47,276 nucleotides of DNA. Source: Solirubrobacterales bacterium (lineage in GTDB: Bacteria > Actinomycetota > Thermoleophilia > Solirubrobacterales > 70-9). The stretch lies in NCBI GenBank assembly GCA_020438445.1, contig JAGQUO010000007.1, forward strand, positions 1 through 47,276. The letters run 5' to 3'. A program made the translations under genes and the position numbers. A model generated the notes under the pieces. It saw nothing but the letters and a program-made list of their open reading frames with translations, did not search any database and was not told the origin of the DNA. Each line of letters opens with the position of its first letter. The stretch's first letter is position 1. This document shows positions 1-47,276 of this stretch, piece by piece.

Positions 1-769
1 GCTCGGCGAGCACGATCGCCGCGAGGCCGACGGTGAAGACCGGGAACAGCGAGCCGAGGACGGAGACGATCGCGAGCGATCCGTGGTCGGCGGCGAGCGT
101 GTAGAGCAGCGTGCCGCCGACGAGCAGGAGCCCGGGCACCGACAGCACCAGGCTCTCGCGGCCCGGGCGGAGCGCCCGGAGCCTGACGCCCGCCCAGGCC
201 AGGAGGATCGCGACCAGCGCGATGCGCGCGTCGAGCAGCGACCAGGCGCGGCCGTGATCGGAGACCTGCGGCAGCGCGACGAGGAAGACGCCGAAGCAGA
301 ACGCCGAGAAGCTCGCCCAGAGGACGCTCGCACGCGGGTCGCGGTAGACGACCTCCTCCGAGCGCGTGATCCGCGCCGCGAGCGCGCCCCCCGCGAGCGC
401 CAGCACCATCCCGAACGCCTCGGTCGTCCGCAGCGGCTCGCCGCCGAGCAGGTCCCAGAGGACCGGGACGATCGCGCCGAGGGCGCCGATCGGCGCCGCG
501 ACGCTGAGCGGGCCGAGCTCGGCGGCCCGGTAGAAGCCGATCAGCCCGCCGGCGTTGCCGGCGCCCGCGAGGAGCGCGATCGAGGTGTCGTGGGCGCTGA
601 GCGGACCGGCGCCGTCGGCGAGGACGTAGAAGATGCAGGCGATCGTCGCCGCGATCTGCGAGGTGACGAGGACGGCGACGATCGTGTGCCGCTTCGCGAG
701 CTGCGGACCGACGAAGTTGGAGACGCCGTAACAGGCCGAGGAGCCGAGCGCGAGCGCGATCGCGAGCAA
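1..769 (-). CDS. EamA/DMT-family permease (3' end cut by window edge)
   Basis: The reverse strand reads as an uninterrupted hydrophobic protein of about 256 residues that runs off the left edge. It has repeated membrane segments of the drug/metabolite transporter type, for example LLAIALALGSSACYGVSNF at the start and VSVLGSLFPVFTVGLAAIVL near the cut end. The frame has no ATG or GTG start. It opens with TTG at 769, only 9 bases after the in-frame TAG that ends the MBL-fold gene, so translational coupling is likely. EamA proteins usually begin with exactly this kind of helix, which supports the TTG. Substrate unknown; an inner-membrane metabolite exporter is inferred. Confidence 0.8.
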   Translation of the reverse strand, partial: MLAIALALGSSACYGVSNFVGPQLAKRHTIVAVLVTSQIAATIACIFYVLADGAGPLSAHDTSIALLAGAGNAGGLIGFYRAAELGPLSVAAPIGALGAIVPVLWDLLGGEPLRTTEAFGMVLALAGGALAARITRSEEVVYRDPRASVLWASFSAFCFGVFLVALPQVSDHGRAWSLLDARIALVAILLAWAGVRLRALRPGRESLVLSVPGLLLVGGTLLYTLAADHGSLAIVSVLGSLFPVFTVGLAAIVLAE

Positions 770-778
770 GCGGCGCCG

Positions 779-1423
779 CTACCGCGCCGGGAGCTCGGCG
801 AGGAACGGGTTCGACGCGAGCTCCCGCTGCAAGGTCGTGATGCCCATGTGGCCCGGGTAGACGGTCGTCTCGGGCGGATGGGACTCGACCAGCAGCTGCA
901 GGCTCTTCGCCAGCGTCGGCCAGTCGCCGCCGGGGAGGTCGACGCGACCGACCGAGCCCTGGAAGAGCACGTCGCCGCTGAAGACCGCCGACTCGCCCGG
1001 GATCGAGTAGGTGACGTGCCCGATGCTGTGCCCGGGCGTGGAGATGACGTCGATGTCGAAGCCGGCGAGGGCGAGCTTCTCACCGCCCGACACCGTCTCG
1101 TCCGCGTCGTAACCCTCGAACGGGCCGATCCCCGGCATCGGCGGCGTCCACCTCATGATGTCGGCGAGCATCGGCGTCTCGAGCTCGGGGCAGTAGACGG
1201 CCGCGCCGGTCGCCTCCGCCACCGGGGTGACGGCGCCGACGTGGTCGACGTGGGTGTGGGTGAGCAGGATCGCCTCGACCTCGAGCCCGAGCTCGTCGAT
1301 CGCGGCGAGCAGCCGCGGTGCTTCGTCCCCGGGATCGATCACGAGCGCCTTCTCCGACCCGTCCCGCCGCACGAAGTACGTGTTCTCCGCGAACGGCCCG
1401 ACGGTGAAGCTGCGCACGTCCAT
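779..1423 (-). CDS. MBL-fold metallo-hydrolase (glyoxalase II-like)
   Basis: 214 residues. The zinc-binding signature THTHVDH is at about residues 55-61, followed by a later His in the STPGHSIGH stretch (about 130), an Asp in VFSGDVLF (about 150) and a final His in VYPGHMG (about 190). This is the full ligand set of the metallo-beta-lactamase fold, in the order seen in hydroxyacylglutathione hydrolase-like enzymes. Length is normal for the short, single-domain bacterial version. It starts 5 bases after the small membrane protein gene and is followed by the DMT permease, so it is part of a minus-strand operon. The true thioester substrate cannot be read from sequence. Confidence 0.88.
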   Translation of the reverse strand: MDVRSFTVGPFAENTYFVRRDGSEKALVIDPGDEAPRLLAAIDELGLEVEAILLTHTHVDHVGAVTPVAEATGAAVYCPELETPMLADIMRWTPPMPGIGPFEGYDADETVSGGEKLALAGFDIDVISTPGHSIGHVTYSIPGESAVFSGDVLFQGSVGRVDLPGGDWPTLAKSLQLLVESHPPETTVYPGHMGITTLQRELASNPFLAELPAR

Positions 1424-1428
1424 CGCGG

Positions 1429-1818
1429 TCAGGAGTCCTCGGCCTTCGCCTCGCGCTCCCGTTGCCGTCGCGCCATCCTCCGGTTGAAGAAGAAGGTCTC
1501 GGTGTAGAAGCCGAGCGGGATGTAGAAGAGCGCCGCGATGAGGGTGAGCATGATCGCTCCGGCAAGCGGCTGGCCGAAGAGCAGCGAGACCGGCAGCAGC
1601 AGGGCCGCGAAGATCGCGCCGCGGATCGCCGCCCCGCGCCAGGTCGGCGGCAGATCGCGACGGTCGACCGGAGCGTTCCGCTTGCCACCGCCCCTCCGCG
1701 AGCGCGCCTGCGCCATCGCCTCCTGGCGGTTGCGCGGACGGCGCGCGGGACGGCGCTGGATGCTCCCGGTCTGGGTGCCGCGATGCTTACGGCGGCGTGG
1801 CTTCGAGTTGCCCGGCAT
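1429..1818 (-). CDS. small basic membrane protein, unknown function
   Basis: 129 residues. The first 55 are very rich in Arg and Lys (starting MPGNSKPRRRK), then two hydrophobic segments follow (about 62-82 and 86-104), then a charged tail. The basic head suggests a cytoplasmic nucleic-acid or phospholipid contact, but this is inference. I do not recognise a named family beyond small conserved actinobacterial membrane proteins. It lies 40 bases after the formimidoyltransferase and 5 bases before the MBL-fold gene, which favours co-transcription. Confidence 0.65.
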   Translation of the reverse strand: MPGNSKPRRRKHRGTQTGSIQRRPARRPRNRQEAMAQARSRRGGGKRNAPVDRRDLPPTWRGAAIRGAIFAALLLPVSLLFGQPLAGAIMLTLIAALFYIPLGFYTETFFFNRRMARRQREREAKAEDS

Positions 1819-1857
1819 GAGGCCGCGATTGTAGTTAGGACCCGGCTCGGCAGGGCC

Positions 1858-2745
1858 TCAGGCGCCCGCGGTGGCCGCGAGCCGCGCCTCGATCGTCCGC
1901 TCGCCCGGATCGCCGCCGGCGAGCGGCAGCTCCTCCGGCCAGCCCGCCAGCGCGGCGGCGGGCACGAGGCCGACCAGCTCGGCCTCGACCGGACGGGTGC
2001 CGTGGCCCTCGGCGAGCCGGCGTACGAACGCGACGACCTCGGCGAGCGGCACCGCGACGGGATCGTGGACGTTGGTCGAGATCTGAACGCGTCCGGGACC
2101 GAGCTCGACGGCGATCGCCCGAACGCCGGGCAGCCCGCCGCCGGACTCGCGCAGGCCGGCGGCGATCGCGCGCCCGTCGTCGGCCCGCGTCCCCTCGCGA
2201 AGCCCGAGGTTGAAGGCGGCCAGCGGAGGCCGGGCCGTGACGAGGACGCCGCCCGCCGTCGGGTGCGCCCAGCCGGGGCCGTAGTCGGGCTCGAGCTCGT
2301 CGGCCTCCATCCGCCGCGCCAGCTCGGCGTGGCCCCCGCGGCGGAAGTAGGCGCGCTCGCGCCGCTCCGGCGCCGAGGCGAGCTCGCCGTAGAGGAAGAC
2401 GGGCAGGCCGATCGAGCCGAGCTGCTCGCCGACCGCCATCGCGAGATCGACCGCCCGCGGCCGCAGCGCCGGGTCGTGCCAGACGATCGGGCAGACGTCG
2501 AGCGATCCGATCCGCGGGTGGGCGCCGCGCTGGCGGCTGATGTCGATCCGCTCGAGTGCGAGCCAACCGAGCCGCTTCAGCGCGTCGCGCAGCGGCGCGT
2601 CGTCGCCCGCGATCGTGAACACGGTCCGGTTGTGGACGGCGTCGGAGTGCTCGTCGAGCAGCACCACAGGCGGGACGAGTGCCTCGCGGAGGTGGTCGAT
2701 CACTCCCTGCTCGGAACCGTCGGAGACGTTCGGGACGGCGAGCAG
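1858..2745 (-). CDS. glutamate formimidoyltransferase (FTCD N-terminal type)
   Basis: The enzyme moves the formimino group between formiminoglutamate and tetrahydrofolate in histidine breakdown. Two family signatures are visible: LLAVPNVSEG at the N-terminus and RGAHPRIGSLDVCPI, which holds the catalytic His. The later NLGLREGTRADDGRAIA part also fits. The conserved N-terminal block lies upstream of the first GTG (2703), so that GTG cannot be the true start. No ATG, GTG or TTG exists in frame between the upstream stop and that block. CTG at 2745 or at 2769 is the best guess; I use 2745, which gives about 295 residues. It follows the frameshifted peptidase closely. No other histidine-degradation gene is in the window. 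Confidence 0.8.
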   Translation of the reverse strand: MLAVPNVSDGSEQGVIDHLREALVPPVVLLDEHSDAVHNRTVFTIAGDDAPLRDALKRLGWLALERIDISRQRGAHPRIGSLDVCPIVWHDPALRPRAVDLAMAVGEQLGSIGLPVFLYGELASAPERRERAYFRRGGHAELARRMEADELEPDYGPGWAHPTAGGVLVTARPPLAAFNLGLREGTRADDGRAIAAGLRESGGGLPGVRAIAVELGPGRVQISTNVHDPVAVPLAEVVAFVRRLAEGHGTRPVEAELVGLVPAAALAGWPEELPLAGGDPGERTIEARLAATAGA

Positions 2746-2776
2746 GCGCTTGTCCGCCGGTCCCGCCAGGAGGGGC

Positions 2777-3743
2777 TCAGACGAGGAGCTCGCCGTCGCG
2801 GACGAGCTCGCTGCCGTCGACGGTCAGGGTCGGCTTCATCACGACGCAATCGAGGTGGACCGGGACCTGGATCCGGCCGCCGATCGCCTCCGAGGCGCCG
2901 AAGGCCACGTGGACCGTCCCGAGCAGCTTCTCGTCCTCGAGGACGTTGCCGGTCAGCTCCGCCTTCTCGTTGGTCCCGACGCCGAGCTCGGCGATCGTCC
3001 GCCCGTCCTCGCTGTCGGCGGTGAGGAGCTCGACCAGCGCCGCCCCCTCGGGCCCACTCGCCGCGGTCAGCCGGCCGCCCTCGACGGTGAGCGTCACCGG
3101 CGACTGCGGGACGCCGACCCCGGCGATCGTCCCGTCGACGACCAGCGTCCCCTCGCAGGCGCGATCGTCGGGCGAGATGAAGCCCTCGCCGCAGGGCAGG
3201 TTTCCGAAGGCGCCCCGGTTGCTCAGTTCGCCGGCGTCGACGATCCCGGTCCGCTCGCCGAGCCCCAGCCGCAGGTCGGTGCCGTGACGCACAGGTGATC
3301 CGCGCCTCGCGCCCGGCGTCGAGGACGGCGGCGATCGCGTGCCCGCGGCGGCGAAGCTCGCCCATGTCGGCGCTCATCACCCGCGCGAGCATCTGCTCGG
3401 TGACGCCGGGCAGGGTCGCGATCCGCGCCCCCGCCTCCGACGCGGCCTTGCGCGAGGCGGTGTGCGACAGCGACTGGACGGTCGGCGCGAGCACGACGTC
3501 GGCCTCCCTCATCGCCGCGGCGATCGTCCTCGGCGGCTCGGCGGCGTGGGTCGCGCGCTCGGCCATCAGCGCCAGCACGGCGTCCGCGCCGGCCCTGCCC
3601 GCCTCGCCGCGGAGGCGCTCGCCGAGCCCGAGCGTGGCCGGGTTGGCGATCACGAGCACGTCCTCCCCCTCCCGCACCCCCATGCAGTCGTTGACGACGG
3701 CCGCAACCGCCCGTCCGAGATCCTCGCGTGTGGGTTCGCTCAT
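2777..3743 (-). pseudogene. M29/NicX-type aminopeptidase with a one-base frameshift
   Basis: The N-terminal half (from ATG 3743, MSEPTREDLGRAVAAVVND) and the C-terminal half (ending at 2777) are in different frames. Together they make one protein of about 320 residues of the leucyl aminopeptidase T/thermophilic metalloprotease (M29-like) group, with the family stretch GAFGNLPCGEGFISP. The frames join cleanly if one extra C on the coding strand (plus-strand G near 3284) is removed, which restores ...ARITCASGTDLRLGLG.... The start overlaps the stop of the LtrA-like gene by 4 bases (ATGA). Either a real recent pseudogene or a sequencing error; both halves look otherwise intact, so I cannot decide. 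Confidence 0.78.
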
Positions 3744-4927
3744 CGCCGCTCGACACTAACGCGCCACCCGGCGCGGTCGAAGTTGAACTCCTCGGCGACG
3801 ACGAGCGCGATCAGGACCGCCGTGAGCAGGCCGGCGACGACGATCGCCTCGGCGTCCCGGGCGAGCAGTCCGACGGCGACGCAGGCGAGAGCCGCGATCG
3901 TCCGCTTCGGGCTCAGCGTGCCGGCGGTGCGAAGCCGGATCAGCGACAGCGTCATCAGATAGAGGGCCGGACCGGCGACGAGGACGAGGAGCTCGTCGCC
4001 GTGCAGCGGGTCGGTCGGGTGCGCGATCACGATCTCGTCGCCGACCGCGACGAGGATGACCCCCGCGATCACGAGCGCGTGCATGTAGGTGTAGATGTCG
4101 CGGGCGAGGAGGGTGCGCTGGTCGGACGCCTTCTCGAGCATCCCCTGCATCAGCTCCGCCGCGCGGTTGAAGTAGATCCACCAGAGCGAGGCGGTGGCGA
4201 CGAACGCCATCGCGAACGCGAGCACGACCGTCGTCGTCAGGTCGAGGTCGGAGGTCGTCGCCCCGGTGATCACGATCGACTCGCCGAGGGCGATGATCAC
4301 GAACAGCTGGAAGCGCTCGGCGAAGTGGTCGCTGGTGACGACCCACGCCTCGTGGCCGAGCTTCGGCAGCCACGGGACCCGGAAGACGAACACCGGCTCG
4401 AGCAGGTCGATCGACACCGCGATCAGCCACAGCACCGTGCGCGGCGTTCCCTCGTCGGCGAGCGCGCCGGCGATCCAGAAGATCCCCGAGAAGATGAACC
4501 AGATCACGATCTGCTCGGCCCGCAGGCGCTCGAGCGAGCCCTTGGTTCCGACGGCGAAAGCCATGAACGAGTGCCGGCCGACCTGGATCGCGACGTAGGC
4601 GCCCGCGAACAGCAGCGCCTGCTCGCCCCACGCCTCCGGGATCGCGACCGCCATCAGCAGGCTGCCGAGCATCACCGCGATCACCATCACCTTCACCGGC
4701 GCGGCCGAGGTGTCGAGCTCGTTCGTCGCCCAGGTCGTGAAGTTCCACGACCACCAGACCGCGATCAGGATCACCGCCGCCTGCCCCGCGCCCTCCCAGC
4801 TCAGATGCTCGAGCAGGTAATGAGAGACCTGCGTGATCGCGAAGACGAAGACGAGGTCGTAGAAGAGCTCGAGCGGCGAGGCGTGCGCGTGCCCGTCCGG
4901 TGCCCGTTCCCTGCTGAACCGCGCCAT
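3740..4927 (-). CDS. LtrA-like (low temperature requirement A) membrane protein
   Basis: 395 residues with many membrane helices. The N-terminal SPLELFYDLVFVFAITQVSH is the hallmark of the LtrA family, and WWSWNFTTWATNELDT also fits. The family was named from Listeria growth at low temperature; its biochemical role is not settled. It is the first gene of the minus-strand run down to position 1. It is divergent from the reductase at 4962, with only about 34 bases between the starts, so the two promoters must overlap or be leaderless. Confidence 0.85.
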   Translation of the reverse strand: MARFSRERAPDGHAHASPLELFYDLVFVFAITQVSHYLLEHLSWEGAGQAAVILIAVWWSWNFTTWATNELDTSAAPVKVMVIAVMLGSLLMAVAIPEAWGEQALLFAGAYVAIQVGRHSFMAFAVGTKGSLERLRAEQIVIWFIFSGIFWIAGALADEGTPRTVLWLIAVSIDLLEPVFVFRVPWLPKLGHEAWVVTSDHFAERFQLFVIIALGESIVITGATTSDLDLTTTVVLAFAMAFVATASLWWIYFNRAAELMQGMLEKASDQRTLLARDIYTYMHALVIAGVILVAVGDEIVIAHPTDPLHGDELLVLVAGPALYLMTLSLIRLRTAGTLSPKRTIAALACVAVGLLARDAEAIVVAGLLTAVLIALVVAEEFNFDRAGWRVSVERR

Positions 4928-4961
4928 CGGCAGGCAACGTACATCGCTAGCCTCGGCTCTG

Positions 4962-5534
4962 ATGGCAGCAGGGGCGAGGACGGTCTACTACGCGGCGATG
5001 AGCCTCGACGGCTACATCGCCGATCTCGACGAGAACCTCGAGTGGCTGACGAAGTTCGACGGCCCCGGCTTCGCCGGCGATGCGGGCGCCGAAGGGCCGA
5101 TGGAATCCTCATACGAGGCGTTCTACGACGGCGTCGGCGCGCTCGTGATGGGTTCGAAGACCTACGAGTTCATCGTGCCCTACGACTGGCAGTACGGCGA
5201 CAAGCCGACATGGGTCCTGACCTCGCGCGAGCTGCCGGTGATCGAGGGCGCGAGCGGGCTCCGGTTCGGCGACCGCTCGGTCGCCGAGATCCACGACGAG
5301 GTGATGGAGGCGGCGGGCGGCAAGGACCTCTGGGTGGTCGGCGGCGGCAACGTCGCCACGCAATACGTCGAGGCCGGGCTGCTCGACGTCGTCCAGGTGA
5401 CGATCGTCCCGGTCGTCCTCGGCGACGGCCTGCCGCTCTTCGCCGGGCCCGTCCCGCCGATGAAGCTGATCGACCTGACGCCCTTCGGCAACGGCATGGC
5501 CGAGCTGACCTACGAGTTGGCGAGGGCGGCGTGA
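4962..5534 (+). CDS. dihydrofolate reductase-family protein (RibD C-terminal fold)
   Basis: 190 residues. MSLDGYIAD near residue 13 is the substrate-loop signature of this family. VMGSKTYEF and LWVVGGGNVATQYVEAGLLD are the nucleotide-binding part. The protein ends with the usual VVLGDGLPLF and a beta-strand tail. Such stand-alone RibD-C/DHFR-like proteins are probably NADPH-dependent reductases, but few have known substrates. A second, clearly diverged member lies at 6838-7374. Monocistronic: divergent from the LtrA-like gene and convergent with the deacetylase. Confidence 0.85.
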   Translation: MAAGARTVYYAAMSLDGYIADLDENLEWLTKFDGPGFAGDAGAEGPMESSYEAFYDGVGALVMGSKTYEFIVPYDWQYGDKPTWVLTSRELPVIEGASGLRFGDRSVAEIHDEVMEAAGGKDLWVVGGGNVATQYVEAGLLDVVQVTIVPVVLGDGLPLFAGPVPPMKLIDLTPFGNGMAELTYELARAA

Positions 5535-5613
5535 GCGAGCGCCACGTCCACCTCGACGACCTGCCCGCGCTCTGGCCTGGCGGTCGGCCGCCCGGGTCGC
5601 CGGGTCGATCGCG

Positions 5614-6756
5614 CTAGCGGCCGCTGACGCCGATCGCCGTCGTGACGGCATCGATCGCATCACGCTCGAAGTCGCGCAGGCCCCGGGGGATGTCGAGCTC
5701 GAGCGGGTCCTCGTCGAAGGCCGGGTCGAGGCCGGCGAGCCGTTCGGCGATCGCGAGGTTGCAGAACGGGAGCTGCTCGAGGCTGTAGCCGCCCTCGAGC
5801 GCGACGACGAGGCGGCCGTCGCAGAGCTCGCTCGCCATCGCCAGCGCCCTTCCCGTCAGGCCGCGGAAGCCCTCGGTCGTCACGCTCATCCGTCCGAGCG
5901 GGTCCGAGGCGGCGGGGTCCTGACCGGCGGAGAGGAGGATCAGATCGGGGGCGAAGGCACGCAGCGCCGGCTCGACGACCCGCTCGAAGGCGTAGGCGTA
6001 GCCGGCGTCGCCGGTGCCCGCCGGCAGCGGCACGTTCACCGTCGAGCCCGCCCCCGCCCCCTCGCCACGGTCGATCGCCGCCCCGCGCCCCGGCGGGTAG
6101 AGGTCGTCCTGGTGCAGCGAGACGAACAGCACCGTCGGATCGGACCAGAAGATCGTCTCGGTGCCGTTGCCGTGGTGGACGTCCCAGTCGACGATCGCGA
6201 CCCGCTCGCAGCCGCGCCCCTGCGCGTGGCGAGCTGCGATTGCGGCGTTGTTGAACAGGCAGAAGCCCATCGGCTCAGCCGCCGTCGCATGGTGGCCGGG
6301 AGGTCGAACGATCGCGAAGCCGTTCGAGGCGGCGCCGTCGAGGACCGCGTCGGTCACCGCCAACAGGTTCCCGGCCGCCAGCAATGCCGGCTCCCACGAG
6401 TCGGGGCCGACCCGCGCCTCGGGCCCGACGGTCGCGAAGCGCCGCTCGGTGCATGCGGACTCGATCCGGTCGATCATCGCCGGGTCGTGGACCAGCTCGA
6501 GCTCCGCGCGAGTCGCGCGCCTGGACTCGAGCCGGACGAGCTCGCCGAGGACGCCGGCACGCTCGAGCACCTGCAGCGTCCGGCTCAGGCGCTCCGGCCG
6601 CTCGTAATGGGGGACATCGAGCCAGTCAGCCGCCGGACGGCGGACCAGCATCGAGCCGTTCTCGTGCCCGAGGCAACGCTCATCCCAGGCGAGGACGGAC
6701 TTCACCGCGAGAACCCGTCCGCCGACGACCCCTGATCCATACCCGGATCCTGACAT
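5614..6756 (-). CDS. AcuC/HDAC-family deacetylase
   Basis: Up to 380 residues. It carries the full arginase-deacetylase signature: YERPERL in the N-terminal part, RPPGHHA with the catalytic His pair, DWDVHHGNGT with zinc ligands, SLHQDDLYPP, and ALEGGYS near the end. Members remove acyl groups from protein lysines or from small amines (AcuC, acetylpolyamine amidohydrolase). The first about 17 residues are Gly-rich and poorly supported; a GTG at 6705 (MKSVLAWDERC) is an alternative start. No clear Shine-Dalgarno at either. It has no obvious acetyl-CoA synthetase neighbour that would mark it as AcuC proper. Confidence 0.88.
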   Translation of the reverse strand: MSGSGYGSGVVGGRVLAVKSVLAWDERCLGHENGSMLVRRPAADWLDVPHYERPERLSRTLQVLERAGVLGELVRLESRRATRAELELVHDPAMIDRIESACTERRFATVGPEARVGPDSWEPALLAAGNLLAVTDAVLDGAASNGFAIVRPPGHHATAAEPMGFCLFNNAAIAARHAQGRGCERVAIVDWDVHHGNGTETIFWSDPTVLFVSLHQDDLYPPGRGAAIDRGEGAGAGSTVNVPLPAGTGDAGYAYAFERVVEPALRAFAPDLILLSAGQDPAASDPLGRMSVTTEGFRGLTGRALAMASELCDGRLVVALEGGYSLEQLPFCNLAIAERLAGLDPAFDEDPLELDIPRGLRDFERDAIDAVTTAIGVSGR

Positions 6757-6837
6757 CCGGGTCCACCGTCAAAGCGGCGGGCGCGGCCGCGCCGAGGCAT
6801 GCGGCAATCATCGGCGTCCCCGACGGACCGCGCCGGT

Positions 6838-7374
6838 TCAGCTGCGCTGGACCGTGTAGCGGCAACTCGACCCGTCCTGGTCGATCCGCTCGAGCCCGAC
6901 GAGCGGCGAGGCCGGATCGCCGTACAGCCGCTTGCCGTCGCCGAGCAGCACCGGCGCGATGTGGACCACCATCTCGTCGATCACGCCGGCATCCATGCAC
7001 TGCTGCGCGACCCGTGCCCCGAAGATCTCGAGGTTCCCGGACCCGGCAGCCTCCCTGCCCTCGGCCACCGCGTGCTCCACCGGCCCACCGACGAACTCAA
7101 CGGCGGGGTGGTTCGGCTCGTCGTCGAGCCGGTGGGTGAGGACCAGCACCGGACCGGACCAGTTGCCACCGTAGATGCCGGCCGCGCCCCCGTAACGCCC
7201 CTCGGCCCCCTCGTACCAGCCGCGCCCGGCGAGGATCGCGCCGGTCGTCTCCCTCACCTCGTCCGCCAGCCGCGGTCCGTCGCTGCGGTGCTCGAACACC
7301 CAGTCCATCCAGTCGTCCGGGCCGGCGATGAAACCGTCCACCGACGTCGTCACGTGCCAGATCACCTTGCTCAT
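6838..7374 (-). CDS. dihydrofolate reductase-family protein (second RibD-C paralogue)
   Basis: About 178 residues from ATG 7374, chosen because AGGAGG lies 8 bases upstream; a longer frame to 7410 has no such site. TTSVDGFIAGPDD is the family loop, NLEIFGARVAQQCMDAGVIDE is the nucleotide-binding segment, and APVLLGDGKRLY is the conserved end. It shares the fold and motif order of the protein at 4962-5534 but little close identity. Likely a cytoplasmic NADPH-dependent reductase; substrate unknown. Confidence 0.87.
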   Translation of the reverse strand: MSKVIWHVTTSVDGFIAGPDDWMDWVFEHRSDGPRLADEVRETTGAILAGRGWYEGAEGRYGGAAGIYGGNWSGPVLVLTHRLDDEPNHPAVEFVGGPVEHAVAEGREAAGSGNLEIFGARVAQQCMDAGVIDEMVVHIAPVLLGDGKRLYGDPASPLVGLERIDQDGSSCRYTVQRS

Positions 7375-7502
7375 CTCGGACACCTCCTGCCCCTCTCGGA
7401 TCGTTCTCACGACAAGAGACCGGCACCCAGCCCCGGACTGATCGCTCGGCGGCGATCACCGGCCCCACGCAGCCGCCTCCGGCCTCTAAGATTCCCCGCC
7501 CC

Positions 7503-7576
7503 GCCGGAGTAGCTCAGTTGGTTAGAGCAGCGGAATCATAATCCGCGTGTCGGGAGTTCGAGTCTCTCCTCCGGCA
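7503..7576 (+). tRNA. tRNA-Met (anticodon CAT)
   Basis: A 74-base cloverleaf. The acceptor GCCGGAG (7503-7509) pairs with CTCCGGC (7569-7575), discriminator A at 7576. The anticodon stem GCGGA/TCCGC encloses a 7-base loop with CAT at 7537-7539. The T-arm is GGGAG-TTCGAGT-CTCTC. CCA is not encoded. The paired first base of the acceptor argues against the initiator. Elongator Met is most likely; a tRNA-Ile2 (lysidine-modified CAT) cannot be fully excluded. Its 3' half is partly copied at 8213-8237 and 8409-8431. Confidence 0.93.
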
Positions 7577-7643
7577 CTCCTCCTGGCGACGGCCTGAGCT
7601 TGTCCGCTTGCAGACCGACCGGCAGGTCTACGATGCTTGATCG

Positions 7644-8024
7644 ATGCCGCGGACGACCATCTCGACCTCGGGTGCACCTTCCTCACCGCTCTACGCGCAG
7701 GGAGTCGAGGCCGGCGGGCACATCTACGTCTCAGGGACGGTTGGGATCGATCCGTCGACGGGCGAGCTGGCCGGTTCGACGATCGAGGAGCAGACGAGGC
7801 AGGCGCTGGCGAACTGCGAAGCAATCCTGGAGGCCGGCGGTGCCACTCTCGACGACGTAGTCGAGGTCGGCGCGCTGCTCCACGACCCCGACGACTTCCC
7901 GGGTTTCAACCAGGAGTGGGCACGCTGGTTCCCGACCGATCCCCCTGCGCGGTACGCCGCGAAGCTCGGCGCCGTGATCCCCGGCGTTCTCGTGTCGATC
8001 CGTCTTGAGGCTTTCAAGGGCTGA
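7644..8024 (+). CDS. RidA-family enamine/imine deaminase-like protein
   Basis: 126 residues of normal length for RidA/YjgF. PLYAQGVEAGGHIYVSGTVG is the N-terminal core, the LDDVVEVGALLHD strand and PARYAAKLGAVIPGVLVSIR follow, and the last Arg-containing strand fits the catalytic Arg of deaminase-active members. RidA removes reactive enamines formed by pyridoxal-phosphate enzymes. There is no Shine-Dalgarno; a -10-like TACGAT (7629-7634) lies 9 bases before the ATG, so a leaderless transcript is plausible. It is the only intact gene between the tRNA and its partial 3' copies. Confidence 0.9.
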   Translation: MPRTTISTSGAPSSPLYAQGVEAGGHIYVSGTVGIDPSTGELAGSTIEEQTRQALANCEAILEAGGATLDDVVEVGALLHDPDDFPGFNQEWARWFPTDPPARYAAKLGAVIPGVLVSIRLEAFKG

Positions 8025-8151
8025 ACCCAGCAGAGGTCCGAGACCCGATCTGAAGACGCCGCAACGGCGGTCGTGGAGAAGCGCCAGTTCGACCTCGCGG
8101 TCGTCGACGCCCTCGCCATGATCTTCACGCGGCGCTAGCCCGGGAGCCCCG

Positions 8152-8182
8152 GGAACGGTCCCAGGACCAATGCCCGTTGACC
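8152..8182 (+). promoter_or_regulatory. orphan copy of palindromic DosR-like box
   Basis: The core GAACGGTCCCAGGACCAATG (8154 onward), followed by CCCGTTGA, matches the site at 26418 with one substitution and one missing T over about 28 bases. It keeps the GGTCC/GGACC inverted pair. No intact gene follows it, so it may be the promoter of a deleted gene. See the entry at 26417. Confidence 0.6.
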
Positions 8183-8212
8183 CGACTACGCAGGACGCCA
8201 CCGGCCCCCCGT

Positions 8213-8237
8213 GCGCGATCATGATCCGCGTGTCGGA
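8213..8237 (+). repeat. partial copy of tRNA-Met anticodon arm
   Basis: About 25 bases closely match tRNA positions 7530-7554, including 13 identical bases, ATCCGCGTGTCGG (8224-8236 against 7541-7553). The match stops where the T-arm should begin. The remaining tRNA 3' part reappears at 8409. Confidence 0.65.
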
Positions 8238-8285
8238 GGATGGATCGGCGGGCCACGTCTCCTCTTCGAGCTCGGATGCTGATTT

Positions 8286-8364
8286 CGACCACGACGTGGT
8301 CGTTTTCTGCATCCCAGGTCGCCTGGATGGCAAGAAGCGTCCAACTGCTCGTCACTTCTTGCCA
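8286..8364. repeat. cluster of three inverted repeats
   Basis: CGACCACG-A-CGTGGTCG (8286-8302, 8-bp arms), then CCAGG-TCG-CCTGG (about 8314-8326), then TGGCAAGAAG with CTTCTTGCCA (8328-8337 and 8355-8364, 10-bp arms, 17-base loop). All arms are perfect. The cluster lies inside the segment that separates the two tRNA-like pieces. It could be a small non-autonomous insertion, a structured RNA or an operator group. Confidence 0.6.
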
Positions 8365-8408
8365 TCGACCACCTGATCGGGACGTTCGCCGCCGCTACGG
8401 CCGCAGCC

Positions 8409-8431
8409 AGTTCGAGTCCCTCCTCCGGTAC
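8409..8431 (+). repeat. partial copy of tRNA-Met T-arm and acceptor end
   Basis: AGTTCGAGTCCCTCCTCCGG differs at one base from the tRNA 3' end (7554-7573). Similarity continues weakly past the tRNA end (TCCTCCTGG at 8437-8445 against 7579-7587). This is what an attachment-site copy left by a tRNA-targeting integrase looks like. No integrase gene is nearby. Confidence 0.65.
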
Positions 8432-8477
8432 CTCCCATCCTCCTGGAGAGGAGGAAGTTCGCGCTCAGGGCCCCTGA

Positions 8478-8954
8478 ACTGCGTTCTTCCCGACGATCTT
8501 CTTCGGGTCGTTTCTGATCGGGTTCGGGATCGGCAACGCTTTCATCCCGCTGCTGACGCTGGCGATGGCGGACGTCCCGGCCGCCGATGCCGGGCTCGGC
8601 TCGGGAATCACCAACGTCTCCCAGCAGATGAGCGGCGCCCTCGGGCTCGCGGTGCTGAGCACGCTCGCCGCCGACCACACCCAGGAACTGATCGCCGACG
8701 GCCGGGATGCGACGGACGCACTGATCAGCGGCTACCACCTCGCCTTCCTCACCGGGGCGGCGGTGATCGGGATCGGCGCCGTTCTCGCGCTGACCATGCT
8801 GCCGCGGGTCGCCGATGTCGAGGCGGAGCTCGGAGAGCTACCGCGGCGAGCGGAGCACGAAGGCGCGGGCACTGGCGGTCGATTGACGATCAGATCGAGC
8901 ACCGGGACGCCGAGCACCTTCTCTGTGCGGCCGACGACACCGGCCCGCCGCTAG
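8478..8954 (+). pseudogene. C-terminal remnant of a DHA2-type MFS exporter
   Basis: From about 8478 the frame encodes the last third of a 14-helix MFS drug exporter: FFPTIFFGSFLIGFGIGN, LLTLAMADVPAADAGLGSGI, SQQMSGALGLAVLSTLAA, and a final helix GAAVIGIGAVLALTML. An in-frame TGA at 8475 lies just before it and the first about 350 residues are missing. The same blocks in the same order occur in the complete exporter at 44688-46196, so it is a diverged paralogue. After about 8830 the reading is no longer transporter-like. Confidence 0.82.
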
Positions 8955-9601
8955 CGGATCTGGACGATCCTGACCTCGAGGCGATCGAGCTGCGAGTCGG
9001 GGGTGCAGTCCTCGTCCCCTCGGAGCTCAGCGGTGATCTCCAGCGGGGTCTTCGGGCTGATCAGGCCGAACGGGCCGTCGGCATCGCGGCCGAGGCTCGT
9101 CTCGAGCGTGGTCGAGTTGCCCTCGCTGTCCGGGGTGACGAAGACCCGGGTCGGATCTCCGTTCAGGAGCAGGAAGATCGCGGGTTGGCAGTACTCGGCC
9201 GGGTCGGTGCTGGCGATCGTGAACCGGCCCTCGGCCACGAGGGCCCCGACCGAACCGGACCTCGGCCTGATCGTCGTCTTCCCGCTGAGCGGCAACGGCG
9301 TGCTCGTGTCCGCGTTGATGCCGCCCTGGGCGCCGGACTTGGCCGAGCCGGTCACATCCACGTCCAGGCCCTCGAGCAGCTTCGCGGAGAGATCGCCGCT
9401 CTCGATCGCCCCGTTCTTGATGTTCGGTCCCTTCACAGCGTTCTTGTCCAGGTCGCTGTTCTGCACGGCACCGGGCGCGATGTTCCTGCTCTTGACGTCG
9501 TTCTTGCCGAGCTTGATCGCGGCGTAGACGGTTCCTCCGCCCAGCGCCAGGACGAGCGCAAGCGTCGCGACGACGTTCGCGTAGGTGAGTCTCGGCCGCA
9601 T
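8951..9601 (-). CDS. secreted/anchored protein with Thermoleophilia-type N-terminus
   Basis: 216 residues. The LTYANVVATLALVLALGGG signal or anchor segment is followed by short degenerate repeats of the type 'K-N-x-V-K-x-x-N-I-x-x-G-A-V/I' (about 30-75) and a beta-rich C-terminal part with a Cys pair (CQPAIF and DEDCTPD). This layout is very common in Solirubrobacterales and related Thermoleophilia genomes, where the function is unknown. The 3' end overlaps the end of the MFS remnant by 4 bases. Confidence 0.82.
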   Translation of the reverse strand: MRPRLTYANVVATLALVLALGGGTVYAAIKLGKNDVKSRNIAPGAVQNSDLDKNAVKGPNIKNGAIESGDLSAKLLEGLDVDVTGSAKSGAQGGINADTSTPLPLSGKTTIRPRSGSVGALVAEGRFTIASTDPAEYCQPAIFLLLNGDPTRVFVTPDSEGNSTTLETSLGRDADGPFGLISPKTPLEITAELRGDEDCTPDSQLDRLEVRIVQIR

Positions 9602-9806
9602 CTTCGTTCTCCCTCCGTAGCCCGCAGTCCACGGCCAGCCTACTCCCGAAACTCAGCGCCGCAAGCCGGCGCTGACCGGCTTCGGTAGATCAGCTCACCG
9701 CCGAGATCAGTGAACCCGTGGACGAGGAGCTCGCCGCGATGGAACCGCAGTCCCTTGAACCGGCACTGACAGCCGGTCCCGCCCGGTGACCTTCTCGCGC
9801 TCCGAC
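9602..9806. other. gene-poor spacer with an orphan reading frame
   Basis: On the minus strand a frame open to TAG at 9640 could encode a Cys-containing tail (CQCRFKGLRFHRGELLVHGF, later APACGAEFRE). I find no ATG, GTG or TTG in that frame between the upstream reductase stop and the Cys-rich part. It may be a remnant of a zinc-ribbon protein. Nothing else is seen here. Confidence 0.3.
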
Positions 9807-11387
9807 CTAGGCCGTTCCCGCCGCCCACTCGTGGACGTAGCGGACGGCGGCAGCCCCCTCGCCGACGGCGATCGCGCAGCGCTTGATCGAGCCTGCCCGG
9901 ACGTCGCCGGCGGCGAAGACGCCGGGAACGCTCGTCTCCTGGACGCCGGCGGCGCCGGCGTCGGGCCCGGTGAGGATGAAGCCCTTCTCGTCGCGGGCGA
10001 CGGTGTCGCCGAGCCAGTCGGTGCACGGCACCGCGCCGAGGAAGAGGAACAGGTAGCCGACCGGCATCCGCTCGCCGTCCTTCAGCGTGACGGCTTCGAG
10101 CTGGCCGTCGCTGCCATGGAGCTCGGCGATCTCGGACCGATCGCGGACGGCGACGCGGTGCTTGACGAGGTCGTCGATCAAGTACTGCGACATCGTCTCG
10201 CTCAGGTCCTTGCGGCGATGGAGGAGGGTGACGAGCGCGCCACCTTTGGCGAGCCAGATCGCCGCCTGGGCGGCTGAATTGCCGCCGCCGACGACGGCGA
10301 CCCGCTGGGCGCCGCACTTCTCTCCCTCGAGTGGGCCGGCAGCGTAGAAGACGCTGATCCCCTCGTAGTCGCCGAGGCCGGCGACGGGCAGCCGCCGGTA
10401 ATCGGCGCCGGTGGCGATGACGACGCTCCCGGCGACGACCTCACGCTCGTCGTCGAGGCGGACGACGTGGCGATCGGTGCCGGGCTCGAGCGCGGTCGCG
10501 CGATAGGGCGTCGCGGTGCGGGCCTTGAACTTGCGGGCCTGCGTGATCGCTTTCGTCGTCAGCTCGTTGCCGCTGATTCCGGCGGGAAAGCCGAGGTAGT
10601 TCTCGATCCGGCGCGAGGTGCCGGCCTGACCGCCCAGCTGCGAGCCCTCGACGACGAGCGTGTCGAGCCCCTCGGAGGCACCGTAGACGGCGGCACCGAG
10701 GCCTGCAGGGCCCCCGCCGATCACGAGCAGGTCGACCTCCTCCCGCGGTTTCAGCACCGCTCCGACGTTGATCGCCCGGGCGAGCTCGCCGTTGCTCGGG
10801 CGCTTGAGCTCGGCGCCGCCGGGGAGCCGGACGAGCGGCAGCTCGGACTCGTCCAGGCCGTCGACGAGGACCGCGGCCTCCGGATCGTCCGCCGCCGCCG
10901 GATCGCGCCATTGGAACGGCAGGCGGTTGCGGCCGGCGAAGTCGACTATCCGGCGGGTGTCGTCGGACGAGCGCGGTCCGATCACCTCGAGGCCGATGCC
11001 GTCGATCCGCTGGAGCGCCTCGCGACGCTCGATGAAGGTCGTCAGCAGGACGTCGGAGAGCGGGCCGTCCTCGGCCACGAGCTCGCGGAGGGCCGGGCGC
11101 TCGACGGCGATGTAGCGCATCGGCTCGGTCGCGACCGCGGTCAGGTAGACGGTCTGCCCCGAGAGCAGGTTCATCTCCCCGAGGAAGCCGGACCTGCCGT
11201 GACGGACGATCTCGTTGCCGGCGGGGTCCTGGATCGCCGCCTCGCCCTCGAGGATCGCGATCAGCGGATACGTCTCGTCGCCGACCCGGTACAGCACCTC
11301 GCCGACCTCCGCCGTCAGCTCGACCCCAACGCCGGCGAGCGTCTCGAGCTGAGCCGGTGAGAGAACCGGGCTTGCGGGCGCTTCCAC
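9807..11387 (-). CDS. cyclic nucleotide-binding-like domain fused to thioredoxin reductase-like flavoprotein
   Basis: About 526 residues from GTG 11387; the frame is open to a further start at 11468, but that part is unconvincing. Residues 10-115 form a CRP/cNMP-type domain (LIAILEGEAAIQDPAG, GFLGEMNLLSGQTVYLTA). The rest is a two-dinucleotide-domain reductase: FAD motif VIGGGPAGLGAAVYGASEGL, then GGQAGTSRRIENYLGFP, NADPH motif VAVVGGGNSAAQAAIWL, and the C-terminal GVFAAGDVR. The CxxC redox pair of thioredoxin reductase is absent where expected (VFYAAGP), so it is not a classical TrxR. The phosphate-binding cassette also lacks the usual Arg (GQTVYLTA). Likely a redox enzyme under ligand control, but partner and ligand are unknown. 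Confidence 0.85.
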   Translation of the reverse strand: MEAPASPVLSPAQLETLAGVGVELTAEVGEVLYRVGDETYPLIAILEGEAAIQDPAGNEIVRHGRSGFLGEMNLLSGQTVYLTAVATEPMRYIAVERPALRELVAEDGPLSDVLLTTFIERREALQRIDGIGLEVIGPRSSDDTRRIVDFAGRNRLPFQWRDPAAADDPEAAVLVDGLDESELPLVRLPGGAELKRPSNGELARAINVGAVLKPREEVDLLVIGGGPAGLGAAVYGASEGLDTLVVEGSQLGGQAGTSRRIENYLGFPAGISGNELTTKAITQARKFKARTATPYRATALEPGTDRHVVRLDDEREVVAGSVVIATGADYRRLPVAGLGDYEGISVFYAAGPLEGEKCGAQRVAVVGGGNSAAQAAIWLAKGGALVTLLHRRKDLSETMSQYLIDDLVKHRVAVRDRSEIAELHGSDGQLEAVTLKDGERMPVGYLFLFLGAVPCTDWLGDTVARDEKGFILTGPDAGAAGVQETSVPGVFAAGDVRAGSIKRCAIAVGEGAAAVRYVHEWAAGTA

Positions 11388-11516
11388 GGGAAAAGCGTAT
11401 CCGGCGTGCCAACTCCCCCCTGGAAGCGATTCAGCGAAATCCCGGTCTCGCGGGGTGAGGAGGTCCACACCGCGGGTGGGTGGCTGGGCCGCCGATCCGG
11501 CGCGACGCTTTCATCC

Positions 11517-12494
11517 ATGAACCCACAGCCACCCACACATCCACGTCCCCGCCCCCTCCGCTTCCGTGCGATCGCCGCGCTCTGCGCCGCGATCGGCCTC
11601 GTCGGGATCGCCGCCGCGCCGGCCACCGCCGCGCCGAAGGTGTCCGGCAAGTTCGACGTTTCCGGAGTCGGCACCAACAACGAGATCACCAAGGGGCCCG
11701 ACGGCAACATCTGGGTGACGCTCGACAACGCCAACGACGTCGCCAGGATCACGCCGAAGGGCAAGGTCAGCGAGTACGACGCGCTCGACATCTCGAATCC
11801 GGTCGGGATCGCGAGCGGACCCGGGAAGACCCTCTGGGTCACCCAGCCGAACGGCGTCGCCGTCTTCGATCCCTCCGATCCGGACGCGGCGGAGAAGTTC
11901 ACGATCAACGACATCGCCGATCCACGGCCGATCGTCCGCGGTCCCGATGGCAACATGTGGACGGTCAGCGGCGACAAGGTGATCAGGATCCCGCCGGCCG
12001 ACCCGGCTAGCGCCGAGTCGTTCCAGGTCATCGACGCCGGCCGCGACATCGACCGCGGCAAGGACGGGAGGCTCTGGGTCGGCGATTTCGGCGGCCAGGT
12101 CGTCCGCGTCGAGGCCGACGGCACCGCGAAGGCCTACGACACCGGCGCCGGCTCGGGGCTGCAGGCGATCGCCACGGGCCCGAGGGGCCAGGTCGGCTAC
12201 GCCGATCCGACGTCGAACCCGCAGATCGCCGGCCGCGTCGCCGGCGGCAAGGTCAAGAGGACGAAGACGGCCGGTGATCCGTTCGGCGTCGCCTACGCGG
12301 CGAGGACGTACTGGATGCCGCGCTTCGCCGACGGCGATCTGCTGGCCCTCGACGCCGAGACCGGCAAGACGACCGACCCGGTCAGCTTCGGCAAGAACAC
12401 CGGTCCGCGAAGGGTCACCACCGGCCCCGGCAAGACCCTCTGGGTGACGCTCGAGAACGCCGAGAAGATCGCCCGGGTCTCCGGCGTCCGCTGA
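11517..12494 (+). CDS. secreted virginiamycin B lyase-like beta-propeller protein
   Basis: 325 residues from ATG 11517. A signal peptide covers about 13-38 (IAALCAAIGLVGIAAAPATAA). Repeated blades of the type GPDGNIWVTLDNANDVARI and GPGKTLWVT recur about every 45-50 residues, as in Vgb/streptogramin lyase and SMP-30-like propellers. Enzyme activity is not implied: many secreted actinobacterial members have no known substrate. It is divergent from the flavoprotein and ends in a strong terminator. Confidence 0.82.
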   Translation: MNPQPPTHPRPRPLRFRAIAALCAAIGLVGIAAAPATAAPKVSGKFDVSGVGTNNEITKGPDGNIWVTLDNANDVARITPKGKVSEYDALDISNPVGIASGPGKTLWVTQPNGVAVFDPSDPDAAEKFTINDIADPRPIVRGPDGNMWTVSGDKVIRIPPADPASAESFQVIDAGRDIDRGKDGRLWVGDFGGQVVRVEADGTAKAYDTGAGSGLQAIATGPRGQVGYADPTSNPQIAGRVAGGKVKRTKTAGDPFGVAYAARTYWMPRFADGDLLALDAETGKTTDPVSFGKNTGPRRVTTGPGKTLWVTLENAEKIARVSGVR

Positions 12495-12515
12495 GCCGCG
12501 CCGATCACCCGCCGA

Positions 12516-12553
12516 GCGCCGCCGCCGACGTGAGTCAGGCGGCGGCGCTTTCG
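12516..12553 (+). terminator. intrinsic terminator
   Basis: A perfect 11-bp stem GCGCCGCCGCC/GGCGGCGGCGC (12516-12526 and 12538-12548) with an 11-base loop is followed by TTTCGC. It lies 22 bases after the propeller gene's stop. Confidence 0.8.
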
Positions 12554-12568
12554 CGTTAGGTTCCACGC

Positions 12569-13279
12569 ATGTCAGCCGAAGCCACCCTCACCGTCCCAGC
12601 CCGCTACAACGGCCCGCGAGACAGCGGCCAGGGCGGGTACACGGCCGGGCTGATCGCAATGCGGATGGGCGAGCTCGCGGAGGTGACCCTGCGCTCGCCG
12701 ATACCGCTCGATCGCGAGCTCGAGATCGAGGAGCTCGACGGAGAGGGGCTGCGGCTGCTCGACGGCGAGACGCTGGTGGCGGAGGCCCGGCCGCGGGAGA
12801 TCGACATCGAGGTGCCGGCTCCGGTCGGGATCGAGGACGCGCGGCTGGCGACGGAGCGGTACCGAGGCTCCGCCGACACCCCGTTCGGGCGCTGCTTCGT
12901 CTGCGGCCCGGGGCGCGAGGACGCGCTCGGGGTGATGGCCGGTGCGGTCGAGGGCCGGGACGTCGTCGCCTCGCCGTGGACTCCCGGCCCCGAGACCGAC
13001 GTCGACGGCAGCGGCCGCGCGGCGCCGGAGTTCGTCTGGGCCGTGCTCGACTGCCCGACCTACTTCGCCCTCTATCCCGGCACGCTGCCGATCAGCTTCC
13101 TGGCCCGCTTCGCCGCCCGGGTCGACGACCTGCCGGAGCTCGGCAGCGAACACGTCGTGATGGCATGGCCGATCTCGAAGGACGGTCGCAAGCACCTCGC
13201 GGGCTCAGCGCTGCTGGACGGCGACGGGAACGTGCTCGCGGTGGCCGAGGCGCTCCTGATCGAGGCGAAGGAGGGCTGA
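12569..13279 (+). CDS. hotdog-fold-like protein with CFVCG motif
   Basis: 236 residues with no signal peptide. The centre has FGRCFVCGPGREDALGV, which occurs in a group of actinobacterial proteins usually annotated as thioesterase-like or hypothetical. The two halves could each form a hotdog unit, the second with FVWAVLDCPTYFAL and FLARFAARVDDLPELG. The closely spaced Cys pair (CFVC) could bind metal. Acyl-CoA-type substrate is inference only. Confidence 0.65.
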   Translation: MSAEATLTVPARYNGPRDSGQGGYTAGLIAMRMGELAEVTLRSPIPLDRELEIEELDGEGLRLLDGETLVAEARPREIDIEVPAPVGIEDARLATERYRGSADTPFGRCFVCGPGREDALGVMAGAVEGRDVVASPWTPGPETDVDGSGRAAPEFVWAVLDCPTYFALYPGTLPISFLARFAARVDDLPELGSEHVVMAWPISKDGRKHLAGSALLDGDGNVLAVAEALLIEAKEG

Positions 13280-13299
13280 GGAAGCCCGGCCGGCGGCCG

Positions 13300-13578
13300 T
13301 CAGCCCGCGCTCGCCCGGTGGCGCCGGAGGACGAGCCCGAACAGGACGAACGCGTGCGCGAGGAAGACGAGGTCGATCGAGACCCGGAGCGCCTCCGGCC
13401 AGGCGCGAACATCGCCCCAGTAGCCGAGCAGGCCGAAGACGATCAGCGAAACCGCGACGATCAGCATCGTCCGGGTCGCCTCGTGGCGGGTGACGATCAG
13501 TGCCCCCATCGAGAGGCCGAGCAGGAGTACGGCGAGGGTTCCCGGAAGCTCAGCCGGAGTGAAGTGGGCCAGGAGCAT
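13300..13578 (-). CDS. small membrane protein, unknown function
   Basis: 92 residues with three hydrophobic segments (about 12-30, 38-54 and 68-84) and a basic tail RRHRASAG. It is convergent with the hotdog-like gene, 20 bases away. No family recognised. Confidence 0.6.
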   Translation of the reverse strand: MLLAHFTPAELPGTLAVLLLGLSMGALIVTRHEATRTMLIVAVSLIVFGLLGYWGDVRAWPEALRVSIDLVFLAHAFVLFGLVLRRHRASAG

Positions 13579-13652
13579 TTCCGAACCCTAGGACATGAGC
13601 GACGGAAGAGATCCGGCGCACCGGTGCCGGTCGGCCCGCGCGGCCGGGTCGG

Positions 13653-15167
13653 CTAGTCGCCCGCGACCGTGAACTCGGCGCTGCCGGCCGAGTCGTACTG
13701 ATCGGCGAGCAGGTAGTGGACGACGTAGTCGCCCGGAGGGAGCGGCCACGAGTTCCCCTGGCTGTTGGGGCCGAGGACGGCCTCGCCGACGGTCCGTGGT
13801 GGAACCGTCCCGGCGGAATGGCCCTCGGCGTAGTCCCAGGTCAGGTAGCTCCCCTTCTCGGGATCGGAGTCGTCGGCCGGGTAGACGCCGAGCCAGTCCC
13901 AGCGGTTTGCCGGCCCACCGGTCCAGGAGACCCGGATCGGCTCGCCCTTCTCGTAGACGGTCTTGTCGGTTCCGAAGTCGAGCTTCGCGTCGGGATCACG
14001 GAGGTAGAAGGAGACCCGGGCGATCTCCTCATCGGACCCGAGCAGGACGGCCTCGTATGAGCCCGGCTCCCAGCCGCCGGTGTCGAGAGGGGCGTCGCCG
14101 CGGGGCTGCGCCGCGTCGATCGTCTCGAGTGCGTCGGCGGGATCGGCGCCCTCGGGGACGATCGCGACCTCGTTGCCGTCCGCCTCGGCATCGTTCCAGC
14201 TGACGGTGATCTCGTCGCCTGCGGTGGCGAGCCGGGCGTCGACGGCGACGAGCGTCGGCATCTCGGCGGGGGTGACGTCGAAGGTCGAGAGGACAGCGCG
14301 GTGGTCCGACGTCCAGGGCGCCTCCTCGATGTCGACGTCCTCTCCCCCCGGCTCGCCGACGAGCTTGCTGTCCAGCGTCTCCGAGGGCCCGGCGGCGTAG
14401 ACGTAGTCGATGCGCTCGCCGGACCGCTCCTGGGTGATGCCCGGGACCGCGACCGGATCCGGGTTGACCTCGCGGTAGGTATCGCGGAAGCCGACGTCGA
14501 ACAGCAGCGAGCTGACGGGCCAGGCGACGCGCTCTGTGATCTCCTTGCGGGTGCCGACCGCCTCCTCGGTGTAATCGAGGCTGGAGGGCTCGTTGAAGTC
14601 GCCGGTGAGGAAGACGGGGTAGCCCGCGTTGACGAGCTCGCCCATCGCGGCGATCGGACGGGCGAGCGCGGCGGTGCGGACGGCGTTCTCGTTGTCGATC
14701 ACCTCCTCGGCGGGCACGCCCTTCGCGAGCGCGCGCGGGCCCCAGTCGACGTAGTCGAGGTGGACGTTGAAGAACGGGACCACGTATCCGGGCTCGACCT
14801 CGAGCATCGCGTAGAGCCCGTCGCCGCCGGACGCTTCGAGGATCGGGAACTTGGACAGGATCTGGAGCGAGGTGTTGTAGTACGGGTAGCCGGTTCGCTC
14901 GGCGATCTCCGGCAGCCGCTCGTAGGACTCGAGGACGCCGACGACGTCGGCGTCGACGTCGCGGATCACCGCGTCGGTCGTCGCGTCGCCCGAGTACTCG
15001 ATGTTGTAGACGAGCACGTCGAGCTTGATCGGATCGCCGTGGGCGACCGTCTCCTCATCGTCGCCCCCGCAACCGGCGAGGGCGGTCAGGGCGAGCAGGC
15101 CGAAGAGGACCGCCAACGCCGGGAGCCGACGCCCGAGCCCGCTCCCGATGGGCTGCTCCGGTACCAC
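13653..15167 (-). CDS. lipoprotein endonuclease/exonuclease/phosphatase-family hydrolase
   Basis: 504 residues. A lipoprotein signal ends in LAGC (Cys33). The EEP fold follows at about 45-295, with metal and catalytic motifs YNIEYSG, NVHLDY (about 134-139), TGDFNEP (188-194), ERIDYVY (251-257) and TSDHR (286-290). The C-terminal 200 residues look like two beta-sandwich domains (DKTVYEKGEPIRVSWTGG). The start GTG at 15167 has no Shine-Dalgarno. Members cleave phosphodiesters or phosphomonoesters of nucleic acids, lipids or inositol; here it would act on the cell surface. Phosphate scavenging is plausible, not shown. Confidence 0.84.
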   Translation of the reverse strand: MVPEQPIGSGLGRRLPALAVLFGLLALTALAGCGGDDEETVAHGDPIKLDVLVYNIEYSGDATTDAVIRDVDADVVGVLESYERLPEIAERTGYPYYNTSLQILSKFPILEASGGDGLYAMLEVEPGYVVPFFNVHLDYVDWGPRALAKGVPAEEVIDNENAVRTAALARPIAAMGELVNAGYPVFLTGDFNEPSSLDYTEEAVGTRKEITERVAWPVSSLLFDVGFRDTYREVNPDPVAVPGITQERSGERIDYVYAAGPSETLDSKLVGEPGGEDVDIEEAPWTSDHRAVLSTFDVTPAEMPTLVAVDARLATAGDEITVSWNDAEADGNEVAIVPEGADPADALETIDAAQPRGDAPLDTGGWEPGSYEAVLLGSDEEIARVSFYLRDPDAKLDFGTDKTVYEKGEPIRVSWTGGPANRWDWLGVYPADDSDPEKGSYLTWDYAEGHSAGTVPPRTVGEAVLGPNSQGNSWPLPPGDYVVHYLLADQYDSAGSAEFTVAGD

Positions 15168-15254
15168 CTGACTTTGTAGTCAATCAGACTTCGGGTGATA
15201 CCGACGCGCCTGTTCTCGGGTTCTCGTTTCCGCCGTTCGGCCGGCGGGCGTCAG

Positions 15255-15386
15255 TCAGTCGCGCTCGGCCGGGGAGCCCTCGCGCGCCTCCTCCGCCCCA
15301 CCTGACCGGAGCTCGCGAACCGCGTAGGCGGCTTGGGCGATCACCGCTGCATCGAGAGCGCCGAAACACAGTAGGACCGGGGACAT
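15255..15386 (-). CDS. 43-residue single-helix membrane peptide
   Basis: ATG at 15386 follows a near-perfect ribosome site (AGGAGGTGA, 4 bases before the ATG). The peptide starts MSPVLLCFGALDAAVIAQAA, a hydrophobic helix, and ends in a charged tail to TGA at 15255. It is short but the ribosome site is the strongest in its surroundings. Function unknown. The 15168-15254 part holds no other gene that I can support. Confidence 0.5.
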   Translation of the reverse strand: MSPVLLCFGALDAAVIAQAAYAVRELRSGGAEEAREGSPAERD

Positions 15387-15511
15387 ATGTCACCTCCTGT
15401 TCGAATACCGGCAAGCCGCCGGCACCTCCGAGGATCCTCCGCCGCGACGGCGATTTCCAGGGCCTCGGAGACTTATTAGGGAAGATTTAGCGGCGCCTCC
15501 GAGCACCACGA

Positions 15512-15736
15512 TCACCGCGTCCCGCGCTGATCGAGCTCGTGGCTCTCGCCCTGATCGACCCCCACCCGCGGGTCCTGGAGGTCCCGGTCGGCGGGCTTCG
15601 TCTCGTCGCCGACCGTGGGGTCCTGCGCGTCGGGCAGCGGATGGCGGTTGATCCCGGAGCCCTTCCGAGTGTAGAGGCCGTAGGCGACCCCGATCACGAT
15701 CAGGACCAACACTGCGAGAACTATCCACATACTCAT
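15512..15736 (-). CDS. small single-pass membrane protein
   Basis: 74 residues. One helix (WIVLAVLVLIVIGVAYGLY, about 4-22) is followed by a Pro- and Asp-rich polar tail of about 50 residues. It lies 76 bases before the tgpA-like gene's 3' end on the same strand. The arrangement is frequent in small actinobacterial envelope proteins; no function is known. Confidence 0.6.
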   Translation of the reverse strand: MSMWIVLAVLVLIVIGVAYGLYTRKGSGINRHPLPDAQDPTVGDETKPADRDLQDPRVGVDQGESHELDQRGTR

Positions 15737-15811
15737 CCGCTTCCCGGGGCCGGGAGATCGAAACGCGGTACCGGTCTCGCCAATCGGCGGTCCGCGCCCG
15801 GCGGGTGGGAC

Positions 15812-18016
15812 TCACTCCCCCCGGCGGCGGCGGCGCGGGGCGCCGGGAGGGACGAGGGCCAACAGGCGGAGACGCGAGATGAACCCGGCACCGGCCGACA
15901 GGTCGCGGCGCATCCGGCGGCGCTCGGCGAGGGTCGGAGGGGGAACGTCCGTCGTGTCATAGATGCGCTCGCGGAAGCGGCGGACGTACGCGGCCGCCGC
16001 GCCGTGGTGAGCGTGCCAGAGGCGGCCCTCGACGGCGAGCATCGTGGCCGAGCCCTGGGCCCAGCCGGTGCGCCGGAGGAGCCGGCGGAGCTCCGCCGCT
16101 TCGAGGCCGGCGGCGTCTGCCGGCGGCAGCCGGCGGTGGCGGAGCGTGCGGATCGGCGGAACGACGAGCAACGCGGCCGACAGCGCCGCGGCGATTCCCA
16201 GCGGCGGGAGGGACGAGCCGCCCTCCCCTCCCCCGCCCGGGTCCAGCCCGCCGGCGGATGCCTTGGCGCGGGCCCGCTCGCGCGCCTTCTCGACGGCCGC
16301 GCCGCCGAGGTCACCGGCCCCGAGCCCGAAGGACGCGCCGCCGCGGACCTCGAGGGACGCGGGGGTGGTCGGCGGCGTCGGATCGAACGGCAGCCAGCCG
16401 ACCCCGTCGAAGTAGACCTCAACCCACGAGTGCGCTTCGAGGTCGGTGACCTCGAAGCCCTTGCCGTCGGCGAGCGGGGTCCCGGGGGCGAAGCCGGTCG
16501 CGACCCTCGCGGGGATGCCGACCATCCTCAGCATCAGCGCCATCGCGCCGGAGAAGTGCTGGCAGTAGCCGATCCGGTCGCGGAAGAGGAAGGCGCGAAG
16601 GGGCAACCGGCGCTCGGGTGGCCGCTCGTCGTAGGAGTAGGCGCTGCGGAGGTGGTCGTTGATCGCGACCGTCGCGTCGTAGGCGTCCCGCTCGCCGGCG
16701 GTGAGGCGCTCCGCCAGGCGCAGCACCGGCGCGTAGGCGGATGACCCGAGCCGCGCCCGGGCGACCGCCGGATCACCCCGGTCCGAACCCCAGAGCGGGA
16801 CGTCGATCCGATCCGGAGCCGCGATCGACTCGAGCGACGAATCGGCGGGCAGCGCCAGGCTCGTGTAGGGCGCAAGCGTCTGCGGATAGCTCCGCGACGC
16901 GGCCCGGAGCTCGGGCGGATGAGGATCGGGAGCCCATGCGGTGACGGTGTAGCTCGCGCCCGGCTCAAGCGGATCATCGAGGCGGATCGTGCCGTCGCTG
17001 TCGCGCTCGAAGCCGCTGACGCCGCCCCGCACCGCGACCGGCGCCCCGGGGCTGATCAGAAGCGGGCTCTCGAGATCGAGTATCTCGATCTTCGCCGTGC
17101 GCATCGAGGCGGGATCGTCGGGCTTGGGGAAGCCGGGACGAGGCTCGCCGGGCACCGCCACGCCGCCGGCGCCGGAGCGCCGCCAGCCGTCCCCGTAGAA
17201 CTCGTCGAGTGTCGTCGTCCGCCAGAAGGACGGCCGCTCGGCCCTGACCCGGAACAGGAGCTCGCCGTCCCGCTGCCAGTCGATCGGGCCGTAGCCGGGC
17301 TCCCAGTCGAACGTCGTCGCCTGCTCGACTCCGGGCAGCGCCCAGGACCGGTAGTCGATCGGCGGCTCGTCGGCCGCGAGGCCGCTGGCGACCGGGATCG
17401 CCGCTGCGCCGAAGCCGGCGAGGAGGGCCAGCGCCGGCAACGTCCGCGCGCGGCTTCCCCAGAGCCAGGCTGCGACGAGCAGGAGCAGCGCGATCCCCCA
17501 GAGAACCGGTGCCGACGTCGGCCGGGCGGCTGCCGGGATCGCGAACGCGGCGACGATCAGCACCAGGCCGGCCACCGGGACCTGCTCCCGGTCGCGGCCC
17601 GGACGGAAGGCGAGCACCGCGGCGGCGATCGCCATTGGAACCAGGGCGACGACGAGCATCAACCGGGCCCACTCCCCCGGACCCGCGAACGGGTAGTCGA
17701 AGCTGCCACCGAGCCCGGTCAGGCCGAGGTCGATCCCGTCGCCGAGGCGGCCCCATCCCCAGGGAACCAGCGCGCCCGCCGGGAAGCCGAGAACGACGAG
17801 CGCGGCGTAGGCCGCGACCATCGTCAGGCTCGCTGCGACCAGGGTGCGGCGAGGCACCGGCCACCTGCCGAGAGCCGACAGCCCGGCTCCGAGCACCGTC
17901 GCGATCGCTACGACGCCGATGAGCCGCCCGACCGGCGGGGATGTGAGGAGCGTTCCCCACTGGAGGGCGGCGAGGGCGCCGATGGCCGCGAAGGTCGCGA
18001 GGCGAACCGGGGTCAT
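15812..18016 (-). CDS. TgpA-like transglutaminase membrane protein (DUF3488 + transglutaminase core)
   Basis: 734 residues from ATG 18016, which overlaps the stop of the DUF58 gene (ATGA). Residues 1-200 hold six or so membrane helices. An extracytoplasmic transglutaminase-like domain follows, with the catalytic Cys in RIGYCQHFSGAMALMLR, the His in AHSWVEVYFDGVGW and the Asp in PFDPTPPT: the full triad. One more helix near residue 610 and a cytoplasmic tail finish it. TgpA-type proteins are co-encoded with MoxR and DUF58 proteins; a role in envelope protein processing is the general view. Confidence 0.9.
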   Translation of the reverse strand: MTPVRLATFAAIGALAALQWGTLLTSPPVGRLIGVVAIATVLGAGLSALGRWPVPRRTLVAASLTMVAAYAALVVLGFPAGALVPWGWGRLGDGIDLGLTGLGGSFDYPFAGPGEWARLMLVVALVPMAIAAAVLAFRPGRDREQVPVAGLVLIVAAFAIPAAARPTSAPVLWGIALLLLVAAWLWGSRARTLPALALLAGFGAAAIPVASGLAADEPPIDYRSWALPGVEQATTFDWEPGYGPIDWQRDGELLFRVRAERPSFWRTTTLDEFYGDGWRRSGAGGVAVPGEPRPGFPKPDDPASMRTAKIEILDLESPLLISPGAPVAVRGGVSGFERDSDGTIRLDDPLEPGASYTVTAWAPDPHPPELRAASRSYPQTLAPYTSLALPADSSLESIAAPDRIDVPLWGSDRGDPAVARARLGSSAYAPVLRLAERLTAGERDAYDATVAINDHLRSAYSYDERPPERRLPLRAFLFRDRIGYCQHFSGAMALMLRMVGIPARVATGFAPGTPLADGKGFEVTDLEAHSWVEVYFDGVGWLPFDPTPPTTPASLEVRGGASFGLGAGDLGGAAVEKARERARAKASAGGLDPGGGGEGGSSLPPLGIAAALSAALLVVPPIRTLRHRRLPPADAAGLEAAELRRLLRRTGWAQGSATMLAVEGRLWHAHHGAAAAYVRRFRERIYDTTDVPPPTLAERRRMRRDLSAGAGFISRLRLLALVPPGAPRRRRRGE

Positions 18017-19110
18017 GCCGCCCTCTGCACCGATGTCCTGGTGAGCCGGTGGCCGGCGCAGCCGGCCACCGTGAAGTCCACCGGCGCACCGGCAAGCGGC
18101 GACGGCGTGACGAGCCATCCCCGCGCGAGGCCGCGCGGGGCTCGGGGCACCCGATCCGCTGCCACCCAGACGACCGGCGAGCGGAGGTCGGCTGCGGCGA
18201 GCCGTGGCTGCCCCTCGCTCCCGTCGACGACCGCGAGGGCGGCGAGGGCGTTCGTCCATGCGCGCGGGTCCCTGCCGCCGCCGAGCCGTTCGCGCCTCGC
18301 GCCGATCGCGAGCTCACAGCCGCCGAGCCGGATCAGATGTGCGACCAGCGACGCGGCCGCGCGCACCGCGCGGTCGAGGTCGTCGACGGACGCCGCGCCC
18401 GTCGGGTCGAGAGCGACGAGTGGAGCCGAGTCGCCCGCGGCGACGAGATGGCGCTCGGCGAGCTCGGCCCCGCGCGCGAGCGCCGGCCAGTAGATGCGGG
18501 TCGCCTTCGTCCCCGGGCGGTAGGGACGGACGCCGTCGAGCTCGGGCTCGATCGACGACTCGCGCTCTCCTCCGGCCGCGAGCTCGCCGAGGCCGCGGCT
18601 GCGGCGGCCGACGGCCGGGCCGTCGTCGCCCGATGCTGCTTCGAGCGGCTCGACCCGCGGCAGGACCAGGATCGAGTCGGCCCCGGCGGCGGCCACCGCC
18701 GCCGAGGCGATCCCGAGCGGGTCCGCGACGCGCAGGACCGGCGCCTGCAGCCGATGCCGGCCCCGTCGCTGGATCGCGCCGGGAAGACGACGCGAGAAGC
18801 CGGACCCGGGATGGAGGAGGCGGACCGGCACCGGCGAGCCGACGGCGTCGTCCTCGATCCTGCCGACGAGCGGCAGCGGGCCGCCGATGCCGTCGATCAC
18901 GACCTCGAAGGTCTCGCCCTCGGTCACCTGCGCGGGCACGCCGCTGCGGCGAACGGTGACGCCGCGTGCGCTGAGCCGCACCCAGGCGACGGTGACGGCG
19001 ACGAGCAGGACGAGGGCGATGCCCGGCAGGAGCACGACGGGGGCGGCGAAGACGACGCCCGCGACGGCGAGCGCGATCCCGAGGCGCAGCGCTGTGGCCG
19101 CGCCGGCCAT
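18013..19110 (-). CDS. DUF58-domain membrane protein
   Basis: 365 residues. Two N-terminal helices (about 8-42) are followed by a beta-rich part and the DUF58 signature GVRPYRPGTKATRIYWPALA (about 195-215). It sits between moxR-like (adjacent, TGA directly followed by ATG) and tgpA-like (4-base overlap). DUF58 proteins resemble a von Willebrand A fold and are partners of MoxR ATPases. Confidence 0.88.
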   Translation of the reverse strand: MAGAATALRLGIALAVAGVVFAAPVVLLPGIALVLLVAVTVAWVRLSARGVTVRRSGVPAQVTEGETFEVVIDGIGGPLPLVGRIEDDAVGSPVPVRLLHPGSGFSRRLPGAIQRRGRHRLQAPVLRVADPLGIASAAVAAAGADSILVLPRVEPLEAASGDDGPAVGRRSRGLGELAAGGERESSIEPELDGVRPYRPGTKATRIYWPALARGAELAERHLVAAGDSAPLVALDPTGAASVDDLDRAVRAAASLVAHLIRLGGCELAIGARRERLGGGRDPRAWTNALAALAVVDGSEGQPRLAAADLRSPVVWVAADRVPRAPRGLARGWLVTPSPLAGAPVDFTVAGCAGHRLTRTSVQRAA

Positions 19111-20061
19111 TCAGAGCGCCGGGACGGACTCGACCGCGTCGGCGACGATCGCGGCGCGCTCGGACTCCGGCACACCCGGCGCGAGGAGCAGCCGGTGCGA
19201 GAGGACCGCGGGCGCCAGCGCCTGGACGTCGTCGGGCAGGACGTGATCGCGGCCCGTGAGCGCGGCGGCGGCCTTCGCGGCGCGGAAGAGCATCAGAGCG
19301 GCGCGCGGGCTGGCACCGAGCTCGAGGCGCTGATCGCGTCGCGTCGCCTCGGCCAGTGCCACGACGTAGCGGCGCAGGTCCTCGCTGCCGTGAACGGCGG
19401 CCGCGACGAGCTGCGCGCGGCGGACGTCGTCGAGGTCGCAGACCGGCTCGAGCACCGCGACCAGATCGCCCGCCGCATGGCCGGCGAGCATCTCCGCCTC
19501 CTCGTCGGCTCCGGGATAGCCGAGCTCGACCCTGATCATGAACCGGTCGAGCTGGGCCTCGGGCAACGGGTAGGTGCCCGCGTACTCGGCCGGGTTCTGG
19601 GTGGCGACGATCAGAAACGGCCGTGCGAGCTCATGTGTCTGCTGGTCGACGGTGACGCGCCGCTCCTGCATCGACTCGAGCAGGCCCGACTGTGTCTTCG
19701 GCGAGGCGCGGTTGATCTCGTCGACGAGGACGACGTTCGCGAAGATCGGCCCCGGGTGAAATTCGAACACCGACTCGCGCTGGTTGAAGATCATCGTCCC
19801 GGTGACGTCTGCGGGCAGCATGTCCGCGGTGCACTGCACCCGCGAGAACTCGGCCTGGATCGAACGGGCGAGGGCGCGGGCGAGGGCGGTCTTGCCGACG
19901 CCGGGGTGGTCCTCGATCAGCACGTGGCCCTCGGCGAGCAGGGCGACGAGGAGGTCGCGGAGGACGTCGTCGCCCACCTTGAGCGCACTCCGGACGTTCT
20001 CCGTCAGCGCAGCGCCGACCGATCGCGCCGCCCCGGGATCGAGATCCGCGTTCGCCTCCAC
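19111..20061 (-). CDS. MoxR-family AAA+ ATPase
   Basis: About 316 residues from GTG 20061 (MEANADLDPGAARSVGAAL). The frame is open further upstream to 20298, but that would run into the divergent propeller gene and looks non-coding. Walker A is DHPGVGKT, Walker B is VVLVDEINRA, then SGLLESMQERRVTVD and the sensor 1 stretch FLIVATQNPAEYAGTYPLPE, which is the MoxR hallmark. It is the first gene of moxR-DUF58-tgpA. MoxR ATPases act as chaperones that assemble or activate metal- or VWA-containing complexes. Confidence 0.9.
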   Translation of the reverse strand: MEANADLDPGAARSVGAALTENVRSALKVGDDVLRDLLVALLAEGHVLIEDHPGVGKTALARALARSIQAEFSRVQCTADMLPADVTGTMIFNQRESVFEFHPGPIFANVVLVDEINRASPKTQSGLLESMQERRVTVDQQTHELARPFLIVATQNPAEYAGTYPLPEAQLDRFMIRVELGYPGADEEAEMLAGHAAGDLVAVLEPVCDLDDVRRAQLVAAAVHGSEDLRRYVVALAEATRRDQRLELGASPRAALMLFRAAKAAAALTGRDHVLPDDVQALAPAVLSHRLLLAPGVPESERAAIVADAVESVPAL

Positions 20062-20164
20062 CGTCCATAGATCGTAGGGATCGCGCGGTCTCGGCCCCCG
20101 CAGTCGTCTTCGAACCGGCTCGGTAGCCCGCACTGAGGTTTCGGACCGGCCCGCAGAGGAGAAT

Positions 20165-21049
20165 GTGGTCACCGTGAAGCCGGTTCCGATGCGCACCCCG
20201 CGACGAGCGGGGGCCCTGTCCGTCTGCGCGATCGTTGCCGCGGTCGCGATCGGCGCACCCGAGGCCGGGGCGGTCGTGCCGGGCAAGAACGGGCGCATCG
20301 CCTACATGGGCCTCACCGACCTCGGCATCTTCAGCGTCGACCCCGACGGCGACCGGCGCCGGCGGCTGAGCAACGGGTTCGACGTCGGGCCCTCCTGGTC
20401 GCCGAACGGGAAGCGGATCGCCTTCGTCGACGCGGTCCAGGGCGACATCTGGAAGATGAGGGCGAACGGGGACGACAAGCGCCGGCTGACGAGGAACGGC
20501 AGCTCCTTCGAGCCGAGCTGGTCGCCGAACGGGAAGCGGATCGTCTTCGTCAAGGGCGGCGGCGGCGACCCGGAGATCTTCACGATGCGAAGTGACGGCA
20601 GCGGCCGCTCCCGGGTCACCGACAACGGCGCCGACGACTTCGATCCCGACTGGTCACCGAACGGGAGGCGGATCGTGTTCGCGCGCTCGCGCCACAGCAG
20701 CCCACCCGACCTGTTCAAGGTCGATCCCGACGGCAGCGACGAGGAGCGCATCACCGGGACGCAGAACCGTTACGAGGTGACCCCCGCCTGGTCGCCGGAC
20801 GGTCGCCGGATCGCCTTCGCCGGGGGGCGCGAGAGCGACGACGAGGAGATCTTCACGATCGGCACCGACGGTCGCCGTCGCCGCCAGATCACGGCGAACG
20901 ACCAAGTCGACGCCGACCCCGCCTGGTCGCCGAACGGAAACCAGATCGCGTTCTTCTCCCGCGAGAGCGTCTGGCGGATGGGGTCGGATGGGGGCAGAGC
21001 GCGACGGGTGGCGCGCGACGGGGCATGGCCCGACTGGCAGGCGCGCTGA
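20165..21049 (+). CDS. secreted TolB-like WD40/PD40 propeller protein
   Basis: 294 residues. A signal peptide (about 10-36, ending GAPEAGAVV) is followed by five or six blades of about 42 residues, each with the PD40 core W-S-P-N/D-G-K/R-R-I-x-F and a DPDG or SDGS turn. This is the typical TolB C-terminal repeat without the TolB N-terminal domain. Likely an extracytoplasmic binding scaffold. The intergenic piece shared with moxR is about 100 bases. Confidence 0.85.
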   Translation: MVTVKPVPMRTPRRAGALSVCAIVAAVAIGAPEAGAVVPGKNGRIAYMGLTDLGIFSVDPDGDRRRRLSNGFDVGPSWSPNGKRIAFVDAVQGDIWKMRANGDDKRRLTRNGSSFEPSWSPNGKRIVFVKGGGGDPEIFTMRSDGSGRSRVTDNGADDFDPDWSPNGRRIVFARSRHSSPPDLFKVDPDGSDEERITGTQNRYEVTPAWSPDGRRIAFAGGRESDDEEIFTIGTDGRRRRQITANDQVDADPAWSPNGNQIAFFSRESVWRMGSDGGRARRVARDGAWPDWQAR

Positions 21050-21124
21050 AACGTTTTTCCTGCATACGCTGCCTTTACGAACCGGCACAACGCGTCCCGG
21101 ATCGCTTTCGTGAATACTGCCGCC

Positions 21125-21165
21125 GCCGTGCGTCCCCTTCCCCCGGGTGGCGCACGGCCTTCTTC
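21125..21165 (+). terminator. intrinsic terminator
   Basis: GCCGTGCG (21125-21132) pairs with CGCACGGC (21151-21158), followed by CTTCTTCT. It lies 75 bases after the propeller stop, between convergent genes. Confidence 0.65.
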
Positions 21166-21170
21166 TGGCC

Positions 21171-22247
21171 CTAGTCGCGAACCATGCGCGAGACCCGGCT
21201 GAAGGGTGCCGACCCCTCGGCGTCGTGGCCCGAATCGAGCTCGTCGACGCTGAGCAGGGGATCCAGGCAGCCGGCCCGGCCGAGCAGCTCGGCGGCGGCG
21301 GCCGCGTCGGCGGCGCCGAGCCCGAGGTAGGCGTCGCGCAGCCGGGCGAGCGCCCAGACCCGGTAACGGCTCGTCGGCACCGACCGATAGGTCACGCCCT
21401 GGACGGTGAAGTCGTGATGGGCGCGACCCGAGGCGTGTGCCAGAGCGTTGGCTGCGAGCATCGGCAGATGCGTCTCCCCCGCTTCGGCCAGAAGCGGCTC
21501 GAGGTCGGCCGGAACACCCTCGGCGAGGGGCCGCCCACCGATCCTGACCGCGCGCGCGTTCCACATCCGCGCGACCCACTCGAAGACGGACGGCGCTCGG
21601 TTGCGCATGAGCCGCGCCGGGGTCGGGTCGAGGGCGAAGTGCCGGAACATCGGACCGAACAGGCCGATGTCGGCGATCGTCGGGCGCTCGCCGAAGAGGA
21701 ACGGGCGCTCTGCGAACACGGGATCGAGGATGTCGAGGACGCGCCGGTACGCCGCTTCGACATGGGGTCGCGTGCGGGCGTCGACCCCGTCGCCGGTGAC
21801 GAAGAGGCGACGCTGGCGGCGAGCGAACCAGCGCCGCCGGAGCGCCAGCGGCAGCGGCGCGCGAACGAGCTCGCGGGAGAGCCTGCCCGAGAGCAGGCGC
21901 CGGTCCTCGGCGAAGCTCCAGCGGTAATGCATCGCCGGCCGCCAGAGCCACTCGTCCCCGAAGTCCTCGATCAGCAGGGCGACCAGCCGCTGGAGCGGAT
22001 CGGACGGGAGGATCGGCGGCTCCGGATGCCGATCCTCGAGCCAGGCGATCATCGGTGTCGTGTCGGTCATCCAGCGGCCGTCCGGGAGCTGGACCGTCGG
22101 CAGCTGCGCGGCTCCAAGCAGCCGGGGAAGCCTCCACGCGTACAGGGTCAGACCGAGCGGGCGGCGGACGTAGGGGATCTCCTTGTAGCGGAGGTACGCC
22201 TCGAACTTGCCGGTGAAGTACGAGTACTCGGAGCCGTAGACGATCAC
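21171..22247 (-). CDS. glutathione S-transferase-like protein, long form
   Basis: 358 residues, longer than the usual 200-230. Residues 1-80 are a thioredoxin-like GST N-domain (YSYFTGKFEAYLRYKEIPYV, AAQLPTVQLPDGRWMTDTTP). The helical C-domain has PFLFGERPTIADIGLFGPMF, the conserved N-capping-box region of GSTs. About 100 residues are added at the C-terminus, of unknown role. Actinobacteria usually lack glutathione, so the thiol substrate is uncertain. Confidence 0.82.
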   Translation of the reverse strand: MIVYGSEYSYFTGKFEAYLRYKEIPYVRRPLGLTLYAWRLPRLLGAAQLPTVQLPDGRWMTDTTPMIAWLEDRHPEPPILPSDPLQRLVALLIEDFGDEWLWRPAMHYRWSFAEDRRLLSGRLSRELVRAPLPLALRRRWFARRQRRLFVTGDGVDARTRPHVEAAYRRVLDILDPVFAERPFLFGERPTIADIGLFGPMFRHFALDPTPARLMRNRAPSVFEWVARMWNARAVRIGGRPLAEGVPADLEPLLAEAGETHLPMLAANALAHASGRAHHDFTVQGVTYRSVPTSRYRVWALARLRDAYLGLGAADAAAAAELLGRAGCLDPLLSVDELDSGHDAEGSAPFSRVSRMVRD

Positions 22248-22276
22248 GACCCGAGCCTAGTCGCGATACTCGGACG

Positions 22277-22606
22277 ATGGCGAGAGTGATCCCGATCGAA
22301 ACGATCAGGCGCAGTCCCCGGGCGGCGCTGTTCGAGGGAGGCGGCGACGTCGACGCGTCGATCTTCGTGGTCGCCTACGACCGCGGCGAGGGGCCCGACC
22401 TCCATCTTCACCCGTACCCGGAGGTCTTCGTCGTCGAGACCGGCGTCGCCCGGTTCACGGTCGGCGACGAGGAGATCGACGTCGAGGGCGGCCACATCGT
22501 CGTCGTCCCGGCGCAGACCCCGCACGGATTCAAGGGCGCGTCGGAGGACAAGCTGCGGGTGGTGAGCTTCCACCCGAGCCCCGAGGTCGTCCAGACCGAC
22601 CTCTAG
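22277..22606 (+). CDS. single-domain cupin protein
   Basis: 109 residues. Cupin motif 1 is visible as HLHPYPEVFVVETG (two His and a Glu for metal), and motif 2 as the PAQTPHGF stretch with a further His. All metal ligands are there. It starts 29 bases from the divergent GST-like gene and is followed 55 bases later by the hydrolase-cyclase fusion. Small cupins of this kind may be sensors or enzymes; substrate unknown. Confidence 0.85.
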   Translation: MARVIPIETIRRSPRAALFEGGGDVDASIFVVAYDRGEGPDLHLHPYPEVFVVETGVARFTVGDEEIDVEGGHIVVVPAQTPHGFKGASEDKLRVVSFHPSPEVVQTDL

Positions 22607-22660
22607 GCGGCCCCCCGGCGCCGTTTGTCAGCCGGCGAGGGCAGCGCTACGCTCGAAAGC

Positions 22661-24013
22661 ATGGCGGTGAGACCGGAAACCCGCTACGCGGACAGCGAGG
22701 GGATCGGGATCGCCTACCAGGTCGTCGGGTCCGGCGAGACGGACCTCGTTCTCGCGTTCCCGTTCATGTCGCACCTCGACCTCTTCTGGGAGAGCCCGCC
22801 GCTGGTCCACTTCGTCCGTCGGCTCGGCTCGTTCGCGCGGGTCATCCTCTTCGATCGCCGCGGCGTCGGCCTGTCGGATCACGTCGAGGGTGCGCCGACC
22901 CTGGAGGAGCGAATGGACGACGTCCGCGCGGTGATGGACGCCGCCGGTTCCGAGCGCGCCGCGCTGCTCGGGATGTCGGAGGGATCCACCGTCTGCATGC
23001 TGTTCGCCGCGACCTACCCGGAGCGCACGGCAGCGCTCGTGCTCTGGGGCGCTATGGCCCGCTCGACGGCCGCCGACGACTATCCGTGGGCCCCGACCCG
23101 CGAGGCCGTCCGCGAGGCGACCGCGCAGCTGATCGCCCCGCTCTGGGGGCAGGGCGCGACCATCGACATCTTCTCCCCCAGCATCGCCGCAGAGCCCCGG
23201 GCGCGGGAGTTCAACGCCCGGCTCGAGCGGGCGGCGGCCAGCCCGAGGCAGGTATGGCAGCTCCAGGAGATGTTCTTCGCCACCGACGTTCGCGACGCGC
23301 TTCCGATGATCCACGTGCCGACTCTGGTCCTTCACCGCCACGGCGATCGGGCAGTCAACTACCGGGCAGGAAGATGGCTCGCAGAACAGATCGAGGGCAG
23401 CCGCTACATCGAGTTCGACGGCGAGGATCACTTCCCGTGGGTCGGCGAGAGCGAGCCGGTCCTCCACGCGATCGAGGAGTTCGTCACAGGAGTGCGGCCC
23501 GCACCCCCGAGTGAGCGGGTGCTCGCGACGGTCCTCTTCACCGACATCGTCGACTCCACGCGCGTCGCCGCGGAGCTCGGCGACCGGCGCTGGCGGGAGC
23601 TGCTGGCGGACCATCAGGAGCTCGTGCGCGAGCTGATCGCGCGCTTCTCCGGCCGCGAGATCAAGACGACCGGCGACGGCTTCCTCGCGACGTTCGACGG
23701 GCCGACCCGCGCCGTCGAGTGCGCGCACGAGATCGTCGCCGAGGTCGCCTCGCTCGGAATCGAGGTCCGGGCAGGCCTCCACACCGGCGAGGTCGAGCTG
23801 ATCGGCGACGACATCGGGGGCATCGGCGTGCACCTGGCCTCGCGGGTCTGCGGCGTCGCCGGCGGCGGTCAGGTCCTGACCTCGGCGACGGTGCGCGACC
23901 TCGTCATCGGATCGGGAATCGAGTTCGAGCCGGCGGGCGCGCACCGTCTCAAGGGCATCGACGGGGACACGGAGCTGTTCTCGGTCGCCGCGACGCCGGT
24001 GACGACGGGCTGA
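22661..24013 (+). CDS. alpha/beta-hydrolase fused to class III adenylate/guanylate cyclase
   Basis: 450 residues from ATG 22661. The N-terminal 265 residues are an alpha/beta-hydrolase with nucleophile elbow GMSEG (Ser106), Asp in HRHGDRAV and His in GEDHFPW: the triad is complete. From about 280 a class III cyclase follows: VLFTDIVDST and KTTGDGFLATF give the two metal Asp residues, and GGIGVHLASRVCG the Asn/Arg region (here His in place of Asn). Such fusions occur in actinobacteria; the hydrolase may sense a small ligand and set cyclase activity. Upstream GTG or ATG starts at 22625 are less likely. Confidence 0.88.
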   Translation: MAVRPETRYADSEGIGIAYQVVGSGETDLVLAFPFMSHLDLFWESPPLVHFVRRLGSFARVILFDRRGVGLSDHVEGAPTLEERMDDVRAVMDAAGSERAALLGMSEGSTVCMLFAATYPERTAALVLWGAMARSTAADDYPWAPTREAVREATAQLIAPLWGQGATIDIFSPSIAAEPRAREFNARLERAAASPRQVWQLQEMFFATDVRDALPMIHVPTLVLHRHGDRAVNYRAGRWLAEQIEGSRYIEFDGEDHFPWVGESEPVLHAIEEFVTGVRPAPPSERVLATVLFTDIVDSTRVAAELGDRRWRELLADHQELVRELIARFSGREIKTTGDGFLATFDGPTRAVECAHEIVAEVASLGIEVRAGLHTGEVELIGDDIGGIGVHLASRVCGVAGGGQVLTSATVRDLVIGSGIEFEPAGAHRLKGIDGDTELFSVAATPVTTG

Positions 24014-24017
24014 GGAT

Positions 24018-25145
24018 CTAGTCGATCCGGTCCGGCAGCCCGTAGCGGAGGAAGAAGTCGTGGGTGCGGCGCTCGTCCAGCGGCTGCTCCGGATACCGCA
24101 CGTAGTCCTCCGGGTCCTCGCTCTCGATCGAGCGGTTGATGAAGCAGGTGACGTCGCTGATCTTCCCGTCGCCGAAGCTGAGGACGTTGAGGGCGAACGG
24201 GCGATGGGTCCGGTCGGGCTCGTACCAGCAGTAGAACGCGAGGGCGTACTGCCCGTTCGAGCGCGTGAGGATGTGCTTCCAGCGCCAGTCGCCGGTGAGC
24301 GGTCCCTGCTCGAGGAAGCCGCGGAGATCCGTGTGTCCACCCTCGCCGCCGAACCAGGAGACGATCGGCGGCATCGAGAACGTGGCCTGCTCGGTCAGCA
24401 TCTCGACGACTCCGTCGATGTCCTCGCGGTCCCAGGCATCGAGATAGGCCTCGACGATCTCGCGGACGCCGTCGTCGCCGAGCAGCCGCAGCGTCTGCTG
24501 CTGGCTGCGCTCCGGGAGCCTCGCCTCGACCGTCGCGCGGGCGCGCTGGAGGGCGCTCGTGACGGAGGCGACCGAAGTCTCGAGCGTTGCCGCCGTCTCC
24601 CGGGCCGAATAGCCGAGGACCTCGCGAAGGATCAACACCGCGCGCTGGTTCGGAGGCAGATGCTGGAGGGCGGCGATGAAGGCGAGCTCGACCGCTTCGC
24701 GCGCTTCGTAGCGGGCGTCGGGCGCCACCGGGCCCTCGTCGACGATCAGCTTCTCGTCGGGAAACGGCTCGATCCAGACCGACTCGGCGGCCGGCATCCC
24801 CGGCACCTGGTCGGCGGGGTTCGCCCGCGGCCCGTAGTCGATCGGGTGGACCCGGGGCTTGCGCTTCCCGAGCGCGTTCAGCGACGTGTTCGTCGCGATC
24901 GTGTAGAGCCACGAGCGCAGCGAGCTCCGTCCCTCGAAGCGCCCGATCCCGCGCCAGGCCCGCAGCATGGTCTCCTGGAGCACGTCCTCGGCATCGTGCA
25001 GTGAGCCCATCATCCGGTAGCAGTGGGCGATCAGCTCGCCGCGGTGGGGCTCGACGATCGCGGCGAATGCGGCTTCGTCACCGGCCTTCGCCGCCGCGAT
25101 CCTGGGATCGTCCGCCGCCGCTCGTGCTTCTGCCCTTCCCGCCAT
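24018..25145 (-). CDS. ECF sigma factor with SnoaL-like C-terminal domain (SigG/TIGR02960 type)
   Basis: 375 residues from ATG 25145. Sigma region 2 is at about 30-95 (HCYRMMGSLHDAEDVLQETM, SLRSWLYTIATN) and region 4 at about 165-215 (LPPNQRAVLILREVLGYSA, SVASVTSALQRAR). The last 140 residues are a SnoaL/NTF2-like domain (YLDAWDREDIDGVVEMLTE). In sigma factors of this kind the C-terminal domain takes the place of a separate anti-sigma factor. The start region is very short of space before the divergent oxidase; a TACCCT -10-like element 9 bases upstream suggests a leaderless transcript. Confidence 0.9.
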   Translation of the reverse strand: MAGRAEARAAADDPRIAAAKAGDEAAFAAIVEPHRGELIAHCYRMMGSLHDAEDVLQETMLRAWRGIGRFEGRSSLRSWLYTIATNTSLNALGKRKPRVHPIDYGPRANPADQVPGMPAAESVWIEPFPDEKLIVDEGPVAPDARYEAREAVELAFIAALQHLPPNQRAVLILREVLGYSARETAATLETSVASVTSALQRARATVEARLPERSQQQTLRLLGDDGVREIVEAYLDAWDREDIDGVVEMLTEQATFSMPPIVSWFGGEGGHTDLRGFLEQGPLTGDWRWKHILTRSNGQYALAFYCWYEPDRTHRPFALNVLSFGDGKISDVTCFINRSIESEDPEDYVRYPEQPLDERRTHDFFLRYGLPDRID

Positions 25146-25170
25146 GGGCTTCGCAGGGTAGCGTCGCAGG

Positions 25171-26409
25171 ATCACGGCCTCCGATTCGACATCGAGCCGG
25201 CGCCGGATCGCCGTCGTCGGCGCCGGCTTCGCGGGCCTCGCGGCCGCCGAGCGGCTGACCGCGGCCGGCCACGACGTGACGGTCCTCGAAGCGCGTGAAC
25301 GGGTGGGCGGGCGCGTCTGGTCGGAGGAGCTGCCCGGCGGCGGGCTGATCGAGCGCGGCGGCGAGTTCATCACCGGCGGCTACGACGCGACCGAGGAGAC
25401 CGCGGCGCGGCTCGGGATCCGGCTCGAGGGAATGGGCATCAACTATCCGCACCGCGAGCTCCGCCCCGGCCCGGGCCCGGCGGCGTCGGATCTGCTGGCG
25501 GGTGCCGAGGCGGCGGCCGCGGCGAGCGCCAGCGCGGGCGCCCGGGCCCGGGCGAGCGCCTTCCTCTCGGAGGCGATCTCCGATGCCGAGGTCCGCGACG
25601 TGCTCGCGACACGGTTGCAGAGCGCGCTCGCCCACCCCTTCGATGCCCTCGACGCCCGCTTCCTCGTTCACCTCCCCTACCTCGTGGCGGCCGCTGAGAC
25701 GAAGCGGATCGCGGGCGGCAACCAGTCGCTGGCGGAGGCCCTCGCAGCGCGTCTGGCCGAGCCCGTCCGGTTCGCTGCGCCCGTTCGGGAGATCCGCCAC
25801 GACTCGCGATCGGTCCGGATCTCCGGCGACGACTTCAACCTCGACGCGGATGCGTGCGTTGTTGCGATCCCGATCGCCCTGCTGACCGAGCTCCGGTTCG
25901 ATCCGCCGCTGCCGGAGGCCCAGACGAAGGCGATCGCCGCGATCCCGACCAGCCGGGCGGCGAAGCTGGCCGTGCCGATGCGCGATGCGGTCGAGCCCCA
26001 GGCGCTGATGTCGCGGAGCGGCCGATTCTGGGCCTGGACGACGCCCTGCGACGGTGTCGGCGGCCGCGTCGCGAACGCCTGGGCCGGCGCCGAGCCCGTG
26101 CTGGCCGACCTCGGTGTCGACGCCGGTCCCGGCGGCTGGCTCGCCAAGCTCGCCGAGCTCTGGCCCGAGCTCGACCTGGAGCGGGGACGGGCGGTACTCA
26201 CCGACTGGCGGGCGGACCCGTGGGCCCGCGGCGCCTACTCGGTGCTTCCCGACGTCGAAGACCCGGACGGCACCGCCGCAGCCGCCTCGCCGGCACCCGG
26301 GATCGCCTTCGCCGGCGAGCACACCGCGGTCCCGGAGTGGACCGGGACGATGGAGGGCGCGCTCCGCAGTGGGTTCCGCGCCGCCGAAGAGCTCCTGGCC
26401 GCCTCCTAG
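25171..26409 (+). CDS. flavin-dependent amine oxidase
   Basis: About 412 residues. The FAD-binding N-terminus RRIAVVGAGFAGLAAAERL begins near 25198, followed by LEARERVGGRVWSEEL and ERGGEF. The C-terminal FAD motif GIAFAGEHTAVPEWTGTMEG is also present, so the enzyme is complete. The first GTG in frame (25276) lies inside the Rossmann fold and cannot be the start. Upstream, no ATG, GTG or TTG exists after an in-frame TAG at 25159; ATC at 25171 (would-be MTASDSTSS) is the best candidate. An ATG at 25144 is in the same frame but separated by that TAG. Substrate unknown. Confidence 0.84.
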   Translation: MTASDSTSSRRRIAVVGAGFAGLAAAERLTAAGHDVTVLEARERVGGRVWSEELPGGGLIERGGEFITGGYDATEETAARLGIRLEGMGINYPHRELRPGPGPAASDLLAGAEAAAAASASAGARARASAFLSEAISDAEVRDVLATRLQSALAHPFDALDARFLVHLPYLVAAAETKRIAGGNQSLAEALAARLAEPVRFAAPVREIRHDSRSVRISGDDFNLDADACVVAIPIALLTELRFDPPLPEAQTKAIAAIPTSRAAKLAVPMRDAVEPQALMSRSGRFWAWTTPCDGVGGRVANAWAGAEPVLADLGVDAGPGGWLAKLAELWPELDLERGRAVLTDWRADPWARGAYSVLPDVEDPDGTAAAASPAPGIAFAGEHTAVPEWTGTMEGALRSGFRAAEELLAAS

Positions 26410-26416
26410 CCCCGTC

Positions 26417-26456
26417 CCGAACGGTCCTAGGACCAATGTCCCGTTGAAAGCGGGAC
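26417..26456 (+). promoter_or_regulatory. palindromic DosR/DevR-like operator upstream of cupredoxin
   Basis: Three overlapping inverted elements: GGTCCTAGGACC (26423-26434, perfect 12-base palindrome), GGAC-CAAT-GTCC (26430-26441) and GTCCCG-TTGAAAG-CGGGAC (26438-26456). The middle element has the GGAC-N4-GTCC spacing of DosR/DevR boxes in mycobacteria. It lies about 50-90 bases before the cupredoxin start, the right place for an activator. A near-identical copy is at 8152. Assignment to a DosR-type regulator is inference. Confidence 0.6.
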
Positions 26457-26504
26457 CTCGCCGCGGGGATCGTGGTCGGGCAAGCACGAGACAGGAGCAG
26501 ACCC

Positions 26505-26978
26505 GTGACCCCCAGACCGATCCTCGCATTCCTCGCCCTGGCGCTCGCCGCAATCGCACTCGCAGCATGCGGTGGAGGGTCGGACTCATCGTCGCCGGCA
26601 ACTTCCGCGGATTCGTCCACGGCGAGCGAGGCGGACGGCGGATCCTCCGGTTACGGGACGAGCGGCACCGAGTCGAGCGGAAGCGGCGGCGGCGGAGCGG
26701 TGAAGATCGAGGCCGACCCGAATGGCGACCTCGCGTTCAGCGAGACGAAGATCGAGGCGCCTTCCGGGCGGGACACGATCGAGTTCGACAACCCCTCCTC
26801 GACCGCGCACAACGTCTACGTGGAGGACTCGAGCGGCAACGTCATCGCGGAGACGGACACGATCAGTGACGGGAAGACCTCCGCCGTCGCCGACCTCGAG
26901 CCCGGCACCTACACCTTCTACTGCGACATCCCGGGCCACCGGGAGGCAGGGATGGAAGGGACCTTGACGGTCGATTGA
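26505..26978 (+). CDS. cupredoxin (plastocyanin-like) lipoprotein
   Basis: 157 residues from GTG 26505, chosen because AGGAG (26493-26497) lies 7 bases upstream. A lipoprotein signal ends in LAAC (Cys about 22). A Ser/Gly-rich linker of about 45 residues and a cupredoxin domain follow. Type 1 copper ligands are all there: His in STAHNVYV, then Cys, His and Met in [15 protein letters not shown]. Likely a surface electron carrier or copper binder. The His-rich gene follows 44 bases later. Confidence 0.88.
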
Positions 26979-27022
26979 CCGAACGCAGACACAACCCGAT
27001 GATCAATCGAGAGGAGACGCCG

Positions 27023-27256
27023 ATGAAGAACCGACCCATGAATCTGATCGCAGCCGCCGTCGCGGCCCTGGCGCTGAGCATCGGAGGTGCCGGGATCGCC
27101 GCCGCGAGCCACGGAGCCGACGACCCGCCGGGCCATCACCACCATCACCACGGCGGTCATCACCACCATCACGGCGGTAAGGACGATCGCGGCGGCAAGC
27201 ATCACCACGGCGGCAAGCACCACGGCGGCAAGGACGACGGCCCGAACCATCACTGA
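27023..27256 (+). CDS. secreted His-rich peptide, probable metal binder
   Basis: 77 residues from ATG 27023, with GAGGAG about 7 bases upstream. A signal peptide (about 6-28) is followed by a short tail made almost only of His, Gly, Lys and Asp, in repeats of the HHHHHGG and GGKHHGGKDD kind; more than 20 His in about 48 residues. At DNA level the units CGGCAAGCACCACGG repeat. Such tails bind Ni, Cu or Zn. Its place directly after a cupredoxin suggests copper handling, which is inference. Confidence 0.75.
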   Translation: MKNRPMNLIAAAVAALALSIGGAGIAAASHGADDPPGHHHHHHGGHHHHHGGKDDRGGKHHHGGKHHGGKDDGPNHH

Positions 27257-27278
27257 CCGGAGCGGGCGCAGGTACGGC

Positions 27279-27314
27279 GGCAACGACCCCGGTCAGCCGG
27301 CCGGGGTCGTTGCC
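27279..27314. terminator. shared bidirectional terminator
   Basis: A perfect 14-bp stem GGCAACGACCCCGG/CCGGGGTCGTTGCC (27279-27292 and 27301-27314) with an 8-base loop. It lies between the convergent His-rich gene and the response regulator and overlaps the last codons of the latter (stop at 27293). Confidence 0.75.
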
Positions 27315-27934
27315 CCGCCGCCGATTCCGTTGTCCCGCGCCCAGAGCGCGGCCTGGGTGCGATCGGTGACGCCGAGCTCGGCGTAGACGCGGGTCAGGTG
27401 AGCCTTCACCGTCTTCTCGCTGATCTCGAGCCGCCGGGCGATCAGCTTGTTGGGCATGCCGTCGCCGACCAGGGACAGCACCTCGCGCTCGCGGTCGGTG
27501 AGCTGCGGCGCCCGTGAGTGGCGCCGGTCTGCGAGGAGCTCGCGGGCGACCTTCGGGTCGAGCGGCGAATCGCCGCGGGCCGCGGTGCGGACACCCTCGA
27601 TCAGGTCTTCGGGAGAGGCGTCCTTGAGCATGTAGCCGAGCGCACCGGCATCGATGGCCCGGAGCATCTGGTCGCGATCGGCGGACGCGGTCAGGATCAC
27701 GACCTTCCGCTCCGGCGCCGTCGCCGAGATCCGGCGCGTGGCCTCGATCCCGTCCATCTCGGGCATCGTCACGTCGAGGATCACGACGTCGGGATCGTGC
27801 TCCTCGAGCGCCGCCAGCGCGGCTACGCCGTCGCCGACCGCGCCGACGATCTCGATGTCCGGCTCCGAGCCGAGGAGCTCGACCAGCCCGGTCCGGACGA
27901 CCGGATGGTCCTCGGCGAGCAGCACGCTGATCAT
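27293..27934 (-). CDS. NarL/FixJ-family response regulator
   Basis: 213 residues. The receiver domain has acidic residues in LLAEDHPVV, the phospho-acceptor Asp in VVILDVTMPEMDG (Asp54), Thr in VVILTAS and Lys in GYMLKDAS. The LuxR-type helix-turn-helix is at about 145-200 (LTDREREVLSLVGDGMPNKL, ISEKTVKAHLTRVYAELGV). It overlaps the kinase stop by 4 bases (ATGA), so the pair is co-translated. DosR is of the same family, so this regulator is one candidate for the boxes at 26417 and 8152. Confidence 0.93.
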   Translation of the reverse strand: MISVLLAEDHPVVRTGLVELLGSEPDIEIVGAVGDGVAALAALEEHDPDVVILDVTMPEMDGIEATRRISATAPERKVVILTASADRDQMLRAIDAGALGYMLKDASPEDLIEGVRTAARGDSPLDPKVARELLADRRHSRAPQLTDREREVLSLVGDGMPNKLIARRLEISEKTVKAHLTRVYAELGVTDRTQAALWARDNGIGGGATTPAG

Positions 27935-29256
27935 TCCGGCGGCAACGATAGAGCGATGCGGGTGCCGCGGCCGGGTACGGAGTCGATGCTGATCTCACCG
28001 TCGGCTTCGGCCGCGAGGTCGCGGAGCAGCTCGGTCCCGATGTGTCCCTCCTCAGCGCCCGCGCTCGCCGGATCGAAACCGCGTCCGTCGTCGGTGACGG
28101 TCAGCTCGGCCCCGTCGCCGGCACGGCCGAGCGCGACCGTGACGTGGGCCGCGCCCGAGTGCTTGAGCGCGTTCCTGACCGCCTCCTGGGCCACCCGGAA
28201 GCACAAGGCCTCGCGCTCGATGCCGAGAGCGAGCCCCTCCTCGATCTCGAGCCCGGTCTCGATTCCCCGCGCCTCCAGCGGAGCCAGCATGTCCTCGAGC
28301 GCGGCCGCGAGGCCGGCCCGCTGCAGGCTCGGCGGATAGATCTCGACGAGCAGGTTGCGCAGGGATCGGACGCTCGCCCGGGTGCGCTCGGCCCCGTCCC
28401 GCAGCGCCTCCGCCGATCCGGAGTCCCGCTCGGCGACCCGGCGGGCGCCGACCTCGAGCGACAGGGCCACTCCGGTCAGGTCCTGCACGGCGCCGTCGTG
28501 AAGGTCGCCGGCGATCCGCCTCCGCTCGCGGTCGGAGGCATCGACCGCACGCTCGAGCAGGCGCAGGCGCTCACGGTGAGCGCTTCGCACGCGCTTCGCG
28601 AGCGAGGAGGCGAGCGGGAGCTGGATCAGCTCGAGCAAAAGCAGCGAAAGGATCAGCGCGGGCAGGAACGCGATCCAGAGCTCGCGGCCGCTTGCGGTCA
28701 CGTCGCTGTAACGGGTGTAGGTCTCGAACAGGAGCGGCTCGCCGTTGGGGCCTTCGATCCGGGAGTAGGCCTCCAGGAGCTGGCCGAACTGGGTCTCGAA
28801 GCGGTTTTCGGGCTCGGAGACGTCGCTCAGCTCCGCATCGGCCGACCCGTCTCGAAGCGTCCTCAGTTCGTCGTCGCCGAGCTCGAACTTCTGGCCCTCG
28901 AGGCGCGGCTCGTCCGAATAGATGATCTCGCCGTCCTCGCTCCAGAGCTTGACGCGGACGATCCGGTCGCCGAGCACGTCCTCGCGGATGATCCGGTCGA
29001 AGCGCTCGATCGCCGCCGGGCGGCCGGCGAGCAGGGCGTCGGTCAGGTGCGGCTCGACGACCCCGTCACCGATCACGCGAGTGATCTCGCTCGCGTTGTC
29101 GGTCGCCTGCGTGGTGCCGATCCGGCGCATCAGGAAGAACGCGAGCAGTCCGACGAGGGCGACGGCCACGAGGCCCGCGAGCGCGAAGCGGAGGACGGCT
29201 GCGCGTACGGACGGCTCACCCTCTCGCGGCGTGTCGGTCGAGCCGCCGGAGGACAC
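27931..29256 (-). CDS. membrane sensor histidine kinase (HisKA_3/NarL type)
   Basis: About 441 residues from GTG 29256, 8 bases after the serine hydrolase stop. A longer frame exists but overlaps that gene and looks non-coding. One helix at about 20-42, an extracytoplasmic sensor of about 150 residues (VVEPHLTDALLAGRPAAIER, WSEDGEIIYSDEPRL), a second helix at about 200-225, then HisKA_3 with phospho-His in RRRIAGDLHDGAVQDLTG and an ATPase domain (ALKHSGAAHVTVAL, TDDGRGFDP, GHIGTELLRDLA). No GAF heme domain as in DosS. Signal unknown. Confidence 0.9.
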   Translation of the reverse strand: MSSGGSTDTPREGEPSVRAAVLRFALAGLVAVALVGLLAFFLMRRIGTTQATDNASEITRVIGDGVVEPHLTDALLAGRPAAIERFDRIIREDVLGDRIVRVKLWSEDGEIIYSDEPRLEGQKFELGDDELRTLRDGSADAELSDVSEPENRFETQFGQLLEAYSRIEGPNGEPLLFETYTRYSDVTASGRELWIAFLPALILSLLLLELIQLPLASSLAKRVRSAHRERLRLLERAVDASDRERRRIAGDLHDGAVQDLTGVALSLEVGARRVAERDSGSAEALRDGAERTRASVRSLRNLLVEIYPPSLQRAGLAAALEDMLAPLEARGIETGLEIEEGLALGIEREALCFRVAQEAVRNALKHSGAAHVTVALGRAGDGAELTVTDDGRGFDPASAGAEEGHIGTELLRDLAAEADGEISIDSVPGRGTRIALSLPPE

Positions 29257-29263
29257 GGCGCCC

Positions 29264-30394
29264 TCAGCCCAGCAGGGTGCAGACCGCCCGGCCGTAGTCC
29301 TTTCGGAGGACTCTGAAGGCCTGAGGGGCGAGGATCCCGGGGGCGTTCGGATCGAGCTGGCGGTTGGCCGTGAACGTGAGGCCGCGGCGGCCGTTACGCG
29401 TTGCGACGGTGAACTGCGTGTAGCCGGGGAAGTTGCCGGAGTGCCCGAAGACGGCACCGCAGCGGGTCCGGTAGCGGAACATCGCGAGGCCGGTCGACAT
29501 CTCGCCCGGCCCGGGCGGCTCCGAGTAGCCGGAGCGGAAGCTGAACTGCGCGCGCCGCGTGGCACCGCCGAAGAGCTCGCCACCGACGTAGGCGCGGGTG
29601 AAGGTCGTGAGCTCGGAGGGTGTGGAGACGAGGCCGCCGGACGCGTTGACGAAGGACATCGAGCAGCACGTCGTGAGGTTGTCGATCTCGGGCAGCGTGT
29701 CGTAGCCGTCGATCCGCGGGAACGGCAGCTTCCAGTCGCTGGGCAGGTAGGTCCGCGAGAGCCCCAGCGGGCGGGTGACGAGGCCGCGGAGCAGGCGCCC
29801 GTAGGAGCGGCCGGTCACCTCCTCCGCCATCAGCGCGATGATGATGTTGTCGGTGTTCGAGTACTCGTAGGCGCTTCCGGGCGGGAACTTCAGGTCCTCG
29901 TCCGCGATGAAGTCGATGAGCCCGAGCTTCGAGATCTCGCCGTGGAGGTGGTCGCCGAAGTACTGGAGGAATCCCGGGTCGGAGGTGAAGCTCGGGACGC
30001 CGCCGGTGTGGCTGAGGAGCTGGCGCAGGGTGACGGGCCACCAGTCGACCGGCAGGTCGGGGCGGATCTCGCCGATCGTGTCGTCGAGCGAGAGCCGGCC
30101 CTCGGCCGCGAGCGACATCGCGACGGCGCCGCTGAACGCCTTCGAGACGCTGGCGATCCGCATGTGCTTGCGACGCTTGAACGGCGCTCCGCCGTCGACG
30201 TCGGCGACGCCGGCGCGGAGGAACTTCTCCTTGCCGCCGCGCTGGAGCACGACCGAGGCACCCGGCGGCCCGCCGTCGAGCTCGACCAGCTGCTCGAGCC
30301 GGTTCTGAAGCCCACGCTCCTGCTTGGTCAGCGCCGCGCCTGCGGTGGGCGCGGCGACGAGGAGCGCCGCCAGCACAGCGGCGGCGAAGATCAT
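29264..30394 (-). CDS. secreted serine hydrolase (beta-lactamase/DD-peptidase fold)
   Basis: 376 residues from ATG 30394; GTG 30415 (seven residues longer) is equally possible. The signal peptide is MIFAAAVLAALLVAAPTAGA. The active-site SxxK is SVSK (IASVSKAFSG), the YxN motif is YSNTD, and the late HSGNFPGY fits the third motif of class C-type enzymes. The family includes DD-carboxypeptidases, esterases and many with unknown substrate. It is followed directly by the sensor kinase gene, so the three may be co-transcribed. Confidence 0.87.
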   Translation of the reverse strand: MIFAAAVLAALLVAAPTAGAALTKQERGLQNRLEQLVELDGGPPGASVVLQRGGKEKFLRAGVADVDGGAPFKRRKHMRIASVSKAFSGAVAMSLAAEGRLSLDDTIGEIRPDLPVDWWPVTLRQLLSHTGGVPSFTSDPGFLQYFGDHLHGEISKLGLIDFIADEDLKFPPGSAYEYSNTDNIIIALMAEEVTGRSYGRLLRGLVTRPLGLSRTYLPSDWKLPFPRIDGYDTLPEIDNLTTCCSMSFVNASGGLVSTPSELTTFTRAYVGGELFGGATRRAQFSFRSGYSEPPGPGEMSTGLAMFRYRTRCGAVFGHSGNFPGYTQFTVATRNGRRGLTFTANRQLDPNAPGILAPQAFRVLRKDYGRAVCTLLG

Positions 30395-30468
30395 GCCTGG
30401 GAGAGGACGGGACACCGGGGGCACGACTCTAATCGCGCCGGTGGGAAGCTGTCCAGCGGGAACGCGCC

Positions 30469-30972
30469 TCAGTTCCGGGCGGCGATCGTCCAGGTCAGGA
30501 CCGTCGCGAAGGCGACCCACGCCCCGTAGGGCGCGAGCAGCAGGGCGGCGGTGCGGTTGTCAGGGAGGATGAGACGGATCAGGCCGAGGATGGTTCCGAG
30601 CAGGAACAGGATCTCCACCCCGGCGGCGCGCGGGCTCTGCGCCTGGAAGAAGATCCAGGTCCACGCCAGGTTGAGGACGAGGTTGGCGGCGAACAGGCCG
30701 ACGACGATCCGCCGCGGCCGTCCCCGCATGTCGCGGCAGGCTAGGGTCGCCGAGATCGCGATCGTCGCGTAGAGGACCGTCCAGACGATCCCGAACGCCG
30801 GCCCGGGCGGCTGCCACGAGGGACGGTCGAGGTTGCGGTACCACTCGCTCTCGGTGTCGGTCGCCAGGCCGCCGACGATTGCGACGGCGGTGACTGCCAC
30901 ACCCCAGCCGGCGGCGAATGCCGCCGTCCGGGTGCGATCGGATCCGGGGCGGGAGGGAGCGCTCGAGTCCAT
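30469..30972 (-). CDS. TspO/MBR-family membrane protein
   Basis: 167 residues from ATG 30972. Five helices and the family block WYRNLDRPSWQPPGPAFGIV (about 45-64), then NLVLNLAWTWIFFQAQSP. TspO binds porphyrins and takes part in tetrapyrrole or stress control. It is divergent from glnK, 117 bases away. A longer upstream frame is not convincing. Confidence 0.9.
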   Translation of the reverse strand: MDSSAPSRPGSDRTRTAAFAAGWGVAVTAVAIVGGLATDTESEWYRNLDRPSWQPPGPAFGIVWTVLYATIAISATLACRDMRGRPRRIVVGLFAANLVLNLAWTWIFFQAQSPRAAGVEILFLLGTILGLIRLILPDNRTAALLLAPYGAWVAFATVLTWTIAARN

Positions 30973-31089
30973 GGTGACCGGGTGCCCGCCGGGCGCGGCC
31001 CGAACCACCGGATCCGGCGACGACGCGGATCGGTGCCGATCCGTCCGCACCCTCGATAAGGCTTGCGGCCGCCGGACAGAGGAGGAGCG

Positions 31090-31455
31090 GTGAAGCTGGT
31101 GATCGGAATCGTCCGCCCGGAGCGGGCAAACGAGGTGCTCGAGGAGCTCTACCGGGCGAACGTGCGCGGTGTCTCGATGAGCCGGGTCCAGGGGCACGGC
31201 GGTGAGCTCGACCGGGTCGAGACCTATCGCGGGACGACTGTCCGGATGGGGCTGGCGGAGAAGGTCAGGTTCGAGATCGCCGTGTCGGAGGAGTTCGTCG
31301 ACACGACGGTCGACGCGCTGGCCGAGGGCGCGCGGACCGGTGAGGTCGGCGACGGCAAGATCTTCGTCCTGCCGCTCGAGCGGACCGTGCGAATCAGGAC
31401 CGGCGAGACGGGCGAGAGCGCGGTCACGCCGATCGACGGGGGCGTCGCGCGATGA
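31090..31455 (+). CDS. glnK: PII nitrogen regulatory protein
   Basis: 121 residues from GTG 31090, chosen because GGAGGAG lies right upstream. MKLVIGIVRPERANEVLEEL is the PII start. The T-loop is RVQGHGGELDRVETYRGTTV with the Tyr that is modified in many PII proteins, and the C-terminal signature is TGEVGDGKIFVLPLE. The stop overlaps the amtB start by 4 bases. In such pairs PII plugs AmtB when nitrogen is rich. Confidence 0.92.
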   Translation: MKLVIGIVRPERANEVLEELYRANVRGVSMSRVQGHGGELDRVETYRGTTVRMGLAEKVRFEIAVSEEFVDTTVDALAEGARTGEVGDGKIFVLPLERTVRIRTGETGESAVTPIDGGVAR

Positions 31456-32732
31456 ACGGGATCGACACCGGCGATACCGCCTGGATGCTGGCGGCGACGG
31501 CGCTCGTGGTGATGATGACGCCGGCGCTCGGCCTCTTCTACGCCGGCCTCGTCCGGTCGAAGAACACGCTGAACACGTTCATGATGTGCGTCGCCGCGCT
31601 CGGGGTGACTGTCGTCTCGTGGGCGCTGATCGGCTACTCGCTCGCGTTCTCTGAGGGCAACGCGATCATCGGCGGCTTCGACCATGCGCTGCTCAACGGC
31701 GTCGGCTTCGAGCCGGTCGAAGGCCAGACGATCCCTCAGCTCCTGTTCTTCGCCTTCCAGGGCAGCTTCTGCGTGATCACGGCGGCGCTCGTGTCGGGAG
31801 CCGTCGTCGAGCGGATGCGCTTCGGGCCGTTCATGGCGTTCATCACCCTGTGGTCGGTGCTCGTCTACCCGGTGCTCGCGCACTGGGTCTTCGGCGGCGG
31901 CTGGCTCGCCGACCTCGGCACCCTCGACTTCGCGGGCGGCGTGCCGGTCGAGATGGGATCGGGCTTCTCGGCCCTTGCTGCGGCGCTGATCGTCGGCGCC
32001 CGCAAGGATTACGGCCGGCAGGCGCTGCTCCCCCACAACGCCGTCTACGTGCTCCTCGGCGCCGGACTGCTCTGGTTCGGCTGGTTCGGCTTCAACGGCG
32101 GCAGCGGCCTGTCGGCCGGCGACTCCGGCGTTCTCGCCTTCACCAACACGTTCCTCTGCCCGGCGGCGACGCTGGTCGTCTGGTTCACGCTCGACCTCGT
32201 CCGCGGCGGCAAGGTGACGGCGATCGGCGCCGCGACCGCGATCATCGTCGGCTGTGTTGCGATCACCCCGGCCGGTGGCTTCGTCAGCCCGGCCTGGGCG
32301 CTGGCGCTCGGAGCGATCGCCGCGGTGCCGAGCTATGCGCTGATCGTCTGGCGGCCGCGGACGCGCGTCGACGAGACCCTCGACGTCCTCGCCGCCCATG
32401 GCATGGCGGGCGCCACCGGGATCGTCTTCATCGGCCTCGCCGCTCAGCTCGCCTGGAACGGAACCGCCGATGGCCTCCTCTACGGCGACGCCGCACAGCT
32501 CGGCCACCAGCTGGTCGCCGCTCTGGCCACGCCCGCCTACGCATTCGCGATGACGTTCCTGCTGCTGAAGCTCGTCGGCGCGCTGACGTCGCTGCGAGCG
32601 AGCGCTCACGAGGAGGCGCTCGGAATGGACGTCACCCAGCACGGCGAGGAGGCCTACCTCACCGGCGAGGGGGCGATCCTGCTCACGGCGACGCCCGAAG
32701 AGGCGGACCGGGTCACGTCGCGGGCGGCGTAG
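31452..32732 (+). CDS. amtB: ammonium transporter
   Basis: 426 residues, about 11 helices, no separate signal peptide. Family marks: TPALGLFYAGLVRSKN near residue 22, FQGSFCVITAALVSGAVVER (about 98-117), and HGMAGATGIVFIGLAA near 315, which holds a pore His. Translation is coupled to glnK. The gene ends 94 bases from the convergent arcC. Confidence 0.94.
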   Translation: MNGIDTGDTAWMLAATALVVMMTPALGLFYAGLVRSKNTLNTFMMCVAALGVTVVSWALIGYSLAFSEGNAIIGGFDHALLNGVGFEPVEGQTIPQLLFFAFQGSFCVITAALVSGAVVERMRFGPFMAFITLWSVLVYPVLAHWVFGGGWLADLGTLDFAGGVPVEMGSGFSALAAALIVGARKDYGRQALLPHNAVYVLLGAGLLWFGWFGFNGGSGLSAGDSGVLAFTNTFLCPAATLVVWFTLDLVRGGKVTAIGAATAIIVGCVAITPAGGFVSPAWALALGAIAAVPSYALIVWRPRTRVDETLDVLAAHGMAGATGIVFIGLAAQLAWNGTADGLLYGDAAQLGHQLVAALATPAYAFAMTFLLLKLVGALTSLRASAHEEALGMDVTQHGEEAYLTGEGAILLTATPEEADRVTSRAA

Positions 32733-32754
32733 CCGTACGCGGGCCACGGGCGGC

Positions 32755-32823
32755 GGCTGCTCGGATGAGGGACGAACCGCAAGTTGTCCCCGTTGGGGCA
32801 GGGTAAGTTGCAGTTGAGCAGCC
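32755..32823. repeat. nested inverted repeats between amtB and arcC
   Basis: Outer arms GGCTGCTC (32755-32762) and GAGCAGCC (32816-32823); inner arms GGGAC (32769-32773) and GTCCC (32786-32790). The structure could act as a weak two-way terminator. There is no T-tract in either direction. Confidence 0.4.
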
Positions 32824-32826
32824 GGG

Positions 32827-33741
32827 TCAGCGCGGCGTGACCTGGGTCCCGACCTCGCCGGCGACGATCGCGCCGAGGTCGTCGAGGGACCCGATCGCGG
32901 CCCGCTTGCCCGTCGCCTCGACGAAGCGGCAGACCGCGTCGACCTTGGGACCCATCGAGCCGCCCGGGAACTCGTGTCCGCGGAGCTCGGCCGGGCTCGC
33001 CGCTCCCACCGCCCGCTGTCGATCCGTGCCCCAGTCGAGGTAAACGGCGTCGACGTCGGTCGCGAGGACCAGCAGGTCCGCGTTCAGGCCGACGGCGAGC
33101 AGCGAGCTGGCGAGGTCCTTGTCGATGACGGCCTCGACGCCCTCGTGGCCCTGCGGAGTGGCGACCACGGGAACGCCGCCGCCGCCGGCGCAGACGACCA
33201 GGAAGCCGGCCTCGACCAGGTCGGCGATCGCACCGAGCTGGACGATCTCCCGCGGCTCGGGCGAGGGGACCACCCGCCGCCAGCTCTCGCCGTCGGGCTT
33301 GACGGCCCAGCCGCGCTCGGCGGCGAGCGCCTGCGCCTGCGCCTCGTCGTAGACGGGACCGATGAACTTGGTCGGCTCGCCGAAGGCGGGATCGTCGCGG
33401 TCGACGAGGACGCGGGTGATGACCGTCACCGTGTCCTGGTGGTCGATGACGTTGTCGAGCTCGAGCTCGATCACGTAGCCGATCTGGCCCCCGCTCTCGG
33501 CATCGAGGACGTCGAGCGGGTAGGGCACCCCGCCGGGGTAGGCATCCTCCTTCAGTGCCAGCAGCCCGACCTGAGGCCCGTTGCCGTGGGTGACGACGAG
33601 GCGCGTCCGCTCGGAGACCGGCCCGAGCACCCGCGCCGCCGCCCGTGCTGCGGCGTGCTGGTTTGCCGCGCTCGCCTCCTCCCCCCGGCGAAGCAACGCG
33701 TTGCCGCCGAGGGCGACGATCGTCAGCGGCCTCGGGCTCAC
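32827..33741 (-). CDS. arcC: carbamate kinase
   Basis: 304 residues from GTG 33741, whose GTGA overlaps the stop of the transcarbamylase gene. Motifs: [45 protein letters not shown] and GSMGPKVDA. It makes ATP from ADP and carbamoyl phosphate, giving ammonia and CO2: the energy step of the arginine deiminase pathway. Last gene of the operon. Confidence 0.94.
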
Positions 33742-34733
33742 GCCAGCGTCGACACGAGGACGGCCTTGATCGTGTGGAGGCGGTTCTCGGCCTGGTCGAA
33801 GACGATGCTCGCTGGCGAGCGGAAGACCTCGTCGGTGACCTCGAGGCCACCGCTCATCCCGGTCGCCTCGGCGATCTCCGCGCCGACGGTCGTGCCGGCA
33901 TCGTGGAAGGCGGGCAGGCAGTGCATGAACTTGACCTTCGCGTTGCCGGTTCGCTCCAGCAGCTCCGAGTTGACCTGGTAGGGCTCGAGGAGCTTCGCGC
34001 GCTCGGCCCAGACGTCCTTCGGCTCGCCCATCGAGACCCAGACGTCGGTGTGGACGAAGTCGGAGTCGGCGACCGCGGCGACGTCGTCGGTGATCGTGAT
34101 CCGGGCCCCGGAGCCGGCCGCGACGGCCTCGGCCTCCTCGATGACGTCGGCGGGCGGCTTCAGCTCGTCCGGAGTGACGATGCGGACGTCGGAGCCGAGG
34201 ATCGCGCCGGTGATCAACAGCGACCGGCCCATGTTGAAGCGACCGTCGCCGACGAACGAGTAGGCGATCTCGTCGGCGGGCCGGTGGCTGCGCTCCATCA
34301 TCGTCAGGAAGTCCGCCAGCATCTGGGTCGGGTGCCACTCGTTCGTGAGCCCGTTGTAGACGGGGACGCCGGCGTGGCGAGCGAGCTCCTCGATGTCCTC
34401 ATGGGACGACCCGCGGAATTCGATGCCGTCGAACATCCGGCCGAGGACTGCGGCGGTGTCGGCGATCGACTCCTTGTGGCCGAGCTGGGAGCCGGTCGGG
34501 TCGAGATAGGTGACGTGCGCGCCCTGGTCGAAGGCGGCGACCTCGAACGCGCAGCGAGTCCGGGTCGACGTCTTCTCGAAGATCAGCGCGATCTCCTTGC
34601 CGGACAGCCGCTGAACCTCGTTGCCGGCGTACTTCGCCGTCTTCAGCGCCGCCGAGAGCGACAGCAGGTGCAGCAGCTCGTCGCGGCTGAAGTCGAGCTC
34701 CTTGAGGAAGCTCCGGTTGCGAAGGTTGTACAT
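33738..34733 (-). CDS. arcB: ornithine carbamoyltransferase, catabolic context
   Basis: 331 residues. Carbamoyl-phosphate site STRTR (56-60), then HPTQ (about 133), [15 protein letters not shown], and the ornithine-binding [10 protein letters not shown] (about 268-277). Sequence alone does not separate anabolic ArgF from catabolic ArcB; the position between arcA and arcC decides. It splits citrulline to ornithine and carbamoyl phosphate here. It follows arcA by 30 bases. Confidence 0.93.
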
Positions 34734-34763
34734 CTCGTCGGTCCTTCCCCTCGGTCCCGTTCG

Positions 34764-35987
34764 TCAGTAGGCGGCGTCGCGCTCGATCGGGCAGGTCATG
34801 CAGTGGGAGCCACCGCGTCCGCGGCCGAGCTCGGAGCCGTCGATCGTGATCACCTCGATCCCCGCCTTGCGGAGCCGTGTGTTCGTGTCGACGTTGCGCT
34901 CGTAGGCGACGACCACGCCGGGCTCGAGGCAGACGACGTTGTTGCCGTCGTCCCACTGCTCGCGAGCCTGCTCGGCCGTGTCACCGCCGGTCGGGATCAC
35001 CCGGATGCCCTTGACGCCGAGCGCGTGCTCGAGCGCGTCGACGACATTGCCGGCGAACGGCTCGACGACCGGTGCGTCTCCGGGCTCCTCGCCCGGGCGG
35101 AGCGCCCAGATCCGGACGTCTTCGTTGACGACCGGCGGATAGAGGGTGATCGTGTCGCGGTCGACCATCGTCATCACCGTGTCGAGGTGCATGTAGGAGC
35201 GCGAGGGGGGCAGCTTCACCGCGAGCACGAGCTTCGCCGCCTCGGCGGCGAACAGATTGCGGGCGAGGCCGCCGACGGACTGAGCCGTCGTCCGCTCCCC
35301 CATCCCGATCATCACGGCGCCGTTTCCGATCGTCTCGACGTCGCCGCCCTCGATCGTGCAGCGCCCCCAGTTCTCCTCGACGCCGCCGAACCAGATGTTG
35401 GTCCCGCCGTCGGCGGTGAACATCGGGTGGAAGCGGTAGATCGCCTCCATGATCGCGGTCTCCGGCCGCCGCGCCGGTTTCGTCATCGGGTTGACGGTGA
35501 CGCCGTCGTAGACCCACGAGGACGGGTCGCGCTGGAAGATGAAGTTCGGGAGCGGCGGCAGGACCATGTCGAGCGGGCCCGAGGAGCTGTAGAAGAGCCC
35601 GGAGCCCTCGTCGACCTCCTCCTTCGTCATCCCGCCGATCAGGTAGTCGGCGACCTCCTCGGCCGAGGCGGAATCGGCCCACTCGCGGCCGCTCCGCGCC
35701 AGCTGCTGGCCGACCTGCCGCTCGTGAAGGACCTGGTCGAGCAGCCACTCCTTGCCGGAGTCGACCTCGATCACCTCGGCGAGGAGGTCCTCGGCATCGA
35801 AGACCTCCACCCCGCGCTCCCGCATGACCTGGACGAAGGCGGCGTGCTCCACCTTCGCCTTGCGGACCCAGATGACGTCGTCGAACAGGAGCTCGTCGGC
35901 GTTGGCCGGCGTCAGCCGGCGGTGCTCCAGGCCCGGCCGGTGGACGATCACCTTGCGGAGCTTGCCGACCTCGGAATCGACTCTCAT
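34764..35987 (-). CDS. arcA: arginine deiminase
   Basis: 407 residues, normal for the family. [10 protein letters not shown] (about 150-160) holds the Asp pair region, [10 protein letters not shown] (about 265) the catalytic His, and [13 protein letters not shown] at the C-terminus the nucleophile Cys396. It converts arginine to citrulline and ammonia. Starts 13 bases after the antiporter stop. Confidence 0.95.
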
Positions 35988-36000
35988 CGAACTTCCCCTC

Positions 36001-37590
36001 TCACCCGATCGCGTTCCCGACGAACATGAACGCCATGCTCAGCACGAGCAGGATCAGGAAGTAGGGGATCGCGAACCGCAGGTAACGGTCGTACCCGATC
36101 CGCGCCAGGGTCAGGCCGCCCATGATCACCACCGACGTCGGCGTGATCAGGTTCACGAGGCCGGAGGCCGTCTGGTAGGCCGTGACCGACAGCGATCTCG
36201 GCACCTCGGCGAAGTCGGCCAGCGGCCCGAGGATCGGCATCACGAGTGCCGCATGACCCGACGAGGACGGAACCAGGAACGCGATCGGAAGGTTGACGAG
36301 GATCGCGACCGAGGCGAAGATGCCGCCGCTGAGGTCCGTCACTGCGTTCTCGGTCCAGTGCAGGATCGTGTCGGTGATGTAGGAGTTCTTCATTACCACC
36401 GTCACCGCTCGGGCGAGGACGATGATCAGGGCCGCTCCCAGGAACTCGCCGGCGCCGGTCACGATGGCGTCCACGGTTCCCTTCTCGCCGAGCTTGTAGA
36501 TCAACCCGATGAGGACCGAGACGACGAGGAACAGCACCGTCGCCTGTGCGAAGTAGAAGGAGTTGAAGGTCGGGAACGGCCACTCGGCGCCGAAGATGGT
36601 GTCCCAGATGTCGGTCCAGGGAACGAATCCGTAGATCATCACCGCGAAGGCGCCGAAGAAGAGCGTCAGGATCAGCTTCTGGCGGCCGTCGAGGGGCTTG
36701 ACGTCACCGACGACCTCGTCGGCCATCCGCAACCCGCCGCTGGTCATCCCCTCCGGGCCCATCACCGACTTCGAGTTGTCGGCCCTGACGCGATGCGCGT
36801 AACGAAGCACGTATGCGATTGCGACCGCCATCAGGACGATCCACATCACCACGCGAAGCCCGATGCCGTCGCCGATCTCGATCCCGGCGGCATCCGATGC
36901 AACGCCGGTGGCAAACGGGTTGACGGTCGACGCGAGCACGCCGGTGCCGGCGCCGAAGAAGATGATCGCCGCTCCGGTCATGCGGTCGTAGCCGAGCGCG
37001 AGCGCGAGCGGCACGAGCAGCGCGAAGAACCCGAGCGTCTCCTCCCACATCCCCTCGGTGGTCCCGCCGAGCCCGAAGACGAGCATGATCACGATGATCA
37101 GCGCAGCCGGGCGGTCCTTGAAGCGGAGTGCGAGCCGGCCGATCCCCTGCTGGATCGCGCCGGTCTTCATCGTCACGCTGATGAACGCGCCGATGGCGAG
37201 GACGAAGAGGAAGATCTGGGCTGCGCCGTAGAGGTAGCCGCGGTTGTCGACCGAGACGAGCCCGCGGTCGTTCTCGATCCCGTAGAGCCCGTCGGTGGGA
37301 GCCGCCCAGAGGTTGCTGAACTGATGCAGGATCGAGTGGTCCGAGCAGGGCTGCTTGTCGCCGGTCTCGTCGCAGGAGGGCAGCTCCGTGTAGGAGCCCG
37401 GCACGGGGCCACCCGTCTTCGGGTCGAGCTCGTACTTGCCGGCCGGGATGAAGAACGAGGCGAGCCAGACGGCGAGCAGGACGATCGCCAGGACCGTGAA
37501 TGCCGTCGGGAACCGCTTCGGCTTGTTCTCCGGCGCCTCACTCTCGTTGCGCTCGGGCTCCGCCTCGGCAGCCGCCTGCTCGTCGGACAT
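36001..37590 (-). CDS. YfcC-family permease, likely arginine/ornithine antiporter
   Basis: 529 residues from ATG 37590, with GGGAGG 6 bases upstream. An acidic N-terminal tail of about 35 residues, then about 12 helices. Family stretches include [37 protein letters not shown] and [20 protein letters not shown]. YfcC-like permeases belong to the C4-dicarboxylate/ion-transporter group and are often found with arc genes, where they replace ArcD. First gene of the operon; role assigned from position. Confidence 0.85.
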
Positions 37591-37729
37591 TCGGAACCTC
37601 CCTCGGGCCCACATGGGCCGGCTGAATGGACGCGTTCAACCTATGTCCGGTGTTCGTCAGCCGATATCCGTGCCGACTACGCGTTCGCGACCGGCGCCGG
37701 TACCCAACCGGCGGGCCGGTCGCCCGCGC

Positions 37730-38494
37730 TCAGCCCCCTGCGATCCGCCGGTAGCGGTGGACCGCCAGGGGCGCGAAGATCGCGATCAGGACCAGGCACC
37801 AGACGACGGCGCCCCAGACGTTGTTGCCGGCCGGGACACCGAGCCAGAGGGCGCGCATCGCGTCGACGACGATCGTGATCGGGTTGATCTCCGCGAACCA
37901 CTGCAGGCCCGCCGGCATCGAGTCGACCGGGACGAAGGCCGAGGAGATGAACGTGATCGGGAAGATCAGCGTGAAGCCGATCCCGTTGGCGGCCTCGGGC
38001 GAGGAGACCGACATCCCGATCAGCGCGAAGATCCACGAGAACGCGTAGCCGAACAGGATCATCAGCGCGAAGCCGGCGATGATGTCGAGCGCGCCGGTCC
38101 CGAACGAGAAGCCGATGATCAGGCCGGTGATGACCAGGATCGCGATCGAGAGCGTGTTCGTGACGATGTCCGCGGCGGTCCGCCCGGCGAGCACCGACGC
38201 CCGTGAGGTCGGCAGCGAGCGGAACCGGTCGATCAGGCCCTTGGTCAGGTCGTCGGCGAGGCCGAGGGCCGTGACGAAGCCGCCGAAGGCGGTGTTCTGG
38301 ACGATGATCCCGGGGATCAGGAAATCGACGTAGTCGAAGCCCGGCGTCGAGATCGCGCCGCCGAAGACGAACGCGAACAGCAGCACGAACATGACCGGCT
38401 GGATCGTGAACCCGATCAGCAGGTCGGGCATCCGCGGAAGCCGGACCAGGTTGCGCTCGGCGAGCACGACGGTGTCGTGGAAGAACCTGCTCAC
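37730..38494 (-). CDS. ABC-2 type exporter permease (DrrB-like)
   Basis: 254 residues, six helices. RFRSLPTSRASVLAGRTAAD is the conserved cytoplasmic block of DrrB-like permeases, and INPITIVVDAMRALWLG is the last family motif. The start overlaps the ATPase stop by 4 bases. Likely exports a hydrophobic compound, substrate unknown. The 37615-37729 stretch after it holds no gene. Confidence 0.9.
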   Translation of the reverse strand: MSRFFHDTVVLAERNLVRLPRMPDLLIGFTIQPVMFVLLFAFVFGGAISTPGFDYVDFLIPGIIVQNTAFGGFVTALGLADDLTKGLIDRFRSLPTSRASVLAGRTAADIVTNTLSIAILVITGLIIGFSFGTGALDIIAGFALMILFGYAFSWIFALIGMSVSSPEAANGIGFTLIFPITFISSAFVPVDSMPAGLQWFAEINPITIVVDAMRALWLGVPAGNNVWGAVVWCLVLIAIFAPLAVHRYRRIAGG

Positions 38495-39489
38495 GCCGGC
38501 ACCTCCTCGCGGTCGGCCTCGCCGCCGCTCTCCTCGGCGCTGAGCTCGCGGCCGGTCAGCGTCAGGAAGACGTCGTCGAGCGTCGGCCGCCGGATCGCGA
38601 CGTCGTCGGCGTCGACGCCGGCGCCGTCGAGACGGCGCGCCGCCTCCATGATCCGCCCGGTCTCGCTCTCGACGCGGACGCTGACCCTGTCGCCGTCGAC
38701 CGCCGGCTCCTCGGTCGACATCGGCGCCAGCGCATCGGCTGCGGCCGGCGCTGAGGACTCGTCGGTCAGGTGGACCTCGACGCGGATGCCCCCGACCCGC
38801 TCCTTCAGCTCTTCCGACGTGCCCTCGGCGATCACGCGGCCGAGGTCGATGACCACGATCCGGTCCGCGAGCCGGTCGGCCTCGTCCAGGTACTGCGTGG
38901 TCAGCAGCACCGTCGTCCCGTCCGCCACCAGGCTCTCGATGGTCTCCCAGAGGTCCAGCCGGCTCCGCGGGTCGAGCCCGGTCGTGGGCTCGTCGAGGAA
39001 GACCACCGGCGGCTTCGCGACGAGGGCCGCTGCGAGGTCGAGGCGGCGGCGCATGCCACCGGAGTAGGTCTTGACGATCCGCTCCCCCGCATCGCTTAGG
39101 CCGAACCGCTCCAGCAGCTCGTCCGCGCGCCCGCGCGCATCGGAGCGGCGCATGCCGTAGAGCCGGCCCACCATGACGAGGTTCTCGATCCCGGTCAGGT
39201 TCTCGTCGACCGCCGCGTACTGACCGGCGAGGCCGATCTGGGAACGCAGTTCGGGAGCATCCTCGACGACGTCGAGGCCGGCGACGCTGGCCTCCCCCGA
39301 ATCGGCTTTGAGCAGGGTCGTCAGGACCCGGACGGCCGTCGTCTTGCCGGCTCCGTTCGGGCCGAGGACCCCGAGCACGGTCCCGCGCCGGGCTTCGAAG
39401 TCGACCCCGTCGAGGGCGCGGACGTCCCCGAACGACTTGACCAGGCCCCGCGCTGAGATCGCGGTCCCGCTGGTTTCCGTTTCGCTCAT
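38491..39489 (-). CDS. ABC exporter ATPase (DrrA-like)
   Basis: 332 residues from ATG 39489, with AAGGAG about 7 bases upstream. Walker A GPNGAGKTT, signature TYSGGMRRRLDLA, Walker B VVFLDEPTTGLDP and the His/Q loops. The C-terminal about 90 residues are the DrrA-type regulatory tail with RRPTLDDVFLTLTGREL. It pairs with the permease at 37730. Confidence 0.93.
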   Translation of the reverse strand: MSETETSGTAISARGLVKSFGDVRALDGVDFEARRGTVLGVLGPNGAGKTTAVRVLTTLLKADSGEASVAGLDVVEDAPELRSQIGLAGQYAAVDENLTGIENLVMVGRLYGMRRSDARGRADELLERFGLSDAGERIVKTYSGGMRRRLDLAAALVAKPPVVFLDEPTTGLDPRSRLDLWETIESLVADGTTVLLTTQYLDEADRLADRIVVIDLGRVIAEGTSEELKERVGGIRVEVHLTDESSAPAAADALAPMSTEEPAVDGDRVSVRVESETGRIMEAARRLDGAGVDADDVAIRRPTLDDVFLTLTGRELSAEESGGEADREEVPA

Positions 39490-39598
39490 GCAGCTCCTTC
39501 TGTGGTTGACCCCTGGTTCCCTACCGACCGCGGCGCGACACAGAACTAATCGCTTCGCCCGGCCCCGCCGATCGGGACGGCCACGGTAGCGCCGGCGG

Positions 39599-40063
39599 TC
39601 AGCTCGACGCGGACTCGAACTTCGTGACCAGCTCCCGGTAGAAGTCGCTCCGGGTGACGACCGCATGGACGCGGCCCGCGGTCGCAATCGGGACGATCAG
39701 CACACGGTGATGCAGGAAGATCTCCGCGAGCTGGGTGTCGGAGTACTCGTCCTCGACGCTGACGTGGTCGACGGTCAGATATCCCCTGATCGGCTCGTTG
39801 CGGCAGGCGAGCCGGCGGTCGATCGTGTCGTCGACCGAGCGGCGCACCATCGCGGCGGAGCCGAGCTCGCCGACGTAGCCCGGGAACAGGGCGATCATGA
39901 ACTCGCGCTCGCCGAAGATGCCGGCGAACGAGCCGTCGGGCTCGACCGCCGGCAATGCGGGGAGCTCGCTCTCGATCACCTTGCGCGCCGCGACCCCGAT
40001 CAGCTCGTCGGCCGTCAGCGGCTCGATCTCGCGGATCACGGACTGGACGATTGAATCCGGCAT
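39599..40063 (-). CDS. CBS-domain protein
   Basis: 154 residues with two CBS units (about 10-65 and 90-148). The first ends in FAGIFGEREFMIALFPGYVG, the second in RVHAVVTRSDFYRELV. CBS pairs bind adenine nucleotides. It starts 9 bases after the ArsB/NhaD-type permease, so it may be that transporter's regulatory subunit. Confidence 0.85.
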   Translation of the reverse strand: MPDSIVQSVIREIEPLTADELIGVAARKVIESELPALPAVEPDGSFAGIFGEREFMIALFPGYVGELGSAAMVRRSVDDTIDRRLACRNEPIRGYLTVDHVSVEDEYSDTQLAEIFLHHRVLIVPIATAGRVHAVVTRSDFYRELVTKFESASS

Positions 40064-40072
40064 CTCCTCCTC

Positions 40073-41332
40073 CTATATCACCACGTACCGGAACATCACG
40101 TACGCGGTCGCGATCAGAAGCGATACGAACGTCGCCGGGATCCCGACCCTGAGAAAGGCGACGAACCCGATCGGGCGGCCGGCGCGCTCGGTCAGCCCGG
40201 CCGCCGCGACGTTCGCCGCGGCGGCGATGATCGTCGCATTGCCGCCGAGGCAGGCGCCGAGGGCGAGGGCCCACCAGTAGGCGTCGTCGCCGCCGACGTT
40301 GAGCTCGCCGACGACAGGGATCATCGCGGTCGTGAAGGGGATGTTGTCGACGACCGCCGAGCCGATCCCGCCGATCCACAGCACCCCGACGAGCTCGGCG
40401 GTGCGGTCGCCGCCGGTCACGTCCTTGACCGCGTCGGCGACGTGGCCGATCGCGCCGGTCTCCTCGAGCGCCCCGACCATCACGAACAGGGCGACGAAGA
40501 AGAACAGGGTCGGCCATTCGATCTTCGAGAGGGCCTGTTCGAGCGGCACCGTCGTCACCAGCAGGGCCACGGCGGCGCCGGTCAGGGCGACGGTGGCCGG
40601 CTCGAGGTGGAGCGCCTGATGGGCGAAGAACGCGAGAACGGTCAGGATCAGCACCGGCACAGTCCGCCTGAGCTCCTTCTCGTCGCGGATCGATGCGGCG
40701 GCGTCGAGCTCCATGACCAGCTTCCGGTTCTTCTCCTCGATCTGCAGCCGCGGCCGGTAGAAGGCGTAGAGCCCGGCGACGACGACCGCGAAGACGACGA
40801 CGACGATCGGAGCGAGGTTGACGATGAACTCGTTGAAGGTGAGGTCGGTGGCGCCCGCGATGATGATGTTCGGTGGGTCGCCGATCAGCGTCGCCGTACC
40901 GCCGATGTTCGAGGCCATGACCTCGATGACGATCAGCGGGATCGGGTCGATGTCGAGCGCGTCGGCGAGGAGGAAGGTGATCGGGACGATCAGCAGGACC
41001 GTCGTCAGGTTGTCGAGGAACGCCGACAGCAGGGCGGTCGTGCAGGCGAGACTCAGCACGACCCGGAGCGGTCGCCCCCGCGAGAACTGGCCGGCGCGGA
41101 TCGCGATGTAGTCGTACACGCCCGACTGCTGGGTCAGGTAGACGAGGATCATCATCCCGGCGAGAAGGCCGATCGTGTTGAAGTCGATCGACTCGATCGC
41201 GGTCTCCTGGCCGAAGCCGGGCACGAAGAGGACGACGAGCGCCGCACCGAGCAGGGCGACCTTGGTCCGGTGCAGGCGTTCGCTCGCGATCAGCGCCAGG
41301 GCGATCAGGAACGTGGCGATCGCTACCGCCAT
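40073..41332 (-). CDS. ArsB/NhaD-type ion permease
   Basis: 419 residues, about 11-12 helices. The two halves carry GGTATLIGDPPNIIIAGA (about 145) and CLGGNATIIAAAANVAAAG (about 375), the repeated signature of the ion-transporter superfamily members ArsB, NhaD and P protein. No arsenic resistance gene is near, so Na+/H+ exchange or an organic anion is as likely as arsenite. Coupled to the CBS gene. Confidence 0.87.
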   Translation of the reverse strand: MAVAIATFLIALALIASERLHRTKVALLGAALVVLFVPGFGQETAIESIDFNTIGLLAGMMILVYLTQQSGVYDYIAIRAGQFSRGRPLRVVLSLACTTALLSAFLDNLTTVLLIVPITFLLADALDIDPIPLIVIEVMASNIGGTATLIGDPPNIIIAGATDLTFNEFIVNLAPIVVVVFAVVVAGLYAFYRPRLQIEEKNRKLVMELDAAASIRDEKELRRTVPVLILTVLAFFAHQALHLEPATVALTGAAVALLVTTVPLEQALSKIEWPTLFFFVALFVMVGALEETGAIGHVADAVKDVTGGDRTAELVGVLWIGGIGSAVVDNIPFTTAMIPVVGELNVGGDDAYWWALALGACLGGNATIIAAAANVAAAGLTERAGRPIGFVAFLRVGIPATFVSLLIATAYVMFRYVVI

Positions 41333-41426
41333 GGCGGCCCGCCGGGATGGATGGGATCAGGGGTCGGCAAAACGTTCTGCCGACCAGACTTCCCGGCGCA
41401 CCGCCGGGGACCGTAGCGCAGATCGC

Positions 41427-42440
41427 TCAGGCGACCTTGACCGAGAGCTTGCCCGTGTTGGCGCCGTCGAAGAGCATGTTGAGCGCCTCGGGAAGCTTCT
41501 CGAAGCCGTCGACGACGGTCTCGAGCGCCTCCATGCGGCCGGACGTCAGCAGCTCGCCGATCTCGGCGCCCGCCTGCTGGGCCTGGCCGAAGTGATCGAG
41601 GACGATGAACCCCTGCAGCCGGGCGCGCTTGATCAGCAGGTTGCCGAAGCTGCGCGGTCCCGGGGGCGGGTCGTCCTCGTTGTACCCGGAGATCAGCCCG
41701 CAGAGCGCAATCCGGGCTCGGAGGTTGATCCGGGCGAAGACGGCGTCCATGATGTCGCCGCCGACGTTCTCGAAGTCGACGTCGATTCCGTCGGGCGTCG
41801 CGCCGGCGAGCTGCTCGCGCCAGTCCTCCGCCTTGTAGTCGACCGCCGCGTCGAAGCCGAGCCGGTCGGTCAGCAGCGCGCACTTGTCGGGGCCGCCGGC
41901 GATGCCGACGACGCGTGCGCCGTCCGCCTTCGCGAGCTGCCCGGCGACCGAGCCGACGGCTCCGGCCGCGGCGGAGACGACGACGGTCTCACCCTCCTGC
42001 GGCTTCGCGATCTCGCGGATTCCCACCCATGCGGTGAGCCCGGTCATCCCGAGAACGCCGAGGTAGGCGCTGGGCGAATCGACGCCGGGCACCTCGTTCA
42101 CGGGCAGCAGCGGCGCTTCGTCGGAGGCGACGAGCCACTCCTGCCAGCCGGTGAACCCCTGGACGAGCCGGCCCTCCTCGTAGGCCGGGTGGTTGGAGGC
42201 GACGACGCGCCCGATCCCGCCGGCGCGGACGACGTCGCCGATCGCAACCGGCGGCAGGTACGTCGGGGTGTCGTTGAGCCAGGTCCGGTTCGTCGGGTCG
42301 ATCGACACGTACTCGGTCCGGATCAGGGCTTCGCCCTCACCGATCTCCGGCACCGGCTCGGTCACGAGCTCGAAGGTGTCGGCGTCGACCCGCTCCTTCG
42401 GGCGCCGGCGGAGCAGGAATCGGCGGTTGGACTCGGACAT
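41427..42440 (-). CDS. NADP-dependent MDR oxidoreductase (PTGR/CurA-like)
   Basis: 337 residues from ATG 42440, with GGAGG upstream. N-terminal GroES-like domain (RTEYVSIDPTNRTWLND), Rossmann part with VVSAAAGAVGSVAGQLAK, then FENVGGDIMDAVF and LCGLISGYN. No zinc ligands, as usual for enoyl/alkenal reductases of this group. Reduces the C=C bond of enones or alkenals using NADPH; exact substrate unknown. Confidence 0.92.
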   Translation of the reverse strand: MSESNRRFLLRRRPKERVDADTFELVTEPVPEIGEGEALIRTEYVSIDPTNRTWLNDTPTYLPPVAIGDVVRAGGIGRVVASNHPAYEEGRLVQGFTGWQEWLVASDEAPLLPVNEVPGVDSPSAYLGVLGMTGLTAWVGIREIAKPQEGETVVVSAAAGAVGSVAGQLAKADGARVVGIAGGPDKCALLTDRLGFDAAVDYKAEDWREQLAGATPDGIDVDFENVGGDIMDAVFARINLRARIALCGLISGYNEDDPPPGPRSFGNLLIKRARLQGFIVLDHFGQAQQAGAEIGELLTSGRMEALETVVDGFEKLPEALNMLFDGANTGKLSVKVA

Positions 42441-42499
42441 GGTGCCTCCTCGCGGGATCGATCTCGCGGACCAGACTTGCAGTTCCCCGCTCGCGAAGC

Positions 42500-43993
42500 T
42501 CAGCCGGGCGGCGGCAGCGGCGGCACCGGCTTGCGGCACGAAGCGCCCTCGCAGTCCGCGAGGTCCTCGGCCGCGGTCCGGAGGATGTCCTTGATTTCGG
42601 CGTACCGGGGGTCGGCATGGACGCTGTCCATCTCCCACGGATCGAGCTTGAGGTCGTAGAGGCCCTCCTGCCCGTCCTCCTGAAGGTCGTAGCGGTAGCG
42701 CTTGGTGCGGACCGAGATGTAGGTGGGAACCGCCCTCGGGTTCGGGGCGGTCTCGATGAAGACCCCACGGTCACGGAGCTCCTTCGGGCTCCTCGCCGCC
42801 CTGCGCAGCGAGAGCCCGTCGAGCTTGAGCGGCGACTCCGAACGGGCATTCGCGACGTCGAGGATCGTGCGGGCGAGGTCGGCGTTGGTGGTCACCCCCT
42901 CGACCTTGCGGCCGGCCGGGAAGCCGGGGCCCTCGATCATCAGCGGCACCCGGGACGATCCCTCGTAGGGCACGTACTTGACGCCTGCCGCCTTCCCGTT
43001 CTCGGTGACCGGGTCGCGGAGGCGATGCTCGCCGAGGATCCAGCCGTTGTCGGAGGTGAAGATGATCACCGTGTTCTTGAACTCGCCGGTCCGGCGCAGC
43101 TTGGCGACGACCTCCTTGACCATGTCGTCGATGCCGAGCAGCGAGCCCATCCGGCCGCGCCAGTGGTCCTGGAGCTCGAGCTGCTGCTGCATCGTCATCT
43201 GAGTCGGGAAGTAGGACGCGATCGAAGTCGGCTTGTCGGAGATGTCCTCCTCGTTGAAGTTCGGATAGAGCGGCATGGGCTCGTCCGCGAAGACGTCCCG
43301 ATACCGCGGCGGCGGCAGCGCCGGCGAGCCCTCGATCGTCGCGCCCGACTGGATCGCGACGGTGTGCGGGGCGTTGGGCGCGAGGTTGATGAAGAAGGGC
43401 TTCTTCGAGCGCGACGAGGTCCCGATCGCGCGGTTGGCGAGCCGCGTGTAGACGTTCGTCGAGTAGTTGCGGGGCTTTCGCGGGTAGGTCTTCGGCTTCC
43501 CGTTGTGGTTGATCGTCATGCCGTAGTAGTCGTAGGTGGTCGGGTCGACGCCGCCGTGCCAGTCGTCCCAGCCCCTGGGCACCTCGGTCGGGTCCTCCTC
43601 GCCGTACTCGTTCAGGTACTTGCCGATGTGGATCGTCCGGTAGCCGGCGCGGCTGAGCCAGACCGGGAGCGTCTCGCTGCCGTCGAGCATCCGGTAGCCG
43701 CCCCACGGCCAGTTGTTCCAGAGGACGCCGTGGTTGTGCGCGTACTGGCCGGTCAGGAAGGTCGCCCGCGACGGGCAGCAGAGCGGGTAGTTGACGAAGC
43801 TGCGGTCGAACGTGACGCCGGCCTCGCCGATCAACCGCTCCGTCTGCGGCATCACCGGCATCGACCGGAAGTCCTGATCGTCGGTCATGATCACGAGGAC
43901 GTTCGGACGCCCGTCCTGCCCGGCGGCGCTCGCCCCGGCGGGCAACGCGAGGAGGAACAGCACGGACGCGGCACACAGGGCTCTCCAGGCCAT
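42500..43993 (-). CDS. secreted sulfatase (formylglycine type)
   Basis: 497 residues. Signal peptide 1-23. NVLVIMTDDQD (31-41) gives metal ligands; YPLCCPSRATFLTGQ holds C-P-S-R at Cys73, the residue changed to formylglycine; IHIGKYLN and FTSDNGWILGEH complete the active site. A small Cys pair (DCEGASC) is near the C-terminus. Hydrolyses a sulfate ester outside the cell; substrate unknown. Expression is likely controlled by the divergent TetR gene. No formylglycine-generating enzyme is in the window. Confidence 0.93.
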   Translation of the reverse strand: MAWRALCAASVLFLLALPAGASAAGQDGRPNVLVIMTDDQDFRSMPVMPQTERLIGEAGVTFDRSFVNYPLCCPSRATFLTGQYAHNHGVLWNNWPWGGYRMLDGSETLPVWLSRAGYRTIHIGKYLNEYGEEDPTEVPRGWDDWHGGVDPTTYDYYGMTINHNGKPKTYPRKPRNYSTNVYTRLANRAIGTSSRSKKPFFINLAPNAPHTVAIQSGATIEGSPALPPPRYRDVFADEPMPLYPNFNEEDISDKPTSIASYFPTQMTMQQQLELQDHWRGRMGSLLGIDDMVKEVVAKLRRTGEFKNTVIIFTSDNGWILGEHRLRDPVTENGKAAGVKYVPYEGSSRVPLMIEGPGFPAGRKVEGVTTNADLARTILDVANARSESPLKLDGLSLRRAARSPKELRDRGVFIETAPNPRAVPTYISVRTKRYRYDLQEDGQEGLYDLKLDPWEMDSVHADPRYAEIKDILRTAAEDLADCEGASCRKPVPPLPPPG

Positions 43994-44011
43994 CGTCTGA
44001 CCCTAACCGAT

Positions 44012-44030
44012 TATTGATTGAACATCAATA
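44012..44030. promoter_or_regulatory. TetR-type operator over the sulfatase promoter
   Basis: TATTGAT-TGAAC-ATCAATA is a perfect 7-bp-arm palindrome with 5-base centre, AT-rich in a GC-rich setting. On the minus strand TTGATG (44029-44024), 17 bases, TAGGGT form a sigma-70-like promoter ending 6 bases before the sulfatase ATG; the palindrome covers the -35 and most of the spacer. TATCCT (44045-44050), 8 bases before the TetR ATG, may serve the other direction. Confidence 0.75.
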
Positions 44031-44058
44031 GGGCTCGGCGCCGGTATCCTCCGATGTC

Positions 44059-44652
44059 ATGGCAGGAGCGAGGACCCGTCTCGACCCCGGCGTGCGACGC
44101 GGGCAGATCCTCGCCGCGGCTCGCGAGGTCTTCGTCGGCGAGGACTACTCGAAGGCGTCGATGGAGGCCGTCGCCGAGCGTGCCGGCGTCACGACCGGCC
44201 TCGTCAACCACTACTTCGGGACCAAGCGTGACCTCTACCTGGCCGTCGTCGCCGACCTCGCCTCCGGCCTGCCCGAGATGGTCGAGACCGACCTCCCCGA
44301 CCTGCCGATCGAGGAGCTCATCGCGCTCAACATGGGGCGCTTCCTCGACGAGTTCGAGCGCAACTTCGACGTCCTTTCGATGCTGCTCGGCAGCGACGGC
44401 GGCCTCGGCCGCGATCCCGACGTCGAGTCGATCCTCGCCGACGCGCGCGAGGGGATCGTCCGGCGCATGGCCGCCAACCACAGCGGCGGAGACCCCTCCC
44501 CCGAGCTCCTCCTCGCCCTCCGCGTCTTCCAGGGGGCCGCTCAGGCGGCCGCCGCCGAGTGGCTGCGACAGGGGCGCGCCACTCGCGAGGAGGTCGAGCG
44601 CCTCCTGACCAGGACCCTGCTGGCGATGGTCGGCGGCCTCTCCGAGCGGTAG
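44059..44652 (+). CDS. TetR/AcrR-family transcriptional regulator
   Basis: 197 residues. The DNA-binding domain is at 12-60 (RRGQILAAAREVFVGEDYSK, VAERAGVTTGLVNHYFGTKR), with the family's Y-F-G/x-x-K end of the recognition helix. The C-terminal ligand domain is unique. No Shine-Dalgarno; a -10-like element 8 bases upstream suggests a leaderless transcript. It probably represses itself and the sulfatase through 44012-44030, and perhaps the convergent exporter. Confidence 0.92.
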   Translation: MAGARTRLDPGVRRGQILAAAREVFVGEDYSKASMEAVAERAGVTTGLVNHYFGTKRDLYLAVVADLASGLPEMVETDLPDLPIEELIALNMGRFLDEFERNFDVLSMLLGSDGGLGRDPDVESILADAREGIVRRMAANHSGGDPSPELLLALRVFQGAAQAAAAEWLRQGRATREEVERLLTRTLLAMVGGLSER

Positions 44653-44687
44653 GCGCCCCCGCGGCCGCCCGGCTTCGGGTTCCCCTC

Positions 44688-46196
44688 TCAGGCCTCCGAG
44701 TAGGCGGGTTCGGGCTCGCCCCGGCGCTCGGCGTGCGGGTCGAGGCCCGCCTCGACCTCCTGGCCCTGGGGCGGCTCCGGCTCGAGGACCAGGAGTGCAA
44801 CCACGAGCGCGGCGACCACGAGGCCGGCGGCGATCCAGAACGAGAGCTCGTAGCCGCCGGTCAGCGCCTGCGGCCTCGGCTCGCCGGCTGCGAGGAGATC
44901 GGCGGTCTTGGTCGCCGACAGCGTCGCGAGGACGGCGAGGCCGATCGCGGCGCCGACCTGTGCGGTCGTGTTCACCAGGCCCGAGGCGAGACCGGCGTCC
45001 TCGCGGGTCGCGCCCGACATCGCCAGCGTCATCAGCGCCGGGAAGCAGACGCCGACGCCGAAGCCGAGCAGGACCGTCGGTGGCAGCACGTCCGCCACGT
45101 AGGAGCCGTCGACTGGCACGGTCGCGAAGAGGGCGAGGCCGAGCGCGATCAGGACGAGCCCCGGCAGCAACGTCCGGCGGGCGCCGAAGCGCATGATCAG
45201 GGGCTCCGCGAAGCGGACCGACATCGTTCCCATCACGAGGGTCGTCGGCAGGAAGGCGAGACCGGTCTCGAGCGCGTCGTAGCCGAGCACCTCCTGCAGG
45301 TAGAGGACGCCGAGGAAGAACAGGCCGAACATCCCGGCGACCGTGAGCGCCTGGATCGCGTTGGCGCCGGAGACGTTGCGCGAGCGGAAGATCCGCAGCG
45401 GCACGAGCGGGTTGCGCACCGTGGATTCGCGGGCCACGAAGGCCCCGAGCAGCGCCAGCGAGCCGGCCGCGAGCCCGAGAGTCAGCGGGTCGCCCCATCC
45501 GTCCTTCGCCGCCGGCTCGACGATCGTGTAGACGCCGAGCATCAGCGAGGAGGTGATCAGCAGTGCGCCGAGCACATCGGCGCCGTGACCGAAGCCGGGT
45601 CCGCGGTCGCGGGCGATCAGCCGCATCGAGAGCAGTCCGGTGAGGATCCCGATCGGGACGTTGATGAAGAAGATCCAGTGCCAGCTGATCGCCTGGGTCA
45701 GGATGCCGCCGGCGAGGAGGCCGACGGAGCCGCCCGCCGAGGCGACGAACGCGTAGACGCCGATCGCCTTGGCCTGCTCCCGGGGCTCCGGGAACATCGT
45801 CACGATCATCCCGAGCACGACCGCCGCGGTCATCGCGCCGCCGATGCCCTGCACGAAGCGGGCGGCGACGATCATCGCCTGGTTCTGCGCGAACCCGCAG
45901 ACGAGCGAGGCCGCCGTGAAGACCACGAGCCCGGCCAGGAAGACGTCCCGGCGCGAGATCAGGTCCCCGAGTCGCCCCGCGAGGAGCAGCAGCCCGCCGA
46001 AGGCGATCAGGTAGGCATTGACCACCCAGGCGAGGCTCGACTGCGAGAACCCGAGATCCTCCTGGATCGCGGGCAGCGCGACGTTCACGACCGTGGCGTC
46101 GAGGACGATCATCAGAACGCCCGCGCAGAGCACGTAGAGCGCGATCCAGCGCGATCGATCGTCGGCCGTCTTCTCGGTCCCGGTTTCCTCTGCCAT
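44688..46196 (-). CDS. DHA2-family MFS drug exporter (14 helices)
   Basis: 502 residues from ATG 46196, with GGGGAAG upstream; 46235 is a less likely start. Motif C and neighbours are clear: LDATVVNVALPAIQEDLG (helix 1), AGRLGDLISRRDVFLAG (motif A), RFVQGIGGAM, GLLAGGILTQAISWHWIFFI. EmrB/QacA-like, probably proton-driven drug efflux. The remnant at 8478-8954 is a diverged paralogue. Confidence 0.93.
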   Translation of the reverse strand: MAEETGTEKTADDRSRWIALYVLCAGVLMIVLDATVVNVALPAIQEDLGFSQSSLAWVVNAYLIAFGGLLLLAGRLGDLISRRDVFLAGLVVFTAASLVCGFAQNQAMIVAARFVQGIGGAMTAAVVLGMIVTMFPEPREQAKAIGVYAFVASAGGSVGLLAGGILTQAISWHWIFFINVPIGILTGLLSMRLIARDRGPGFGHGADVLGALLITSSLMLGVYTIVEPAAKDGWGDPLTLGLAAGSLALLGAFVARESTVRNPLVPLRIFRSRNVSGANAIQALTVAGMFGLFFLGVLYLQEVLGYDALETGLAFLPTTLVMGTMSVRFAEPLIMRFGARRTLLPGLVLIALGLALFATVPVDGSYVADVLPPTVLLGFGVGVCFPALMTLAMSGATREDAGLASGLVNTTAQVGAAIGLAVLATLSATKTADLLAAGEPRPQALTGGYELSFWIAAGLVVAALVVALLVLEPEPPQGQEVEAGLDPHAERRGEPEPAYSEA

Positions 46197-46273
46197 TCGT
46201 CTTCCCCTCGTTCGGTCGTCGCTTTTCGTCTCCACCGATGGAGACCGGCCCGGAAGCCGGGACTAATCGGTCA

Positions 46274-46297
46274 GCCGCCCTCGCCCCGGAGGGCGGC
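46274..46297 (-). terminator. hairpin after DUF2630 gene
   Basis: GCCGCCCTC/GAGGGCGGC 9-bp perfect stem with 6-base loop, starting 1 base after the DUF2630 stop. No T-tract, so its strength is uncertain. Confidence 0.5.
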
Positions 46298-46298
46298 G

Positions 46299-46541
46299 CT
46301 ACTGCTCGTAGCCCTCGACGGTGGACTCGTCGCGGACCGAGGTGTTCTCGGGATCGAGCCGGAACTCCTCGTGGGCCTCACGCTGGCGCAGCAGATCCCA
46401 GCACTGGTCGAGCTCGATCTTGAGCTCCTGCAGGCGCTGGTGGCGCTCCTCGTCGGGACCCCTCCCCACGGACTCCTCGAGCAGCCGCCGCTCCTCGGCG
46501 ACGAGATCCTCGATCCGGTTCCGCAGCGACGCATCGTCCAT
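46299..46541 (-). CDS. DUF2630-family protein
   Basis: 80 residues, all charged helix: RNRIEDLVAEERRLLEE, then HQRLQELKIELDQCWDLLRQ, ending in RLDPENTSVRDESTVEGYEQ. This matches the known small actinobacterial DUF2630 family in length and motif. Likely a coiled-coil hairpin; function unknown. Confidence 0.85.
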   Translation of the reverse strand: MDDASLRNRIEDLVAEERRLLEESVGRGPDEERHQRLQELKIELDQCWDLLRQREAHEEFRLDPENTSVRDESTVEGYEQ

Positions 46542-46584
46542 GCGCTCACCTTAGCGCGCAGCGCAATCGCGCTCCGGCGCGCCC

Positions 46585-47276
46585 TCAGACGCCGAGGACG
46601 ATGCTGACCGCAAGCATGAATGCGCCCCCGAGGGCGGCTCCGACCACGGCATCGCGCGGGCGCTCACGCAGCGCGTCGGGCGCCACCGAGACGACTACGA
46701 GCGCGAGCATCGCGCCACCCGCGAACGCGAAGGAGATCGGAAGGAGCGCCGCGATCTGCTCGACCAGCAGGTAGGCGATGACCGCCCCGATCGGCTGCGG
46801 GACGCTCGTCAGCACCGCAGCCCAGAACTGCTTCCAGAAGCCGTAACCCGCCGTGGCCATCGGGATCGCGGTGCTCGTCCCCTCCGGCACGTTCTGGATC
46901 GCGATCGCGATCACGATGAACAGTCCCAGCCCCGCCGTCGTCGACGCGTAGGCCGTTCCGATCGCGAAACCCTCGGGGAGGCTGTGGACGAGGAGGACGA
47001 GGAAGACGAGGATCCAGAGCCGATCGCCGTCGGCGATCGCCGTCGGCGGCGCCTCCTCGATGAAGTGGCGTGCGGCGAGCAGAAAGCCGATGCCGGCCAC
47101 GAGGCCGAGCGCCACCTCGCCGCCGCTTCCCTCGTCGAGCGCCGGCAGCAGCAGCCCGACGACGGCCGCAACCGCCATCACTCCCGCGGCCACGCCGAGC
47201 AACCCACCGCGGAGCTCCTCGGCCCGCTCGCCGAGCACGGCTACCGGGATCACGCCGAGGCCGGTCGCGAACGTCA
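46585..47276 (-). CDS. ZIP-family metal transporter (5' end cut by window edge)
   Basis: The frame stays open to the right edge (TFATGLGVIPVAVLGER at the edge), so the start lies outside. About 230 residues, seven or more helices. HSLPEGFAIG and IAIQNVPEGTSTAIPMA are the paired His/Glu and Asn/Glu metal motifs of ZIP helices 4 and 5. Probably Zn or other divalent metal uptake or efflux. Confidence 0.88.
   Translation of the reverse strand, partial: TFATGLGVIPVAVLGERAEELRGGLLGVAAGVMAVAAVVGLLLPALDEGSGGEVALGLVAGIGFLLAARHFIEEAPPTAIADGDRLWILVFLVLLVHSLPEGFAIGTAYASTTAGLGLFIVIAIAIQNVPEGTSTAIPMATAGYGFWKQFWAAVLTSVPQPIGAVIAYLLVEQIAALLPISFAFAGGAMLALVVVSVAPDALRERPRDAVVGAALGGAFMLAVSIVLGV

Follow-up and report, generated by a model that had tools for sequence, protein, structure and literature searches.

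According to Islander, an island in a tRNA gene is marked by a regenerated target and a displaced fragment of that target (PMC4383910). Tyrosine integrases acting in tRNA genes leave behind a restored gene and a displaced fragment, which is a 3′ fragment in 3760 of the 3919 Islander islands (PMC4383910). Moreover, Islander distinguishes anticodon and T-stem subsites and recognises tandem arrays (PMC4383910). In this study, we describe a stretch of 47,276 nucleotides from a Solirubrobacterales bacterium (contig JAGQUO010000007.1; hereafter the window), in which a 3′ half of tRNA-Met lies downstream of the intact gene and is split by one copy of a dispersed repeat, R1. We think it quite probable that an integrase made this copy as an attR, that the integrated element was lost, and that R1 inserted afterwards. 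In coordinates, G000 denotes the genome of the window, G001 and G002 denote its two congeners, and C denotes a contig.

Results

The intact tRNA gene and the features downstream of it are listed in Table 1. The left and right pieces of the copy are 88% and 91% identical to their source segments, and they are the top two ungapped tRNA matches in the 47-kb window once the tRNA itself is masked (scores of 17 and 16, with the next at 12); in 30 trials with random 20-kb Markov sequences, the best tRNA match scored 11.2 on average and never above 15. The two pieces keep the order and strand of the tRNA and abut in its coordinates, with base 7554 absent or altered between them. When the insert was excised in silico, the flanks aligned to the end of the tRNA without a break apart from a single absent base, and a 9-base match to the trailer came after a 6-base offset. 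The whole copy has diverged (42 of 47 bases identical), and a scan of the window found the 3′ half alone duplicated, with no copy of the 5′ half downstream. A sequence-only reading of the window had proposed that a tRNA-Met 3′ half was copied downstream and then split, and this proposal holds with its edges adjusted. The left piece, given as 8213-8237 and copying 7530-7554, is a copy that ends at 8236 and 7553; the right piece is a tRNA copy whose source is 7555-7577 rather than 7554-7576; the pieces rebuild one 3′ half cut once, as claimed, except that base 7554 is missing or changed; and the insert is single, with a length of 172 bases (8237-8408) rather than 171.

Table 1. Features of the tRNA-Met locus and of the R1 copy in the window.
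Feature	Position	Strand	Evidence and remarks
tRNA-Met (CAT), intact; attL side of presumed integration	7503..7577	+	ARAGORN; Rfam tRNA 67.1 bits; orthologous and syntenic in G001
RidA/L-PSP family gene, presumed cargo of lost element	7644..8024	+	PF01042 E=2.7e-26
Left piece of displaced tRNA 3′ half	8213..8236	+	copies 7530-7553 (anticodon arm and variable region), 21/24
R1 dispersed repeat, core-only copy inside the tRNA 3′-half copy	8237..8408	+	93% to G000:C88:4957-5130; about 27 loci
R1 hairpin H1 (GGATGC-TGATTT-CGACCAC/GTGGTCG-TTTTCT-GCATCC)	8274..8314	+	inner stem and T-run score intrinsic-terminator-like
R1 hairpin H2 (GATGGCAAGAAG/CTTCTTGCCATC)	8326..8366	+	inverted repeat
Right piece of displaced tRNA 3′ half	8409..8431	+	copies 7555-7577 (T arm and acceptor 3′ strand), 21/23
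tRNA trailer copy	8438..8449	+	copies 7578-7589, 11/12, 6-base offset
DHA2/EmrB-type MFS transporter, truncated C-terminal piece, pseudogene	8478..8954	+	TIGR00711, PF07690

Between the tRNA and its copy lies foreign DNA, namely the RidA gene. Neither congener has a homologue of it at 1e-20, and a single homologue (38%) was found among 49 family genomes; this rarity fits the cargo of a lost element. After RidA, positions 8073-8138 form a short coding-like tail (VVEKRQFDLAVVDALAMIFTRR, ending in a stop), 33 bases of which match G001:C1:478933 and G002:C51:24281 at 91% identity, and this tail is perhaps a stray gene end. The MFS pseudogene adjoins the far side of the scar. It matches positions 350-416 of the 485 of TIGR00711 (E=4.5e-10) and positions 296-346 of the 347 of PF07690, and about 350 N-terminal residues are gone; a truncated transporter past the tRNA copy indicates that the region was rearranged further.

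In the congener G001, the tRNA-Met at C1:1047117-1047190 is the orthologue, with upstream synteny over window positions 785-7576. An element of 13,053 bp lies between this tRNA and a 24-bp attR (G001:C1:1034040-1047116). The attR, GGAGGTCGAGTCTCTCCTCCGGCA, is a 23/24 copy of tRNA positions 7553-7576, and the right piece in the window is the segment that this attR also uses. The G001 element contains a frame-broken integrase fragment (PF00589, 1.7e-12) and an integrase C-terminus that abuts the attR (PF00589, 3e-4, under the curated cut-off); its integrase genes appear broken. It also encodes an ISL3 transposase, a CAP12/Pycsar TIR effector and an Eco57I-type methylase, and the last two are likely phage-defence cargo. 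Because an element with integrase fragments and an attR occupies the orthologous gene, this tRNA-Met is targeted by integrating elements in the genus. The window copy starts at the anticodon stem and is diverged, whereas the G001 attR starts at the T arm; the window copy therefore likely goes back to another integration event or to an earlier one.

The insert is one of about 27 dispersed, palindromic, intergenic R1 repeats in its own genome. With positions 8180-8480 as the query, about 30 other matches were found in the 2.69-Mb assembly; the count of about 27 loci was obtained with a longer copy as the query and a covariance model from 13 copies. The nearest copy, on another contig (Table 1), is aligned to window positions 8235-8408, and the identity between the two ends on both sides where the tRNA pieces start. 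Because of this, the ends of R1 and the break in the tRNA, which were defined independently, coincide. Both blastn and the covariance model found R1 absent from G001 and G002, and blastn did not recover it from 47 other family genomes, barring two matches in G019 and G036 that we rejected as too short (about 35 bases). A large collection of named genomes gave one match only, to the H1 pattern in a Rhodospirillaceae MAG, which was set aside as chance because the similarity did not extend past 24 bases; viral contigs gave none. R1 is so far confined to one species in the genomes searched, and the literature searched held no published description of an R1-like repeat in such bacteria.

R1 is 172 to about 290 bp long. 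In 12 full copies, the core is flanked by long inverted arms (GGCTGGGGAGGGG...CCCTTCCCCAGCC and further out); the window copy and about half of the others are without arms, and some copies consist of the inner part or of single hairpins only. The window copy stops where the arms of a full copy would begin; one base of the tRNA is absent, and no duplicated target is seen. The possibility that the window flanks are worn R1 arms was rejected because they bear no likeness to the arms above that of shuffled flanks (best p 0.066) and match the tRNA. We also rejected the insertion of the core into a pre-existing GGCTGGGGA...CCCCAGCC repeat, since the uninterrupted palindrome was sought in the genome itself and was not found. 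Moreover, R1 is not a known RNA by Rfam: only the tRNA passes the gathering score.

One clean empty site of R1 was found in the congeners (G002:C128), and their other orthologous loci carry unrelated intergenic DNA, as at locus L069, where their sequence differs and no clean empty site is seen. At locus L066, two convergent genes of G002 abut at a shared CTAG, and G000 has a full R1 copy with arms between TAG and CTAG. At the same locus, G001 carries 147 unrelated bases with inverted-repeat ends (GAGGTCCCC...GGGGACCTC; L114, G001:C2:539737-539883), which suggests a quick turnover of hairpin elements at one site. A target-site duplication (CTAG/CTA) was seen at one locus only, and YTAR/CTAG duplication, suggestive at that single locus, was rejected as a general rule. 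Because R1 is a dispersed repeat, is absent in both congeners and has a clean empty site at another locus, it appears to have entered a tRNA 3′-half copy that was contiguous at the time. We infer that R1 moved by transposition and not by another route.

A second repeat family of the genus, R2, is about 100 bp long, dispersed and intergenic; one copy lies at G000:C88 5196-5304, and many are found in G001 and G002. When 11 copies were folded together, double compensatory changes were seen in 10 of the 24 predicted pairs, mostly in the outer stem. The outer arms differ among copies yet pair, and several copies start right at a stop codon. R2 resembles a structured RNA or hairpin element, as yet undescribed, of this genus.

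Discussion

The tRNA 3′-half copy is most likely a degenerate attR. This reading follows from the copying of the 3′ part of the tDNA without its 5′ part, from the position of the copy downstream of the intact gene in the same orientation, from the foreign RidA gene enclosed by the two and from the G001 element at the orthologous tRNA. The ORFs examined between 7577 and 8431 include no integrase and no att-type partner gene, and the lack of an integrase-like ORF is the reason that we file the locus as a scar and not as an island; an integrase inside the element, which a live tRNA-gene island needs but a scar does not, is missing from the window and is present but broken in the G001 element. The sequence-only reading had likewise taken the copy for an old attR with RidA inside the original element and with a second event interrupting it later. 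The first of these ideas is supported by the congener's element with its integrase fragments and its tRNA-end attR, the second by the position of RidA between the tRNA and the copy and by its lack of a close homologue in the genus, and the third by the insert being a copy of a repeat with other copies elsewhere in the genome. That reading had also suggested that relatives may carry a full element with an integrase, and G001 has the 13-kb element with its integrase fragments at the same tRNA. The empty site that it further predicted, with the tRNA joined directly to the sequence after 8450, was not found in G001 or G002 because neither congener keeps the downstream sequence of the window beside the tRNA (positions 8432-9810 have no counterpart in the G001 region compared, and the G002 contig stops before the tRNA).

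Under the attR reading, an integrative element would have entered the 3′ half of tRNA-Met by means of a tyrosine integrase, which would thus be the maker of the copy. Integration would have restored the tRNA and pushed the host's own 3′ half to the far end of the element as attR. The element would then have shrunk to about 0.65 kb of RidA and debris, so that no working island is left for the attR to delimit. The 172-base core of R1 would have come after the integration, inserting between the variable region and the T stem of the displaced half and splitting it.

It is possible, although we are doubtful, that R1 is not mobile but is a structured intergenic element, such as a terminator or an mRNA 3′-end element, that spread by recombination or copying and was kept for its function; its arrival in the scar would then be incidental, and the attR reading would be compatible with it. 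The genomic setting of R1 agrees with such a role. None of the 27 copies lies within a predicted gene, and 12 of the 25 copies with two neighbours lie between convergent genes, compared with a small control in which 3 of 27 intergenic spaces are of this kind (p=0.005), the genes being codon-usage predictions of this analysis. Furthermore, the inner stem of H1 with its TTTTCT run looks like an intrinsic terminator, and the R1 RNA is predicted to fold more stably than shuffled sequences (z of -4.0 for the window copy and -5.1 for a full copy). However, covariation in the consensus is small, with a double change in 3 of 53 pairs, and both the empty site at G002:C128 and the broken tRNA copy look like the results of insertion. 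Selection acting on a random inserter would also leave the copies intergenic.

A further reading, which we consider improbable, is that the mobile unit of R1 is the 172-base core, that it targets palindromic or hairpin-forming sites, and that the target supplies the outer arms. This idea arises from an 11-bp stem (p=0.075 against shuffles) that the tRNA pieces form in the fold (8230-8240 with 8421-8431), closing the window insert, and from the outer arms of R2, which differ between copies yet pair. At that p value, which is not significant by itself, and with armless copies mostly without a closing stem, we rejected the pairing of the tRNA flanks as proof of hairpin targeting. If true, R1 would represent a new class of hairpin-targeting miniature element.

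We give a low probability to two nested integrations at different subsites of tRNA-Met, in which 8213-8236 would be an anticodon-class attR, 8409-8431 a T-stem-class attR, and the stretch between them the residue of an element. The G001 element does use the T-stem subsite of this tRNA, and both subsites and tandem arrays are recognised by Islander (PMC4383910). However, the two pieces are neighbours on the tRNA save for one lost base, what separates them in the window is a single copy of a dispersed repeat with nothing added, and an anticodon-class attR should itself retain the T arm. Still less probable is that the tRNA gene was duplicated, in tandem or as part of a segment, and that the second copy decayed; this would account for the roughly 11 similar trailer bases after both copies but not for the absent 5′ half, the foreign gene between the copies and the use of the same tRNA as an integration target in G001.

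On the preferred reading of an attR later entered by R1, the locus would be a two-step record, in which a tRNA integration site was reduced to a scar and then struck by a repeat. With the tRNA copy as a ruler, the point of insertion can be placed within one or two bases, and the limits of the R1 core follow from it; the other copies do not reveal these limits. The locus also marks tRNA-Met as a gene at which integration has recurred in the genus.

Compared with the attR of an Islander island (PMC4383910), the window has the same arrangement of a 3′-half copy in the same orientation downstream of an intact tRNA, with a foreign gene between the ends and the same tRNA occupied by an element in a congener. 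It differs in lacking an integrase, in having ends only about 0.65 kb apart and in the divergence and interruption of the fragment.

R1 itself fits neither a REPIN nor a MITE cleanly. Like the REP and REPIN sequences associated with RAYT (Y1) transposases (PMC3116915, PMC2817692), R1 is short, palindromic, extragenic, dispersed and species-specific. In contrast to them, its two hairpins H1 and H2 are unlike in sequence and are not inverted copies of one REP, R1 is longer, and its copies are far fewer. Moreover, no Y1 transposase gene (Y1_Tnp, PF01797) was matched in the 95%-complete assembly, in which the controls were positive, and we rejected R1 as a REPIN on the grounds of the missing transposase and the unlike hairpins. 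With bacterial MITEs, R1 shares a non-coding and dispersed nature and, in most full copies, long inverted arms. It departs from them in the armless state of the window copy and about half of the others, in having no consistent target duplication and in its lack of a parent transposon with matching ends, as neither an arms-only nor an arm-flanked longer copy was found in its own genome (a draft assembly).

The insertion sequences that target REP-type palindromes (PMC1525189) are likewise mobile DNA in palindromic intergenic sequence; in the window, by contrast, the tRNA-derived scar is the target and the palindromic repeat is the insert. The history of the scar is a documented kind of story, and R1 is the new repeat family in it.
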